Shown here: piece after piece, positions 1 through 64,000 of the stretch
Layout of the letters: every line of letters starts with the position of its first letter
How positions within the stretch are numbered: position 1 is the stretch's first letter
Assembly: GCA_002722175.1 (NCBI GenBank)
Contig: PBKU01000050.1
Coordinates: 124,001-188,000 of the forward strand
Direction: 5' to 3'
DNA: 64,000 nucleotides
Origin: Magnetovibrio sp.
Lineage (GTDB): Bacteria > Pseudomonadota > Alphaproteobacteria > Rhodospirillales > Casp-alpha2
Translations under genes and position numbers: made by a program
Notes under the pieces: generated by a model
The model's database searches: none
What the model was told of the DNA's origin: nothing
Seen by the model: the letters and a program-made list of their open reading frames with translations, nothing else

Positions 1-494
1 GCTGGGTCAAGAACCGCTTCGTCATTAGCCCAAGTAATTTTCCCTAATGGGTTTAAAAGATTAGTGCATAGATTTATTTGATCTATATTGGTGTATTTAT
101 TTGCATATGCTACTGTTATACCTCGGCCAATTGCAGCAGGTGTGTTTGGCATGGTACGTATAATCGCCTCCTGACCTAAATGTTTTTCTAGATAACCAAT
201 TGTTTTTCCAGCTACAATAGATAGAAACAAGCAATTGGAATTTACAAATTGCCGAGCATCTTCGATAACCATATCGATAACTTGAGGTTTAATTGCGAGT
301 ACAATTGCGCTAGGTTTAACTTTTAAGTCAATTTGGGCCACATCGGTTTTGAATGTTACAGTTTCAAGATCTTTAAACCGACGATAGCTATCTATTTGCG
401 GGTCAACAACTATAACGTCATTTTTACTGCTATTTTTGGAAAGCCAACCCCTTAGCATGGCTCCACCCATCTTTCCACATCCGATTAGGATCAA
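1..494 (-). CDS. proC: Pyrroline-5-carboxylate reductase, C-terminus cut by window edge
   Basis: The enzyme reduces pyrroline-5-carboxylate to proline with NAD(P)H in the cytoplasm, the last step of the pathway begun by proB and proA elsewhere in this window. The reading frame runs off the left edge. The visible part opens with a Rossmann motif (GCGKMGGAML), later shows AIKPQ and the family-typical MPNTPAAIGRG stretch, then IDQINLCTNLL; only the dimerisation half is missing. The start is uncertain. TTG at 494 gives the usual short lead before the glycine motif but has a poor ribosome site. An ATT at 512, overlapping the ybjN stop codon, sits 7 bases after GGAG. The gene lies directly downstream of ybjN and is probably translated with it. 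Confidence 0.9.
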   Translation of the reverse strand, partial: MILIGCGKMGGAMLRGWLSKNSSKNDVIVVDPQIDSYRRFKDLETVTFKTDVAQIDLKVKPSAIVLAIKPQVIDMVIEDARQFVNSNCLFLSIVAGKTIGYLEKHLGQEAIIRTMPNTPAAIGRGITVAYANKYTNIDQINLCTNLLNPLGKITWANDEAVLDP

Positions 495-511
495 AGGTTC
501 AGGCTTGATAA

Positions 512-1012
512 TTAGGCTTCTCCGAACGTTTTAATCATTGCTGCTTTCATTGCATAATTTGGCGATTTTCCTTCCCCAATTACATATTGAAACGCAGGAA
601 AAAATCTATCACATTCATAGAGTGCTGTATCTACCAGGTCTTCCATTTGTTCAATAGTTGGCATAGTATTACCGCGAAACGGGATAGCATGCCGAAACAT
701 AGGAACACCTCCATTTCTCCACATGCCAAAATACCCTAGCCACAACTGTTCGTTTATATTTGCTAATAATTCATATATCAAATGTTGCCTTCTTTCTGGC
801 ACACGCATGTCAAATGCACACGAGAGATGCAAAGCGGAAATGGTGCTGTTCCAGGTAAAATAAAGATTGTATTCAGACCAGTTGCCTGGAACTTGGACAG
901 AGATTTCGCAATCATTCCGGCGGTCAAATACCCAATTGTTGTATTCTATGATCTGTTCTATGAGATCAAGGGGATTACAAAGGTTATCATCATGAAACTC
1001 TATAACTGTCAT
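512..1012 (-). CDS. YbjN domain-containing protein
   Basis: A 166-residue protein of the YbjN family, which has the fold of type III secretion chaperones and no known enzymatic role. The family member beside proC is a conserved arrangement in Alphaproteobacteria. Visible hallmarks are an acidic N-terminus, a central run of aromatic residues (LWLGYFGMW) and MFRHAIPFRG, followed by a helical C-terminal half. The ATG at 1012 follows a purine-rich stretch (GGGGGGGAGAGTGGA on the minus strand) that makes a strong ribosome binding site. The stop codon touches the likely start of proC. The function is unknown; the family call rests on motif recall and context. Confidence 0.8.
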   Translation of the reverse strand: MTVIEFHDDNLCNPLDLIEQIIEYNNWVFDRRNDCEISVQVPGNWSEYNLYFTWNSTISALHLSCAFDMRVPERRQHLIYELLANINEQLWLGYFGMWRNGGVPMFRHAIPFRGNTMPTIEQMEDLVDTALYECDRFFPAFQYVIGEGKSPNYAMKAAMIKTFGEA

Positions 1013-1412
1013 TCCACTCTCCCCCCCATAATTAAGTCTAGCGTAAGTGATTTAAATAAATCTATACACCTACAATATATAGTTGATACTACTACACCTT
1101 GTGCCTTTTCCATACAAGATAGACAAATTGTAGCCTGCCTGATTGTCCCGCAACGTGCAAGTGGAGATTTTATGATGTGGTGAAAAGTTTGATTTTGTGC
1201 AACTATGTCTGGGGTTGGTATCGCCAAATTTGTGAATCTTAAGCCTGTCAGGTTTAAGAGTATCGTCCGATTCGCTGGGGTTTGGTCAAGTGAATCGTTT
1301 CTAGAAACCTTTTCTAAGTATCTAAAATCGGTACATTTGAACCTTTCTTTAAAAATTACGTTAAATTGCTACTTATTAATTAGATTCTTTAAAATCGTTG
1401 CGACCCAGAGAG
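1013..1412. other. 400-base gap without a convincing gene
   Basis: This gap lies between the start of ybjN and the end of the MarR gene. A 72-codon frame on the minus strand (1009-1227, TTG start) overlaps the ybjN start by four bases in ATGA fashion. Its product has no hydrophobic core pattern, no recognisable motif and a Cys-rich, random-looking composition, so it is not called as a gene. The rest is AT-rich. The gap presumably carries the ybjN-proC promoter, but no clear -35/-10 pair was picked out. Confidence 0.5.
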
Positions 1413-1928
1413 TTAATATTGTTCAGAGTTTTCGATTGCATGGTCAATTGGTGTTTCGTCTTGAATGTCAATAAAATTTTGTAGCACCGTGCAGAAACCT
1501 TCCACAGCATCAACTCCAGCATGGCGGAACGCTTGAGCAATTTTTTCTAATTGGGGTTCGGTTAGCATATTTTCAAGAGATTCACCCTTTGGTGTTAAGA
1601 AAAGCTTTTTGCGGCGACGGTCAATCAAATCTGTTTTTTGGTAAAGAAAACCACCGACCAATAGCTCATTCATAACACGTGAAAGGCTTTGTTTAGTGAT
1701 TTGGAGCAACGTTAATAACTCACCAACTATAATGCCTGGCTTTGCGGCAACAAAATAAATTACCCGGTGGTGCGCATGGCCAAAACCGAAGTCAGCAAGC
1801 ACTTGGTCGGATTCACTAGTGAAGTTGCGGTATGCAAAAAGAAGTAACTCTTTAGCCTCACGGAGCTCCTTCTCGCGCAAAAAAAGGGGATTAAGTTTAA
1901 ATTTCTTTCTTGTAGGTTTACCTGGCAT
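1413..1928 (-). CDS. MarR family transcriptional regulator
   Basis: A 171-residue winged-helix regulator. The N-terminus is basic (KPTRKKFKLNP). The DNA-binding part is recognisable around residues 75-110, with ITKQSLSRVMNELL as recognition helix and DRRRKKLFLTPKG as the wing. Proteins of this family usually bind as dimers to short inverted repeats and respond to small ligands. The gene is divergent from ilvE with about 160 bases between them; this MarR/ilvE pairing is common in Rhodospirillales-like genomes and suggests the regulator controls itself and ilvE. The ligand is not predictable from sequence. Confidence 0.85.
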   Translation of the reverse strand: MPGKPTRKKFKLNPLFLREKELREAKELLLFAYRNFTSESDQVLADFGFGHAHHRVIYFVAAKPGIIVGELLTLLQITKQSLSRVMNELLVGGFLYQKTDLIDRRRKKLFLTPKGESLENMLTEPQLEKIAQAFRHAGVDAVEGFCTVLQNFIDIQDETPIDHAIENSEQY

Positions 1929-1978
1929 ATATAATCTCCATTCTACAAGTCTTATTGTTGCGATTGATTGAAAAATAT

Positions 1979-2056
1979 TAGTTACTATTAGTGCGTAATT
2001 CGTGTTGGTTGCATGATATGTATTTGCTTCACAAAAAAATCCTAACTATCTTAGTT
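1979..2056. promoter_or_regulatory. Possible MarR operator pair in the marR-ilvE gap
   Basis: Two small inverted repeats built on TAGTT lie in the divergent gap: TAGTTACTA at 1979-1987, and AACTA-TCT-TAGTT at 2044-2056, which ends 31 bases before the ilvE ATG. Their position and shared half-site fit an autoregulatory MarR operator. Sites this short occur by chance in AT-rich DNA, so this remains a hypothesis. Confidence 0.3.
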
Positions 2057-2087
2057 CCAATTGACCACTGAAAGAAAGAGTATAGTA

Positions 2088-2969
2088 ATGAATGAATTCT
2101 CCTTTGATAATCGCGATGGCGTAATATGGGTGAATGGCGAGATGATTCCCTGGCGGGATGCCAATTTACATATTCTTTCACACGGGCTTCACTACGGTTC
2201 AGGAGTTTTTGAGGGTGAACGTATGTACGGTGGTAAAATTTTTAAATTAGAAGAGCACACCGAACGTTTTTTTAATTCAGCAAGAATTCTAGGGTTTGAA
2301 ATTCCATATTCTATGGGGGATATCAATTCAGCATCGGTGAAAGCGTGCGAGGCTAACAATATTATTGATGGTTATATTAGGCCAATTGCGTGGCGTGGCT
2401 CAGAAATGATGGGTGTGTCTGCACAAAAAAATCGTATTAATGTAGCCATAGCAGCATGGGGGTGGCCTAGCTATTTTTCGCCCGAGGCTTTAATGAAGGG
2501 GATTGGCCTGATGACTGCGCAATGGAGGAGACCAGACCCTGCGACTGCACCTGTCCATGCAAAGGCAACAGGTCTATATATGATCTGTACATTGTCAAAG
2601 CATGAGGCAGAAAAACAAGGATTTGAAGACGCTCTAATGCTTGATTGGAGGGGGCTTGTTGCTGAGGCTACAGGCGCCAACATTTTTTTTTCTTTTGATG
2701 ACGGAAAACTGCATACTCCGGTGCCGGATTGTTTTTTGGATGGTATAACTAGAAAAACTGTAATTGAAATAGCTAAAAGTGAAGGTTTAGAGGTTGTTGA
2801 GCGGTCTATAAAACCAGATGAGCTCCATGGAGCAAACGAAGTTTTTATAACAGGCACTGCGGCAGAGGTGACCCCAGTTGGAAAAATTGACAATATGCAC
2901 TTTGTGCCTGGACAAATTTGCCGACGGATGATGGCTGCATATGAACATGCAGTAGGAAAAGGTAAATAA
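2088..2969 (+). CDS. ilvE: Branched-chain amino acid aminotransferase
   Basis: This PLP enzyme of fold type IV interconverts valine, leucine and isoleucine with their 2-oxo acids using glutamate/2-oxoglutarate. The product is 293 residues, a normal family length. The catalytic lysine is Lys159 in VHAKATGLY. The downstream motif EATGANIF and the phosphate-binding region TGTAAEVTPV are also present. The frame could begin at a TTG at 2061, but ATG at 2088 has AAAGAAAGAG 7 bases upstream and begins where homologues begin. The gene is divergent from a MarR regulator, its probable controller, and convergent with moaE. Confidence 0.95.
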   Translation: MNEFSFDNRDGVIWVNGEMIPWRDANLHILSHGLHYGSGVFEGERMYGGKIFKLEEHTERFFNSARILGFEIPYSMGDINSASVKACEANNIIDGYIRPIAWRGSEMMGVSAQKNRINVAIAAWGWPSYFSPEALMKGIGLMTAQWRRPDPATAPVHAKATGLYMICTLSKHEAEKQGFEDALMLDWRGLVAEATGANIFFSFDDGKLHTPVPDCFLDGITRKTVIEIAKSEGLEVVERSIKPDELHGANEVFITGTAAEVTPVGKIDNMHFVPGQICRRMMAAYEHAVGKGK

Positions 2970-3145
2970 AGTAATACTTAGATTTGCTCAAGAAAAAGTT
3001 TAGGAAAATTGTTATGCTCTAAAAACACAGGGGCTAGAAAGGATTTTTACCTGAAGTATTAGGACTTATTGGGTTTTGTAGCTAAAATGAACGCAAATAA
3101 GGGGCCAGTTAGCAAAAGGTAGAAAAGTACAATAAAACGTAAATG

Positions 3146-3607
3146 CTAAACTTGCTTTGGGTGTTTCCAGTTTGCTACAGCTGTTTCATCAGAATCACGT
3201 GCTGCGACCCAAGAATTTCCGTCTTGTGTTTCTTCAAGTTTCCAAAATGGTGCTCTCGTTTTTAGGAAGTCTATTAAAAAGTGACAAGCTTCAAATGTAA
3301 CTTCACGGTGAGCAGAGGCAGCTGCTACAAGAACTATTTGTTCACCGGGTTTTAATCGACCAAACCGATGGATGATCAGTGTCGAATGGAGTGACCAACG
3401 TTGAAGTGCTTCGTTTTCGATTTTTTTTATCACCTTTTCTGTCATTCCAGGGTACTGCTCGAGGGTCATGGCTGAAAGCTTTTTATTTTCAGCCATTTCG
3501 CGAACTAGCCCAATGAAAGAGCAAATGCCACCTATTGAGTGATTATTACCCTTTAAAGCCTCCAATTCGGCTTTGACATCAAAGTTCTTTTGTTGAATTT
3601 TTATCAT
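3146..3607 (-). CDS. moaE: Molybdopterin synthase catalytic subunit
   Basis: MoaE transfers sulfur from the thiocarboxylated C-terminus of MoaD to cyclic pyranopterin monophosphate, making the molybdopterin dithiolene. The 153-residue product is of family size. Visible family segments are GGICSFIGLVR near residue 26, HRFGRLKPGE, a catalytic-region HREVTFEACHFLIDFLKTRAPFWK (given here as one continuous conserved block near residues 100-123), and the C-terminal tryptophan/histidine stretch. It is the last gene of a minus-strand cofactor cluster mobB-moeA-moaD-moaE, 48 bases after moaD. Cluster partners moaA, moaB and moaC are not in the window. Confidence 0.95.
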   Translation of the reverse strand: MIKIQQKNFDVKAELEALKGNNHSIGGICSFIGLVREMAENKKLSAMTLEQYPGMTEKVIKKIENEALQRWSLHSTLIIHRFGRLKPGEQIVLVAAASAHREVTFEACHFLIDFLKTRAPFWKLEETQDGNSWVAARDSDETAVANWKHPKQV

Positions 3608-3655
3608 TTTTTGCAGATCTTGTTTTCTATAGGTGTTACATTGTATTTAGCTAGG

Positions 3656-3913
3656 CTATCGTCCACCCGTAACTGGCGGAAAGAAAGCAATCTCATCATT
3701 TGCTTCAATGGGGTGATCTTGGGATGAATATTCTTGATTAATGGCCACGCGAATAATTTTTGGGTCGCTAAAAGCATCAGTAAAACCACTGCCACGGAGT
3801 TTTTGCCATTCAATTAGGTCGGCAACAGTCTTCACATTATCTGGCAATTTTTCAAGTACTTCCTCCGAAATTCCAGTCTTTTCACGAACCCATGCAAAAT
3901 AAACAATTTTCAT
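3656..3913 (-). CDS. moaD: Molybdopterin synthase sulfur carrier subunit, atypical GGR end
   Basis: An 85-residue ubiquitin-like sulfur carrier. MoeB adenylates the terminal glycine of MoaD, which is then converted to a thiocarboxylate and used by MoaE. The body matches the family: MKIVYFAWVREKTG at the start, then NQEYSSQDHPIEANDEIAFFPPVTGG. In the family the protein ends exactly at the second glycine. Here a CGA codon (Arg85) sits between the Gly-Gly and the TAG stop. If translated as read, the glycine carboxylate is blocked unless the arginine is trimmed. The start overlaps moeA by four bases (ATGA). Confidence 0.92.
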   Translation of the reverse strand: MKIVYFAWVREKTGISEEVLEKLPDNVKTVADLIEWQKLRGSGFTDAFSDPKIIRVAINQEYSSQDHPIEANDEIAFFPPVTGGR

Positions 3914-5166
3914 CGAAAAATATCCTCGAAAGAAAGAAAATTGACTGTATCCCCCCGGGTTATACCAGTTGAATTTTCGGTTAGCTCAACTAGGCCATCA
4001 GCATTTACCATTGAAGTTAAGATCCCAGCTCCTGACCCAACTGGCTTCAACCCGATAATAGGCATGTTTTCTTCTTGAGACAAGCTTACACGGATCCATT
4101 CTCTGCGCCCTAATTTTTTTTTATAGTCAAAATCCGCAATTATTTTGTGGCGGGGGGGGGATTCACTGGCTCGACCAGACATTTTCAGGATTATTGGGCG
4201 GGCAATTAGCATGAAAGTTACCATAGCTGCAACGGGATTTCCAGGAAGACCTATAAAGGCACATTTGTTTACTTGGCCTAGAGTAATTGGCCGGCCAGGC
4301 TTGATAGCAAGACGCCAAAAATTTATATGACCTATCGATTCAACAGCTTTTTTGACGTGGTCCTCTTCACCAGTGGAGACCCCCCCCGAGGTGATCAGCA
4401 AGTCATTTTTTTTAGCTGCTTGTCCTAATGAAGCGCAAATTATTTTTTGATTATCGGGTAAAATCCCCATATCAGTAACTGTTGCACCTAGATTTTGCAA
4501 CAATCCATAAATCGAAAATCGATTAGCATCAAAAACAGAGCTATCTGAGATTTCTTGATATGGGTCACAGATTTCTTCACCCGTTGAAAATATAGCAACT
4601 TTTAAAGCTTTAAATACTTCTAATTTTCGTCGACCAATTGATGCAGCAAGGCCTATTTCTTGGGGCCTAAGAAGAATTCCTGTTGAGGCCACTGTAGAAT
4701 TTTTCGTGAGATCCTCCCCAGCAAAACGATAGTTTGCATAGCGTTTGAGTCCTGGTGGTAAAACAATATGGTTTCCATCTAACTTGCAGTCTTCCTGCAT
4801 AAAAATAGTATCTAGTGATTTGGGTACTGGTGCGCCAGTAAAAATTCTGAAAGCCTCTTTTGGCTTAACGGTATTGGTAGGAACATCACCCGCAGCAATA
4901 CGACCTGCTACCCTAAGGCGAGTATTTGTAGTGTTGTTTAAGTCGTTATACCTTACAGCATACCCGTCTACAGCACTGTTATCATGGGGAGGAACATTCC
5001 GTGGGGAAACAACGTCTTCGGCCAATACTCTGTTAATAGCTTGGTTTAAACTTACCCGTTCTTTCCCCACTACAGTATGTAAGCGTTTATCAATTTCAGC
5101 TAAAGCATCAGAAAATAATGTTAGTTTGTTGTCAAAGGCAAAACAGTCATCATTAAGTTGTGTCAC
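3910..5166 (-). CDS. moeA: Molybdopterin molybdenumtransferase
   Basis: MoeA inserts molybdate into adenylylated molybdopterin. The product is about 418 residues with the four-domain MoeA layout: PHDNSAVDGYA near residue 65, the MPT-binding GGVSTGEEDHVK, PGRPITLG, and FIGLPGNPVAAMVTF, followed by the C-terminal domain IV. The frame extends to an ATG at 5190, inside mobB, but GTG at 5166 (VTQLNDDCF) reduces the overlap to 14 bases and gives an ordinary N-terminus, so it is preferred. The gene contains a run of nine C (minus strand) at 4152-4160 and one of eight near 4380-4387, which are slippage-prone. It overlaps moaD by four bases. Confidence 0.93.
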   Translation of the reverse strand: MTQLNDDCFAFDNKLTLFSDALAEIDKRLHTVVGKERVSLNQAINRVLAEDVVSPRNVPPHDNSAVDGYAVRYNDLNNTTNTRLRVAGRIAAGDVPTNTVKPKEAFRIFTGAPVPKSLDTIFMQEDCKLDGNHIVLPPGLKRYANYRFAGEDLTKNSTVASTGILLRPQEIGLAASIGRRKLEVFKALKVAIFSTGEEICDPYQEISDSSVFDANRFSIYGLLQNLGATVTDMGILPDNQKIICASLGQAAKKNDLLITSGGVSTGEEDHVKKAVESIGHINFWRLAIKPGRPITLGQVNKCAFIGLPGNPVAAMVTFMLIARPIILKMSGRASESPPRHKIIADFDYKKKLGRREWIRVSLSQEENMPIIGLKPVGSGAGILTSMVNADGLVELTENSTGITRGDTVNFLSFEDIFR

Positions 5167-5677
5167 TGGAGCCCCTCTTGTTAAATCCAAGATGTGATAT
5201 AACGAATTCTGTAATCATTGGAACATTATCAATATCTAAAACAGGTAAATTAATTTGAGGGAGGGCCTGCTCATCTGTTGCAATAGCAACTATTGTTTTG
5301 TCTTTAGCAGCAATCATTGGTTTTCCAATCTTTGGGCGAAAAATTTCTAATTTAGGGTGTAAATAGCGTTTGAAGCCTTCCACCAAGACTATATCAACAA
5401 ATTCCATTCTATCTAGAAGGGTTTGCATATCGGGTTCCTGAGACCCTCTTAGTTCCCGCATTAGAGCCCACCGCTTAGCTCCAGTTAACATTACTTCGTG
5501 AGCCCCCGCATGCCGGTGCTCAAAACTATCTTTACCGGGTCGGTCGACATCAACGCTATGATGAGTATGTTTGATCGTAGACACTTTAAACCCGCGTTTG
5601 ATTAAATCTTCTAGAAGCTTAACCATCAACGTTGTCTTTCCACTTCCGCTCCAACCTGTTATCCCAAAAATTTTCAT
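5153..5677 (-). CDS. mobB: Molybdopterin-guanine dinucleotide biosynthesis protein B
   Basis: MobB is a small GTP-binding adaptor that helps MobA attach GMP to molybdenum cofactor for DMSO-reductase-family enzymes. The 174-residue product has a Walker A loop at residues 8-16 (GWSGSGKTT), followed by IKHTHH and the DxxGKDSFEHR segment characteristic of MobB. It is the first gene of the minus-strand mobB-moeA-moaD-moaE cluster. mobA itself is not in the window. Confidence 0.93.
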   Translation of the reverse strand: MKIFGITGWSGSGKTTLMVKLLEDLIKRGFKVSTIKHTHHSVDVDRPGKDSFEHRHAGAHEVMLTGAKRWALMRELRGSQEPDMQTLLDRMEFVDIVLVEGFKRYLHPKLEIFRPKIGKPMIAAKDKTIVAIATDEQALPQINLPVLDIDNVPMITEFVISHLGFNKRGSSDTT

Positions 5678-5757
5678 TTTTATCCTTTAGATCTTAAGTG
5701 ATACTTTAACTAAAATATTTGTATGATTTCCAAAAATTAATTTGATTTTCTAAAATT

Positions 5758-6333
5758 TTAGGGATCACCCTCAGAAATTAGCTGGCGCATTCCAACAATC
5801 ATGTAGTCATAGCCTGTGAAAATTGTTAGTGCTGCGGCTCCCCAAAGCCCATATATGCCGATTTCCGTTGTTGATAGCGAACCAAATTGCGGGCCAGCGG
5901 GGCCGACGAGAAGAAAGCCAATTGCTACCATTTGGATGCTTGTTTTCCATTTTGCCAGTTTTGTCACTGGCACTGATACTTTTATTTGCGCTAAAAATTC
6001 ACGAAGTCCAGAGACAATGATCTCGCGGCAAAGAATTACGGAAGCCGGTAAAACCGTTAGTCCACCCATGCGATCAATTCCCATTAATGTGAGCAAAACA
6101 GAGGCGACTAAAAGTTTATCAGCAATAGGGTCGAGAAATGTTCCGAGGATAGATTCCTGCTTCATTTCACGTGCTAAATAACCGTCAAAAAAATCAGTGA
6201 TGCATGCGTAAACATAAATGGCAAAGGCGAGCCAGCTTCCTAGCGGATCTAAAACAAACATTAAAAGGCAAATTAAAATCGGAATGGCCGCTATTCTGGA
6301 AATTGTCAACAAATTTGGAAGAATTTTCACCAT
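5758..6333 (-). CDS. pgsA: CDP-diacylglycerol-glycerol-3-phosphate 3-phosphatidyltransferase
   Basis: This integral membrane enzyme makes phosphatidylglycerophosphate, the first step to phosphatidylglycerol and cardiolipin. The 191-residue product has several hydrophobic segments and the complete CDP-alcohol phosphotransferase signature: Asp47, Asp50-Gly51, Ala54-Arg55, Gly64, Asp68 and Asp72. The gene follows uvrC by 42 bases on the same strand. The uvrC-pgsA neighbourhood next to moaD/moaE is common in Alphaproteobacteria and the genes probably share a transcript. Confidence 0.95.
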   Translation of the reverse strand: MVKILPNLLTISRIAAIPILICLLMFVLDPLGSWLAFAIYVYACITDFFDGYLAREMKQESILGTFLDPIADKLLVASVLLTLMGIDRMGGLTVLPASVILCREIIVSGLREFLAQIKVSVPVTKLAKWKTSIQMVAIGFLLVGPAGPQFGSLSTTEIGIYGLWGAAALTIFTGYDYMIVGMRQLISEGDP

Positions 6334-6375
6334 ATTGTTTCGCCCCGATAGAAACTACTTAATCTGTTTTTTAAT

Positions 6376-8250
6376 TTAATCACTAGCATGGAACCAATCA
6401 TATATGCGTATCGCAAAGAACCGATCAATTCCATCAACGTCTTCAAGGTCTTTAACACTCGCCTCTGCCACGGCTTTTGGTGACCCAAAGTGGTGTAGAA
6501 GTGATTTTTTTCGTTTTGGCCCAACCCCTGGAATGCGGTCTAGGATTGAAGTGCGTATCCCTTTTTTTCGACGAGTACGATGTGCCCCAATAGCAAATCG
6601 GTGAGCTTCGTCACGCAAACGTTGGATAAGATAAAGAACAGGATTGTTCGGTTCAAGAAATAGGGGTTTCTTATCAAGCAACAATATGCGATCATTCGCT
6701 GAATTACGATTAGGTCCTTTAGCAATTGCGGCTAGAGGAATTTCTGCAATGTTAAGATTTCTTAAGACGCTGTGCGCCATTGAAAGTTGCCCTTTGCCCC
6801 CATCAATAATAATCAAATCTGGCCATTGTTTTGTCTCTCTATTTGGGTCTTCTTTTAGGCACCGCTTAAATCGGCGGGTTAAAACTTCTCGGATCATCGC
6901 ATAATCATCACCTGGGCTCATTTCTGTTCTAATATTAAATTTCCGATAAGCCTTTTTGACAAAACCTTCCGGTCCAGCAACAACCATCCCTCCGACGGGC
7001 CGTGTTCCAGAAATATGGGAGTTATCATAAATCTCTATGCGTTCCGGTATCTTTGGCAAGGCTAGTAATATAGCCAAATTTCTAAATAACTCTAGTTGTG
7101 TTTTGTTTTCTAGCATGCGACGTTTTAGAGATTCGCAAGCGTTCATTATAGCAAGTTTCGTAAGTTTTGACTTTTCCCCCCGTTTTGGAACACAAAAATT
7201 CACATTATAACCTGCCCTTAGTTCAAGCATTTTTTTTACTAGAGACGGGTTTACTACTTGGTGACTGATTAATATTTGTCTTGCAGGCAGCAATTTTGCA
7301 TAAAATTGGCCGATGAATGCTTCAATAACTTCGTCTAGAGAACAGTCTTTGTTATGCAATGGGAAATAGGCACGGTTGCCGTAATTCCGGCTTGAGCGAA
7401 AAAAAAATACCTGAATACATGTTTTTCCACCAACTTGATAGGCTCCAATTATATCAGCATCTTTAATGCCCTTTGGGGCAACACCATTTTGCAATTGAAT
7501 TTTTGAAAGTGCCTTAATTCGGTCGCGATATTGTGCTGCTACCTCAAACTTTTCAGCGTCACTTGCTTCCTGCATTCGCTTGGCAAAGCTTTTTTGGATT
7601 TTATGATCATTCCCCGAAAGAAACGATCGGGCCTCACCCACTAAATTTGAGTAGGCTGATTTGCTAATTTTGCCAACACAGGGGGCTGAACAGCGCTTAA
7701 TTTGATATAGTAGACAGGGCCGAGTTCGATTGGCAAAGATGTTGTCAGAACAGGTTCGTAGTAAAAAAGCACGTTGCAGGAGATTGATAGTCTCGTTAAC
7801 AGCCCATACAGAAGTAAAAGGGCCAAAGTATTCTCCTTTTCTTCTTTTCGTGCCTCGGTGCTTTACGAGTTGTGCAAAACCATGATCACTAGTTAACAAA
7901 ATCATTGGAAATGATTTATCATCGCGGAGTAATATATTGTATCGTGGTTGATAACGTTTTATTAGGTCAGCTTCTAGCAGTAAGGCTTCAACTTCAGTAT
8001 CTGTTTTAACTATTTCTATATCTTTCGTTTGTGAAATCATTCGCTGAATGCGAATGCTATGCCTTTTGGGGCGGGTATATGCAGCTAGCCGATTTTTTAA
8101 GTTTTTTGCTTTTCCAACATATAAGACTTCGCCTGCAAAATTTAGCATTCGGTATACTCCCGGTGATTCAGGCATCTTTATTTGTAGGTGTGTAATTGCT
8201 TGGGCGCCTGATATATTTTGTTTGGGGTGTTTTGTTACTAGCTTTTCCAT
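6376..8250 (-). CDS. uvrC: Excinuclease ABC subunit C
   Basis: UvrC makes both incisions around damaged nucleotides bound by UvrB in nucleotide excision repair. The 624-residue product has the full domain order: GIY-YIG nuclease near residues 29-105 (GVYRML, then VLYVGKA), a UVR motif near 220-255 (MQEASDAEKFEVAAQYRD region), the RNase-H-like half with DNSHISGT and PDLIIIDGGKGQL, and tandem helix-hairpin-helix motifs at the end (LDRIPGVGPKRKKSLLHHFG). No break is seen. The gene heads the uvrC-pgsA pair after a 333-base AT-rich gap. Confidence 0.97.
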   Translation of the reverse strand: MEKLVTKHPKQNISGAQAITHLQIKMPESPGVYRMLNFAGEVLYVGKAKNLKNRLAAYTRPKRHSIRIQRMISQTKDIEIVKTDTEVEALLLEADLIKRYQPRYNILLRDDKSFPMILLTSDHGFAQLVKHRGTKRRKGEYFGPFTSVWAVNETINLLQRAFLLRTCSDNIFANRTRPCLLYQIKRCSAPCVGKISKSAYSNLVGEARSFLSGNDHKIQKSFAKRMQEASDAEKFEVAAQYRDRIKALSKIQLQNGVAPKGIKDADIIGAYQVGGKTCIQVFFFRSSRNYGNRAYFPLHNKDCSLDEVIEAFIGQFYAKLLPARQILISHQVVNPSLVKKMLELRAGYNVNFCVPKRGEKSKLTKLAIMNACESLKRRMLENKTQLELFRNLAILLALPKIPERIEIYDNSHISGTRPVGGMVVAGPEGFVKKAYRKFNIRTEMSPGDDYAMIREVLTRRFKRCLKEDPNRETKQWPDLIIIDGGKGQLSMAHSVLRNLNIAEIPLAAIAKGPNRNSANDRILLLDKKPLFLEPNNPVLYLIQRLRDEAHRFAIGAHRTRRKKGIRTSILDRIPGVGPKRKKSLLHHFGSPKAVAEASVKDLEDVDGIDRFFAIRIYDWFHASD

Positions 8251-8583
8251 GGCATGTTTGCAGGGAGGTTCAAGTTAAATTCGGTGAATATTCTTGACTA
8301 GAAACAATAACAATATGATCCTAACGCTTGTGGATAACTTTGTTGAAAACTGTAATATCATTAATTTTCACAAAATAATATTTAGCTTTCGCTCATCTTG
8401 TGCCAATAGGGTTATAATTTTTAAGTGATTGAAATAATTAAATAATATTATATTTTGATCCCTTTTTTCTTTTTTTTCTTTTTATCCATAATGGGCAAGT
8501 TACAAAATTAGGCAGAAAAACTGTTGTGTACAACTTAATATTGGGGAGAAAGCCTGATTAAATAACATAAAAGTGTTTATTAT
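8251..8583. other. AT-rich gap with a DnaA-box-like site
   Basis: No gene is seen between uvrC and folB. The stretch contains a perfect copy of the DnaA-box consensus on the minus strand (TGTGGATAA, 8329-8337), a one-mismatch copy near 8484 (TTATCCATA), a palindromic TTGTGTACAAC near 8523, and a long A/T block (about 8428-8465). It must also hold the uvrC promoter, reading leftward. The combination resembles part of an origin or a DnaA-regulated promoter, but the box count is low and flanking genes do not match known alphaproteobacterial origins. Confidence 0.35.
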
Positions 8584-9015
8584 CTAGGCTTTATCTATAA
8601 TATCTTGATTATATCGTTCAATTTCGACACCTACGCTTCCAGCGTGTTTTAAGACGTCTAATTTTTCTACCTTTACCTGTACTATTTGAACGGACGTAAA
8701 TGTCAAGCACATATCAGCAATACGCTCCGCTAAGGTTTCAACCAGGTTGATATGTCCTTTAGTTGCAATTTTTGCAATACCAGAGGTTATTTCAGCGTAG
8801 CAAACGGTATTCTGAATGCTATCATTTAAAGCTTCTTCTGACCCTTGTAAAGTAAGGTCCAAATTAATTCTAACTCTTTGGGGATTTGTTTTTTCCCTTT
8901 TGTAAACGCCAATACTACATTTTATAACCAAGTCTCGTACAAAAATCTTGAGCAGCTTTTTTGACATTTGTTGGTTTGTTAGTGACCTAGTCATTTTTAG
9001 CGGTTCTGCATTCAT
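8584..9015 (-). CDS. folB: Dihydroneopterin aldolase
   Basis: FolB cleaves 7,8-dihydroneopterin to 6-hydroxymethyl-dihydropterin and glycolaldehyde in folate synthesis. The core is recognisable: IFVRDLVIKCSIGVYKREK, then QRVRINLDL, the active-site glutamate in NLVETLAERIAD, and the lysine in KHAGSVGVEIER. The N-terminus carries about 20 extra residues. Three starts are possible (TTG 9027, ATG 9015, ATG 8967) and none has a strong ribosome site; ATG 9015 is taken here. The gene lies 18 bases after an SDR of pteridine-reductase type, a pairing that suggests a shared pterin function. Confidence 0.9.
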   Translation of the reverse strand: MNAEPLKMTRSLTNQQMSKKLLKIFVRDLVIKCSIGVYKREKTNPQRVRINLDLTLQGSEEALNDSIQNTVCYAEITSGIAKIATKGHINLVETLAERIADMCLTFTSVQIVQVKVEKLDVLKHAGSVGVEIERYNQDIIDKA

Positions 9016-9033
9016 GTTCTGTCTCAAAAGGTC

Positions 9034-9807
9034 TTACTCTATTGCTTTTCCATTTGAACTTGGGGACCAACCTAGATGCTCCCCTGAATCAAGAGCAATC
9101 ATCTGCCCGGTCATTGCTTTCGCGTCAAGTATGTATCGTACTCCTGCTGCTATCTCCTCTGGTGTTATGCGGCGAGATAAGGGTAATTGAGCCCACTGGT
9201 TTTTGAAATCAGTATTAGTTTGCCGTTTGCTGGGATAAACCGGCCCCGGGCCAATAGCGTTCACTCTTATGCACGGCGCTAGCGCCATGGCTAAAGTTTG
9301 GGTTAAATTCCAAAGAGACATTTTTGAGAGCGTATAGCTAATGAAGTCTGGTGTTGGGTTCCACACTCGTTGATCGATTATGTTAATTACATTTCCTTTA
9401 GTATTCCTTGGAAGCTGCCGTGCCATTCTTTGGATCAATAGAAATGGTGCACGAAGATTTACTGTCATATGTAAATTCCAAAGTAGCTGTGTTGATGTTT
9501 TTATATCATCATACTCAAAGATTGAGGCGTTGTTTACTAGGCATGTAATAGGGCCAAACGATTTGTTTACTGAGTCAACAAGTTTCAAAATATTATTTTC
9601 AACAGCGAGATCAGCCTGGAACATGGCAGCTTGTCCTCCTGTTGATTGAATTTCTTCAACAAGTATTTTTGCATTCTCTGCCGACGTATTGTAATGAATA
9701 GCAACCGCCCAACCGTTGTTGCCAAACATTTGAGCGATAACTCTACCGATACGTTGGGCAGCTCCAGTGATAAGCGCTGTTCCGCAAGGTGAATTCTTTT
9801 TTTGCAA
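9034..9807 (-). CDS. SDR oxidoreductase, pteridine reductase / FolM-like
   Basis: A 257-residue short-chain dehydrogenase. The cofactor loop is GAAQRIGR (about residues 15-22); the arginine in place of the usual glycine-rich residue is typical of NADPH-dependent pteridine reductases and FolM. It also has NNAS, and the active-site YTLSKM (Tyr-x3-Lys). Directly upstream of folB on the same strand, it most likely reduces a dihydropterin (dihydromonapterin or dihydrofolate). The start is TTG. A general-purpose SDR with another substrate cannot be excluded. Confidence 0.8.
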   Translation of the reverse strand: MQKKNSPCGTALITGAAQRIGRVIAQMFGNNGWAVAIHYNTSAENAKILVEEIQSTGGQAAMFQADLAVENNILKLVDSVNKSFGPITCLVNNASIFEYDDIKTSTQLLWNLHMTVNLRAPFLLIQRMARQLPRNTKGNVINIIDQRVWNPTPDFISYTLSKMSLWNLTQTLAMALAPCIRVNAIGPGPVYPSKRQTNTDFKNQWAQLPLSRRITPEEIAAGVRYILDAKAMTGQMIALDSGEHLGWSPSSNGKAIE

Positions 9808-9940
9808 GATTATCTGACTCTTTTAAATTCTGAGTATTAGATTTAAGAGTATTCTATGATTCAGAATATCCAATTATAACTATTTTTGTGCCATTCTTTT
9901 AGATAAACTGCAAGTGGTCTTGATATTTTTTGTAATTATT

Positions 9941-10450
9941 TCAAATGCTTTGGTTTTTTAAATATACAAAAAACTTCTTTTCTAAGCGTTCATAAATGGT
10001 TTGTTTAAAGGGAACAGCCAGTTTTATTGCCTCTGAAAAATCAACCCACTTCCACTCTACAAATTCTGGGGAACCATCAATTTGTAGGTTGATTTCGTTA
10101 TCAAACCCCAGGAAGGTACATAAAAACCATTTCTGCTTTTGCCCTTTGTACTTTCCTTCCCAGATGCTGTCAGCAATACTTTTTGGCAAATCATAATATA
10201 ACCATTCAGGGAACACGGTTACGATTTTAATAGATGTTACGCCGGTTTCTTCAGCCAATTCCCTAACCGCAGCTTTTTCTGGCGATTCACCCTTTTCAAT
10301 TCCACCTTGAGGGAATTGCCACGGCTGCGAAAGCTTTTGGTTGAGTTTAGGGGCCCGTTTCCCAATAAAAACCTGTCCATTTTTATTGGAAAGAACAATA
10401 CCGACACCTCTACGGTAAGCAAGTTGCGCGGTTTCCTTCAAAGGACTCAC
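9941..10450 (-). CDS. rppH: RNA pyrophosphohydrolase
   Basis: RppH removes pyrophosphate from triphosphorylated 5' ends of mRNA and so triggers RNase E decay. The 169-residue NUDIX protein begins YRRGVGIVL and has WQFPQGGIEKGE and the Nudix box ending RELAEETG, then the tryptophan-rich EFVEWKWVDF near the C-terminus, all typical of RppH rather than other NUDIX enzymes. Its start overlaps the stop of the divergent polysaccharide deacetylase gene by four bases, so the two are translationally coupled; this order is conserved in Alphaproteobacteria. Confidence 0.93.
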   Translation of the reverse strand: MSPLKETAQLAYRRGVGIVLSNKNGQVFIGKRAPKLNQKLSQPWQFPQGGIEKGESPEKAAVRELAEETGVTSIKIVTVFPEWLYYDLPKSIADSIWEGKYKGQKQKWFLCTFLGFDNEINLQIDGSPEFVEWKWVDFSEAIKLAVPFKQTIYERLEKKFFVYLKNQSI

Positions 10451-12201
10451 TTCCCCATTCTAGATTTAATAATATGGGATGCAGGTGCTAATGAAATTCC
10501 TTTTTTCCGCAAGCTGTCAAGCCAACTTGATAGCACACTAAGTGTAATGGGGACTGGGTAAGCAAGACCTAATGCCGAGCCATTTTGCACCGCTAATTCT
10601 TCTAACTTATTCAAGTTTTCTATTATTTTTTGTTTTCCCATCAACGGGTCGATCAAAACATCAACGGGGCTGAACGTCAGTTCAACTTTTAAGGCAACTT
10701 CTGCCATTTTAGATTGAGATTGACTAGCATCAATAAATGCTAGACCTTTACTTTTTAGAGTTGCCAAAATTGGCTCCAGTTTTTCTACTTCTTGGTTAAA
10801 TTGGCTCCCCATGTGGGTTACTGTTCCAACATATCCGGTAAAAGAGGCGAGTAGGCGTTCAAGGGTGCTTGAGGTTTCCTCAGGTGTTAGCTTTGATGTG
10901 AGAGCTAATGGTCCTGGATCCTCTTTAGGAAAAAGATTGCTTTCCATAGGCATAGATAGAAATACCTCATGTCCAGCTTGTCTAGCCGTGACGCTCCAAT
11001 TATTTAGGTCTTTCCCATATGGGCTAAGTACTATTGTTACTTCAGGCGGCGTTTTTTGTATCGCAGCTAAAGTCATTGTTGTGTTAAGTCCAGCGTTAGC
11101 CAATAAAACTCCTAGAATTGGGCGATTTTTACTGTCATGGGTCCGTGCGTAGGTTTTCCACGCCTCGCTCCCATCTTCAGCTATTTTAGGTAAAGATCCC
11201 TTGACCCCTTCTTTTTCTTCAAGTAACGCTGAAACCGGAGCGTCCGGCAAAGCCTCTTTTTTACTCAAAGAACGTTTGTTATCTGGAATAGAAACAAATG
11301 CATTTGACAAAAAAGCAGGTATAGTCAAACCAGCAAGTGGATCTGCTGCCTCTCCGATGTTTTCCAGGGACTTAACCTGAGCTTTCTGTTCACTAACAAT
11401 AGCATTTAGGGAGGTTGGTTCTTCAGATTCTTCTCCGGCCTCTGTCACCTTGTTCTCCAAATTAATAGGAGATTCTGCGTTAGCGGTATTTTTGTTGTTT
11501 GGTTCTGCACTTTCAGTAACAGCTTCATCGCTCTGAGCTATAACGTTTAACGATTTTGTTCCCTTTGGTGGGGGCATGCGTATTTCTACTAAAACGTTGT
11601 TATCACTAATTACTTTATCACTTTTCCCTTCATCTTCCCCCAAAAAGTACCACCAGGCGACCCCAATAGAAACCACGAGAAGGAATGAAAGGCCACCTAT
11701 TACCGCAAATAGTATTTTTCTGCGTTTTGAAGCATTTTGTTTTTCTGTTTGCTCATCAGTATTACTATCAATGTCGGTGCTTGGCGTGGGTTTTTGGTCA
11801 TCTTTTCCAGGTTCGTCAGTTTTTTCCGGATCGCCTTCTGGTGAGGGTTTCGGTTCATCTTTTCCAGGTTCGTCAGTTTTTTCAGGATCGCCTTCTGGCG
11901 TGGGTTTTTGGTCATCTTTTCCAGGTTCGTCAGTTTTTTCAGGATCGCCTTCTGGTGAGGGTTTCGGTTCATCTTTTCCAGGCTCGTCAGTTTTTTCAGG
12001 ATCGCCTTCTGGTGAGGGTTTCGGTTCATCTTTTCCAGGCTCATCGGTTTTTTCAGGATCGCCTTCTGGTGCGACCTCCGGGGTATTTTCCTTGGTGTCG
12101 CCCGTCTTAGAACTGCTATTTCCAGATCGGTTTTCTTGAGCTTCGGGGTCAGTAGTCAAAGGCTTTGCCACTCCAGTCTCAGACGTTATTGTTGGGCACA
12201 A
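10447..12201 (-). CDS. Divergent polysaccharide deacetylase family membrane protein with N-terminal repeats
   Basis: The 584-residue protein has three parts. Residues 45-139 are five near-identical 19-residue repeats rich in Pro, Glu, Asp and Lys (unit begins PEGDPEKTDEPGKD). Residues about 162-187 are a single membrane helix preceded by RRK, placing the repeats in the cytoplasm. Residues about 360-584 match the YibQ/DUF610 'divergent polysaccharide deacetylase' domain (RPILGVLLANAGLN, LSPYGKDLNNW, GHEVFLSMPME), in the periplasm. The substrate is unknown. Usual homologues have only a short N-terminus, so the repeats are a local addition. The TTG start has no strong ribosome site; GTG at 12171 is an alternative. 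It sits between ctpA and rppH. Confidence 0.85.
   Translation of the reverse strand: MCPTITSETGVAKPLTTDPEAQENRSGNSSSKTGDTKENTPEVAPEGDPEKTDEPGKDEPKPSPEGDPEKTDEPGKDEPKPSPEGDPEKTDEPGKDDQKPTPEGDPEKTDEPGKDEPKPSPEGDPEKTDEPGKDDQKPTPSTDIDSNTDEQTEKQNASKRRKILFAVIGGLSFLLVVSIGVAWWYFLGEDEGKSDKVISDNNVLVEIRMPPPKGTKSLNVIAQSDEAVTESAEPNNKNTANAESPINLENKVTEAGEESEEPTSLNAIVSEQKAQVKSLENIGEAADPLAGLTIPAFLSNAFVSIPDNKRSLSKKEALPDAPVSALLEEKEGVKGSLPKIAEDGSEAWKTYARTHDSKNRPILGVLLANAGLNTTMTLAAIQKTPPEVTIVLSPYGKDLNNWSVTARQAGHEVFLSMPMESNLFPKEDPGPLALTSKLTPEETSSTLERLLASFTGYVGTVTHMGSQFNQEVEKLEPILATLKSKGLAFIDASQSQSKMAEVALKVELTFSPVDVLIDPLMGKQKIIENLNKLEELAVQNGSALGLAYPVPITLSVLSSWLDSLRKKGISLAPASHIIKSRMGK
11785..12069 (-). repeat. Five in-frame 57-bp tandem repeats inside the deacetylase gene
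   Basis: Five direct 57-bp units run from 12069 down to 11785. Each encodes PEGDPEKTDEPGKD plus a variable five-residue tail. Units 1, 2 and 4 end EPKPS; units 3 and 5 end DQKPT, so the order is A-A-B-A-B, as if a two-unit block had been duplicated. The unit length is a multiple of three, so copy-number change would keep the frame. Confidence 0.97.
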
Positions 12202-12405
12202 GGTTTATGTTTCTAGCATTTGTATTCATCAGGCAACTTTTAGAACTTTATATTTTTAAAACTTGCTTTTTGTGATCCCTTGCCGGCTCGCAGCTACATT
12301 TATCTGCGTTAATAATAGATGTCGATATATTAAATTTTAGTTTCAAATAGTTTAGGGAAAGAATATTGCACGAAAGTTTTTATCAAAGGTTGATTATATC
12401 TTCGT

Positions 12406-13725
12406 TTATTTACTGATCGCTGTGGTCATTTTCGAATACAAAGAAAGACCCCTGATAAGATCTAGTGCTCTCAGGAGTTGGTAATCGTTAGGAGTTACAC
12501 TCTTGTGCTTTTTCTGTGGTCGTTTTTTGGTGTCTTCCAATACAGCAGGGCCTGCTTTTTCCTCTGTCACTTTATCTAAAGCACCTCGTAAGTCTTTTTC
12601 ACGGCGATCGCGAGTTTTTTCTACATTTTGTATGCTCGCAGGGGAAACGATAATATCAGGAGTGATCCCTTTAGCTTGGATGGAACGTCCGGAAGGTGTG
12701 TAGTAACGGGCTGTAGTGAGACGCATGGCTCCATGCCCAGGCAGCGGCATAATGGTCTGTACCGACCCTTTACCGAAAGATTGGGTTCCCAGAAGGATAG
12801 CACGATTATGGTCTTGTAGCGCACCAGCCACAATTTCTGACGCAGATGCAGATCCGCCGTTAATTAGGATCACTAAAGGTAATCCATCGGTTAAGTCGCC
12901 AGGGCGAGCTGCATGCCGTTCTGTGTCCTCCGGGCTTCGTGCGCGTGTTGAAACTATCTCACCCCTCTCCAAAAATGAATCGGAAACATTTATTGCTTGG
13001 TCAAGGAGTCCCCCCGGGTTGTTACGGAGGTCTAAAACATAACCTTCAATTTTTGGACCGATTTTTTTTTTCAAACTTGAAATGCCTTTTTTTAAGCCTT
13101 CATGAGTTTGTTCAGTAAACGACGTAATCCGTATATACCCAACATTTTCCTCCGCACGGGTCCGAACCGAGGTAAGCTTAATTACGGCGCGAGTTATAGT
13201 AAGGTCAAAAGGCTCCTCCCCAGTGCGGAAGATAGTTAATTTTATATCACTTCCAGCTTTTCCGCGCATTTTCTCAACGGCTAGCGAAAGGGTCATTCCC
13301 TGGACAGACTCACCATCTAGGTGAGTGATAATATCGCCAGCCTCCACGCCAGCCCGGTGTGCTGGGGTATCATCAATAGGGGAGATAACTTTAATAACTC
13401 CGCCTTCCATGGTCACTTGAATTCCTAGGCCGCCGAACTGCCCTTTCGTATTAACCCGCATTTCTTGAAAGTTTTTTTTATTTAAGTAGCTTGAGTGAGG
13501 GTCAAGGGCCATCAACATCCCACTTATAGCAGCTTCAATTATTTCTTCATCTTTTGGCTTTTCTACATAATCGGATCTGACTCGCTCAAAAACTTCACCA
13601 AAAAGGTTGAGCAATTTATAGGTATCTGCATTAATTTGCTGATTTTCTGCAGCCAGGGTAATTTTATTGGCCGGAAAAATTAGCAAAAAGGTGAGCAGCC
13701 ATCTCGTGTAAATAAAACGTATCAT
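12406..13725 (-). CDS. ctpA: S41 family C-terminal processing peptidase
   Basis: A 439-residue periplasmic serine protease. It starts with a signal peptide (basic MIRFIYTR, hydrophobic core, cleavage near ANKITLAAE), then a PDZ domain (about residues 90-165, LGIQVTMEGG to AGVEAGDIITHLDG) and the S41 catalytic core with the serine in GGSASASEIVAGALQDH and the lysine in GTQSFGKGSVQ. Such proteases clip peptidoglycan hydrolases and other envelope proteins. It overlaps the end of envC by four bases; the envC-ctpA pair is conserved and matches a role in cell-wall remodelling during division. Confidence 0.94.
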   Translation of the reverse strand: MIRFIYTRWLLTFLLIFPANKITLAAENQQINADTYKLLNLFGEVFERVRSDYVEKPKDEEIIEAAISGMLMALDPHSSYLNKKNFQEMRVNTKGQFGGLGIQVTMEGGVIKVISPIDDTPAHRAGVEAGDIITHLDGESVQGMTLSLAVEKMRGKAGSDIKLTIFRTGEEPFDLTITRAVIKLTSVRTRAEENVGYIRITSFTEQTHEGLKKGISSLKKKIGPKIEGYVLDLRNNPGGLLDQAINVSDSFLERGEIVSTRARSPEDTERHAARPGDLTDGLPLVILINGGSASASEIVAGALQDHNRAILLGTQSFGKGSVQTIMPLPGHGAMRLTTARYYTPSGRSIQAKGITPDIIVSPASIQNVEKTRDRREKDLRGALDKVTEEKAGPAVLEDTKKRPQKKHKSVTPNDYQLLRALDLIRGLSLYSKMTTAISK

Positions 13726-14930
13726 CCTTCTACCTCTTCTTTGTCTCTACTTCCCGATATAAGCCATGGTACAAGATTAATTGGTTGACCATTTTTTCGA
13801 AACTCAGCGTACAAACTCGGTTTTTTACTATTCAATTTTGCCATTATACCTACTGGATCACCGATTGTTAATGTAGCACCTGGGTCAACAGTAATTTTTT
13901 CCATCCCAGCTAAAAGACTATGATATCCGTCCCCGTGTTCAATTATCAATAACAACCCATAGCCCCGAAATTCCCCTGTGAAAACAACCCGCCCGTGATA
14001 TGTTGCGATCACTGGGGATCTTGGTTCAGTTTCTATAGTTATCCCTTTTTGGATTATTCCAGAGTTGTTCTTTTGACCAAACCGTGAAGTCAATTTTCCA
14101 ACGACTGGGAAAAGAAATTTGCCTTTCGCAGCTGCTACCGGTTGCACTTTACTCCAAGTTGCATTTCTTTTTCTACTTTTTTTTGTATTTTTCGATACTG
14201 TAAACCTTTTTTTTGATGTAAGCTCTTTAAGAAGGTCTTTTAAGGTTTTTGCTTTTTTGGCGAGGAGTGATAGGCGCTCATTTTCTTGAAAAATTCTTGA
14301 GTCTGTTCGACGCTTCAATATTTCCTTTCTTGATAATAACGCAGAAAAATGCCGTTTTTGTTTATCCAAACTAGATAATAATAGTTTTATTTTATTTTTT
14401 TTGTGGGCGATTTCCTCTTTTCTTTTTGAAAGCGTTTTTAGCGTGTTAGCAAGGAAGTTAGCTCTTTCTTTTATATGGCCTAAACTAGTGCGCAGTAGAA
14501 GCGAACTACGTACGGAGTCTATCGGGCTACTCGGGAGGGCTATTGAAGCTTCGGGTGGAATCTTAGCCAGTCTGTACAACGCAACAAACAAATATTCGAA
14601 TCGGTTTCGATCACTCTCTAACTCTAGCAAACTATTTTGTTGGGAATAGTTTAATTTTTCTAGGTCTCTGCGAGCTAACTTTATTTGCTTTTGATTCTTT
14701 CTAATAGCGCTAACGGTCGAGACAAGTTTGTGGCGAAGTTTTTTAGCTTCTTCTTCTAGGGCCTCCTTCCGTTTACTAAGACTTGAGCGGTTTTTTATTC
14801 CCCTAGCAATATTTTGTTCAATTGCTTTTAACTCTTGCAAAGGGGAAGTCTGGCTTTGTGACGGTTGAAGAGCGGATAGAGTGCAACCAATCACAAGTGA
14901 GAGTTTGAGCAGATTTGTTGCAATTTTCAT
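13722..14930 (-). CDS. envC: Murein hydrolase activator EnvC family protein
   Basis: A 402-residue periplasmic protein: a signal peptide, long coiled coils (about residues 30-115 and 170-245, heptads rich in Leu, Lys, Glu), and a C-terminal LytM/M23 domain (about 275-390). The LytM metal ligands are lost: the usual HxGxD segment reads GIIQKGITIE and the usual HxH reads LYAEF. It therefore should not cut peptidoglycan itself but activate amidases, as EnvC does at the division site. It overlaps gpmI and ctpA by four bases each. Confidence 0.9.
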   Translation of the reverse strand: MKIATNLLKLSLVIGCTLSALQPSQSQTSPLQELKAIEQNIARGIKNRSSLSKRKEALEEEAKKLRHKLVSTVSAIRKNQKQIKLARRDLEKLNYSQQNSLLELESDRNRFEYLFVALYRLAKIPPEASIALPSSPIDSVRSSLLLRTSLGHIKERANFLANTLKTLSKRKEEIAHKKNKIKLLLSSLDKQKRHFSALLSRKEILKRRTDSRIFQENERLSLLAKKAKTLKDLLKELTSKKRFTVSKNTKKSRKRNATWSKVQPVAAAKGKFLFPVVGKLTSRFGQKNNSGIIQKGITIETEPRSPVIATYHGRVVFTGEFRGYGLLLIIEHGDGYHSLLAGMEKITVDPGATLTIGDPVGIMAKLNSKKPSLYAEFRKNGQPINLVPWLISGSRDKEEVEG

Positions 14931-16504
14931 TCTGCTGCTACGAGAGCTTGGGCGGCTGGACCCCGTAACAGTGATTTTCCAGTCATAGACTTAGGCTTAT
15001 TGATATTTAAAAGTGCCAACAATGTTGGCGCGACGTCTGAAAGGCGGCCGTTTTTTAGACCTGTAATACCTTCTGGGGCTCCGACTAAAATTATTGGAAC
15101 AGGGTTCATGGTATGAGATGTATGTGGTTGGTCATTCGTAAAATCAACCATTGATTCACAATTACCATGATCTGCCGTTATTAACATAAGACCTCCTGAT
15201 TTGGATAGAGCTTGTTCAATCCGTCCCAAGCAATGGTCTATAGTTTCCACCGCACTCTTTGCTGCTCTTAAAACACCAGTGTGCCCTACCATATCTCCAT
15301 TCGCAAAATTAACTACAATTAAATCATATGACTTTTCAGCGATAGCGGAAACCAGACTATTTGTTACGTCAGCAGCAGACATGTCAGGTTTTTGATCATA
15401 AGTACTAACATTTGGTGACGGGATCATTATACGTTTCTCTCCGTCAAAGGGTAGTTCTCGACCCCCGTTAAAAAAAAATGTTACGTGAGCGTATTTTTCT
15501 GTTTCCGCAACTCTGAGCTGAGATAAACCAGCCTTAGATACTATTTCCCCGAGAGTATTTTCGAGATTGACTGTTGGAAATAAAGAGCTCAGTACTTTAT
15601 CCAGTTTATCAGAGTATGGTACCATCCCGTAATGCTCTAAAAAACGGGCATGGTCGGGCCTTGAAAATTCACAAAAATTAGGATCTGTCAGTGCAGTAAG
15701 GATTTCCCTTATTCGATCTGCACGAAAATTTGCAACCAATAGGCTATCAACACTTTTTACACCTGAATATCCTTTAACAACGGTTGGTAGAAAAAACTCA
15801 TCTGTTATCTTAGCGGCATATGATAAACGAATAGCTTCAACGATATCTGGTGAAAGATTTCCTTTTGCCATCTGGATTGCTTGCCATGCTTTTTGAATTC
15901 GGTCCCATCGCTTATCTCGATCCATTGCATAATACCTTCCGGTAACGCTTCCAATCGAAAAAGTTGAATGTTTTGAAAATTTGGAAAGGAAAACCTTTAC
16001 ATCATTGATGGCTTGCTTTGGCGGAGTATCACGTCCATCTAAGATGGCATGTAAGATAACCGGAACGTCTGATGACAGTATTGTATTGGCAAGGGCTGAA
16101 ATATGATTTTGGTGGCTATGTACACCTCCAGATGATAATAACCCAAGTAAATGGCAGCTTCCTCCGGATTTTTTTAGGGTATTGATGAGCTTAATAAGTT
16201 CCGGAGTTTTGCCTAAAGTATTGTTTCTAATCGACTCGTTAATTCGAGTTAAACCTTGCGGCACAATCCTACCTGCTCCGATAGTTGCATGGCCAACCTC
16301 AGAATTTCCAACTTGACCTTTTGGTAGCCCGACTTCAGATTCAGAGGTATTGAGCACCGCTTTTGGCCAACGATTTTTCAATCGATCAAAAACGGGGGTT
16401 CTAGCCATAGCGATAGCATTATTCGTATCGTCCTTGCCTTCCCCCCACCCATCTAGTATGCACAGAATCAAAGGCTTTTTATTGTTAGTTTTGCTATTTG
16501 GCAA
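14927..16504 (-). CDS. gpmI: 2,3-bisphosphoglycerate-independent phosphoglycerate mutase
   Basis: This manganese-dependent enzyme of the alkaline phosphatase superfamily interconverts 3- and 2-phosphoglycerate in glycolysis and gluconeogenesis. The 525-residue product has the first metal site LDGWG (residues 18-22), the nucleophilic Ser68 in GNSEVGH, the DGRDTPP motif, and the C-terminal metal site with NFANGDMVGHTG and TADHGNCE. The start is a TTG at 16504 with GAGGAA six bases upstream, which decides it. The stop overlaps envC by four bases. Confidence 0.96.
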   Translation of the reverse strand: MPNSKTNNKKPLILCILDGWGEGKDDTNNAIAMARTPVFDRLKNRWPKAVLNTSESEVGLPKGQVGNSEVGHATIGAGRIVPQGLTRINESIRNNTLGKTPELIKLINTLKKSGGSCHLLGLLSSGGVHSHQNHISALANTILSSDVPVILHAILDGRDTPPKQAINDVKVFLSKFSKHSTFSIGSVTGRYYAMDRDKRWDRIQKAWQAIQMAKGNLSPDIVEAIRLSYAAKITDEFFLPTVVKGYSGVKSVDSLLVANFRADRIREILTALTDPNFCEFSRPDHARFLEHYGMVPYSDKLDKVLSSLFPTVNLENTLGEIVSKAGLSQLRVAETEKYAHVTFFFNGGRELPFDGEKRIMIPSPNVSTYDQKPDMSAADVTNSLVSAIAEKSYDLIVVNFANGDMVGHTGVLRAAKSAVETIDHCLGRIEQALSKSGGLMLITADHGNCESMVDFTNDQPHTSHTMNPVPIILVGAPEGITGLKNGRLSDVAPTLLALLNINKPKSMTGKSLLRGPAAQALVAAE

Positions 16505-16610
16505 TGATCATTCCTCAGCATGCACTTTGCAAATTAGCGTTAGAGTTTGCTGTATTATCATAGTTTTTTGCCTTTTGTAATAAAAGCTGAAGGTAACTTT
16601 GTTGCTTTAC

Positions 16611-17069
16611 TTAACCACGGTGGTAAGGGTGTCCCAACAAAATACATTGAGCGCGATATATTTGTTCAACTAACATGGTTCGGATAAGCATATGCGGCCA
16701 TGTCATGACTCCAAAAGATATAACAAAATGTGCCCGGGAAAGAATAGCATCATCAAGGCCGTTTGAACCACCAATTAAAAATGTCACCTTATTAACGCCA
16801 TCATCGCGCCAACGGCTAAGTTGAGACGCAAAGTTTGGACTAGAAAGCTGTTTTCCAGTAGGATCAAGTGCTACAAGAAAAACTGTATTTTTTATGTGGG
16901 AAAGTAGCAAGGATCCTTCTTTTTTTATCCGCTGGCTTCCTGACAATGGTGCCTTGATCACTAATTCATGAAGCTCTATAGGCCAATTAATTCGAGAAAC
17001 ATATTGATCAAACACCGAAGTTAATGGACCTTTTTTTGTGCGGCCGATAGCTAAGATAGTAAGAAACAT
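16611..17069 (-). CDS. rlmH: 23S rRNA (pseudouridine1915-N3)-methyltransferase
   Basis: RlmH methylates pseudouridine 1915 in helix 69 of 23S rRNA, using SAM, on assembled 70S ribosomes. The 152-residue length and the SPOUT knot fit: TFLIGGSNGLDD, then the C-terminal RTMLVEQIYRA and the terminal HPYHRG, which is diagnostic of the family. It lies 40 bases after rsfS, the conserved nadD-rsfS-rlmH order. Confidence 0.96.
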   Translation of the reverse strand: MFLTILAIGRTKKGPLTSVFDQYVSRINWPIELHELVIKAPLSGSQRIKKEGSLLLSHIKNTVFLVALDPTGKQLSSPNFASQLSRWRDDGVNKVTFLIGGSNGLDDAILSRAHFVISFGVMTWPHMLIRTMLVEQIYRAQCILLGHPYHRG

Positions 17070-17109
17070 TTATGCTCCATAAGTGGCAATTTTCAAGTTT
17101 ATCAAGCTA

Positions 17110-17466
17110 TTATTGATGGTTTGATCCCTCTACAATTTTAGATTGCGGTGTCATCCAGATTTTTTCTAATTTGTAAAAGTCGCGGATTTCTGGCCTAAAA
17201 AGGTGAATAATTATGTCACCTGCATCAAGCAAGACCCAGTCGCATTCAGCACCCCCTTCTACAGAAATTTTTTTTATCCCAGTAGATTTTATTGTTTTTT
17301 GCAAGTGTTCTGCCATCGCAATGATTTTTCGTCTTGAAGACCCAGAGGTTATTACCATGTAATCAGCAATATTAGTCTTCCCGTTTAAATCAATTGCAAC
17401 TGTATTTTCAGCTTTATCATTTTTAAGCGTTTCCAAAATTAAGCTAAGAAAGTGATTCTTGGGCAA
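17110..17466 (-). CDS. rsfS: Ribosomal silencing factor RsfS
   Basis: RsfS binds ribosomal protein L14 and blocks subunit joining when nutrients are short. The 118-residue product has the family core: DLNGKTNIADYMVITSGSS, then VEGGAECDWVLLDAGDIIIHLF and RDFYKLEKIW. The start is TTG at 17466, since a stop codon lies shortly upstream in frame. It is part of the nadD-rsfS-rlmH group on the minus strand. Confidence 0.95.
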   Translation of the reverse strand: MPKNHFLSLILETLKNDKAENTVAIDLNGKTNIADYMVITSGSSRRKIIAMAEHLQKTIKSTGIKKISVEGGAECDWVLLDAGDIIIHLFRPEIRDFYKLEKIWMTPQSKIVEGSNHQ

Positions 17467-17547
17467 TGAACTTGTTTTTGATCTAGGTATGGCGCTTCCT
17501 TCCTTTTTTTAAGATTCCTTTTATAATTTGCTTTATAAGAAATCAAT

Positions 17548-18138
17548 CTATCTTTTTGACCACGCAGCCTGTCTTATCTGTGTTGCTGATAGACTTTTTT
17601 GAGGTACTAGCAGGAAGGTCCAGATTGGTGGTTTCATTTTTGCTAGCTTAATCGCTTTTTGGGCTGGAATGCGTTGATCCGCAAATATATTTGCAGCCAC
17701 GCTATTCAGTGCCTGTAAAGAATACGTAGGTCGCGCAAAAACAGCGACAGGCATAGTATAAAATATTGAGGCCCAACGTTCCCATTCCGAAATCTGTGAG
17801 AGGTTATCAGCGCCCATTAACCAAATAAATCTAAATTTTGGGTATTGTTTTATTATATGTTTCAATGTGTCAGCTGTATACTTTGTATTTATGATATCCT
17901 CGATCTCAGTTACGAGTATTCTAGGTTTATTTCTAGTCAAGTTTCTGGCTACCTCTATGCGTTCCTTTAGGGGAGCCATCTCTGTTAACAGTTTCATTGG
18001 ATTTTGGGGCGTTATGAGCCACCATACACGATTTAACCTTAAACGCCTTAAGGCCTGTTCACTAATATTCACGTGTCCTTCATGTGCTGGGTTGAAAGAC
18101 CCTCCCAAAAGGCCAACTCGGTAATTCTGGTAACTCAA
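17548..18138 (-). CDS. nadD: Nicotinate-nucleotide adenylyltransferase
   Basis: NadD joins nicotinate mononucleotide and ATP to deamido-NAD in NAD synthesis. The 196-residue product has the nucleotidyltransferase motif GGSFNPAHEGH (about residues 12-22), WWLITPQNPMK, WLMGADNLSQISEW, and the C-terminal SATQIRQ in place of the typical SSTxIR. It starts six bases after proA and precedes rsfS. Confidence 0.95.
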   Translation of the reverse strand: MSYQNYRVGLLGGSFNPAHEGHVNISEQALRRLRLNRVWWLITPQNPMKLLTEMAPLKERIEVARNLTRNKPRILVTEIEDIINTKYTADTLKHIIKQYPKFRFIWLMGADNLSQISEWERWASIFYTMPVAVFARPTYSLQALNSVAANIFADQRIPAQKAIKLAKMKPPIWTFLLVPQKSLSATQIRQAAWSKR

Positions 18139-18144
18139 TTTAGC

Positions 18145-19419
18145 TTACGGCCTCACTTGGCCGCTTCCTCGTACAAGATATTTCATGCTAGTGAGTTGTT
18201 GCAGGCCAACGGGGCCCCGTGCATGCAGTTTTCCGGTTCCTATGCCTATCTCTGCGCCCATTCCAAATTCTCCACCATCAGCAAATTGTGTTGACGTATT
18301 TACCATAACTATAGCGCTATCCACGCGCTTAAGAAAAGTTTCTGCTACCGTTTTGTTAGATGCGATAATGGAATCTGTATGCTGAGAACCGTGTTTTTCA
18401 ATATGCAAAAGCGCCTGTTCAATGCCGTCAACCTGGCGAACTGAGATGATATTGTCTAAGTACTCAGTATTCCAATCGCTATTCGTGGCTACCTTAATTC
18501 TAGAATCAAGTTTTGAGGTCATTATGTCTCCCCGGACTTCACACCCGGCTTCAATTAAGTCATCAAAAATCGAGGGTAAAACAGCTTTAGCAATAGATTT
18601 ATCAACTAACAAGGTTTCGGTAGCCCCGCAAATCCCAGGTCGGCGCATTTTAGCATTGAACGTAACTGAGCGAGCAATTTTTTGGTCTGCACTTTCATGG
18701 ATGTATGTATGACATAGTCCCTCAAGGTGCTTGAGTAGGGGTATTTTGCAATTAGAAGAAATTTTTTTTATAAGGGATTTGCCCCCGCGTGGTATCACAA
18801 GATCAATATAACAGTCTAAGCCCAATATCTCGTCAATTGCCAGGCGATCTTGTGTCGGCACCAGTTGGATTGAGTGTTCAGGGAGGCGAACGTTTTTCAA
18901 CGCAGAGTCAAAGCTTTTCATTATAGCATTACAGGAATGAAAGCTTTCAGTTCCACAACGAAGGATAGTCGCATTTCCAGCTTTAAGCCCTAATGCAGCA
19001 GCATCGACCGTAACATTTGGTCGTGACTCAAAAATCACACTGATAACACCTATTGGCGCTCGAACACATTGTATTGATAGGCCATTGGGTCGATCCCATT
19101 TTTCGATAATAGTGCCAACTGGATCGGTTAATTCTGCTATTTTAGTCAGGGTATTTGACATATCTATGATTCTGCTCTCATCTAAATACAAGCGATCGAG
19201 CATTGCGCCTGAAAGACCTCGCTTTTTTGCAGCGTTCATATCTTTAGCATTCTCAGCAAAAATGTATTTTTTGTTTTCATCAATGTAAGTTGCAGCTAAT
19301 TCTAAAACACGATTTTTTTCTTCGGTCGGGCTGCTGGCAAGCTTGATCGACGAGGTTTTCGCTTGTTTACCAATTAATTTAATTAGTGTTGGGATTTCAG
19401 ATTTTTTATATTTAGACAT
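18145..19419 (-). CDS. proA: Gamma-glutamyl phosphate reductase
   Basis: ProA reduces gamma-glutamyl phosphate to glutamate-5-semialdehyde with NADPH, the second step of proline synthesis. The 424-residue product carries the family motifs GVISVIFESRPNVTVDAAAL, VIPRGGKSLI, the catalytic cysteine in MRRPGICGATETLLV, and STQFADGGEFGMGAEIGIGT near the end. It lies three bases after proB. Confidence 0.96.
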   Translation of the reverse strand: MSKYKKSEIPTLIKLIGKQAKTSSIKLASSPTEEKNRVLELAATYIDENKKYIFAENAKDMNAAKKRGLSGAMLDRLYLDESRIIDMSNTLTKIAELTDPVGTIIEKWDRPNGLSIQCVRAPIGVISVIFESRPNVTVDAAALGLKAGNATILRCGTESFHSCNAIMKSFDSALKNVRLPEHSIQLVPTQDRLAIDEILGLDCYIDLVIPRGGKSLIKKISSNCKIPLLKHLEGLCHTYIHESADQKIARSVTFNAKMRRPGICGATETLLVDKSIAKAVLPSIFDDLIEAGCEVRGDIMTSKLDSRIKVATNSDWNTEYLDNIISVRQVDGIEQALLHIEKHGSQHTDSIIASNKTVAETFLKRVDSAIVMVNTSTQFADGGEFGMGAEIGIGTGKLHARGPVGLQQLTSMKYLVRGSGQVRP

Positions 19420-19422
19420 GAA

Positions 19423-20559
19423 TTATTCCTTGCTATCCATTAGGACCATATCATCTCGATGGATTAGTTCATCTCTCCCTCGGTAGCTTAGAAAAGCCTC
19501 AATCTGATGCGTTTTGTGTCCTTTAATAAGCTGAGCATCAGAGGAAGAATATGCAATTAAACCTCTTGCCAATTCCCCCCCGTTCATGGAGACAATAACT
19601 ACAGCATCGCCTTTTTGAAAGTTCCCATCAATCGATAGTACCCCCGCAGGTAACAGACTTTTTCCCAGTCTAAGAGCCCTCTCTGCTCCTTCATCAACTT
19701 TTATGATTCCCATTGGTTTTAGGGCCCCGGCAATCCAATTTTTACGCGCCCTTTTGGGATTTTGAGTTGGCGTAAACCACGTTCCTACATCTGGTTTTTC
19801 GAGTTTTTTTAGGGGGTTCATTTGATTGCCATTAGAAATCACCATTTTGGTTCCTGCACTCATACTAATGCGTGCGGCCTGAAGTTTTGTAACCATCCCC
19901 CCAGAGCCCTCTCTCGACGGCGTTTTGCTTGCCATAGCTTCAATTTTTTCTGAAATGTGCCCTTTAACGAGCTCAATTTTCTTTGCATTGGGGTTTATGC
20001 GTGGGTCCTCAGAAAATAATCCTGAAACGTTTGATAACAATACAAGAATATCAGCAGATACCATGGCTGAAACCCGGGCAGCTAAACGATCGTTGTCTCC
20101 AAAGCGAATTTCATCTGTTGCAACTGTATCATTTTCGTTAATCAATGGCACAGCGCCCAAGCGAAGAAGTGAATTCAAAGTATTTTTAGCGTTAATATAC
20201 CGTCTGCGACTCTCAGAGTCTGAAAGTGTTAGAAGGATTTGAGCTACGGTTAGATTATGTTTTTCTAACACTTCTTGATAGGCGTGTGCCAATCTAATCA
20301 TACCGATCGCGGCTGCTGCCTGCTTTTCGTCCAAGCGAAGTCGCATTTTTTGCATCGCCAAATATCGTTTTCCTAGGGCAATTGCTCCAGATGATACGAT
20401 AATAACTTCCTGTCCTCGTTCTTTCATCCTAGAAACATCTTGAGCAAATTTTTCTAACCAACTTTTGTATAGTTTTCCATCTTCTTCATCTACCAATAAT
20501 GCAGAGCCAACTTTAACTACCACTCGCTTCGCCGAGAGAATGTTTGTTGAATTATCCAT
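19423..20559 (-). CDS. proB: Glutamate 5-kinase with PUA domain
   Basis: ProB phosphorylates glutamate, the committed and usually proline-inhibited step of proline synthesis. The amino acid kinase domain (RVVVKVGSALL, VIIVSSGAIALG, INENDTVATDEIRFGDND, SGGMVTKLQAA) is followed by a C-terminal PUA domain (about residues 275-370) typical of bacterial ProB. A frame extension to a TTG at 20574 exists; ATG at 20559 gives an ordinary N-terminus and overlaps obgE by only eight bases, so it is preferred. Confidence 0.95.
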   Translation of the reverse strand: MDNSTNILSAKRVVVKVGSALLVDEEDGKLYKSWLEKFAQDVSRMKERGQEVIIVSSGAIALGKRYLAMQKMRLRLDEKQAAAAIGMIRLAHAYQEVLEKHNLTVAQILLTLSDSESRRRYINAKNTLNSLLRLGAVPLINENDTVATDEIRFGDNDRLAARVSAMVSADILVLLSNVSGLFSEDPRINPNAKKIELVKGHISEKIEAMASKTPSREGSGGMVTKLQAARISMSAGTKMVISNGNQMNPLKKLEKPDVGTWFTPTQNPKRARKNWIAGALKPMGIIKVDEGAERALRLGKSLLPAGVLSIDGNFQKGDAVVIVSMNGGELARGLIAYSSSDAQLIKGHKTHQIEAFLSYRGRDELIHRDDMVLMDSKE

Positions 20560-21595
20560 GGCCCGTCTGTTCAATGTTAGCAGATATTTTTTTTAAGCAC
20601 TCAGCACTCTTGTTACATATTATCTTATACGTTTCCCGGATTAGTGTATCTAGTCCTGTTTGGGAAAAAGAAGATAACATTATTACCCTTTTCCCAGTAG
20701 CTTCCTGAAGAGATATTTTTTTTTCAATTGAGGTGTTTTTTGTTAGAGCGTCACATTTACTGATTGCGATTATTTCTTTTTTTTCCGGCACTCCTGCGCC
20801 ATATCCCGCTAGTTCATCCCGTACAACATAATAAGCTTGAATTATATCATTGTTTGTACCATCGACTAAATGAATAAGGACATTGCAACGTTCCGCGTGC
20901 CCAAGAAAACGGGTGCCAAGACCATATCCAGCACTTGCACCTTCGATAATTCCTGGAAGGTCCGCAATCAAAAATTCATTGTCTTGGAAAAATGCAACAC
21001 CTAAATTAGGGTGCAGCGTTGTAAAGGGATAATCGCCAATTTTTGGGTGGGCCCGGCTAACCATTGAAAGCAACGTGGATTTCCCAGCGTTTGGGAAACC
21101 AATAATTCCAGCGTCAGCAATTAACTTCAACCTCAGCCATACCCAGAGTTCCTTTCCAGGGAAACCTGGTTTAGCCTTACGTGGAGCTTGGTTGATGGAA
21201 GATTTGAAATGGGAGTTCCCAAAACCTCCTGCTCCTCCGTTCAACAAGATTAATTTTTGACCCACTTCCGTAAAATCAAGTAAAACGCTTTTCTTATCTT
21301 CATCAAGGATTTGGGTGCCAACTGGAATCTTAATTAACTGATCTGCTCCCCGAGGCCCAGAGCGATTCCTTCCCATTCCATCGGTTCCGCGTTTTGCTTT
21401 AAAGTGTTGTTTGTATCGGAAATCAATTAAAGTATTCAAGCCATCAACACATTCAAAAATTATATCTCCGCCACGTCCACCATCCCCCCCATCTGGACCA
21501 CCAAACTCAACAAATTTTTCTCTTCGGAAGCCTATGCACCCATCACCTCCGTCGCCACTTTTTAAATAGATTTTTGCTTCATCAAGAAATTTCAT
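20552..21595 (-). CDS. obgE: Obg family GTPase
   Basis: ObgE is an essential GTPase that acts late in 50S assembly and in stress signalling. The 347-residue product has the glycine-rich Obg fold (residues 1-158, many GGDGG turns) and a G domain with G1 GFPNAGKST (about 166-174), G3 DLPGIIEGAS and G4 ISKCD. The variable C-terminal tail is short. It follows rplU and rpmA, the conserved ribosomal order, and is separated from rpmA by a hairpin. Confidence 0.96.
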   Translation of the reverse strand: MKFLDEAKIYLKSGDGGDGCIGFRREKFVEFGGPDGGDGGRGGDIIFECVDGLNTLIDFRYKQHFKAKRGTDGMGRNRSGPRGADQLIKIPVGTQILDEDKKSVLLDFTEVGQKLILLNGGAGGFGNSHFKSSINQAPRKAKPGFPGKELWVWLRLKLIADAGIIGFPNAGKSTLLSMVSRAHPKIGDYPFTTLHPNLGVAFFQDNEFLIADLPGIIEGASAGYGLGTRFLGHAERCNVLIHLVDGTNNDIIQAYYVVRDELAGYGAGVPEKKEIIAISKCDALTKNTSIEKKISLQEATGKRVIMLSSFSQTGLDTLIRETYKIICNKSAECLKKISANIEQTGHG

Positions 21596-21616
21596 TTTAT
21601 TTCAGTCAAACAAAAC

Positions 21617-21640
21617 AGGGGAATGGATAGCCATTCCCCT
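21617..21640 (-). terminator. Hairpin between rpmA and obgE, terminator or attenuator
   Basis: A perfect 10-bp inverted repeat (AGGGGAATGG and CCATTCCCCT, 4-base loop) lies 27 bases past the rpmA stop on the minus strand and is followed there by GTTTTGTTTG. It has the form of an intrinsic terminator with an imperfect U tract. It probably lets ribosomal protein mRNA exceed obgE mRNA by partial termination. Confidence 0.75.
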
Positions 21641-21667
21641 ACATGCAAGACATATCAACCCTGTTTT

Positions 21668-21925
21668 CTAATTTTTGGGCTCAACCGAAACAAACATTCG
21701 ACCGCCGGCTTTCTTTCTAAATTTAACAGTTCCCTCAATTTTGGCAAATATTGTGTGGTCTTTTCCAATGCCCACTCCATTGCCTGGATGCGATTTAGTG
21801 CCACGTTGACGAATAATAATATTACCAGGGGTCACAGATTCACCGCCAAACCTCTTAACACCCAACCTTCGGCCAGCTGAATCACGGCCATTTCTTGAAC
21901 TTCCCCCTGCCTTTTTATGGGCCAC
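21668..21925 (-). CDS. rpmA: 50S ribosomal protein L27
   Basis: L27 sits near the peptidyl transferase centre, its N-terminus reaching the P-site tRNA. The 85-residue product begins [16 protein letters not shown] and continues LGVKRFGGE and [11 protein letters not shown], as in the family. It begins right at Met-Ala-His-Lys-Lys without the cleavable N-terminal extension known in some Firmicutes. It lies five bases after rplU. Confidence 0.98.
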
Positions 21926-21930
21926 AGATA

Positions 21931-22545
21931 TTACTCCTCATTTTTACTCTTCTTATTCGGTTGTTTCCCTTTAGGAAGTTTTTTTACTGAAGACTTTTGC
22001 GCGGGCTTAGTGTTTTTTGTCGCTGTTTTTTTGTCTATAGTCCTGCTCTTAGGCGAGGCTTTAGGTGTTGTAGCCCCAGTAACTGTTTTACCAGATGGTG
22101 GCAATTGGCGAGAAGTAGCTTTTCCCTTTGAAGTTTTTATTTTTTCTGTTTTTTTCGGGTGACCTTGCTTTTTAGCCTTATTTGAATGAGGCTTCTCGTG
22201 TTGGGTTTCTTTCTTTTTTATAACTGCACCTGTGGGGCTCACGCCTACGATTTTTAGTACACTATAGTCTTGGCAATGCCCTTTTTTACGCCTGTAATTT
22301 TTCCGCCTGAGTTTTTTAAAAACAATTATTTTTTTACCGCGGGTTTGTTTTAATATTTCAGCAAATACTTTAGCTTTTTCAATATTTGGCCTGCCAATGG
22401 TTGTATTTTTTTTGTCATCGCCAATAACAAGAACATCGGTTAGTGCAATAGTATCACCTGGTGATCCAACTAACTTTTCAACAGTAATAATTGAATCTTT
22501 CTCGACTCGGTATTGTTTTCCGCCGGTTTTTACTATTGCAAACAT
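21931..22545 (-). CDS. rplU: 50S ribosomal protein L21 with long basic C-terminal extension
   Basis: The first ~103 residues are L21, a 23S rRNA-binding structural protein of the large subunit: [14 protein letters not shown] at the start, [20 protein letters not shown] in the middle and VLKIVGV at the end of the core. Usual bacterial L21 stops near here. This protein continues for about 100 residues of low complexity rich in Lys, Thr, Ser, Pro and Gln, with net positive charge and no hydrophobic core. Extended L21 tails are known in Alphaproteobacteria, often richer in Ala and Glu; this one is unusually long and basic. It heads the rplU-rpmA-obgE run. Confidence 0.96.
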
Positions 22546-22626
22546 ATTCGTTCCAAACTTAATATCTTCAACTTAATCAAGCGACCACGTAATCAATAGA
22601 GTAAAAAGGATTCTTTGAGAGCCGGA

Positions 22627-22654
22627 AATATACTATCCGTTTCCTTGTTGTCAA
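22627..22654 (-). promoter_or_regulatory. Predicted sigma-70 promoter of rplU-rpmA-obgE
   Basis: On the minus strand there is a perfect -35 box TTGACA (22649-22654), a 16-base spacer and TATATT as -10 (22627-22632). It lies about 80 bases upstream of the rplU ATG and downstream of the queF stop, so it fits the head of the ribosomal protein operon. Confidence 0.7.
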
Positions 22655-22725
22655 CGTTCGAGAATCTGTTTTATGAGCTATCCAAATAAATATGCATAGA
22701 AGTAAACGAGCGTTATTTCTATATT

Positions 22726-23250
22726 TTAGTTTTTTCGGCCACTGTAAATCGATATTTCTTGTGGCGGCAGCCAAACAGCACTAGGGGGCTCCCCCGTTTG
22801 ATAAAATATATCTATGGGTATGCCCCCCCGTGGGTACCAGTACCCGCCTATTCGTAGCCAATGAGGTTCCATTTCACGTGTGAGCCGTTTTGCAATCTTG
22901 ACCGTACAATCTTCATGGAAGGCCGCATAATTTCTAAAGGAATTAAGGTAAAGTTTTAGCGATTTGCTTTCTACGATTGTTTTTTCAGGTATATAATCAA
23001 TTATAAAACAAGCAAAATCAGGTTGGCCTGTAACTGGGCATAATGACGTAAATTCTGGGCAGGTGAATCTGATTAGATACTTTCGATCTGAATGAGGGTT
23101 AACAACAAATTCTAAAGATGCTTCATCTGGCGAGGAGGGGAGTGTTGATTGCCCTCCTAGTTTAGTTAGAGTTTTATAATTTTCTTCTTTCACAGCATGT
23201 TCCTTCAACTGTTTGGTTGGTGTGCAAAATGGGTTCCTCCAACACATCAT
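22726..23250 (-). CDS. queF: NADPH-dependent 7-cyano-7-deazaguanine reductase
   Basis: QueF reduces the nitrile preQ0 to the amine preQ1 in queuosine synthesis. This is the short type I form (174 residues). The nucleophilic Cys71 lies in [14 protein letters not shown], and the QueF signature [12 protein letters not shown] follows at about residue 94; FHEDC and GGIPIDIFY are also conserved. It is the last of three same-strand queuosine genes, 34 bases after tgt. Confidence 0.96.
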
Positions 23251-23284
23251 TTTTCAAAAGATAAAATTCTTGTAGCTTTAACGT

Positions 23285-25481
<2,197 letters not shown>

Positions 25482-25719
25482 TACTTCCTCTGGTGTCGTT
25501 TGGTTTAAGTATTGATATTGCACCGTATATCTTTCCTCAAAAATCGATAACTGATTGCAGGCCATTGATCCTGCACAAGCTTTATTGCTTGCCAATATTT
25601 CTTAATGGGAAAATGGTTTTCATTCATACTTTTTATTTGTAAAGAAATTAATTGTAAAGAAACGATAGTTGCTATGTGGCAGAGAAAAGCTTCATGGTAC
25701 TTTGGATTGGGGAACAAGT

Positions 25720-27816
25720 ATGAAAATCATGCCACCTGTAGCTAGAAAAAAGAAATATAACAGCACTTTTCATGGTGACGGCCGAACAGACAACTATGCT
25801 TGGTTGAAGGGTGAAAACTGGCACTCAATTATCAACAATCCGTCAAGCTTAAAACCAGACATTCGAGAATACCTGATTGCAGAGAATGTGTATACAGATC
25901 AGATGATGTCAGATACTGAGCAATTGCAATCTAACATATATAAAGAGATCAGGTCCCGAATAAAAGAAAATGACGTTACGGTGCCAGTTATTGATGGGGA
26001 CTACAGTTACTATCAGCGCTATGAAGAAGGAGGGGAGCACCCGATATATTGTCAGCAAGAGAATGAGACTGGAATTGAGACAATCCTCCTTGATGGGAAT
26101 GAAGAAGCCCAGGGAACTGATTTCTTTGATATAGGCTTTTGTCACTATTCGCCAAATCACAAGTTTGTCGCATTTGGGGTTGATGTGAAAGGTTCGGAAA
26201 AATTTTCTCTTCGAGCACGTGAAATTGAAACGGGAGAAGAGATCATCGCGCGATTAGAAAATGTTGGATCGGATTTAGTTTGGTTACCAGATTCAAAATC
26301 GTTCCTTTACGTATGCGTTGATCAGAACCATCGACCAGCAAGTATATGGCAATGTTTTCTGGGGGGCGCTGGTGAAAAACATAAGAAATTGTACGAAGAA
26401 ACTAACCCGCAATATTTTTTAGAAATGAGATTGACCGAGGACCGTCGTTTCATAGTGATTAATAGTTATGATCACGTTACATCAGAGATAAGTTTGCTTA
26501 ATACAGGCCACCCTGAAAATGGGCTTTCTTTAATTTTTCCACGTGAAACAGGAACAAAATATATAGTTTCAACTCACGCAGAGCACTTAATTGCATTAAC
26601 AAATTGTGATGGGGCAGAAGACTTTAAGATCATTCAGGTCCCAATTAGTAAGGATAATTTTACAAGAAGTAGTGATCTAGTCCCGCACGAAAGTGGTCGG
26701 TTGATTCTAAAAATGCAGTTATTTCAGAAATTTCTTGTTAGGCTTGAATATTGGAATGCTCTTCCCCGGGTAATTGTAAGAGAGTGGGAAACTGGGGAAG
26801 AGTTTGAGCTAGAAGTTTCTGGGGAAGCATATTCACTTGAGTTAAATATTACCAGCCAATATTTTTCAAATATATTGCGTTTTTCATATTCTTCTCCAAG
26901 CATACCAACGGAGATATTTGACTTCGACATGCATACGCGACTGAAGACCATTAGGAAAACTCAAGAAATTCCATGTGGATATAACAAAAAAAACTATAGC
27001 ACGAGACGTCTTTTTGCGCAGGCGGATGACGGTGAGTTAATCCCTGTTACGTTACTCTATCGGAATGATGCTCCGCGAGATGGTAGTGCGCCATTACTTT
27101 TATACGCTTATGGGGCTTATGGTCTTGATGTACCTGCTTCTTTTTCAGCTAAAAGAATCTCGTTAATTGACCGAGGCTTTATTTTTGCAATTGCTCATGT
27201 CAGAGGAGGCATAGAAAAGGGGTATCGATGGTATAAGGAGGGCAAATTAGATAAAAAGCATAACACTTTCAGTGACTTTATTTCAGTAGCCAATATGCTT
27301 ATAAAAAGGGGATTTACACGGTATGGTTATATCACAGCACACGGTGGGAGTGCTGGTGGTATGTTGATAGGAGTGACACTTAATCAGAATCCGGATATTT
27401 TGAAAGCAGCTATTGCGGAAGTTCCTTTTGTAGATGTTTTAAACACTATGTGTGATGCCTCGTTACCTCTTACCCCGATAGAATGGAAAGAGTGGGGTGA
27501 TCCAATTAACAAAACAGCAGACTATTTTCGGTTGTTAGGCTACTCGCCATATGAAAACGTGCGACAAAAAAATTACCCTAATATATTGGTTACTGCCGGG
27601 CTAACTGATCCGCGTGTTACATATTGGGAGCCTGCGAAGTGGGTTGCAAAACTTCGGGCTTTTAAGCGCGACAGAAACATATTAATTCTTAAGACGAATA
27701 TGGCCGCAGGCCATTCTGGTTCGCCCGGTCGCTTTGACCGATTGAAAGAGACAGCGTTTAACTATGCATTTCTATTGAAGATATATGGGAAAATGAAAGA
27801 CGGCGATTGTTGCTAA
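25720..27816 (+). CDS. Oligopeptidase B (S9 prolyl oligopeptidase family)
   Basis: A cytoplasmic serine peptidase that cuts short peptides after Arg or Lys. The 698-residue product has an N-terminal beta-propeller half and a C-terminal alpha/beta hydrolase with Ser544 in GGSAGG, Asp630 in the family-typical DPRVTYWEPAKW, and His665 in AAGHSG. Upstream in-frame codons run back to a TTG at 25669, but ATG at 25720 follows GGGGA and starts where homologues do. It is divergent from queA and followed by hsp20 after 174 bases. The preference for basic residues is inferred from family. Confidence 0.92.
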   Translation: MKIMPPVARKKKYNSTFHGDGRTDNYAWLKGENWHSIINNPSSLKPDIREYLIAENVYTDQMMSDTEQLQSNIYKEIRSRIKENDVTVPVIDGDYSYYQRYEEGGEHPIYCQQENETGIETILLDGNEEAQGTDFFDIGFCHYSPNHKFVAFGVDVKGSEKFSLRAREIETGEEIIARLENVGSDLVWLPDSKSFLYVCVDQNHRPASIWQCFLGGAGEKHKKLYEETNPQYFLEMRLTEDRRFIVINSYDHVTSEISLLNTGHPENGLSLIFPRETGTKYIVSTHAEHLIALTNCDGAEDFKIIQVPISKDNFTRSSDLVPHESGRLILKMQLFQKFLVRLEYWNALPRVIVREWETGEEFELEVSGEAYSLELNITSQYFSNILRFSYSSPSIPTEIFDFDMHTRLKTIRKTQEIPCGYNKKNYSTRRLFAQADDGELIPVTLLYRNDAPRDGSAPLLLYAYGAYGLDVPASFSAKRISLIDRGFIFAIAHVRGGIEKGYRWYKEGKLDKKHNTFSDFISVANMLIKRGFTRYGYITAHGGSAGGMLIGVTLNQNPDILKAAIAEVPFVDVLNTMCDASLPLTPIEWKEWGDPINKTADYFRLLGYSPYENVRQKNYPNILVTAGLTDPRVTYWEPAKWVAKLRAFKRDRNILILKTNMAAGHSGSPGRFDRLKETAFNYAFLLKIYGKMKDGDCC

Positions 27817-27880
27817 TAATTAAAACAAAAATATCTTTCTTTTTAAATTGATATTATAAAGGCGGCTTTAATTAGTTGCA

Positions 27881-27909
27881 TTGACTTTTGCTAGGTTTCT
27901 CCTAATTAT
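27881..27909 (+). promoter_or_regulatory. Possible promoter of the hsp20 gene
   Basis: TTGACT (27881-27886) is followed after 16-17 bases by TAATTA/AATTAT (27903-27909). A transcript from here would have a leader of roughly 75 bases containing the two hairpins described below. No good sigma-32 match was seen. Confidence 0.4.
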
Positions 27910-27944
27910 GCCTGTAATACCTTACTGGCGTTGGTTTTAGGTGG

Positions 27945-27993
27945 AGAGTGTTTAGGAGGTGTCTAGGAATACTCTAATCCATTCAGGAGAATG
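27945..27993 (+). promoter_or_regulatory. Structured 5' leader of hsp20, candidate RNA thermometer
   Basis: Two stem-loops can form directly before and over the start of the small heat shock gene. The first pairs AGAGTGTT (27945-27952) with AATACTCT (27968-27975), one G-U included. The second pairs CATTC (27980-27984) with GAATG (27989-27993), which includes the ATG, and leaves the ribosome-site AGGA in a four-base loop. A short stem hiding the ribosome site and start codon is what heat-opened thermometers in small heat shock genes look like. It is not a recognisable ROSE element. Confidence 0.45.
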
Positions 27994-28467
27994 CCTGTGA
28001 CCCGTATGTCTATTTTTGATAGTCCACTTCTGTTAGGTTTTGATCATTTTGAGAGAGTGCTCGATCGTGCAACAAAAAATTCGGCGGAAGGTTACCCTCC
28101 CTATAACATTGAGCAAACTAGCGAAAATTCACTAAGAATTACTCTTGCTGTAGCTGGCTTTGTGATGGAAGACCTTAGTGTTGCTGTTGAAGATAACCAA
28201 CTAGTTATTCGCGGGAAAAATATAGATAACAAGGATAATCGGGTTTTTATTCATCGGGGTATAGCTACCCGTCAATTTCAACGCAGCTTTGTTTTGGCCG
28301 AGGGGATAGAGGTCATTTGTGCCAATCTTGATAATGGGCTTCTCAATGTTGATTTAGAGCGCACCGTTCCAGAACCAGAAATCAAGAAAATTGAGATACA
28401 AACGACCAATGCAAAAGAAAAGGGTAGAAAAGCGGTAGAAACGATAGATGTTGAGCCAGGAGATTAG
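27991..28467 (+). CDS. Small heat shock protein, Hsp20/IbpA family
   Basis: A 158-residue ATP-independent chaperone that holds unfolding proteins for DnaK/ClpB. The alpha-crystallin domain spans about residues 28-130: YPPYNIEQTSENSLRITLAVAGF, then DNQLVIRGK, and ARxFxxSF-like ATRQFQRSFVLAEGI, ending with GLLNVDLERTVPEPEIKKIEI, where the usual I-x-I tail motif is replaced by KIEI. The 5' region holds a candidate thermometer. It converges on ptsN with ten bases between stop codons. Confidence 0.95.
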   Translation: MPVTRMSIFDSPLLLGFDHFERVLDRATKNSAEGYPPYNIEQTSENSLRITLAVAGFVMEDLSVAVEDNQLVIRGKNIDNKDNRVFIHRGIATRQFQRSFVLAEGIEVICANLDNGLLNVDLERTVPEPEIKKIEIQTTNAKEKGRKAVETIDVEPGD

Positions 28468-28477
28468 GCAAGATAAA

Positions 28478-28942
28478 CTAGGCGGCTTGATATTCCTGGG
28501 GGGTTGTCAGGATGGCAAATATTCCGTCTGCACTCTCAGTGCCGCGAAGTTTCTTGCAAATGTCTTGATCACGAAGCAAGCGTGCAACGAGTGCCAATGC
28601 CTTTAGGTGGTCCGTTCCAGCATGAATAGGAGCCAATAGCATGAATATCAAATCGACAGGCTGCTGGTCAATTGCTTGAAAATCTATTGGACGGCCTAAC
28701 CTTGCAAATAGGCCGTGCAAACTATTCAATTGGGGTACTTTCCCATGGGGGATCGCAATAAAATTACCAACACCCGTAGTCCCAAGTCGTTCACGTTCCA
28801 TAATTGTTTCAAAGACGACCCGCTCCTTAATGCCTGTTATATTTTCCGCGAGGCGAGACAGTTCCTGTAAAGCCTGTTTCTTGCTAGTGACTTTCAGGTT
28901 TTCTATAATTCCTTCAGTGGCTAAGAGATCGGAGATCTCCAT
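28478..28942 (-). CDS. ptsN: PTS IIA-like nitrogen regulatory protein
   Basis: PtsN (EIIA-Ntr) is the terminal phosphate acceptor of the nitrogen PTS and regulates rather than transports; targets in other bacteria include potassium uptake and the stringent response. The 154-residue product has the phosphorylated His66 in IAIPHGKVP, preceded by ERERLGTTGVGN, and ends with the usual helix region. It lies downstream of rpoN as in other Proteobacteria, but the hpf gene normally between them is absent. Confidence 0.95.
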   Translation of the reverse strand: MEISDLLATEGIIENLKVTSKKQALQELSRLAENITGIKERVVFETIMERERLGTTGVGNFIAIPHGKVPQLNSLHGLFARLGRPIDFQAIDQQPVDLIFMLLAPIHAGTDHLKALALVARLLRDQDICKKLRGTESADGIFAILTTPQEYQAA

Positions 28943-29168
28943 TGCATACCTCGTCTTTGTTCTTAAAAATTTCTAGTTGTTAGCCTTGTTCTGAATATCT
29001 GGTGAAGCTATTGTACTGATAAGGACACGTCTATAGATTGTTTAATATGTAAAATCAAAACCTGCGTCTCGTCATTTCAGGGTGCGGAAACTAGAATTCT
29101 AACGAACTTAAGTCAAGGGGGCTTTCGTACAGGCGTAACGCTGAACAAAAAATCATTAAGATCCATAT

Positions 29169-30692
29169 CTACGGAGTGTTAGATTTTTGGCGTCTGCGTT
29201 GCACTGATGACCCTATCCTCATTGATTCTCTATACTTAGCTACCGTGCGTCGAGCGATGTCAACGCCGCTTTTCTTAAGAATTGAAACCAATTTGTCATC
29301 AGATAGGATATTTGTGATTTCTTCACATTCGATTAGTTCTTTGATTTGGTGTCTAACCGCCTCGGCAGAATGCATCTCTCCATTCTGAGTAGAGGAAATA
29401 GCAGTAGTAAAGAAATACTTCATTTCGAGTACACCGCGTGGAGTTGCGATAAACTTATTAGACGTAACACGACTTACAGTGCTTTCGTGCATTTCTATTG
29501 CATCAGCTATGTCGCGCAGTATTAGAGGTTTTAAATATTTGACTCCTTTTTTGAAAAAAAACTCTTGGCGCTGCACTATCTCGCTTGCGACTTTAAGGAT
29601 CGTGTTTGCTCTTTGATCGACCGCTTTAACCAACCAGTTTGCTGATTGGGCTTGTTCCATAACATATGATTTATCCTCCTTGCTTTCCATTTTATTACTA
29701 ACATGAAAGCAATATGTATTATTTACTAGAACTCTAGGCAAGGTGTCTGGATTAAGTTCAATGTTCCATCCACCGGATGAGGATTCATTCATTAGTACAT
29801 CAGGCTCAATGGTTCTTAGGATTTCATGATCAAAATCTTGTGCTGGTTTTGGATTTAACGCCCGCACTTCTGCTATCATGTCTTGAAGGTCGTCGCAATT
29901 GACACCGCAAATAGTTTCTAATTGGCTTAAACTTCCTGACGCGAGTAAGTCCAAATTTTCGATTAAGAGCTGCATTGCAGGATCTAATCGGTTGCGGTCT
30001 TGGAGTTGCAAGGCGAGACAGTCTGCTAGGTCACGAGCAAATACTCCCGGTGGATCAAACTTGCGCAGTTTTTTTAGAACAAGCTCCAAATATTGTTCTT
30101 CACACCCCAAGATATTAGCAATTTCCAATAGCGGATTCCGCAAGTACCCAGCGTCGTCAAGTGAATCGATCAAGAATCCACCAATTAAGCGATCACTGAG
30201 ATCACTTACTTCAACGGCAAGTTGTTCTAAAAGATGTTCGCGCAGTGTTTTTTGCTTTGATAGTGTTTCCTCGAGATTTGGCAATTCGTCAGTAAAATTC
30301 GCTTGGCCTGAGTTTAAACTAAATGGACTAGGAGGACCCTCAGGCCGCAGCAAACTTTCATTGCCATTAGAGTTATTATAGATATTATCGTAGTCGACAT
30401 CTAATGTCTGATCGTTGGGAATCTCGACAGGTGCTAATGTATCTAACTTTATTGCGTTAAGAGGTTCGGCATTAATGCCAATGTCATCATCGTAATCCTC
30501 CTGATCAGGCGATTCGACATCAATTACCTCGCCCTCATCTCTTTCTAACATTGGATTGCGTTCTAGCTCTTGTTCAATAAATGCACGAAGTTCTAGGTTT
30601 GACATTTGTAGAAGCTTAATTGCTTGTTGCAGCTGGGGTGTCATAACCAACGTTTGTGTTTGTCGTTGGTCTATGCGCGGCGCCATTACCAT
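29169..30692 (-). CDS. rpoN: RNA polymerase sigma-54 factor
   Basis: RpoN directs polymerase to -24/-12 promoters that need an AAA+ activator. The 507-residue product has region I (Gln-rich RQTQTLVMTPQLQQAIKLLQMSN at the N-terminus, which contacts activators), an acidic region II (about 50-120), the core-binding domain, a helix-turn-helix (about 400-420) and the RpoN box ARRTVAKYRE at 480-489. A matching promoter precedes flgG at the other end of this window. It lies downstream of lptB, the conserved order. Confidence 0.97.
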   Translation of the reverse strand: MVMAPRIDQRQTQTLVMTPQLQQAIKLLQMSNLELRAFIEQELERNPMLERDEGEVIDVESPDQEDYDDDIGINAEPLNAIKLDTLAPVEIPNDQTLDVDYDNIYNNSNGNESLLRPEGPPSPFSLNSGQANFTDELPNLEETLSKQKTLREHLLEQLAVEVSDLSDRLIGGFLIDSLDDAGYLRNPLLEIANILGCEEQYLELVLKKLRKFDPPGVFARDLADCLALQLQDRNRLDPAMQLLIENLDLLASGSLSQLETICGVNCDDLQDMIAEVRALNPKPAQDFDHEILRTIEPDVLMNESSSGGWNIELNPDTLPRVLVNNTYCFHVSNKMESKEDKSYVMEQAQSANWLVKAVDQRANTILKVASEIVQRQEFFFKKGVKYLKPLILRDIADAIEMHESTVSRVTSNKFIATPRGVLEMKYFFTTAISSTQNGEMHSAEAVRHQIKELIECEEITNILSDDKLVSILKKSGVDIARRTVAKYRESMRIGSSVQRRRQKSNTP

Positions 30693-30745
30693 ATTGGGCC
30701 TTTCAGAGGTTAATCAAAGATCAAACCTACCATCTAAATATTTAA

Positions 30746-31546
30746 TCAAAGATTAAATCTATCACCTAAATAGACACGCCTCACATCTTCATTCCCTATG
30801 ATATCTGATGGTGCTCCGTCCATTAGCATCATACCGTCGTGAATAATGTATGCGCGATCAATAACATCTAATGTTTCGCGAACGTTATGATCAGTGATTA
30901 ACACGCCGATCCCTCGATCTTTGAGGTGTGCCACCAAATCTCTTATATCTCCAACAGCAATTGGATCGATCCCGGCAAAAGGTTCATCAAGCAATATGAA
31001 ATGTGGGTTCGCAGCTAGTGCGCGTGCGATTTCTACTCTTCGCCGCTCACCCCCTGACAGGGTCATTGCAGAAGTTCGTCGCAAATGTGAAATAGAAAAT
31101 TCCGCAAGCAAAGTATCCAAAATTGTTTCTCTGCGTTCTCGGCTTTTCTCGACTACTTCTAATACAGCGCGGATATTATTTTCAACAGAAAGGCCACGAA
31201 AAATTGAAGCTTCCTGAGGAAGATAACCGATTCCAAGCCGAGCTCTACGATACATTGGGAGGTCCGTGATATCAGTCCCGTCAAGAATTATATTACCGTA
31301 GTCAGGGGATATGAGCCCAATTATCATATAAAAACAGGTTGTCTTTCCTGCTCCATTTGGCCCTAATAAGCCAATGGCTTCACCTCGTTGCACTTCAAGG
31401 GTCACGCTGCGCACAACTGGGCGCTTTTTGAATTGTTTTCCTAAATCACGGGCTGTTAATCCAAGGTTTTTCTGCGTTATAAGCCGGGGGGGCGTATCTT
31501 GGTCATCTCCCGTGTCCTGTTTTGTTGCAAGGTAGCGATCGTTCAA
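30746..31546 (-). CDS. lptB: Lipopolysaccharide export ABC transporter ATP-binding protein
   Basis: LptB is the cytoplasmic ATPase that, with LptF and LptG, extracts lipopolysaccharide from the inner membrane and pushes it along the LptC-LptA bridge. The 266-residue product has Walker [10 protein letters not shown] (residues 62-70), Q-loop near YLPQEASIF, signature LSGGERRR (163-170), Walker B ILLDEP with Asp187-Glu188, and the switch histidine in ITDHNVRE. About 25 extra residues precede the usual start. lptF and lptG are not in the window. Confidence 0.96.
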
Positions 31547-31583
31547 AACTTTTCTCCAGACTTATAAGTTATCATTGTAATTT

Positions 31584-32438
31584 TTATTTTGCTTTTTTGG
31601 TTGGGACTAGAGTTCCAGACACTCTGTTTGTTGAACTATTCCCGCACCCAAATAAATGGCTTATTCCTGTATTTAGATTGACTTCAGCGCGACAGCCTTG
31701 CAATAAATTATCCGCTCGTTTGAGTTTAACCGATCCTACCAATGTGGCAATACCACTTTCAACGTTGTATATACCACGGTCAGCTGTAGCTGTTTCTTCA
31801 GAGGTTACAATACGCACTTTATCAAAGGCATCAACCCTATAAACCGCAGTTTTACCTTTTTTATCTTGTCTGGTATGCGCTACCAGAACATCTGCCCAAA
31901 GCTTTTTCTTTTCGCGAACCACTGAAGCATTGCCGCGGGCAACGGCCATATTCTTGTCTTCCCAATACTCCAATTGCTTTTCTGCACTGATAGTATCCTT
32001 ACCTGATACTAACCGGACATTATTGCCATCTAACACCAAGACGCGTTGGTCAGCACTATAAATAGCATGATCACCGTAAGCTGTTTCGCTTGGAGACTCT
32101 ATTCGCACTTTTCCAAACGCATCGAGTCTCCAGATTTCTGTTTGGTTAGTATTATTTTTCCGATAATAGGCTCTTAACTCGTCTGCAAAAATTCGTATGT
32201 CACCACGAACAGCTTTGGCATTACCTCTTGCAAAAAAAACGGAGTTTTGCTGTTGCCATTCGATCCCGTCGGTAGCTGAGACTTCAATTGGTGTATTGTC
32301 ACCATTACCCCCCAGACTGAGGCTCTGAGCTGCGGTATTCTGCGTCAAAAAGCCATAGGTAATGATTAATGCTAAACAAAAAATAGTGCTTGAAGAGAAC
32401 CCAAGAAAGTATTTTTTTACGTTAAAAACATTGTTCAT
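31584..32438 (-). CDS. lptA: Lipopolysaccharide transport periplasmic protein LptA
   Basis: LptA forms the periplasmic beta-jellyroll bridge for lipopolysaccharide. The 284-residue protein has a signal peptide (hydrophobic stretch near residues 13-37) and two runs of OstA-type strands (ARGNAKAVRGDIRIFADELRA and later ARGNASVVREKKKLWADVL, each a conserved 'GNA...V...ad' pattern). This long LptA form is usual in Alphaproteobacteria. It overlaps lptC by four bases and is followed by lptB after 37 bases. Confidence 0.92.
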   Translation of the reverse strand: MNNVFNVKKYFLGFSSSTIFCLALIITYGFLTQNTAAQSLSLGGNGDNTPIEVSATDGIEWQQQNSVFFARGNAKAVRGDIRIFADELRAYYRKNNTNQTEIWRLDAFGKVRIESPSETAYGDHAIYSADQRVLVLDGNNVRLVSGKDTISAEKQLEYWEDKNMAVARGNASVVREKKKLWADVLVAHTRQDKKGKTAVYRVDAFDKVRIVTSEETATADRGIYNVESGIATLVGSVKLKRADNLLQGCRAEVNLNTGISHLFGCGNSSTNRVSGTLVPTKKAK

Positions 32439-33124
32439 TGTTCACTCAATTCTGCATTTGGAAATATAACAATTTTACTGGTTCCAGTGAAGAAAATTAC
32501 TTTCCCTTTTTCAATAAAGCGAAATCCTTGTGCCTCTACAACCCCAAAGGGTCCTTGTCCATGAACTCGGACGTTGCTTTCTGCTACATTTGTATCTAGA
32601 TAAATTTTGGCCTTGTCAGTTTGAAATTCGTAGCCGGAATCATGGTAAAGATTCACTTTTCCTTCTAACTCCAATTCTTTTTTGATCCTGGCAAAAACAC
32701 CACGGTTTGCTGAAAGGGCAAGCCAAGAACCGTTTTTTATAGAAAGGTCGGCTTTGGGCATTGTGAGCTCAAACAAACTGTCCGATTGCTTCATTGTTTT
32801 CGCAATTTCAGCAGTGATTGTAAATGGTTGTTCTTCATTGTCAGTTCCAATATATCGAGGGTTTACCATCGCGGGGTCATTTGATCCATCAATGTCTAAT
32901 GACGCAAAACCAATATGGAAGTCCATTTGTTCTGTTTCTAGCATGGGCCATGATAAAATCAAGGTTACAACCCCTAGAGCGACAAGGGGCAGTGCGTACT
33001 TCACAATTCTAACAAAAACAGTATATCGCTTTACCGATATAAAAGAGGGATTTGATCGGGTGCTAAATGAGTCAGAATGTTTACCGTCATGTTTTGGGGG
33101 TGGTCCGTGTGCGTCGTTTGGCAT
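32435..33124 (-). CDS. lptC: LPS export ABC transporter periplasmic protein LptC
   Basis: A 229-residue bitopic protein that hands lipopolysaccharide from LptBFG to LptA. A cytoplasmic N-terminus of about 35 residues leads to a single membrane helix (about 38-58, YALPLVALGVVTLILSWP) and a periplasmic beta-rich domain (PRYIGTDNEEQPFTITAE, then YHDSGYEFQTDKAKIYLDT). It lies 24 bases after kdsD and overlaps lptA by four. Confidence 0.9.
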   Translation of the reverse strand: MPNDAHGPPPKHDGKHSDSFSTRSNPSFISVKRYTVFVRIVKYALPLVALGVVTLILSWPMLETEQMDFHIGFASLDIDGSNDPAMVNPRYIGTDNEEQPFTITAEIAKTMKQSDSLFELTMPKADLSIKNGSWLALSANRGVFARIKKELELEGKVNLYHDSGYEFQTDKAKIYLDTNVAESNVRVHGQGPFGVVEAQGFRFIEKGKVIFFTGTSKIVIFPNAELSEQ

Positions 33125-33148
33125 GATTGCCGCGTCTTCCCCCTCTCA

Positions 33149-34144
33149 TTAGACTATACCAACACTTATGCAGTCATGAATATGCACAACTCCAATTGGA
33201 ATATTGTCTTTCACTACAAAGAAATTTGTTATTTTTTCAGAGTTCATTCTATTTAACGCTTCGCTTGCGAGTATGTCAGAATTAATGGTTTTTGCGTCTG
33301 GTGTCATGATCTCATCTACACGGGACTGCAATATGCTATCTCCCATATGTCGGCGAAGGTCCCCGTCAGTAATTACCCCAATTAGTTTTTTGTTTTCCTC
33401 AATAACACCAATACAGCCAAGTCGTTTTGAGGTCATTTCAATGATTGCTTCAGACATCAAGGCATTTCTATTAATAAGTGGTATTTTGTCACCAACATGC
33501 ATGATATCTCGAACTTTTAGTAGTTGTTGGCCCAACTTTCCCCCTGGATGAAAAGTTTGAAATTTCTCGGGAGTAAAATTTTTTCGCTCAAGTAAAGCGA
33601 TTGCGATAGCATCCCCGAGAGCTAATGCCATGGTTGTTGACGTTGTTGGGGCTAAGCCCATAGAGCATGCCTCAACATTTTTTGGAAGTATTATGCTAAT
33701 GTTTGCTGCGTTACCTAGTTCACTTTTTTTCCTACTGGTGACCGCAATAAGCGGGATTTTCAATTGTGTTGCGTAACTTATCAAATCAGTTAGCTCCGGA
33801 GTATTACCGGAGTTAGAGATTGCAAAAAGGGCATCGTTTTTTGTAATCATCCCCAGATCGCCATGAGAGGCCTCTGCCGGGTGAACAAAGAAAGCAGGTG
33901 TTCCAGTTGATGCTAGTGTGGCAGCAATTTTACGAGCAACATGCCCACTTTTCCCGATTCCGGTAACAGCAACACGACCTGTTATTTCCGTCAAAATATC
34001 TAATGCGGAAATCAATTCTTCGCCTAAAGCTTCACTAAGGGCTTTGAGACCTTCTATTTCCAAGCTTATTACTTTACGTGCAAGAACTAAATCTTTGCTT
34101 TTATAGGTCTGATCAAAAACCGAAACGACGGTGTTATCATTCAT
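33149..34144 (-). CDS. kdsD: Arabinose-5-phosphate isomerase, KpsF/GutQ family
   Basis: The enzyme converts ribulose-5-phosphate to arabinose-5-phosphate, the precursor of Kdo in lipopolysaccharide. The 331-residue product has an N-terminal SIS sugar isomerase domain (GIGKSGHVARKIAATLASTG near residue 63, HPAEASHGDLG, SNSGNTPEL) and two C-terminal CBS domains (about 210-325). It heads the kdsD-lptC-lptA-lptB-rpoN run, consistent with coordinated synthesis and export of lipopolysaccharide. Confidence 0.95.
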   Translation of the reverse strand: MNDNTVVSVFDQTYKSKDLVLARKVISLEIEGLKALSEALGEELISALDILTEITGRVAVTGIGKSGHVARKIAATLASTGTPAFFVHPAEASHGDLGMITKNDALFAISNSGNTPELTDLISYATQLKIPLIAVTSRKKSELGNAANISIILPKNVEACSMGLAPTTSTTMALALGDAIAIALLERKNFTPEKFQTFHPGGKLGQQLLKVRDIMHVGDKIPLINRNALMSEAIIEMTSKRLGCIGVIEENKKLIGVITDGDLRRHMGDSILQSRVDEIMTPDAKTINSDILASEALNRMNSEKITNFFVVKDNIPIGVVHIHDCISVGIV

Positions 34145-34261
34145 GCTACGATACCCGTTAAATCTCGTTCAGGAGGGGCTTTTACAACAAGAACACTGAT
34201 TTTGAGTATGCCTTGTTTCCCATGGAAATTCAACTAGTGGTTAAGGAGAATAAAAATGTTC

Positions 34262-34906
34262 CTAGTGAGAAAATATATCAGTGTGCCCCCACCCGGTTAG
34301 ATCTAACATTGCTTGCGTTGGCAGAAATTTAAAGCAATCCTCTGCAAGGTTGTTCCTTTTTTCTCTTTCCAGCATCAAGTCAAGATGGTGTTTAATGATA
34401 TGGAGATTAAGGACATCAATTGCGGCATAATTTTTCTGTGCATCCGTTAGATCATTTCTTGCCCAATCAGAAGATTGCTGCTCTTTTTAAATATCAATTC
34501 CTAGTAATTCTTTTGTTAAATCTTTTAGGCCATGCCGTTCAGTATAAGTCCGAACAAGTTTTGAGGCAACTTTAGTGCAATATACTGGGGTGCACAGAGT
34601 ATTTAGGTTTTGTTTGATTATTGCCAAATCAAATCGAGCAAAATGGAATAGTTTTACAACATTGGGATTCTTTAAAAGTTTTTTTAGATTAGGTGCATTA
34701 AAAGTTTTTCTAGTGAATTGCACCAAGTGGCAATGGCCATCTCCCGCAGACAGCTGCATCAGGCATAGGCGATCGCGCAAGGGATTAAGACCTTGGGTTT
34801 CTGTATCAATAGCTACCGATCCACTGAAACCTAACGAGTTTGGTATGTCTCCGTCATGCATGTGAATTGATATAGGCTTATTCCGTGGTTGGAAAGACAC
34901 TTTCAT
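34262..34906 (-). pseudogene. rnd: Ribonuclease D (3'-5' exonuclease) interrupted by an in-frame TAA
   Basis: Read through from ATG 34906 (AAGGAG four bases upstream) to TAG at 34262, this is a complete single-domain RNase D of about 213 residues. Codon 140 is TAA (34487-34489). Before it lie exonuclease motif I (Asp34/Glu36 in VAIDTETQGL) and motif II (Asp93). After it, in the same frame, come the conserved KEQQSSDWARNDLT and motif III Tyr160-x3-Asp164, then an ordinary C-terminus. Intact homologues usually have Ser at this position (LSKQQQSSDW), so one base change from a Ser codon such as TCA explains the stop. The 139-residue product would lack motif III and be inactive unless the stop is read through. 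A sequencing error is possible. Confidence 0.85.
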
Positions 34907-34957
34907 ATTCTCCTTGCTAGCTCGACTACCTGCTACTACCCTGCCATCTAATGACAA

Positions 34958-35044
34958 TGGTGCCCAGGAGAAGACTCGAACTTCCACGACCCAAAGGTCA
35001 CAGGTACCTGAAACCTGCGCGTCTACCAATTCCGCCACCTGGGC
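34958..35044 (-). tRNA. tRNA-Leu(CAG)
   Basis: An 87-base tRNA gene on the minus strand. The acceptor stem pairs GCCCAGG with CCTGGGC, the anticodon stem pairs CAGGT with ACCTG around the loop TTCAGGT (anticodon CAG), a long class II variable arm is present, the T loop reads GTTCGAGTC, and the 3' CCA is encoded. It lies 51 bases upstream of the RNase D gene on the same strand. Confidence 0.95.
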
Positions 35045-35071
35045 ATCCAATGGTTTAGCTAGAACGGAGAT

Positions 35072-35100
35072 TCGATAGACTTTGAAGGATTAATTGTCAA
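35072..35100 (-). promoter_or_regulatory. Predicted sigma-70 promoter of tRNA-Leu
   Basis: On the minus strand a perfect -35 TTGACA (35095-35100) is followed after 17 bases by TATCGA (35072-35077). The -10 is weak, but spacing and position, about 28 bases before the tRNA 5' end, fit. The transcript could continue into the RNase D gene. Confidence 0.5.
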
Positions 35101-35181
35101 CCATACAATTTTTTCTAAGCTTGACGGAAGCACGTCATAGGGTTAATCCGTTGCTATTGTGGGTGTCTAAGAAGGATCTTT

Positions 35182-36192
35182 ATGACTAGGAAATTTATAA
35201 CAGTCTTTGGGGGTTCTGGTTTTATCGGTAGACATTTGGTAAATCACCTGGCAACCGAAGGCTGGTTAGTAAGGGTGGCTGTTCGAGATATTGAAGCAGC
35301 TGCATTTCTTAAGCCCTTAGGGAAGCCAGGTCAAATCACACCATGGCCCGTTGATGTATTAGATCTGTCCCAAGTGATATTATCTTTGAATGATAGTTAT
35401 GCTGCAGTAAATTTAGTTGGAGCACTTTTAGAAAAAGATAGATATACATTTGAGAATCTTCATGCAGAGGGTGCAAAAAATATCGCGCTTGCAGTGAAAG
35501 AAACCGGTTGTAGACGCTTAATACATATCTCTGCTCTTGGTGCAAGCGAGAATTCTAATGCCAAGTACTCGAGGACAAAAGCGCAAGGTGAACTGATAAC
35601 GTCGCGTATTTTTCCTGATTCAACAATTGTGAGGCCTAGCGTTGTTTTTGGCCCGCAGGATAAATTTTTTAATTTATTCGCCGGGTTAATGCGCTTTTTG
35701 CCGGCAATGTTTGTAGTTGGGGCACCTTTTTTGCCTAAGTTAGTGATTTCAGAAACTGGGGACATAAAAATTGATATTTTGGGTGACGGTGGGCCGAAGT
35801 TTCAGCCTGTTTATGTAGGCGATGTTGTTTCTGCAATATTGGCTATTTTGAAGAACTTTGAAACAGCAGGAAAAATTTATGAGTTAGGGGGGCCAACGCA
35901 ATACTCCTTTGCTGAAATATTTCAACTTGTTCTTAAAATAACGGGTCGAAAGCGAATACTCCTGCCAATGCCATTTTGGTTGGCCAAATTTCAGGCTTAC
36001 CTGCTTTCATTGCTTCCGGAGCCAATTTTGACGGGTGACCAGGTAGAGTTGATGAAAACAGATAATTTAGTTTCTAATGATGCATTAGGATTAATTGATC
36101 TAGGTGTTGAGCTAACTCCAGCGGAAGCAATCTTGCCAACATATTTATACAAATACGGCTTAAAAGCAAATCGGGGGCTTTACCGTGACTGA
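35182..36192 (+). CDS. Complex I NDUFA9 subunit family protein (NAD(P)-binding reductase-like)
   Basis: A 336-residue atypical short-chain dehydrogenase with N-terminal nucleotide motif GGSGFIG (about residues 10-16) and the family segments AVNLVGALLEK, HAEGAKNIA and HISALGAS. In mitochondria the relative NDUFA9 is an accessory complex I subunit; bacterial members are found widely in Alphaproteobacteria with no proven function, possibly in quinone or complex I assembly. The start is set by AAGGA five bases before ATG. The gene is divergent from tRNA-Leu and convergent with the M17 aminopeptidase. Confidence 0.9.
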   Translation: MTRKFITVFGGSGFIGRHLVNHLATEGWLVRVAVRDIEAAAFLKPLGKPGQITPWPVDVLDLSQVILSLNDSYAAVNLVGALLEKDRYTFENLHAEGAKNIALAVKETGCRRLIHISALGASENSNAKYSRTKAQGELITSRIFPDSTIVRPSVVFGPQDKFFNLFAGLMRFLPAMFVVGAPFLPKLVISETGDIKIDILGDGGPKFQPVYVGDVVSAILAILKNFETAGKIYELGGPTQYSFAEIFQLVLKITGRKRILLPMPFWLAKFQAYLLSLLPEPILTGDQVELMKTDNLVSNDALGLIDLGVELTPAEAILPTYLYKYGLKANRGLYRD

Positions 36193-36359
36193 TGATTTTT
36201 TCCGTAAAGCCAATTTCAGGCTACGTTTTGTCAATACTGCAGCGGAAGATGGAATTCTTTGCGAGTGAGAAATTCCACTCGTACTGTAGCTGGCAAGGCT
36301 TGGGTGTTATATCCTTTGCTAGCAGCTTTTTGCTCTCGCACTTACTAGGGTAACTTTAT

Positions 36360-37745
36360 TTACTTGGGTGTAAAATAATTTTCGAACGCGTTAAAGAAGG
36401 TTCGAAGGCCCATAGCCTCGCCCCCTTCAGGCCTTCCCGGTCGCTGTGTGGAATTCCACCCCATGAGATCAACGTGACACCACGGAATTTGTTTTTTTAT
36501 AAATCGTTCCAAAAACAAGCTTGCTGTGATAGCGCCCCCATATGGACTCTTAGGTTCGTTTGTAATATCAGCATTTGGGCTCATTAGCAATTCGTTATAT
36601 CCATGCCACAAAGGCAATCGCCAAAGCCTATCGGAAGCAGCCTCTCCTTCATCTAACAGAAGTTTTGCCCACTCTTCACTGTTAGTAAAAAGTGCTGGTA
36701 TATCAGTCCCAAGCGCAATGCGAGCCGCCCCAGTGAGGGTTGCAAAATCACAGATCAGGTCCGGATCTTCCTCTGACGCTAGCGCTAATGCATCAGCTAA
36801 AATGACACGGCCTTCAGCATCAGTATGGCCAATTTCTATGGTGATACCATTTCGTGCTTTTATAACGTCAAGAGGCTTCAAAGACCGAGGGCCTACTGCA
36901 TTGTCGACAGCAGGTATTAACGTGCGCAAACGGACAGGGAGATTGGACTTCATGATTGCCATAGATAGTCCGAGTGCATGAGCAGCCCCACCCATATCTT
37001 TTTTCATAAGTTTCATGTTGTGGGCTGTTTTAAGATTTAAACCGCCAGTATCAAAACATACTCCTTTGCCAATTAGGGTCAACTTAGGTGCATCTATATC
37101 CCCCCATGTTAAGTCGATAAGCAGTGGATCTCTATGTGAACTAGCGCCAACCGCATAAATGGCTGGGAAGCCTTGAGATAAAAGCTCTTCTCCAACGATT
37201 GTACTACAATCCCCATTAAAGTTTTTCGCCAGATCAGCTGCATTCCCTGCCAACTCTTCCGGCCCGAGATCTTTGGCCGGTGTATTAATTAAGTCTCGAA
37301 CCAGGTAAATAGCATCTAAAATGTTCTCAATCGCTAGTTTATTAACCCCTGGAGGGAAAACCAGTTCAATGTGCTGGCAGTTATGAGTTTTGTATTGATC
37401 AAAAATATAGTTCCCAAGACCCCAGCCGATTGTGGCGAGGTCTAAATTTTTCCCCTGTAAAAGGCCTGCAATATCATCCAGGAAATATGTTCCAGCAGGT
37501 AGTGTTTTTGGAAGCTCAGCCATGCCCCAGATATATTCGTGAGGCGCTATTCCAAAAAGAATTCTTGACAATTTTCCGTCATCTCCAGGGATCATAGCCA
37601 ATTGACCGGCTTTTGCAGAAAAATCAATACTTTTCAACCAGGATTGAACTTTGTGATCTTTGCTAGCTATAAAGCTCTTCAAAGCCGACTTTGTTACTGG
37701 TGTTATGGGGGTAGGGTTACCTTGTGGGGTATTGATGAAGTGCAT
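36360..37745 (-). CDS. M17 family leucyl aminopeptidase
   Basis: A 461-residue zinc/manganese aminopeptidase that releases N-terminal residues in the cytoplasm. The catalytic C-terminal half shows LIGKGVCFDTGGLNLK, MKKDMGGAAHALG, and HTDAEGRVILADAL, where the usual NTDAEGR has His for Asn; LTGAARIALG follows. The N-terminal domain is diverged from E. coli PepA. This belongs to the 'leucyl aminopeptidase family' common in Alphaproteobacteria rather than to PepA proper. It stands alone on the minus strand. Confidence 0.9.
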   Translation of the reverse strand: MHFINTPQGNPTPITPVTKSALKSFIASKDHKVQSWLKSIDFSAKAGQLAMIPGDDGKLSRILFGIAPHEYIWGMAELPKTLPAGTYFLDDIAGLLQGKNLDLATIGWGLGNYIFDQYKTHNCQHIELVFPPGVNKLAIENILDAIYLVRDLINTPAKDLGPEELAGNAADLAKNFNGDCSTIVGEELLSQGFPAIYAVGASSHRDPLLIDLTWGDIDAPKLTLIGKGVCFDTGGLNLKTAHNMKLMKKDMGGAAHALGLSMAIMKSNLPVRLRTLIPAVDNAVGPRSLKPLDVIKARNGITIEIGHTDAEGRVILADALALASEEDPDLICDFATLTGAARIALGTDIPALFTNSEEWAKLLLDEGEAASDRLWRLPLWHGYNELLMSPNADITNEPKSPYGGAITASLFLERFIKKQIPWCHVDLMGWNSTQRPGRPEGGEAMGLRTFFNAFENYFTPK

Positions 37746-38067
37746 GGGCTAATAGTATACAATAATGATTTTTTCAGATCAAATTCTTGCAGATTAAAGT
37801 AATGAATTATGTATCAACGCACGGATTTACAAAAATCGAGTAGTTTTGTTAACAGGCTTTTCTTGTTAAACTCTATGTGTGAACATCCGCTAAAAAAATA
37901 AGATATATAAAAGAAGTCTAGTTTCAAGAAATCGATGAGTGCTGAATAGACATTGGTTGCTTATACGCCTAGCTTAAAACAAATGTAAAGTTTACAATAA
38001 TAGTAGATCTGGTCTCTAAAAAAAATTAATAAGCACAGATATTATTGGGTAAATTGATACTTTTACA
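37746..38067. other. 322-base AT-rich gap, no gene
   Basis: This divergent gap separates the M17 aminopeptidase from a small hypothetical gene. It must hold both promoters, but no clear boxes were picked out. One 13-base perfect inverted repeat, TGTAAA-G-TTTACA at 37984-37996, lies about 70 bases before the hypothetical gene and may be an operator. No RNA gene was recognised. Confidence 0.4.
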
Positions 38068-38487
38068 TTGAAAGCGGAACGGTTTCTTTTGTTGAACGCC
38101 CTAAAAAAAATTTTAAGAAATAGTAGGGGTCGCCAATTGAGCAAAGATGTGGCTATCATTATTAATAATTCAATAAAAGCGGAAAAAGCTGAGACTTTAG
38201 AATTGATAGCAAAACTTACCGCTAATCATATTGCCGAGGTACACCAACGTAGCATTTTTAATCCAAAGTTTTATGATCAAGGGTTACGCCAGTTGGAGAG
38301 CAAAAATGGGAAAGCCAAAGTTGAAAACGATCAGTCTGGTTGGACAGCTGGCGTTCTAGCAGTTATTTTTCTCAAATCTGAACAATTGGGTGAGGAAGGA
38401 GAGGGCGCCACGCAAGCTATTTGCAACTTCATAAGAAGTTATGACATTGATAGTTATAATATACTTACCGGGAAAAAAAGGCTGTAA
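38068..38487 (+). CDS. Hypothetical protein, 139 residues
   Basis: Not recognised. The predicted protein is soluble, helix-rich and begins with a basic stretch (ALKKILRNSRGRQLSKD), with no signal peptide or membrane segment. Its composition (Lys, Glu, Ala, Leu, Ile) is protein-like and the frame is open across the full gap between neighbours, so it is probably real. The start is TTG at 38068 with no clear ribosome site, and could lie further in. Its stop is two bases from the end of the convergent HAD gene. A possible operator palindrome lies upstream. Confidence 0.55.
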   Translation: MKAERFLLLNALKKILRNSRGRQLSKDVAIIINNSIKAEKAETLELIAKLTANHIAEVHQRSIFNPKFYDQGLRQLESKNGKAKVENDQSGWTAGVLAVIFLKSEQLGEEGEGATQAICNFIRSYDIDSYNILTGKKRL

Positions 38488-38489
38488 TT

Positions 38490-39203
38490 TTATTTTTGAA
38501 ATCCGTTTAGAATACTTTCAAGGGAGTTTATGTCGTCGATTATATTGTCAGCGTATGCCTCAAGTTCAATTAGACTTGAGTTTCCTGACGAGACACCTAT
38601 TAATTGACCGGCGCCACCACGTCTTCCCATCTCTAGGTCCTGCGGATTGTCGCCAACTACAGCTACTTCTTGTGGGTTAATTTTTACTGTTTTACAGAAT
38701 GCTGTGAACATTCCAGGCCCGGGTTTTCCTCCATATCCGCTATCAAACCCAGCAACAAAGTCAACCTTAGCAGTGCCAAGAAGAGAGGTCATGGTTTGCA
38801 CCGCACTATTCTCGCTATCATTCGTAGCAACACCTAGCTTTAGCCCTAGGCTAGAGAGGTAGAGAAAAAAATTTTCGGTATCAGCGATTTCGACAGCATT
38901 TGTAACAGCTCCCTCTTCAAGCAAGGAGTCTATTTCTTTCTTTAAGTCTGCTTGGGTGTAATGGGGCAGGAATCTACTCCATAATTTGGCAATTTCATTA
39001 TTGGTACCAGCTGCAAGTGTTGAGCCTGCGATAAAAGTAGTATTATCTTTGTGGAGCCCTGAGCCATGAAGAATATCTTTTGCGAGTTTGGGGTTGCCGT
39101 TGGAAAGGGTTAATGCAGCAGCTTGGTATGTTGGAACCCAAGTCTGCTCAAAATTGATTAAAGTTCCGTCTTTGTCAAAGAGGACCCCTTTTATTTTTCT
39201 CAT
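38490..39203 (-). CDS. HAD family hydrolase, phosphoglycolate phosphatase-like
   Basis: A 237-residue haloacid-dehalogenase-fold phosphatase. Motif I is FDKDGTL (about residues 9-15) with Asp nucleophile, motif II falls near VATNDSE, a lysine lies in GYGGKPGPGMF, and motif IV is VVGDNPQDLEMGRRGG. The cap region is alpha-helical as in Gph. The likely substrate is a small phosphorylated metabolite such as 2-phosphoglycolate; nothing nearby narrows this. Confidence 0.85.
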   Translation of the reverse strand: MRKIKGVLFDKDGTLINFEQTWVPTYQAAALTLSNGNPKLAKDILHGSGLHKDNTTFIAGSTLAAGTNNEIAKLWSRFLPHYTQADLKKEIDSLLEEGAVTNAVEIADTENFFLYLSSLGLKLGVATNDSENSAVQTMTSLLGTAKVDFVAGFDSGYGGKPGPGMFTAFCKTVKINPQEVAVVGDNPQDLEMGRRGGAGQLIGVSSGNSSLIELEAYADNIIDDINSLESILNGFQK

Positions 39204-39347
39204 TATGCCTTAACTTCCCTTTTTGTACTGATGGATATCGTGTTACTATTTTTTGATAGTTAAATATAAGAAAGGTGTTTTTTTAAACTTACTATCCTTT
39301 TGAATAGTTATCCAAGATTTATCAATAAATGTTGAAGGGTCGCCACT

Positions 39348-40982
39348 GTGGTTGCAGCCAAATTCTTTGATTATATTATTGTGGGTGCCGGGTCAGCAGG
39401 CTGTGTTTTGGCTGATCGATTATCCGAAAATGGGAAAAGCACAGTTTTGCTTCTAGAATTTGGGGGATATGATAATAGCCCCTTGATTCAGATGCCGGCA
39501 GCACTTTCAATTCCTATGAATAACCCAAAGTATAATTGGGAGTTTTGGACAGAACCTGAACCAGGGTTAAATGGACGTCGAATCCATCAGGCAAGAGGAA
39601 AAGTAATTGGTGGCTCTTCTTCAATTAACGGAATGGTATACGTACGAGGACACAGTGTTGATTTTGATGAATGGGAAGAACTTGGAGCTTTGGGATGGGG
39701 TTATAAGCACTGCCTTCCCTATTTTAAAAGAGCTGAAGGGGCTATTTATCCGCCTTGCGAATATAGGGGATTTAGTGGGCCTGTCAGCATTTGTAACGGC
39801 AATAATATGAAAAATCCCCTTTATCGTGCGTTTGTTGAAGCGGGTGTTCAGGCTGGTTATATGGAAACAAAAGACTATAACGGATACCAACAGGAAGGTT
39901 TCGGCCGGATGGATATGACGGTGAAAAATGGAACCCGTTGCTCAGCTGCTAAAGCTTATCTTAAGCCAGCATTGAAACGTTCAAACTTAACCTTGGAAAC
40001 GAAGGCATTAGTAAAAAAGCTGATATTTGATGGCCGCCAGTGCATTGGCGTTATTTACTGTAAGGATGGGGTAGATTTTTGTGCTAGGGCAGCGTCTGAA
40101 GTGATTTTGTCCGCAGGGGCGTTTGGTTCTCCGCAAATCTTAATGCTATCTGGGATTGGGCCCCCTTCCCATTTACAGGATATCGGTATTTCAGTAATAA
40201 ATGCGCTTCCAGGCGTTGGGGAAAATTTGCAAGACCATCTGGAAGTTTGGATACAGCAAGCTTGCCTTCAACCAATTACACTTGCGGGAAAGCTTAATCC
40301 GGTTTCAAAATTATTAATTGGTATTCAGTGGGCACTATTTAAGAAAGGCCTTGGCGCAACAAACCATTTTGAGTCATGTGGTTTTGTTAAAAGCAAGCCT
40401 GACGCGACACACCCGGATATTCAATACCATTTTCTTCCGGCAGCTGTGGCTTATGACGGTAGGTTTAGCGTGAAGCAACACGGGTACCAGGTTCATGTGG
40501 GCCACAATAAACCGAAGAGTAGAGGACAGGTCACACTTAGATCAAAGAATCCTATGGAAAAACCAAAATTATTTTTTAATTATTTAGATCACGAAAATGA
40601 TCGTATTGGCTTTAGAGCTTGTGTGCGCCTTACCCGGAAGATTTTTTCCCAGGCGGCGTTTAATCTTTATCGTGGTCGCGAAATTGCCCCAGGCTCAGAA
40701 ATTCAGAGTGATGATCAGATTGATCACTGGGTGGCAGAAAATGCTGAGACAGCTTATCATCCAGCAGGTAGCTGCAAGATGGGTACTGACGCAATGGCTG
40801 TGGTAGATCCGAAGTGCTGCGTCCATGGAATAAAAGGGCTTCGAATTGTTGATAGTTCGATTATGCCTACTGTGACAAATGGAAACTTAAACGCACCTAC
40901 TATCATGATTGGCGAAAAAGCATCCGACCTTATTTTAGGGCGTAATCCGTTAGCTCCAGAAAATCTAAGATCTTTTGCATAG
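39348..40982 (+). CDS. GMC family oxidoreductase, choline dehydrogenase-like
   Basis: A 544-residue FAD alcohol oxidoreductase. It has the N-terminal dinucleotide loop GAGSAG, GMC signature 1 (RGKVIGGSSSINGMVYVRG), signature 2 (SAGAFGSPQILMLSGIGP) and the C-terminal active-site histidine in AYHPAGSCKMG, then NGNLNAPTIMIGEKASD. It resembles BetA, which oxidises choline to betaine aldehyde, but family members with other alcohol substrates are common and there is no betaine aldehyde dehydrogenase beside it. The start is GTG with GAAGGG upstream. It is divergent from the HAD gene and convergent with ccrM. Confidence 0.9.
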   Translation: MVAAKFFDYIIVGAGSAGCVLADRLSENGKSTVLLLEFGGYDNSPLIQMPAALSIPMNNPKYNWEFWTEPEPGLNGRRIHQARGKVIGGSSSINGMVYVRGHSVDFDEWEELGALGWGYKHCLPYFKRAEGAIYPPCEYRGFSGPVSICNGNNMKNPLYRAFVEAGVQAGYMETKDYNGYQQEGFGRMDMTVKNGTRCSAAKAYLKPALKRSNLTLETKALVKKLIFDGRQCIGVIYCKDGVDFCARAASEVILSAGAFGSPQILMLSGIGPPSHLQDIGISVINALPGVGENLQDHLEVWIQQACLQPITLAGKLNPVSKLLIGIQWALFKKGLGATNHFESCGFVKSKPDATHPDIQYHFLPAAVAYDGRFSVKQHGYQVHVGHNKPKSRGQVTLRSKNPMEKPKLFFNYLDHENDRIGFRACVRLTRKIFSQAAFNLYRGREIAPGSEIQSDDQIDHWVAENAETAYHPAGSCKMGTDAMAVVDPKCCVHGIKGLRIVDSSIMPTVTNGNLNAPTIMIGEKASDLILGRNPLAPENLRSFA

Positions 40983-41052
40983 CGAATGCCAATAGTTACT
41001 CGCTGACACTACAATTTTTTTAGCAAGAAAATCTGCATGTTAAAATAGTTGC

Positions 41053-42180
<1,128 letters not shown>

Positions 42181-42216
42181 CTAAATATTATCAAGCGGTT
42201 AGACCACATGCCAAAT

Positions 42217-42858
42217 TTATATATGTTGGGGTTGGGTCGATTCCAAACCCAATATTTTGCGAATAGGCTTAAAACTGCGTCGATGTTCCGTAGTGATTCC
42301 AAGGCGATACAGACTTTTTTTATGCTTTTCCGTGCCGTAGCCAGCATTACTTTCCCAACCATAGCCGGGAAAAAATGGCGCTAAGCCTTTCATGATATTG
42401 TCCCGACTAACTTTTGCTACAATCGACGCAGCTGCAATCGAGATGCACTTTTCGTCACCTTTAATTATACAGTGGGCCGGGCAGTCGATGATTGGTTTGT
42501 GATTCCCATCGATTAGCACAATATCGGGCTTCTGTTCTAAGCCCTCGACGGTTCTTCTCATAGCAAGTTTTGTGGCGTCAAGAATATTAGAAGCATCAAT
42601 TTCGGCGACAGTAGCTATGGCAACACAGATATCCGCACATTCTCTCAATGCAATCAAGAGTTCTTCCCGTCGACCCGAGGATAGTTTTTTTGAATCATTT
42701 AGCGTATAAGCGAGCGTAGGACATAGTATTGTGCGGTCGAGCACGACCGCTGCTGCAACTACTGGTCCGGCCCAGGAGCCTCGACCGGCTTCATCAATCC
42801 CGGCTATTACATTAAACCCTTTAATTAAAAAAGTGTTTTCAAGAAAAAAGCTAGGCAT
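42217..42858 (-). CDS. rnhB: Ribonuclease HII
   Basis: RnhB cuts RNA in RNA/DNA hybrids and at single ribonucleotides in DNA. The 213-residue product has the catalytic DEAGRGSWAGPV (Asp22, Glu23), the DSKKLS segment, and the third carboxylate region VLIDGNHKP, then AASIVAKVSRD and the C-terminal GYGTEKHK. It precedes ccrM on the same strand, so the two are probably co-transcribed. Confidence 0.97.
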   Translation of the reverse strand: MPSFFLENTFLIKGFNVIAGIDEAGRGSWAGPVVAAAVVLDRTILCPTLAYTLNDSKKLSSGRREELLIALRECADICVAIATVAEIDASNILDATKLAMRRTVEGLEQKPDIVLIDGNHKPIIDCPAHCIIKGDEKCISIAAASIVAKVSRDNIMKGLAPFFPGYGWESNAGYGTEKHKKSLYRLGITTEHRRSFKPIRKILGLESTQPQHI

Positions 42859-43104
42859 GTTAGAAAGTCAATCTAGTTAGCGGACAAAAAAGCTTAAAAA
42901 AACTTACGAGGCCATTGGATATAAATCCCAGAGGTGTGAAGCTTTATTTACCAGATTTAAAAACTCTGTGTTTCTGAATACAACATATTTTTGTAATTAA
43001 CAAATTTATGACGTAGTTTTTTAGAAAAAATTGATTATTGTTTTCACGAGTGCTTTTTGTTGTTTAAATAGTTATATTTACGATACGTAGTTAGGTTTCT
43101 TCCA

Positions 43105-44226
43105 ATGAATATCGACGGTGTGCATTATAAGACGATTTGGCTTAATGATAATGGTTGGGCTGTTAATATTATCGATCAAACAAAGCTACCATTTAATTTT
43201 GTTATAGCGCGTCTGGAAACAGTGGAGGAGGTTGCAGCTGCAATCAAAAACATGCAAGTGCGGGGTGCGCCTTTAATCGGCGCAGCAGCAGCATATGGCA
43301 TGGCTATCGCAATGAATTCTGATGGATCTGATAAAAATTTGCACCGCGCACATGATATTCTATTTTCATCACGACCCACAGCCGTTAATCTTCGGTGGGC
43401 TTTGGATCAAATAAAATCTGTAGTTAATAGTCTTCCCCCAGTCGAAAGGGCCGCTGCTGCTTATAAGCGGGCTGATGAAATCTGCGATGAAGACATTCAA
43501 ATCTGTTCATCAATTGGGGATAATGGGGAAAAATTAATAAAGACAATCTACCAAAACAATTCAACAAGTAATCCGGTAAATATTTTAACACACTGCAATG
43601 CGGGTTGGCTGGCAACTGTTGACTGGGGGACGGCACTTGCGCCTGTTTATAAAGCCCATGATTCTGGACTTCCGGTGCATATCTGGGTTGATGAAACGAG
43701 GCCGCGTAATCAGGGCGCGAGCCTAACTGCGTGGGAGCTTGCAAAACACAATGTGCCGCATACAGTCATTACAGATAATGCGGGTGGGCATTTGATGCAA
43801 AAGGGGAAAGTCGATTTATGCATTGTAGGGACAGATAGAACAACGTTTACGGGCGATGTGTGCAACAAAATTGGAACCTACCTTAAAGCACTAGCAGCTC
43901 ATGATAATAAAGTACCGTTTTATGTAGCTCTGCCTAGCCCAACGATTGACTGGAACATTGAGAATGGCGTGGAGGATATTCCCATAGAAGAACGCTCGGA
44001 TGATGAGGTTAGTAGAGTTGTTGGCCGCTCGGCAGATGGTAGCTTGTTGAGTGTCCGGGTCATTAATGAAAGCAGTAGTGCGGCCAATCCAGCTTTTGAT
44101 GTTACGCCATCACGCTTAATCACAGGGTTAATAACAGAACGTGGAATTTGTCAAGCTTCAGAAGAATCATTAAAAAAGCTTTTCCCTGGAAAGGCAGGGA
44201 AAGCTATTAATTCAGGAAGTAGGTAA
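43105..44226 (+). CDS. mtnA: S-methyl-5-thioribose-1-phosphate isomerase
   Basis: MtnA isomerises methylthioribose-1-phosphate to methylthioribulose-1-phosphate in salvage of the methylthioadenosine left from SAM use. The 373-residue product shows [16 protein letters not shown] near residue 50, the catalytic cysteine in [32 protein letters not shown], and the catalytic aspartate in [18 protein letters not shown]. No other salvage gene (mtnB, mtnC, mtnD, mtnP) adjoins it. It is followed by dapD after 67 bases. Confidence 0.95.
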
Positions 44227-44293
44227 TTTTTAGAATTCTATAGTTGGAGCTTGATTTTGAAAAGCAAGTAAAACATTAAGTCGAGAGGAACAG

Positions 44294-45133
44294 ATGGATA
44301 CTAGCACCCTAAAAAAAATCATAGACAAGGCTTGGGATGAAAGGGATTCGATTGCAATTAACACAACAGGTGAGATTCGTGATGCTATTGAAGCTGTTCT
44401 CGAAATGCTTGATCAAGGTAAGGTTCGTGTTGCCGAAAAAATTGATGGTTGTTGGCGGGTAAACGAGTGGCTAAAGAAATCTGTTCTATTGTCTTTTAGA
44501 ATTAACGATATGAGACAAATTGAAGGGGCTCCGGATGGGGCAGTTTGGTGGGATAAGGTGCCTTCAAAATTTCATGGAATGGGTTCTGAAGATTTTAAGA
44601 ATTTGGGATTTCGTGCAGTTCCTGGAAGCGTGGTCAGACACTCAGCTTTTATTGGGCCGGGGGTTGTTCTGATGCCTTGTTTTGTAAATTTAGGAGCTTA
44701 TGTAGGTTCAGGTACGATGGTGGATACCTGGGCGACTATTGGTTCATGCGCACAGATAGGGCGTAATTGCCATATATCAGGGGGCGCGGGAATAGGGGGT
44801 GTTTTAGAGCCGTTGCAGGCAGAGCCTGTGATTGTTGAAGAAAACTGCTTTATAGGAGCCCGTAGTGAGGTTGCTGAGGGAGTGATGATTGGCAAGGGGT
44901 CTGTTCTGGCAATGGGGGTATATCTTAGCGGCTCAACAAAGATAATTGATCGTGAAACAGGCGAAATCCATACGGGTTCAGTTCCGCCATATTCGGTTGT
45001 TGTCCCAGGTAGCTTGCCCAGCAAACCATCGAAGGATAGCATCAATCCAAGCCTTTACTGTGCAGTAATTGTGAAGCGCGTCGACGAACGTACACGCTCT
45101 AAGACATCCATCAACGACCTGCTTAGAGACTGA
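44294..45133 (+). CDS. dapD: 2,3,4,5-tetrahydropyridine-2,6-dicarboxylate N-succinyltransferase
   Basis: DapD succinylates tetrahydrodipicolinate with succinyl-CoA in the lysine and diaminopimelate pathway. The 279-residue protein has a helical N-terminus and a left-handed beta-helix of hexapeptide repeats (about 105-230; [55 protein letters not shown] are segments of it). It is 24 bases upstream of dapE, the enzyme two steps later. Confidence 0.97.
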
Positions 45134-45157
45134 CGCAAAGTTTTTTGGGGGCCTAGT

Positions 45158-46312
45158 GTGACTATCGATTTAGTTGAATTGTCAAAAGATTTGATCCGGT
45201 GTCCAAGTATTACCCCAAATGAAGCAGGTGCGATAGGCATTTTAGAAGAAAAGTTACTTAGTATGGGCTTTAATTGCAGGCGGCTCCCGTTTGCTGAAGA
45301 AGGCATGCCCTCAGTTGAAAATCTCTACGCCCGGATAGGTTCGGAAAGTCCGCATTTTTGTTTTGCAGGCCATACAGATGTTGTTCCACCTGGGGATAAT
45401 AAAGATTGGATTTCCCCCCCCTTTGAACCAGAGGTTAGAGAGAAATTTCTATTCGGTAGAGGAGCAGCTGATATGAAATGTGCAATTGCTGCAATGGTAT
45501 CAGCTGCTGAGATGTTTTTAAAATCTGAGAACAAAAAACTACAAGGATCAATTAGTTTTTTGATTACTGGCGATGAAGAAGGGCCGGCAATCAATGGGAC
45601 TTCTAAGGTATTAGAATGGATGGAAAAAAGTGGGGAAGTAATTGATGCATGTATTGTTGGAGAGCCCACGAATCCTGAAAATTTAGGCGAAATGATAAAA
45701 ATTGGTAGAAGAGGTTCAATGAACATTGAGTTACGCGTTGAGGGGATACAAGGGCACTCAGCGTACCCACATCTTGCAGACAATCCTATTCATCGATTAA
45801 TAAATATGATGACAGGGCTTATTGCAACCCCCCTTGATGGTGGCTCGGAATTTTTTCAACCATCCGATATACAAGTTACAACTTTTGACGTTGGTAACTT
45901 AGCGACCAATGTAATCCCTGCGAGAGCAGAAGCTAGATGCAATGTTCGTTTTAATGATCTTCATTCATCGGATAGTCTGATCAAAGTTATTCGTGATAGG
46001 TTAGATGCGACAGGTATAGCATATAACCTGAACGTGCGAGTTTCAGGAGAAAGCTTTCTAACGAAGCCTGGATTGTTAAGCACAATAACTTCAGAATCTG
46101 TGAACGCATTGACTGGGATTGAACCTGTACTGTCAACTGCTGGGGGCACGTCAGATGCTCGTTTTATAAAAGAGCATTGTCCTGTTGTTGAGTTCGGGTT
46201 ATGCAATGAAACGGCTCACAAAGCTAATGAATGTGTGCGCATAGACGATATTTTTACTTTAGCAGAAATTTACGAGAATATACTAGTCCGTTATTTTTCA
46301 GAAAAATCCTGA
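45158..46312 (+). CDS. dapE: Succinyl-diaminopimelate desuccinylase
   Basis: DapE removes succinate from N-succinyl-LL-diaminopimelate. The 384-residue M20 metallopeptidase-fold enzyme has the metal ligands in FAGHTDVVPPGD, GRGAADMKCA, TGDEEGPAINGT (catalytic Glu), GEPTNP and the last histidine in GLCNETAHKANE. The start is GTG with a GGGGG run seven bases before. It contains a run of eight C near 45414-45421. It is the last gene of mtnA-dapD-dapE. Confidence 0.97.
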   Translation: MTIDLVELSKDLIRCPSITPNEAGAIGILEEKLLSMGFNCRRLPFAEEGMPSVENLYARIGSESPHFCFAGHTDVVPPGDNKDWISPPFEPEVREKFLFGRGAADMKCAIAAMVSAAEMFLKSENKKLQGSISFLITGDEEGPAINGTSKVLEWMEKSGEVIDACIVGEPTNPENLGEMIKIGRRGSMNIELRVEGIQGHSAYPHLADNPIHRLINMMTGLIATPLDGGSEFFQPSDIQVTTFDVGNLATNVIPARAEARCNVRFNDLHSSDSLIKVIRDRLDATGIAYNLNVRVSGESFLTKPGLLSTITSESVNALTGIEPVLSTAGGTSDARFIKEHCPVVEFGLCNETAHKANECVRIDDIFTLAEIYENILVRYFSEKS

Positions 46313-46339
46313 CAGTTTTTTTTGTGAAAACTAAAAAAG

Positions 46340-46364
46340 GATGGGTCAAATTAGGCTGCCCATC
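46340..46364 (-). terminator. Possible intrinsic terminator after ghrA
   Basis: On the minus strand a GATGGG/CCCATC stem with a 13-base loop is followed by CTTTTTTAG. It lies about 180 bases past the ghrA stop and about 30 bases past the convergent dapE stop. The T tract is on the minus side, so it would end transcripts from ghrA. Confidence 0.4.
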
Positions 46365-46542
46365 TGGCCAAAGGCAAAATTCTTGCTCTAGCTTATTATG
46401 TGCGGATCAAATTTTATATCCATCAAGCCTGGTTTGTCCTTTTGACGAAATCGAGTGTTTAATTTTTTGTATAACTGTGCTCAGATGGTCAATTGGGAGG
46501 GAGAAAAAAATACTAGTTTGTATAGCTAATTTAACAAAGCTA

Positions 46543-47481
46543 TTAATATTCCCGCTTTTTATTCAGTAAGTGTGCTGGGGATTCCCCTTTTTCAATTAGG
46601 CGAATATTTTTTGCAAGGAACGTTGCGGCTGATTCAGGTGTTGTTTGACTTGCGGTATGTGGGGTAACTATTACTTTTGGGTGGGTCCAAAAATCACTAT
46701 CTTGTTGAAGTGGTTCTTGAGGAAAAACATCAAGTACGGCAGCACGCAAATGGCCCGAATCAAGCGCATTTAATACATCTGTTGGATCCATATGAGAGCC
46801 TCGGCCAGCATTAATAAAGACACCACCTTTAGGCAATTGCAAGATTGTTTCTTTGCGCACGATATTTCTAGTTTCTTGGGTTAGGGGAAGAAGGCAGACA
46901 AGAAATTCGGTTCGATTTAGAAAGGGTATTAATTCTGCAGTTCCCGCAAAACTCTTAACTTGTGGAATTTTTTTTCTAGAACGGCTCCAACCCGCAACAT
47001 CAAAATTCAATTGAGCCAAATGCATTGCTGCTGCACCCCCTAGCTCGCCAAGTCCCATTATGCCAATTTTCCGATCTTCTGGGCGGCACTGCGGCAGGTA
47101 TCCCCAGTGCCTTTGTTTTTGCCATTTCATGCAGCGGTCAAAGTCACGATGAAAATGTAATACCCAGTGCAGCACAAACTCGGTCATTCCCTGGGTTAGA
47201 TTATGATCAATCAACCGAACAATTGGTACGTCAGGTAAATCTGGATCAGCAAGCACGCTATCTACCCCAGCAGCGATTGATAAAATTGCTTTCAAGCTAG
47301 AACATTTCTTAAGCACACCGATAGGTGGCTTCCAGGTAATTGCATAATCGAAGCCTGAAAGGTTAGTTGTTTCTTCCGCCCAAAAAACAAACTCAGCACC
47401 GGGAAACTCATTTAGCATCGCTTCCCGCCAGATATCGTCCCTTTTTGAATAAGGTTCAGTTGAAATAAACAAAAGTTTCAA
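46543..47481 (-). CDS. ghrA: Glyoxylate/hydroxypyruvate reductase A-like 2-hydroxyacid dehydrogenase
   Basis: A 312-residue D-2-hydroxyacid dehydrogenase that reduces glyoxylate or hydroxypyruvate with NAD(P)H. The nucleotide loop is MGLGELGGAAAMHL (about residue 142), with catalytic Arg in INAGRGSHMD, Glu in DVFPQEPL and His in TPHTASQTT. The N-terminus matches the GhrA subgroup. It is divergent from the mttB-family gene; a link to glycine or serine one-carbon flow is possible but not shown. Confidence 0.9.
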   Translation of the reverse strand: MKLLFISTEPYSKRDDIWREAMLNEFPGAEFVFWAEETTNLSGFDYAITWKPPIGVLKKCSSLKAILSIAAGVDSVLADPDLPDVPIVRLIDHNLTQGMTEFVLHWVLHFHRDFDRCMKWQKQRHWGYLPQCRPEDRKIGIMGLGELGGAAAMHLAQLNFDVAGWSRSRKKIPQVKSFAGTAELIPFLNRTEFLVCLLPLTQETRNIVRKETILQLPKGGVFINAGRGSHMDPTDVLNALDSGHLRAAVLDVFPQEPLQQDSDFWTHPKVIVTPHTASQTTPESAATFLAKNIRLIEKGESPAHLLNKKREY

Positions 47482-47744
47482 TTTATTTTTCCTACTAGGG
47501 AGAGATTATAAACTATACCTAATGTTACGTTGCGTCTAAATTTTTTTTGGTGGCTTAGGGAATGAATCTTGGCTAATTTTTTCTTGCAACAAGTATATTC
47601 GATGGAAAATTCAATCTAATTCGTTACCTATCTCAATATGCAAACTATAAAGCATTTAGGTTTAGTATGGTACCATTAGATTAATTGTTTCCATTAGAAG
47701 TTTGGTGCATTATAGAGCAGTTAAATAAGGCTGAGTCGTAATAA

Positions 47745-49322
47745 ATGAATCCGGTTGTTCATGCAAAAGGCGGACGAAAGGGCGGGCGAGAGGCGCGGAA
47801 GGCATTGCGTGCTGCGCCACTGGACATAAAGGTCCGGCCCGTGCAACCTGGAATGCGTGGGGGACGCTACTCTATACTTAGCGACCTTGATATCGCTAAT
47901 ATACATCAAGCCGTATTGACCGTGCTTGAAAAGGTTGGTTTTGCGGATGCGATTCCTAGTTGCATGGAATCAATAAAGGGCAAAGGGGGGTTTGTTAATG
48001 ATCAGGGTCGATTGTGTTTTCCTGCTGCATTAGTTGAAGATACCATCGCATCTGCCAATCGAAATTTTTTGCTCTTCGGACAAGATTCAGAGTTTGATAT
48101 CGAACCATGGGGAAATAAACTTTATTTTGGTACGGGGGGTGCTGCTGTCCATATAGTTGATCCGTTAACGGGAAAATATCGTGATTCAACGCTTAAAGAC
48201 CTTTTTGATGCTGCTCGTCTAGTTGATGCTATGGAGCATATACACTTTTTTCAGCGTCCAATGGTAGCACGCGACATGGTTAGCGGATTTGATTTGGATA
48301 TAAATACAGCATATGCATGTATTTCAGGGACATCTAAACATGTGGGGACTAGCTTTGTTAGCGAAAGAAGTGTTAAGGCAACGCTTAAAATGCTACACAA
48401 AGTAGCCGGTAGTGAAAAAAAATGGCGTTCTCGCCCATTTGTAAGCCAGTCAAATTGTTTCGTTGTGCCACCTTTAAAATTTGCGCAGGATGCATGTCGT
48501 TGTCTTGAAGTAGCGGTACATGGCGGAATGCCCGTATTGCTATTATCGGCGGGTCAGGCCGGTGCAACAGCGCCGGCTGCATTAGCCGGCGCAGTCGTCC
48601 AAGCAGTTGCAGAGGTATTAGCGGGCTTAGTTTACATAAATGCATTGAAACCTGGTGCACCAGCTATATTTGGCACTTGGCCCTTTGTTTCTGATTTAAG
48701 GACAGGGGCGATGTCTGGAGGGAGTGGAGAGCAGACGCTTCTGATGGCTGCTTGCGGACAGATGGGCCAGTTTTACGATTTTCCAACTGGGGTTGCATCT
48801 GCAATGACAGATTCAAAAGTGCCTGATGCTCAGTCAGGCTATGAAAAAGGTTATAACCACGCCTTAGTTGGGAATTCCGGGGCAAATTTGGTTTATGAGG
48901 CAGCGGGCATGCACGCGAGTCTTCTAGCCTTTTGCAAAGAAAGTATTGTAATTGATAACGACATTATTGGGGCAGTCCAACGAACTATTCGCGGTATAGA
49001 GTGTAGCAATGATTCGCTATCCGTGGAAACCATCAGAGAGGTATGTGAGCAGGGTCCGGGGCATTACTTAGGGCACTCGCAGACGCTTGATCTGATGGAG
49101 AGGGATTATGTGTATCCAGAAGTTGGCGATCGGCTAAACCCTAAAGAATGGGCAGAACAGGGTTCGAAAACAATTCTTGATCGAGCAGTTGAAAAAACAA
49201 AGTATTTACTAAATACCTACTATCCCTCTCACATATCGCGCCAAATTGACATGGAGATACGCGCAAATTTAGATATTAAGCTACCTGTTGGTTTGATGAC
49301 TAACAGCAAAGCCGTTTCTTAG
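47745..49322 (+). CDS. Trimethylamine methyltransferase (MttB) family protein, non-pyrrolysine
   Basis: A 525-residue COG5598-type TIM-barrel methyltransferase. True archaeal MttB uses pyrrolysine to move methyl from trimethylamine to a corrinoid protein; relatives without it use other quaternary amines such as glycine betaine. This gene reads without an in-frame amber. It shows the typical basic N-terminus (GGRKGGREARKALR), FGTGGAAVHIVDPLTG, and GMHASLLAFCKES. The next gene is a GcvT-family demethylating dehydrogenase 60 bases downstream, a pairing common in marine Alphaproteobacteria. No corrinoid-binding protein gene is in the window. The substrate is unknown. Confidence 0.88.
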   Translation: MNPVVHAKGGRKGGREARKALRAAPLDIKVRPVQPGMRGGRYSILSDLDIANIHQAVLTVLEKVGFADAIPSCMESIKGKGGFVNDQGRLCFPAALVEDTIASANRNFLLFGQDSEFDIEPWGNKLYFGTGGAAVHIVDPLTGKYRDSTLKDLFDAARLVDAMEHIHFFQRPMVARDMVSGFDLDINTAYACISGTSKHVGTSFVSERSVKATLKMLHKVAGSEKKWRSRPFVSQSNCFVVPPLKFAQDACRCLEVAVHGGMPVLLLSAGQAGATAPAALAGAVVQAVAEVLAGLVYINALKPGAPAIFGTWPFVSDLRTGAMSGGSGEQTLLMAACGQMGQFYDFPTGVASAMTDSKVPDAQSGYEKGYNHALVGNSGANLVYEAAGMHASLLAFCKESIVIDNDIIGAVQRTIRGIECSNDSLSVETIREVCEQGPGHYLGHSQTLDLMERDYVYPEVGDRLNPKEWAEQGSKTILDRAVEKTKYLLNTYYPSHISRQIDMEIRANLDIKLPVGLMTNSKAVS

Positions 49323-49381
49323 AAGAAGTGCTGGCATAGGGAAGACAAGATGAGAGCGCAAGAACTACTTATGGTGAGATA

Positions 49382-51808
49382 ATGAAAACTCATGCACGTG
49401 TCGTTATTATTGGAGGTGGAATGATGGGCGCTGGCCTATTATATCATCTGGCAAAAGAAGGTTGGACAGATGTGGTGTTAGTTGAAAAAGGTGAGCTGAC
49501 GTCTGGTTCAACCTGGCATGCAGCTGGCCAATGCCCAAGTTTCATTGCTGACTACAATATGGCGAAAATCCATCATTATGGTAATGTACTTTACCCTGAA
49601 TTAGAAGATATTACAGGACAGTACGTAAGTTGGCATGGGTGTGGTGGGATACGCTTTGCTTTAAATGATGTAGAGTTAGATTGGTTCCGGCATGTTGAGA
49701 GCATTTCAAAGTCAATAGGGTTTGAAGTTCATATAATTAGCCCGGATGAAGTAAAAAAATATAATCCGTACGTTGATACTAAAGGAGTGGTCGCTGGAGC
49801 TTTAACAATAGGTGACGGCCATGTCGATCCGGCTGGTTGCTGCAACGCTCTCGCTAAAGGGGCTCGTGATTTAGGTGCTACAGTTTATCGTAATAACAGA
49901 GTTTTGGATATTAACCTCAACAAAAATGGTGAGTGGGAGATTTTAACAGAGAAGGGAAGTTTATGTGCCGAGCACGTAGTAAATGCCTCAGGTTGTTATG
50001 CTCGCCAGATATCGAGCATGGTGGGTAGCGATGTCCCTATTACTAATATGGAGCACCACTACCTTGTTACAGAGACAGTTCCTGAATTTGTGGAAGAAGC
50101 CAAAGAGATGCCAGTGATGAGGGACCCATATCCGTCAGCATATTATCGCCAAGAGCAAAACTCCGCGTTGATAGGTATTTATGAAACGCATTCTGGATCG
50201 GAAGCATGGTCATATCGGGGAGGTTGGCCGGAATGGGGGTCGGAAAACGAGCTCTTTGACCCTGATTTTGAGCGAATTGCGCCATATGTTGAGAGAGTTA
50301 TGGAACGAATGCCAATTTGGGCTAATACAGGAATTAAGCGTATTGTCCACGGTGCGATACCACATACACCGGACGCCAATCCACTTGTAGGCCCGGCAAT
50401 GGGCCTTCGGAACTTTTGGCAGTGTTGTGGATCTGCCATCGGTATTGCTCAAGGGGCTGGGTGCGGAAAATATCTGGCCCAATGGATGGTTCATGGAGAT
50501 GCTGAAATTAACATGTCTGGTTTAGACCCTCGTCGATATTGTGGGATGACCGACGAGAAATGGGTTCGCAAAAAGTCATACCAGGATTACACCCATATGT
50601 ATAAATTGCATTTACCGGGAGAGGAAAGGTCTGCTGGTCGAGGTGTTAGAGTCTCTAGTTTGTTCTCGAAATTAGAGAAAAAAGGCGCTGTTTATGGTGA
50701 AACAGCTGCATGGGAGCGACCAAAATGGTTTTCTTTAGATGGCAGTCAAGAAAACCCTTCCTTTCATCATAACAACGTTTTTCAAGTGGTAGCAGCCGAA
50801 TGCACCGCAGTACGTGAACGAGTTGGTATATTAGATCTTTCAAGCTTTGCGAAATTTTTAGTAAGTGGACCCAATGCATCAACGTTTTTAGACCGCATTA
50901 TACCTAACACAATTCCAAGGCAGGTTGGTGGGATTATCCTTACCCATTTGCTAGGAAACAATGGAATGATTCGCGGTGAAGTTACCTTGTCGCGGGTTGA
51001 GGAGAATACGTTTTTCCTTTTATCTGGGGCATCAGCTCAACATCGTGATTTTGACCACATTGCAATGGCTGTAAAAAAGGATGAAAGTGTAACAGTAATT
51101 GATGTTACTGATGACAAAGGCGCTTTAGTGTTGGCAGGACCCTATTCTCGAGATGTGCTTTCCAGGGTGACAAAATCTGACCTCAGCAATGAAAAATTTA
51201 AATGGTTGACCTGCCAAGAGATTGAGATTTCTGGGATGCAGGTTTTAGCCCTTCGGATTAACTATCTAGGTGAGCTTGGGTGGGAACTACATTGTTCTAT
51301 GAGTGACCTGCCTGAACTTTACGATGTATTGTGTTCAGCAGGAAGCAGGTTTCAAATAGCGGATGTTGGTCTTTATGCATTGAACTCATTGAGACTAGAG
51401 AAAGGATATAAAGGGTGGGGGACTGAGCTCACTAACGAAATTTCTTTAATTGAAGCTGGTATGGAGCGGTTTATTAAGTGGAATAAAGGTGACTTTGTGG
51501 GTAGATGCAAGACGTTGGAAAAGAAGAAAAGTGGAGTTACGGGGAAAATTGTTTATTGTGAACTCGAAAAGGGCGATTGCGATGTAAGCGGAGGTGAAGT
51601 TATTAGGTTGGGGTCACGCGTGATAGGGGTCGCAACTTCTGGGGGGTATGGTCACTATACAAAGAAAAGTTTATTTTTTTCTTATGTCGATAATGAGTTC
51701 TCAAGTGTTGGGACTGCTTTTGAAGTTAATGTATTAGGTGCATACCGTCAGGCTACTGTATTGAGCGACGCTGTTTGGGACCCTGAAAACAACCGGCTTT
51801 CCAAATAG
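49382..51808 (+). CDS. FAD-dependent oxidoreductase/GcvT fusion, dimethylglycine/sarcosine dehydrogenase-like
   Basis: An 808-residue protein of the DMGDH family. Residues about 1-365 are the DAO-type FAD domain (VVIIGGGMMGAGLLYHL; TSGSTWHAAGQ, whose His is the covalent flavin site in DMGDH), about 370-430 the FAD-dependent oxidoreductase central domain, about 435-710 a GcvT folate-binding domain (REGVGILDLSSF-like RERVGILDLSSF), and the remainder GcvT C-terminal. Such enzymes oxidise an N-methyl group and pass it to tetrahydrofolate. With the MttB-family gene just upstream it probably works on a methylated amine. Confidence 0.9.
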   Translation: MKTHARVVIIGGGMMGAGLLYHLAKEGWTDVVLVEKGELTSGSTWHAAGQCPSFIADYNMAKIHHYGNVLYPELEDITGQYVSWHGCGGIRFALNDVELDWFRHVESISKSIGFEVHIISPDEVKKYNPYVDTKGVVAGALTIGDGHVDPAGCCNALAKGARDLGATVYRNNRVLDINLNKNGEWEILTEKGSLCAEHVVNASGCYARQISSMVGSDVPITNMEHHYLVTETVPEFVEEAKEMPVMRDPYPSAYYRQEQNSALIGIYETHSGSEAWSYRGGWPEWGSENELFDPDFERIAPYVERVMERMPIWANTGIKRIVHGAIPHTPDANPLVGPAMGLRNFWQCCGSAIGIAQGAGCGKYLAQWMVHGDAEINMSGLDPRRYCGMTDEKWVRKKSYQDYTHMYKLHLPGEERSAGRGVRVSSLFSKLEKKGAVYGETAAWERPKWFSLDGSQENPSFHHNNVFQVVAAECTAVRERVGILDLSSFAKFLVSGPNASTFLDRIIPNTIPRQVGGIILTHLLGNNGMIRGEVTLSRVEENTFFLLSGASAQHRDFDHIAMAVKKDESVTVIDVTDDKGALVLAGPYSRDVLSRVTKSDLSNEKFKWLTCQEIEISGMQVLALRINYLGELGWELHCSMSDLPELYDVLCSAGSRFQIADVGLYALNSLRLEKGYKGWGTELTNEISLIEAGMERFIKWNKGDFVGRCKTLEKKKSGVTGKIVYCELEKGDCDVSGGEVIRLGSRVIGVATSGGYGHYTKKSLFFSYVDNEFSSVGTAFEVNVLGAYRQATVLSDAVWDPENNRLSK

Positions 51809-51910
51809 TTTTTCGTATATTATTAGTAGACAGAAAGTTAAGTGCCCGAGAGTGAGAGGCTTGAGATGGGTTTCTCTCCTCACTGCAGGGTGTAATCGCA
51901 GGAATCATTT

Positions 51911-52576
51911 TTGCTTAGCATCATTATTCCAACTTTGAATTGTCGCAGCGATTTGACCCAGTTACTCGCCACTCTGTCTCATTGCTCTTTGCTACATGAA
52001 ATTATTATTTCGGACGGGGGGTCAAATGATTCTCTGAGCGAAGTTGTTGGGGGGGCTCGTCTTATAATGGGAAAGGCGAATCGAGGTGAGCAGTTGGCCG
52101 CCGGTGCATCTAAAGCAATGGGTGCTTGGTTTTTGTTTCTTCATTGTGATTCAAAGTTACAGTCAGGATGGGAGTATATTGTTAAAAAATTTATGTTAGA
52201 TCATAATAATCGATACCGAGCCGGTTATTTTAGCCTTATTTTTGACGATAGTTCGCAAAGTGCTCGTTGGGTTGAACAATTTGTTGGGTGGAGGTTAAAG
52301 ACGTTAGGGCTGCCGTACGGCGACCAGGGACTTCTAATAAACCGGGCTTATTATGAATACCTGGGTGGTTTTAAGAATATTCCTCTGATGGAGGATGTTG
52401 ATATTGTTCGGAGAATTGGGCGGCAGCGGTTAATGCCCTTGGCAAGTGCCGTCATTACCTCGGCAAAACGTTATCATTGTGATGGTTGGTTGCGTCGTTC
52501 TTTAAAAAATCTGTTATGTCTTACGCTTTATTTTTTAGGAGTTTCACCAGATCTATTAGATAAAATATATAGGTAA
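51911..52576 (+). CDS. TIGR04283-type glycosyltransferase ('arsenosugar biosynthesis' family)
   Basis: A 221-residue GT-A fold enzyme: LSIIIPTLNC at the start, ISDGGSNDS, then FLHCDSKL (DxD-like metal site) and GLPYGDQGLLINRAYYEYLGGF. This matches the family NCBI names TIGR04283, seen in arsenosugar clusters but also outside them. No arsenite methyltransferase (ArsM) or radical SAM arsenosugar gene is present here, so an arsenic role is only family-level. The start is TTG with AGGA upstream. It is 17 bases before a partner of the TIGR04282 family. Confidence 0.85.
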   Translation: MLSIIIPTLNCRSDLTQLLATLSHCSLLHEIIISDGGSNDSLSEVVGGARLIMGKANRGEQLAAGASKAMGAWFLFLHCDSKLQSGWEYIVKKFMLDHNNRYRAGYFSLIFDDSSQSARWVEQFVGWRLKTLGLPYGDQGLLINRAYYEYLGGFKNIPLMEDVDIVRRIGRQRLMPLASAVITSAKRYHCDGWLRRSLKNLLCLTLYFLGVSPDLLDKIYR

Positions 52577-52595
52577 ATTGGTTCAATAAAGCTTG

Positions 52596-53222
52596 ATGGA
52601 AAAAAACCATTTAGTAATTTTAGCAAAAAAACCCCGTCTTGGTTATGTTAAGAGACGTTTGGCGCAAGATATTGGTAAAGTTAGAGCACTCAATTTTTAC
52701 CGCACGAACCTTTTTAGTCTAGTTCGGCGTATGAAGCGGGACAACCGTTGGTGCACTTGGCTCGCAATTACTCCCAACTCTGCCCTCAAAGTTGATAGTT
52801 GCTGGCCAAAACATGTACGACGTATTAGTCAAGGCGGTGGAGATTTAGGGGAGAGAATGAGTGGACTGGTAAGAAAGCTTCCAGTTGGGAAAATAATAAT
52901 TATTGGTTCCGATATTCCCGAGATAACGGCTGATCTGATCTCAAGAGGCTTTAGATCCCTTAGCCAAGCGAATCTCATTTTTGGCCCAGCTAGAGATGGT
53001 GGATATTGGCTTATTGGTTTTGATAATAGATCAAGAAAGCTTCAAGTGTTCTCAAATGTACGGTGGTCAACATCTCATGCTCTAGGTGATACTGTTTACA
53101 ATATTCCCCCTTGTGCTCGCGTTGCGTATCTTCCTAAATTGGATGACATCGATACCGGTGTTAGTTTCGATTTGTGGAGACGGCGTATTGCAGTGCATTA
53201 CAACAGACTTAGTTGTTGGTGA
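52596..53222 (+). CDS. TIGR04282-type (DUF2064) glycosyltransferase
   Basis: A 208-residue nucleotidyl/glycosyl transferase-like protein. The N-terminus LVILAKKPRLGYVKRRLAQDIG is typical of the family (compare GxxKTRLA), and GGDLGERM, IIIGSDIPEIT, FGPARDGGYWLIG and the late RVAYLPKLDDIDT follow. It pairs with the TIGR04283 gene just upstream, as in many Proteobacteria; the two probably act on one product. A TTG at 52593 is the codon before the ATG chosen. Confidence 0.87.
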   Translation: MEKNHLVILAKKPRLGYVKRRLAQDIGKVRALNFYRTNLFSLVRRMKRDNRWCTWLAITPNSALKVDSCWPKHVRRISQGGGDLGERMSGLVRKLPVGKIIIIGSDIPEITADLISRGFRSLSQANLIFGPARDGGYWLIGFDNRSRKLQVFSNVRWSTSHALGDTVYNIPPCARVAYLPKLDDIDTGVSFDLWRRRIAVHYNRLSCW

Positions 53223-53261
53223 ATTTGGCATCAGAATTCTTTGAAGTGAGGAATTAACGGT

Positions 53262-53921
53262 TTACTTATTGTTCTGATCTGCTCCGTGGTTTAAGAAATT
53301 TCTCCAGGCAGGCCAGTCCCTGACTTTTTTGGCAATTAGCGTATATCCTGAGGCACGTGGGTGGACACCATCATTCTTTCTAAAATAAGTCAACCATCTG
53401 ACGTCAGTTAAGAGAGGAGTGCAAATATCAAGGTATGGAACACCTAGAGTCCTCGCGATTTTTCTATAATTTCTACTTAGTTCGGCGATACGTTGTGATG
53501 AAAAGTATCGATCGCGACCGGGCAGAGACGCAAAGGGCATATCTTCATCATTAACGGGTGGAGGGCTAATCCACAATGTAGGAAGCCATCCTCTTGCTTC
53601 AGCAACAATATCTCGTGCATTAACAATTGATTGTTCGACTGAAACACGAAGTTTATTCTCTTCCATAGCAACATCATTAGTTCCAAAGGAAAAAACAATA
53701 CCGCATCTATATTCTCGGGTTAGCCTTGCATTACATTCGGCCCGCCAACGTCTTGCAATAAGTTCTGTGGTATCAGCACGGACCCCTAAATCATAGGCGG
53801 TTATATCATAGCCAGAGTTTTGTTCTAGCTTTGTCAAACGACGAGACCAACCTTGGAATTCGGGGTCGCCCGTCCCATTAGTGAGGCTATCCCCAACAAA
53901 ACAAATTCTAATAGAAGTAAT
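53262..53921 (-). CDS. SGNH/GDSL family hydrolase with ATT as likely start
   Basis: A 219-residue esterase/lipase-like hydrolase. Block I is FVGDSLTNGTG (Ser nucleophile), block III is SFGTNDVA and block V is DGVHPRASGY (Asp and His). Block I lies upstream of any ATG, GTG or TTG: the first usual start codon is the TTG at 53837, which would remove the nucleophile. The best in-frame start is ATT at 53921, with AAAGGGAT about eight bases before it; another ATT is at 53912. It begins 15 bases after the CCA nucleotidyltransferase stop. The substrate is not predictable. Confidence 0.8.
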   Translation of the reverse strand: MTSIRICFVGDSLTNGTGDPEFQGWSRRLTKLEQNSGYDITAYDLGVRADTTELIARRWRAECNARLTREYRCGIVFSFGTNDVAMEENKLRVSVEQSIVNARDIVAEARGWLPTLWISPPPVNDEDMPFASLPGRDRYFSSQRIAELSRNYRKIARTLGVPYLDICTPLLTDVRWLTYFRKNDGVHPRASGYTLIAKKVRDWPAWRNFLNHGADQNNK

Positions 53922-53936
53922 TTGTAGATCCCTTTG

Positions 53937-55229
53937 TTAGTTTGCGACAAGTTTTTCCAAGCGAGTTAAGCACTCACGATGGCTAGCCTTAAAGTCTCCA
54001 TCTTCCCACCAAAGCTTGACAGCATCAAGAAAGGCTCCGACTTCTGGCCCCTCTTCTACGCCGAGGCTTAAGACATCTCGCCCATCAAGAGGAAATTTAA
54101 TCTTTTGCTTTCTAGTTGCTAGTTTAAGCAGTTCAATCAAGCCAGAAACCTGTGTCTCAGAGAGTCTGCTTGTCATTTGAGCTTGCTTTATCCACGCTAT
54201 TATAATTTTATCATACACGTCTTCCAGAGTGAAATCACTCAATGCTTTTAGTACAGTGTTTTTTTGGTCTTTTTTATTGAAAATCGGTATCGAATCACTC
54301 ATCGAATATAGTCGTCTGGTTTGTTGCTTTGATAAACGAAGATTCTTACATACTTTATTGATATCAGTAACGTTGAAATCCATTAACAAGACACCTAATC
54401 GCCTCAAACGGTCTTTCTTTATAAATTTTCCATTAATTTTTATTTTTTCAACTTCAAGCATCAACTGAAGATAATCTACTTTGTATTGTCCATGTAATAT
54501 CTGTTGTAGGATGCTAGCTTTGTTCATCATAGATATTGCACGGATTGGATCTCTTCCATCCAAGATTTTTAAAAACTCATCTCTGATCCTTTCACCTGAA
54601 AGTAGCTTAACTTTTTCTGCGTGTTTACAGCAAGCAATGAAACTATTTTGATCAACCGATTTTCTTCCATAATCAGATAGAAAACGAAAAAATCGAAGAA
54701 TCCGGAGGTGGTCTTCAACTATCCGGGCATTTGGCTCTCCAACAAAACGTACCAAGCCATTTTTTAAGTCTGACAAGCCGTCAAAATAATCGTAGATATC
54801 CCCTTCAGGGGTTAGTGATAAGGCATTAATTGTAAAATCGCGGCGAGCAGCATCTGCAAGCCAGTCATTTGTATATTTTACATTGGCATGACGCCCATTA
54901 GTTTCTTTGTCAATACGAAGGGTGGTTATCTCAAATTTTTTTTCATATGCAAAAGCGGTAATTGTTCCATGTTTAATGCCCGTCCTTACAGTTTTGATTT
55001 TTACTTTTTTGAGCAAGTCGAATGCAATTAGGGGTGGGTCAGTTGTTGCAATATCAATATCGTTTATTGTCCGACCAGCTATAGCATCGCGGACACAGCC
55101 ACCAATAAAACGCACTTGTGCCCCTCTAGCACTAAGAGCATTAATTATTTTTTCAACTGCGGAAGTCTTATACAATAGTTTGGGCGATATTTTCCCCCGA
55201 GGTCTTTTTTGTGTCTCAAAATCAATCAT
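53937..55229 (-). CDS. CCA tRNA nucleotidyltransferase / poly(A) polymerase family
   Basis: A 430-residue class II nucleotidyltransferase that adds or repairs the tRNA 3' CCA (or adds poly(A)). It has RFIGGCVRDAI (about 41-51), the catalytic NDIDIATTDPP, RRDFTINAL, and DGLSDLKNGLVRFVG, then the RNA-binding helical domains with ARIVEDHLRILRFFRF. Sequence alone does not separate the CCA-adding from the poly(A) function. The start overlaps DUF6111 by four bases. Confidence 0.93.
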   Translation of the reverse strand: MIDFETQKRPRGKISPKLLYKTSAVEKIINALSARGAQVRFIGGCVRDAIAGRTINDIDIATTDPPLIAFDLLKKVKIKTVRTGIKHGTITAFAYEKKFEITTLRIDKETNGRHANVKYTNDWLADAARRDFTINALSLTPEGDIYDYFDGLSDLKNGLVRFVGEPNARIVEDHLRILRFFRFLSDYGRKSVDQNSFIACCKHAEKVKLLSGERIRDEFLKILDGRDPIRAISMMNKASILQQILHGQYKVDYLQLMLEVEKIKINGKFIKKDRLRRLGVLLMDFNVTDINKVCKNLRLSKQQTRRLYSMSDSIPIFNKKDQKNTVLKALSDFTLEDVYDKIIIAWIKQAQMTSRLSETQVSGLIELLKLATRKQKIKFPLDGRDVLSLGVEEGPEVGAFLDAVKLWWEDGDFKASHRECLTRLEKLVAN

Positions 55230-55513
55230 TGCATCTTCTTGAACGTTGGCCCAATTATTTTACCATTTTTTAGATGAGGTGATATGTAATCAGTTTTTGT
55301 TGGGTGGACCCCACTTGTAAAAGCAATCGAGACAAGGGTTATTCCCATAAGTATAATGCCACTTAAGAAACACCAAAATAATATATTTTTCTCACTGCAG
55401 GCTAGATTTTTGTCGCTATTCTTTGAGTATTTTTTTCTCCACGAACGCCATGCAAAATAAAGTAAAGTAGGAGCAATTAGTGGTAGAATGTAGGTGAAAA
55501 AGATACGAATCAT
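55226..55513 (-). CDS. DUF6111 family small membrane protein
   Basis: A 95-residue protein with two membrane helices: residues about 3-20 (RIFFTYILPLIAPTLLYF) and about 45-67 (ILFWCFLSGIILMGITLVSIAF), with basic WRSWRKKYSK in between. This matches DUF6111, a small family usually found between the CoA pyrophosphatase and the CCA enzyme in Alphaproteobacteria. The function is unknown. The frame extends upstream into the NUDIX gene, but ATG at 55513 is the family start. It overlaps the next gene by four bases. Confidence 0.82.
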   Translation of the reverse strand: MIRIFFTYILPLIAPTLLYFAWRSWRKKYSKNSDKNLACSEKNILFWCFLSGIILMGITLVSIAFTSGVHPTKTDYISPHLKNGKIIGPTFKKMQ

Positions 55514-55521
55514 TGCAAAAC

Positions 55522-56124
55522 TTATCCTAACAAAGCTTCTCTGAAGTTTTTGATGATGCCAGCTGTTGCACCCCAAATATAGTGCCCGTTATATGTAATC
55601 GCGTGAAATATACGTTGTTCGCCATTATCAGTGTAGCTATGTCGTTTATAATTCTTAAGATCAAGAAAAAAGCTTAATGGTATTTCAAAAATTCTGGCAA
55701 CTTCCTTTGGGTCTGGGACTGCTTCATAACCTGGGTCAACAACTCCCACTATAGGTGCAACAGAAAAACCTGTGCGAGTTAAGTATTGGTCTAAGCGGCC
55801 AACGATTTCAATTTTTGAACGGCTAAGGTTAATTTCTTCCTCACTTTCGCGGAGGGCCGTATCACTCAGATTTTTGTCACATGGTTCAACATGGCCGCCA
55901 GGAAAACTAATTTGACCACCGTGAGTTGATAAATTTTCCGTCCGTTGCGTTAATAGCAAGGTCATTTCATTTGGGTGGTCAATAACGGGAACAAGAACTG
56001 CCGCAGAGATCAGGTTTTTTCCATTTAAAGCTTGGGTAGGATTATAGTCTCCCCTTACAGCCCGTTTTGCGTTCGGAATTTCAAACGAACTGTTTAGTCG
56101 GCTTTTAATATCTTTACGAGTCAC
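55522..56124 (-). CDS. NUDIX hydrolase, CoA pyrophosphatase type
   Basis: A 200-residue NUDIX enzyme, likely splitting CoA to phosphopantetheine and 3',5'-ADP. The UPF0035 motif (LLTQRTENLSTHGGQISFPGG) precedes the Nudix box ending RESEEEIN. The Nudix box glycine/aspartate spacing is as in CoA pyrophosphatases. The frame runs up to 56181 inside DUF1285; GTG at 56124 avoids that overlap and is preferred, though its ribosome site is weak. Confidence 0.88.
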   Translation of the reverse strand: MTRKDIKSRLNSSFEIPNAKRAVRGDYNPTQALNGKNLISAAVLVPVIDHPNEMTLLLTQRTENLSTHGGQISFPGGHVEPCDKNLSDTALRESEEEINLSRSKIEIVGRLDQYLTRTGFSVAPIVGVVDPGYEAVPDPKEVARIFEIPLSFFLDLKNYKRHSYTDNGEQRIFHAITYNGHYIWGATAGIIKNFREALLG

Positions 56125-56140
56125 TTTGGGACACCTGTAT

Positions 56141-56680
56141 CTAGCTAAAACTGAAGTAGGTACCAGAGCTCCATATTCCAAAGGTGATGATACCTCTGTT
56201 TTCCTCTTGTTCTACAAAATCAGTTAATTCATAATATACTGACCGCGAAATTATTGCCTCAGTTCCGTCTTCTTCTACCTGCATGTATGGTTTGCTTTTT
56301 CCCTGCTTTTTTTGAAAATAAATAGGCCTTGCAATGCTTACAGTAATCCATTTACCAACGTTTGTCTGCAATAGAAGTATTTGGTCAGGCCCCTGATTAG
56401 TTAAGCTCATTCTATCTATTGTGAAAGGAGCGTCCTCAACAATAACCTGCGCAATTTCGGATGGAGTGACAAGCCAGTAATTGCCTTTGTAGTCACGGCT
56501 CAGGAATTCTGAAAAAAACTTAATTAATTTTGGGCGCCTAATTAGGCTCCCCCTATAATACCAGGTACCATCGACTGCAATTCTAAAACTACCATCTGGC
56601 AGAAAATTAAGATTCGTTGTATCAGGAATTTCGCTTGAAAATAAATTCTTTGTTGCAATTAAGTCTTTAGACTTTAACAT
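56141..56680 (-). CDS. DUF1285 domain-containing protein
   Basis: A 179-residue protein of the DUF1285 family, a conserved alphaproteobacterial and wider group without known function. Visible conserved parts are LPDGSFRIAVDGTWYYRGSLI, RDYKGNYWLVTPSE (aromatic-rich), and ITVSIARPIYFQ. ATG at 56680 follows AGGAAG seven bases away and is chosen; the longer frame to 56884 would run into the divergent moxR gene. It is followed by the NUDIX gene, the usual neighbour. Confidence 0.85.
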   Translation of the reverse strand: MLKSKDLIATKNLFSSEIPDTTNLNFLPDGSFRIAVDGTWYYRGSLIRRPKLIKFFSEFLSRDYKGNYWLVTPSEIAQVIVEDAPFTIDRMSLTNQGPDQILLLQTNVGKWITVSIARPIYFQKKQGKSKPYMQVEEDGTEAIISRSVYYELTDFVEQEENRGIITFGIWSSGTYFSFS

Positions 56681-56752
56681 TTTCGGTCTTCCTAGAAGTG
56701 GGTAAATATACTTACGGGAAAATATCATTTTAAAGGTTTGGGAGGAAAGAAA

Positions 56753-57775
56753 TTGATACTTACTTCTTTTCAAAAAGAGGATGAAGAGGGTTTTAATGCA
56801 GAAAATTCTGTTAAAAAAGTCGAAGCCCTTACTGAAGATATGAAGCGGGTCCATAAAACTATTTCTTCGGTTATTCTTGGTCAAGAAGAAGTAGTTGAAG
56901 AAACGATCATAACCCTTTTATCGGGTGGACACCTATTACTAGTAGGAGTGCCAGGCCTTGGTAAGACGAGGCTTGTGGAGACGTTAGGCAAGGTATTGGG
57001 ACTTCAAGAAAAACGCATACAGTTTACCCCAGATTTAATGCCTGGTGATATTTTAGGGTCGGAAGTATTAGAAGAGTCAGAACGTGGCAAACGGTCATTC
57101 CGGTTTATTCGCGGGCCAATTTTTAGTCAATTGTTGATGGCAGATGAAATAAATCGTGCAAGTCCGAGGACCCAGTCTGCGCTTTTGCAGTCGATGCAGG
57201 AGCACCGCATATCTATTGCTGGGCAATACTATAACTTGCCTGCTCCATTCCACGTATTGGCTACACAAAACCCTTTGGAGCAAGAAGGAACTTATCCATT
57301 GCCAGAGGCGCAGTTAGATAGATTCTTCATGGAGGTTGATATTAGTTATCCAGAGGTTTGGGCGGAAAAAAAGATGTTGGTTGATACTACCGGTTCATCG
57401 ACAACAACTATTAAACCGATAATTGAGGCAGAAGGTTTAATGGAAGCGCAAAGGGCTGTGCGCAGCATGCCGGTTGGTGAAAAGGTTGCAGATGCAATCC
57501 TTAAAGTTGTTCGTGCCGGGAGACCTCAGACTTCAAAATTACAAGAGGTTCAGGACAACGTTTATTGGGGGCCGGGACCAAGAGCGTCGCAGGCGTTAAT
57601 GCTTGGCGTCCGGGCGCGTGCATTAGTGCAAGGACGATTGGCACCAAACATCGAAGATGTCATTAAGCTCGTGCACCCGGTGCTTCGCCACCGAATGGCA
57701 CTTTCCTTTTCTGCACGTGCCGAGGGGATGTCTATGTCCAGGCTTATAGATCGCCTCATTGACGTAATTAGTTAG
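56753..57775 (+). CDS. MoxR family AAA+ ATPase
   Basis: A 340-residue AAA+ chaperone-like ATPase. Walker A is GVPGLGKTR (about residue 70), Walker B LLMADEINRASPRTQSALLQSMQE, sensor 1 LATQNPLEQEGTYPLPEAQLDRF, all strongly MoxR. MoxR proteins act with VWA-domain proteins to load metals or assemble complexes. The start is TTG at 56753, eight bases after GGAGG; a TTG at 56738 lies before that ribosome site. It heads a four-gene operon (DUF58, BatA/DUF4159, VWA-like). Confidence 0.94.
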   Translation: MILTSFQKEDEEGFNAENSVKKVEALTEDMKRVHKTISSVILGQEEVVEETIITLLSGGHLLLVGVPGLGKTRLVETLGKVLGLQEKRIQFTPDLMPGDILGSEVLEESERGKRSFRFIRGPIFSQLLMADEINRASPRTQSALLQSMQEHRISIAGQYYNLPAPFHVLATQNPLEQEGTYPLPEAQLDRFFMEVDISYPEVWAEKKMLVDTTGSSTTTIKPIIEAEGLMEAQRAVRSMPVGEKVADAILKVVRAGRPQTSKLQEVQDNVYWGPGPRASQALMLGVRARALVQGRLAPNIEDVIKLVHPVLRHRMALSFSARAEGMSMSRLIDRLIDVIS

Positions 57776-57788
57776 GAACCCAATTAAT

Positions 57789-58685
57789 TTGAAAAGTTTT
57801 TCAACCAGTTGGAAAAAGGCATACAAAGAGGCAGCGAAAACAGCAGCTGGTTTTTCCCCCTTGTTAGTTGCTGCAGAGCGGGTTGCTTCGACTGTTTCCC
57901 AGGGAATTCATGGTCGCCGCAGACTTGGTCAAGGTGATGCGTTTTGGCAGTTTCGGCATTACCACAACGGTGATTCAATATCTTCGATCGATTGGCGGCA
58001 ATCAGCACGTACGGATTCTATTTTCGTCCGTGAGAAGGAGTGGAATTTGGCTCAAAGCATCTGGTTATGGGGCGATCACTCCCCTTCAATGCAATACAAT
58101 TCGTCTGATAAATTACCAACCAAGCAGGAGCGTACAGACCTTCTTACACTTGCTTTAGCATCTTTATTGAATCGAGCTGGAGAAAGAATAGCCATATTAG
58201 GCGCAGGCTTGGAGCCAGAATCAGGTAGAGCGGCTTTAATAAAAATGTGCGCCGTATTGGAAAGTCGTAAAGAAACAGGGGAAAATGTTCCAGTATTTGA
58301 GCTTTTGCCTCGTCACGCACATGTTGTATTAATAAGCGATTTCCTTTCTGATCTCAAAAATATTAAATTAACAATAAGAGCCTTTTCTAGGATTGGTGTG
58401 ATAGGCCATCTTCTTCAAGTGATTGATCCTGCAGAAGAAAACTTACCATTTAAAGGGAGGGTTGAGTTTGAAGGACTGGAGGAGGGGGAAGGCACAGCAC
58501 TAGTATTGGACGTTGAAGATATAAAAGAACAGTATTTAAAAAGGTTAGAGGTGCATCGACGTGCCTTAAGTAGTATTTGCAGACGAGCAGGATGGACTTT
58601 TAATGTCCATTGCACTGGCAGTGACGCTGAGCGTGGATTAGCGATGCTGTGTTCTTCTCTAGGGAATTTAGGCAACTTGCGCTAA
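57789..58685 (+). CDS. DUF58 domain-containing protein
   Basis: A 298-residue protein with the DUF58 signature (FRHYHNGDSISSIDWRQSAR at about residues 55-74) followed by a VWA-like region starting WGDHSPSM, a MIDAS-type DxSxS variant (Asp-His-Ser-Pro-Ser). DUF58 proteins pair with MoxR ATPases everywhere and are thought to be its partners. The start is TTG, ten bases after AGGAA. It is 13 bases after moxR. Confidence 0.9.
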   Translation: MKSFSTSWKKAYKEAAKTAAGFSPLLVAAERVASTVSQGIHGRRRLGQGDAFWQFRHYHNGDSISSIDWRQSARTDSIFVREKEWNLAQSIWLWGDHSPSMQYNSSDKLPTKQERTDLLTLALASLLNRAGERIAILGAGLEPESGRAALIKMCAVLESRKETGENVPVFELLPRHAHVVLISDFLSDLKNIKLTIRAFSRIGVIGHLLQVIDPAEENLPFKGRVEFEGLEEGEGTALVLDVEDIKEQYLKRLEVHRRALSSICRRAGWTFNVHCTGSDAERGLAMLCSSLGNLGNLR

Positions 58686-58700
58686 GTATGAGGTCCAACA

Positions 58701-61412
58701 TTGCTTTTAATCAATAATTTGACGTTTCTATCACCTTGGGTTTTGACCGGGCTTTTGACTTTGCCAGTATTTTGGTGGTTTTTTAGAATTACTCCACCAG
58801 TGCCTTCACGGGTAAAATTTCCCCCGATAGCATTTATGAAGGATTTTTCAACTTCGAAGCAAACAAGTTTGAAATCGCCTTGGTGGCTAATTTTGCTGAG
58901 GGTTAGTATTTTGCTAGCTATAATTCTTTATTTAGCTCGTCCTGTATTATACGCAGAATTTGAGAAATCCTTTTATGGACCACTGATCCTGGTTGTAGAT
59001 GACGGGTGGACTGCGGCACCAGACTGGGGAAAAAGACGTGATACAATGGTTGAGCTTGTTAACAGCGCAGCATATAGGGAGCGAGGGGTTATCGTTATTA
59101 CTACAGCTTCCGATCTTTATGTCCATGAGGCAGGCTTACCTATCTTGAATGGGAAAAAAGCCTTAGAAATAATATCTTCCCTTGAACCTAAGCCTTGGGC
59201 TGCTGATTGGAGTAAAACAGTAAATAGGTTAGAAAATACTCCAACTAATTTTTTTAATGGGGCCGAAATAATTTGGTTAAGTGATGGCTTAGAACTAAAA
59301 AACAGCAAGGAATCGCTTCTTAAAGCCCTACAAGAGCGGGCTTCAGTGAGGGTCATGGTCCCAAGGGAAATCGGGACTATTCCTGTATTGCGTCGCCCCA
59401 AACTTGAATCCGATGGTTTCAAAATATTGTTAGAAAGGTCAGGTAACGTGGGTAACGAAATTCATAGACTAGTTGGCCGAGATTCAGATGGATTTATTTT
59501 AGTATCTAAGGATTTTAGAATTTTAGACGGGAAACAAGAAGTTCTTGCTACTGTTAAGTTACCTGCAGGTGCGCAAAACCGTCTTGCTAGGTTAGAACTG
59601 TTTGGTGTTAGATCTGCTGCAAGTACAGTGTTGCTTGACAATCGCTGGTCTCGCCATCCGATTGGCATTGTAGATGCTGGCATTGCTGATTCTCAGCCGT
59701 TGTTGGCGCCAAATTATTTTCTTGAGCGTGCTTTTACCGGTGTAGCAGAAATCAGAAAAAATGACATAGAAGCACTGTTGTCAAGGCCGCTCGCGGTTCT
59801 TGTTCTTTCCGATATGCCGCTATTTGATCAAATGATTTCAAAAAAAATTCAAGAATGGGTCACCAAGGGTGGAGTATTACTCCATTTTGCCGGGCCTTCA
59901 TTAGCACACGCTGTAAGCCAAAATAACGAGAATTACAAAGAAATGTTGCTCCCCGTTAAATTGCGTGCCGGCAGCCGAATGTTCGGTGGTACAATGTCTT
60001 GGAATAAATCAGGGACCTTATCTCCATTTCCGGACTCTAGTCCGTTTTTCGCGCTTTCAATTCCCGATGATGTTACTGTTCGTCGCCAAGTAGTTGCCGA
60101 ACCAACATTTGTTGTAGATCACTTGGTGTGGGCTTCTCTATCAGATGGGAGCCCTCTAGTGACGTGTGATGATCTAGGTAAAGGAAAAATCGTTTTAGTT
60201 CACACTACAGCAAATTCAGCTTGGTCTAACCTTGCAATGTCTGGTTTATTTGTTGAAATGTTGGAACGCATTGTGGGTGTTAGCCAAGGCGTCATTAGAG
60301 AACACGATAGTAATTTAGCGCTTCAACCACTAAAGAGTTTAGATGCATTTGGCCAGTTAGGCCAAGCTGCACCATCGTCAATGGCAATACCAGCGCGGTA
60401 CCTAGAAGACATTAATGTAGGTCCAAATTATCCTCCCGGTATTTATGGTGATAAAGAGGCTTGGTATGCTATAAACTTAGGTTTTAACATTGAACTACCG
60501 AAACCTATTGTTTTTTCTCCGGAAATTGATGTTACAAACGATCTAAAAAAAAGCGAAATTAATCTAAGGACTCCGTTATTAATTATTGTCCTATCCCTAT
60601 TCATTATCGACCTTCTAGTGAGTTTTAATATGCGCGGAGCCCTTGCTAGCTTTTTACCAGGTTTGGGCGCTTTGATCATTGTTTTTTGTTTTACTAAAGG
60701 GGGGTATGCGGAGGAAGACAAGTTTGCGTTAAAAAACAGCTTAGAAACGAGGATCGCCTACGTAAAGACTGGTAACAGTAACGTTGATAAAACAAGCTTG
60801 GCTGGATTGGCTGGTTTAAATACGATATTACGACATAGAACATCGGTTGAGTTAGGGGTTCCCCAGGAAATAGATTTGTTGCGCGATGAATTAGTATTCT
60901 TTCCGCTAATATATTTTCCTATAGTTGAAGGTCATGCTCTAGCGCAGGAAGCACAATCGAATTTGATTTCCTATATGCGGTATGGTGGAATTGTATTATT
61001 AGATGCCCGCGATCCATTGGAAATTAATAATTGGGAAGCGATAAGACTGTTAGTTCGTAGATTAAATTCTCCCAAACTAATACCGTTACCTGAAGACCAT
61101 GTTTTGACGCGAACCTTTTATCTAACTACTGATTTTCCTGGTCGTTGGGCTGGCGGAACATTATGGGTTGAGCTTGCGGATGAAAGGGTGTTCGATGGAG
61201 TATCAAGTATAATTGTTGGCGGTAACGATTGGGCTTCTGCCTGGGCCATTGATGACCAGCTACGTCCAATAAACCCAGTTATTCCGGGAGGTGCCCGACA
61301 GCGAGAATTAGCATATCGTTTTGGGGTTAACCTTGTAATGTACGCTCTCACTGGAAATTACAAATCAGACCAAGTGCACACTCCATTAATTCTGCAGCGC
61401 CTTGGAAAATGA
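58701..61412 (+). CDS. BatA-like membrane protein with DUF4159 domain
   Basis: A 903-residue inner-membrane protein. The N-terminus has the BatA-type start (LSPWVLTGLLTLPVFWWF, then RVKFPPIAFM and a second helix WLILLRVSILLAIILYLARP). A large domain follows (about 90-620) with glutamine-amidotransferase-like features, then membrane helices near 630-675, and a C-terminal DUF4159 domain (about 700-900; ELVFFPLIYFPIVEG, YMRYGGIVLLDARDP). No catalytic function is established. TTG start after GAGGT. It overlaps the next gene by four bases. Confidence 0.87.
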   Translation: MLLINNLTFLSPWVLTGLLTLPVFWWFFRITPPVPSRVKFPPIAFMKDFSTSKQTSLKSPWWLILLRVSILLAIILYLARPVLYAEFEKSFYGPLILVVDDGWTAAPDWGKRRDTMVELVNSAAYRERGVIVITTASDLYVHEAGLPILNGKKALEIISSLEPKPWAADWSKTVNRLENTPTNFFNGAEIIWLSDGLELKNSKESLLKALQERASVRVMVPREIGTIPVLRRPKLESDGFKILLERSGNVGNEIHRLVGRDSDGFILVSKDFRILDGKQEVLATVKLPAGAQNRLARLELFGVRSAASTVLLDNRWSRHPIGIVDAGIADSQPLLAPNYFLERAFTGVAEIRKNDIEALLSRPLAVLVLSDMPLFDQMISKKIQEWVTKGGVLLHFAGPSLAHAVSQNNENYKEMLLPVKLRAGSRMFGGTMSWNKSGTLSPFPDSSPFFALSIPDDVTVRRQVVAEPTFVVDHLVWASLSDGSPLVTCDDLGKGKIVLVHTTANSAWSNLAMSGLFVEMLERIVGVSQGVIREHDSNLALQPLKSLDAFGQLGQAAPSSMAIPARYLEDINVGPNYPPGIYGDKEAWYAINLGFNIELPKPIVFSPEIDVTNDLKKSEINLRTPLLIIVLSLFIIDLLVSFNMRGALASFLPGLGALIIVFCFTKGGYAEEDKFALKNSLETRIAYVKTGNSNVDKTSLAGLAGLNTILRHRTSVELGVPQEIDLLRDELVFFPLIYFPIVEGHALAQEAQSNLISYMRYGGIVLLDARDPLEINNWEAIRLLVRRLNSPKLIPLPEDHVLTRTFYLTTDFPGRWAGGTLWVELADERVFDGVSSIIVGGNDWASAWAIDDQLRPINPVIPGGARQRELAYRFGVNLVMYALTGNYKSDQVHTPLILQRLGK

Positions 61413-63472
61413 GTCTAGACTTTTATTTTTCTCCCTTCTTGCCTTGGTGGGGTATAGTTGGCTTTTTCATTGTTGGTTTTCTAGCAACCATAACTGAGAT
61501 AGTAAAAAAAATTCGTGGGGGTATACCACGTCTGCTTACTGTGATTTTACTTGTTTTTTTAGCGTCAGGCCCAAAAATAAATACCGAAAGCCGACTTTTA
61601 AAACCTGACATCGTTGTGGTTATTGTAGATAAGACAAAAAGCCAAACAGTGGGTAGACGTGCCGAAATAAGGGACAAAGCTCTTTCATCAATTCTCAACA
61701 ATGCCAAACATTTTTCAACGCTAGAATTAAGAATTGTTACAGTTGAGAGCACCCATGCGGATGGGTCATATTTGCTAAAAGCACTAAGTGAATCTATCAA
61801 AAAAATTCCACGGAATCAGTATTCCGGGGCTATTTTGTTAACAGATGGGCAGGTCCACGATACCACCGTAGCTGACAAATTTCCTGGCCCGATACACGTT
61901 CTGCTAACAGGAGAACCGGGAGAGTACGACCGGCGTTTAGATATATTGAATTCGCCAAATTATGGGATTGTAGGCGATCCAGTTACTATAAAATATTCAC
62001 TGATCGAGAAAAGGCATTCAATAAAGGGAAAGATACATAAGGAAAACAGCACTGCTGTACCTGTTAAAATCCGGGTTGATGGAAAAGTTGTGGAACATAA
62101 CCAAGCGACTATTGGCCAATCATATGAATTTAAATTCAGGCCTAATCATCCAGGGTTAAACATTGTGGAAATTCAAGCAGAAACCGCACCAGAGGAAATT
62201 TCAAACAAAAACAACCGTAATTTTATTGGTATTAAAGCTATACGTGACCGGCTTCAAGTCCTTTTGATTTCCGGGAAACCACATTCCGGGGAACGCACTT
62301 GGCGTAACCTTTTGAAATCAGATCCAAGCATAGACTTAATCCACTTTACTATATTGCGTCCTCCCGAAAAGGACGATTTCACCCCTTTAAATGAACTGGC
62401 TTTAATCTCTTTTCCGGTCGATGAGCTTTTTGGAAAAAAAATTGATAAATTTGATTTGATTATTTTTGACCGATATATGGTGCGAGATGTTCTGCCACCA
62501 TCGTATATTCGAAACATAAACAAAAAAGTTCAGGGTGGAGGAGCTCTCTTGCTTGCCGTAGGCCCTGAATTTGCTGGCCCTAGGAGCCTTGCAAAAACCC
62601 CCTTGTCGGAGGTCTTACCGGTTATGATGACAGCCAAAGTTCATGTAGGTAGTTTCAAGCCGAGTGTAACAAAAATTGGCCATAAGCATCCTATTACATC
62701 ACAATTATCAGCTGACAGCACTAACCTGGTGTGGGGCAGTTGGTTTAGACAAATCGAAGTTATTCCAAATGAAGGCCAGGTATTGATGAAGGGGATTGAT
62801 GAGTTGCCCCTGTTAATTGTAAGCAGAGTTGGCAATGGCAGGGTTGGAGTTCTTGCAAGCGATCATATTTGGCTTTGGTCACGTGGATATGAAGGAGGTG
62901 GTCCACACGATAAACTTATTAAACGTCTATCTCATTGGCTGATGCAAGAGCCTGAACTAGAAGAAGAAAGGATAAAGGGGCGTGTTGAGGATAAGAAGCT
63001 AATCATCGAACGTCATAGTCTTTCGAGAGAGATAATAACTCTTAAAGTTACAAGTCCATCTGGGGTGGTGTTGGAGAGCCGCCAGACTCCAAATGTCAAA
63101 GGGAAGCTTGAGTTTGAAATTAAAATGCCAGAAAGAGGGGTATATAGGGTTGATGACGGAAAAAACAAAGTTTTAATACCTGTAGGGGAATTGAACCCTA
63201 TTGAGCTCAGAGATTTAACTTCAGGGCCTACAAAACTTTTATCCTTGGTGAGTAATTCGGGCGGATCATTTCACTGGTTAAAGCATAAGGATATAATGTT
63301 GCGACGCGTTAATTCAGAATCTAAATATTTTGGAGAAGGTTGGATTGGCTTTCCAAAGAGAAACGCCTATGTTGTTGGGGGTATTATCGAGAACCATCTT
63401 CTTTTAGGTATTCCGTTGGCTGCTTTGATATTCCTATTTTTAGGGGTCAGTTGGTGGCGAGAGGGCAGGTAG
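61409..63472 (+). CDS. Membrane protein with degenerate VWA-like region
   Basis: A 687-residue inner-membrane protein with two N-terminal helices (about 10-30 and 42-55), a periplasmic part and a C-terminal helix (about 660-682, LLLGIPLAALIFLFLGVSWW). After the helices the sequence VVVIVDKTKSQ resembles a VWA MIDAS start in altered form, followed by an Ig-like segment and a Rossmann-like segment with GGGALLLAVGPEF. This matches the fourth protein of the MoxR/DUF58/DUF4159 operon found in many Alphaproteobacteria. The role is unknown, probably envelope maintenance. Confidence 0.8.
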   Translation: MSLDFYFSPFLPWWGIVGFFIVGFLATITEIVKKIRGGIPRLLTVILLVFLASGPKINTESRLLKPDIVVVIVDKTKSQTVGRRAEIRDKALSSILNNAKHFSTLELRIVTVESTHADGSYLLKALSESIKKIPRNQYSGAILLTDGQVHDTTVADKFPGPIHVLLTGEPGEYDRRLDILNSPNYGIVGDPVTIKYSLIEKRHSIKGKIHKENSTAVPVKIRVDGKVVEHNQATIGQSYEFKFRPNHPGLNIVEIQAETAPEEISNKNNRNFIGIKAIRDRLQVLLISGKPHSGERTWRNLLKSDPSIDLIHFTILRPPEKDDFTPLNELALISFPVDELFGKKIDKFDLIIFDRYMVRDVLPPSYIRNINKKVQGGGALLLAVGPEFAGPRSLAKTPLSEVLPVMMTAKVHVGSFKPSVTKIGHKHPITSQLSADSTNLVWGSWFRQIEVIPNEGQVLMKGIDELPLLIVSRVGNGRVGVLASDHIWLWSRGYEGGGPHDKLIKRLSHWLMQEPELEEERIKGRVEDKKLIIERHSLSREIITLKVTSPSGVVLESRQTPNVKGKLEFEIKMPERGVYRVDDGKNKVLIPVGELNPIELRDLTSGPTKLLSLVSNSGGSFHWLKHKDIMLRRVNSESKYFGEGWIGFPKRNAYVVGGIIENHLLLGIPLAALIFLFLGVSWWREGR

Positions 63473-63678
63473 ATGAACAACCTGTCGTGGTATCGGTGCG
63501 CAATCAAGTTGAATAACTTATTGCTCTACCAGGATACAAGTCTATCTAATTGTGAATGCCTCTCTTTTTCAGCGGTGTGATAGTATTTTACTTAGTGTGA
63601 AAAAAAGTTTTTAAACTCTTTCTCGATCTAAAAAACATTACAGAAGTTTTAGGTATATTAACTAGTGGCAGAAAATAA

Positions 63679-63694
63679 TGGCATGAATCTTGCT
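63679..63694 (+). promoter_or_regulatory. Sigma-54 promoter upstream of flgG
   Basis: TGGCATGAATCTTGCT matches the sigma-54 -24/-12 consensus (TGGCAC-N5-TTGCT) with one mismatch, and GG and GC are separated by the required ten bases. Transcription would begin about 45 bases before the flgG ATG. Sigma-54 control of mid-class flagellar genes is common in Alphaproteobacteria, and rpoN is in this window. The activator and its site lie outside or were not recognised. Confidence 0.8.
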
Positions 63695-63750
63695 TATAAA
63701 TAAGAAGTAAGTGTCGCAACTCTACGCTATACAGTATAGGATTTAGCAAC

Positions 63751-64000
63751 ATGGATGCACTAAGAATAGCCGCTACTGGGATGATGGCTCAACAAAGGAA
63801 TACAGAGTTAATCGCTAATAATCTAGCAAACATGAATACAGCGGGGTTCCAACGTAGGCGCTCTGAGTTTAATGATTTAATATACAAAAATTTAGAGCGA
63901 CCGGACCGTTTCCCACATTCAAAGGCTGGACCTAAAGTGCCCGGTGGCATTCACAGTGGGCTAGGAGTTTCGCAAATCGCTACTTATCGAGTTTTAGAGC
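63751..64000 (+). CDS. flgG: Flagellar basal-body rod protein FlgG, C-terminus cut by window edge
   Basis: FlgG builds the distal rod of the flagellum and is exported by the flagellar type III apparatus. The visible 83 residues match FlgG rather than FlgF: ALRIAATGMMAQQRNTE, IANNLANMNTAGFQRRRSEF, NDLIYKN, and GIHSGLGVSQIATYRVLE (compare the family's QLGLGV...AVYRITE). The N-terminal amphipathic D0 helix is intact and the frame is open to the edge. A sigma-54 promoter lies just upstream, and the ribosome site is weak. Confidence 0.9.
   Translation, partial: MDALRIAATGMMAQQRNTELIANNLANMNTAGFQRRRSEFNDLIYKNLERPDRFPHSKAGPKVPGGIHSGLGVSQIATYRVLE

Follow-up and report, generated by a model that had tools for sequence, protein, structure and literature searches.

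A single in-frame TAA in the only nanoRNase C gene of a Magnetovibrio draft genome

What is to be made of a gene that is open and conserved along its length except for one nonsense codon in its middle? Is it a recent lesion, a sequencing error, or a codon that the ribosome reads through? Such a gene is found in the window, the whole stretch of 64,000 nucleotides of a Magnetovibrio sp. draft genome that was analysed here. Translation of the minus strand from an ATG at 34906, which has a Shine-Dalgarno-like aaggag close to its 5' side, to a TAG at 34264-34262 (entire frame 34262-34906) gives 139 codons (34490-34906), a TAA at codon 140 (34487-34489), 74 further codons (34265-34486) and the terminal TAG. 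There is a single internal stop and no frameshift, which confirms the coordinates and frame given by the first-pass annotation of this locus; the three causes named above are also those that it had listed, and we judge the list to be right. Both halves belong to the Pfam family DNA_pol_A_exo1 (N-terminal half 7.8e-24, C-terminal half 2.7e-5, read-through frame 4.8e-36).

Which enzyme does the interrupted frame encode? It had been taken for RNase D, an identity that we reject. By its sequence the gene is assigned to nrnC, encoding nanoRNase C, a dinucleotide-specific DEDDy exonuclease. The best match of the frame among solved structures is NrnC of Inquilinus (1.6e-77), followed by other NrnC chains (2.2e-68 and 3e-65), whereas the match to E. 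coli RNase D is far weaker (4.9e-9). Against the RNase D model TIGR01388 the frame reaches 90.6 bits, where the cut-off is 298.95, and the match covers only positions 20-182 of 363. Moreover, a separate, long RNase D is present elsewhere in the genome (G000:C56:37775-38230), found as a distant second match and lying in an intact open frame of 436 amino acids. RNase D (TIGR01388, PDB 1yt3) has the DEDDy exonuclease fold and motifs in common with the frame in the window but is longer.

The residues that define NrnC can be followed by transferring the numbering of the Bartonella henselae enzyme (PMC8492067) to the frame with an offset of 9. D25, E27, D84, Y151 and D155 of B. henselae NrnC become D34, E36, D93, Y160 and D164, all of which are present and each of which is invariant in 96 homologues. 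L31, H79 and H205, which form the L-wedge and phosphate cap, features of NrnC absent from RNase D (PMC8492067), become L40, H88 and H214 and are likewise present. The mapped residues are invariant or nearly so among homologues; K103 falls by the offset within the stretch CTKVASK and was not scored separately. The part before the stop contains the DTE motif with D34 and E36, the L-wedge L40, the phosphate cap H88 and the catalytic D93, and the part past the stop the remainder of the SKQQQS loop, Y160, D164, the last helix and H214. Motif III with its Tyr-x3-Asp signature was indeed found past the stop, as previously noted, and reads YAAID at 160-164. The frame thus resembles NrnC of Bartonella, Brucella and Inquilinus (PDB 7mpr, 7mpl, 9qth) in length, DEDDy residues, L-wedge, phosphate cap, SKQQQS loop and terminal His, and differs from them in having a stop in place of the first Ser of this loop, an active-site loop (residues 130-135 in B. 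melitensis) proposed to be the activation loop of NrnC (PMC8492067). The loop therefore reads *KEQQS, with Glu for the first Gln being the majority state in homologues.

What would be the consequence of the stop? If translation terminates as written, the product would be a fragment of 139 residues without the catalytic Tyr160, the last Asp164 and the activation loop, and also without the last, ring-stacking helix and the C-terminal His214, which completes the active site of the neighbouring subunit. With these parts lost, such a fragment should be inactive. A two-piece enzyme assembled after an internal restart is unlikely, since there is no ATG, GTG or TTG between the TAA and codon 177, which lies beyond motif III. 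Rescue by frameshifting or slippage was rejected as the part past the stop is already in the same frame. The genome has nrnC in single copy, and no second, intact copy is present to take over. Directly upstream lies a tRNA-Leu(CAG) (34958-35044, minus strand), a neighbourhood conserved in some relatives (L007, L023, L164). Downstream follows a gene with SIS and CBS domains of the KdsD/KpsF type (33149-34144, minus strand) and after it lptC, lptA, lptB, rpoN and a PTS EIIA gene; all of these, including the SIS/CBS gene, are open and encode the expected domains.

Can NrnC be replaced in this organism? The first-pass annotation had expected the lesion to matter for trimming of tRNA 3' ends, for which other exonucleases provide backup; this does not hold for NrnC and with a separate RNase D frame present. 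To judge from gene content, it is the degradation of dinucleotides that would be at stake, no other known enzyme for dinucleotides having been found in this genome. Orn has no match in this genome, and none of the 61 genomes covered by the search of relatives has one. NrnA and NrnB were not found in this genome either, since RecJ is the one protein of the DHH family in it; in each of the four other relatives that match DHH, the match is a single one, in a frame of RecJ size. The gene nrnC was reported to be essential in Caulobacter, Bartonella and Brucella (PMC8492067), and within the order a match is found in 233 of 248 genomes and in 179 of 183 of good quality, among them a genome of 0.9 Mb. 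Among the roughly 150 matches listed across the order, the stop in nrnC is found in this genome only. By analogy with these other genera we infer that the cells need NrnC and that the gene is probably essential here as well. A dead nrnC would thus be surprising, which argues against the base being representative. For this reason, we consider it rather probable that the TAA is a consensus error or an allele of a minority strain in the draft genome, and does not represent most of the living cells.

The alternative is that the nonsense mutation is real and has become fixed or common in the population, making nrnC a young pseudogene, with dinucleotides cleared by another enzyme or their clearance being dispensable. 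The TAA does stand in the assembly, and four of the 183 good genomes of the order have no nrnC match, which would fit a dispensable enzyme, albeit these genomes may simply be incomplete. The absence from this genome of any known substitute nanoRNase and the essentiality in three alphaproteobacteria weigh against such a mutation, which we hold to be possible yet clearly the less likely of the two. The four genomes in question (G053, which is 94% complete, G098, G109 and G237) have either assembly gaps or a true loss and are possible NrnC-free lineages; G053 has neither Orn nor any DHH match.

How the codon arose can be approached by comparison with relatives, as had been proposed at first pass. 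As had been anticipated, Ser occupies the column of the stop in 91 of 96 distinct homologues, encoded by TCC (42), TCG (35), TCA (9), AGC (3) or TCT (2), and no homologue in this set stops there. The TAA would have arisen by a single nonsense substitution in an ancestral Ser codon of the sole nrnC. The earlier statement that one base change explains the stop holds if that codon was TCA, the only one of these a single substitution away from TAA, but not for the other four.

Has the sequence past the stop decayed? Near-invariant columns are kept at 28 of 29 positions past the stop and at 38 of 39 before it. The one deviation in the tail, R198Q, affects an otherwise invariant residue and is unique among the homologues, whereas D123E in the N-terminal half, also at an otherwise invariant position, is common to one other homologue; four other homologues have two or three deviations at invariant positions. 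When tail identity is divided by head identity, the resulting ratio is the fifth lowest of 97. This low ratio together with R198Q is weakly consistent with some relaxed constraint, and R198Q would suit a real mutation, against which it has to be held that decay of the tail is limited to this one residue. As about 60 amino-acid-changing sites have no or one change, neutral divergence since the stop is bounded, in a rough estimate, at about 0.05-0.08 per site, and the stop would therefore be young, if it is real.

How frequent are such lesions in this assembly? We compared 729 kb of the genome with stretches of five relatives; homology covered 324 kb of it, in 355 gene-like segments. Genuine in-frame stops were found in two segments, nrnC and glpK, the gene of glycerol kinase, in which a TGA (G000:C50:41906, equal to L145:1906, minus strand) replaces the TGG codon for a Trp that is seen in glycerol kinase 4e1j and in relative G018; past this stop, about 30 residues can still be aligned. 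A single genuine frameshift splits a gene for a YgjP-like metallopeptidase (G000:C50:98700-99399, equal to L147:18700-19399, plus strand) near G000:C50:99080 (L147:19080). As glpK and the YgjP-like gene, both conserved, are also broken, lesions occur in the assembly at a low background level. All three are on contig C50, which makes up 39% of the covered bases, a clustering expected by chance in about 6% of cases. Two nonsense codons would need a random-substitution rate of about 1.4e-4 per base (95% interval 0.2-5e-4), which is compatible with a draft consensus and equally with a few real pseudogenes. Genes for glycerol kinase and YgjP-like proteins are usually dispensable, and the two lesions may therefore be real pseudogenes; two further disrupted genes in 355 segments would fit ordinary young pseudogenes and hence a real mutation in nrnC. 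Genes with a single nonsense codon in draft genomes and young bacterial pseudogenes have in common with nrnC one substitution in an otherwise intact frame, a pattern also seen in glpK, but differ in that the gene here is probably essential.

A reverse search over 424 kb of the relatives gave no lesion judged genuine by inspection. A codon-usage scan for more broken genes was too weak at 42% GC, and in 20 of its candidates run against Pfam there was no domain spanning a stop. Matches of tblastn with several stops in L144, L147, L153, L209 and L222 were dismissed as frames of relatives extended upstream or antisense, and frameshift signals in L211 and L219 as antisense. A literature search on stop errors in draft genomes gave nothing. 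A separate observation concerns contig C4 (15,069 bases), where a tRNA cluster (G000:C4, 14266-15013, L141) contains a tRNA-Ile(AAU) and a tRNA-Lys read by ARAGORN with an intron of 39 bases, suggesting that this short contig contaminates the draft genome and comes from a eukaryote or another foreign source.

Could the UAA be decoded? A near-cognate or suppressor tRNA might read it and supply enough full-length NrnC, as a small amount of an essential enzyme might be enough, and the conserved tail, the maintained frame and the lack of a restart codon before motif III would all agree with this. However, long frames of the window end in UAA more often than in any other stop (18 of 34), the 324 kb covered by homology contained no second genuine in-frame TAA, and no tRNA with a UUA anticodon is among those identified, an inventory that is incomplete in a 91%-complete draft from which several expected tRNAs are absent. 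Furthermore, no relative listed has a stop here, so there is no sign of a conserved recoding site, and programmed readthrough is not the best reading; readthrough of any kind appears quite improbable. A reassigned code would leave the frame open and has nothing more in its favor, while TAA ends those same 18 long frames and breaks no other checked gene, so that reassignment is for practical purposes refuted.

An unrepresentative base hence remains the first choice, followed by a real recent nonsense mutation and then by readthrough. Arguments against the first choice are that the glpK and YgjP-like lesions may be real, R198Q, the low tail ratio, and an essentiality taken from other genera. A new mechanism is probably less likely than an error of the draft genome, a variant carried by a minority strain or a mutation of very recent date. 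Accordingly, it seems improbable that this is a free-living alphaproteobacterium truly devoid of all four known nanoRNases or one in which readthrough of UAA is the sole source of its essential dinuclease; if true, either case would mean an unknown route of dinucleotide clearance or regulated readthrough. The correct label is in any event nrnC and not rnd. If the base is not real, the locus is a warning that the reads should be inspected first whenever a draft genome shows a nonsense codon in a gene that is probably essential. If it is real, it would reveal a lineage without any known dinuclease and thereby offer a test of why NrnC and Orn are essential.
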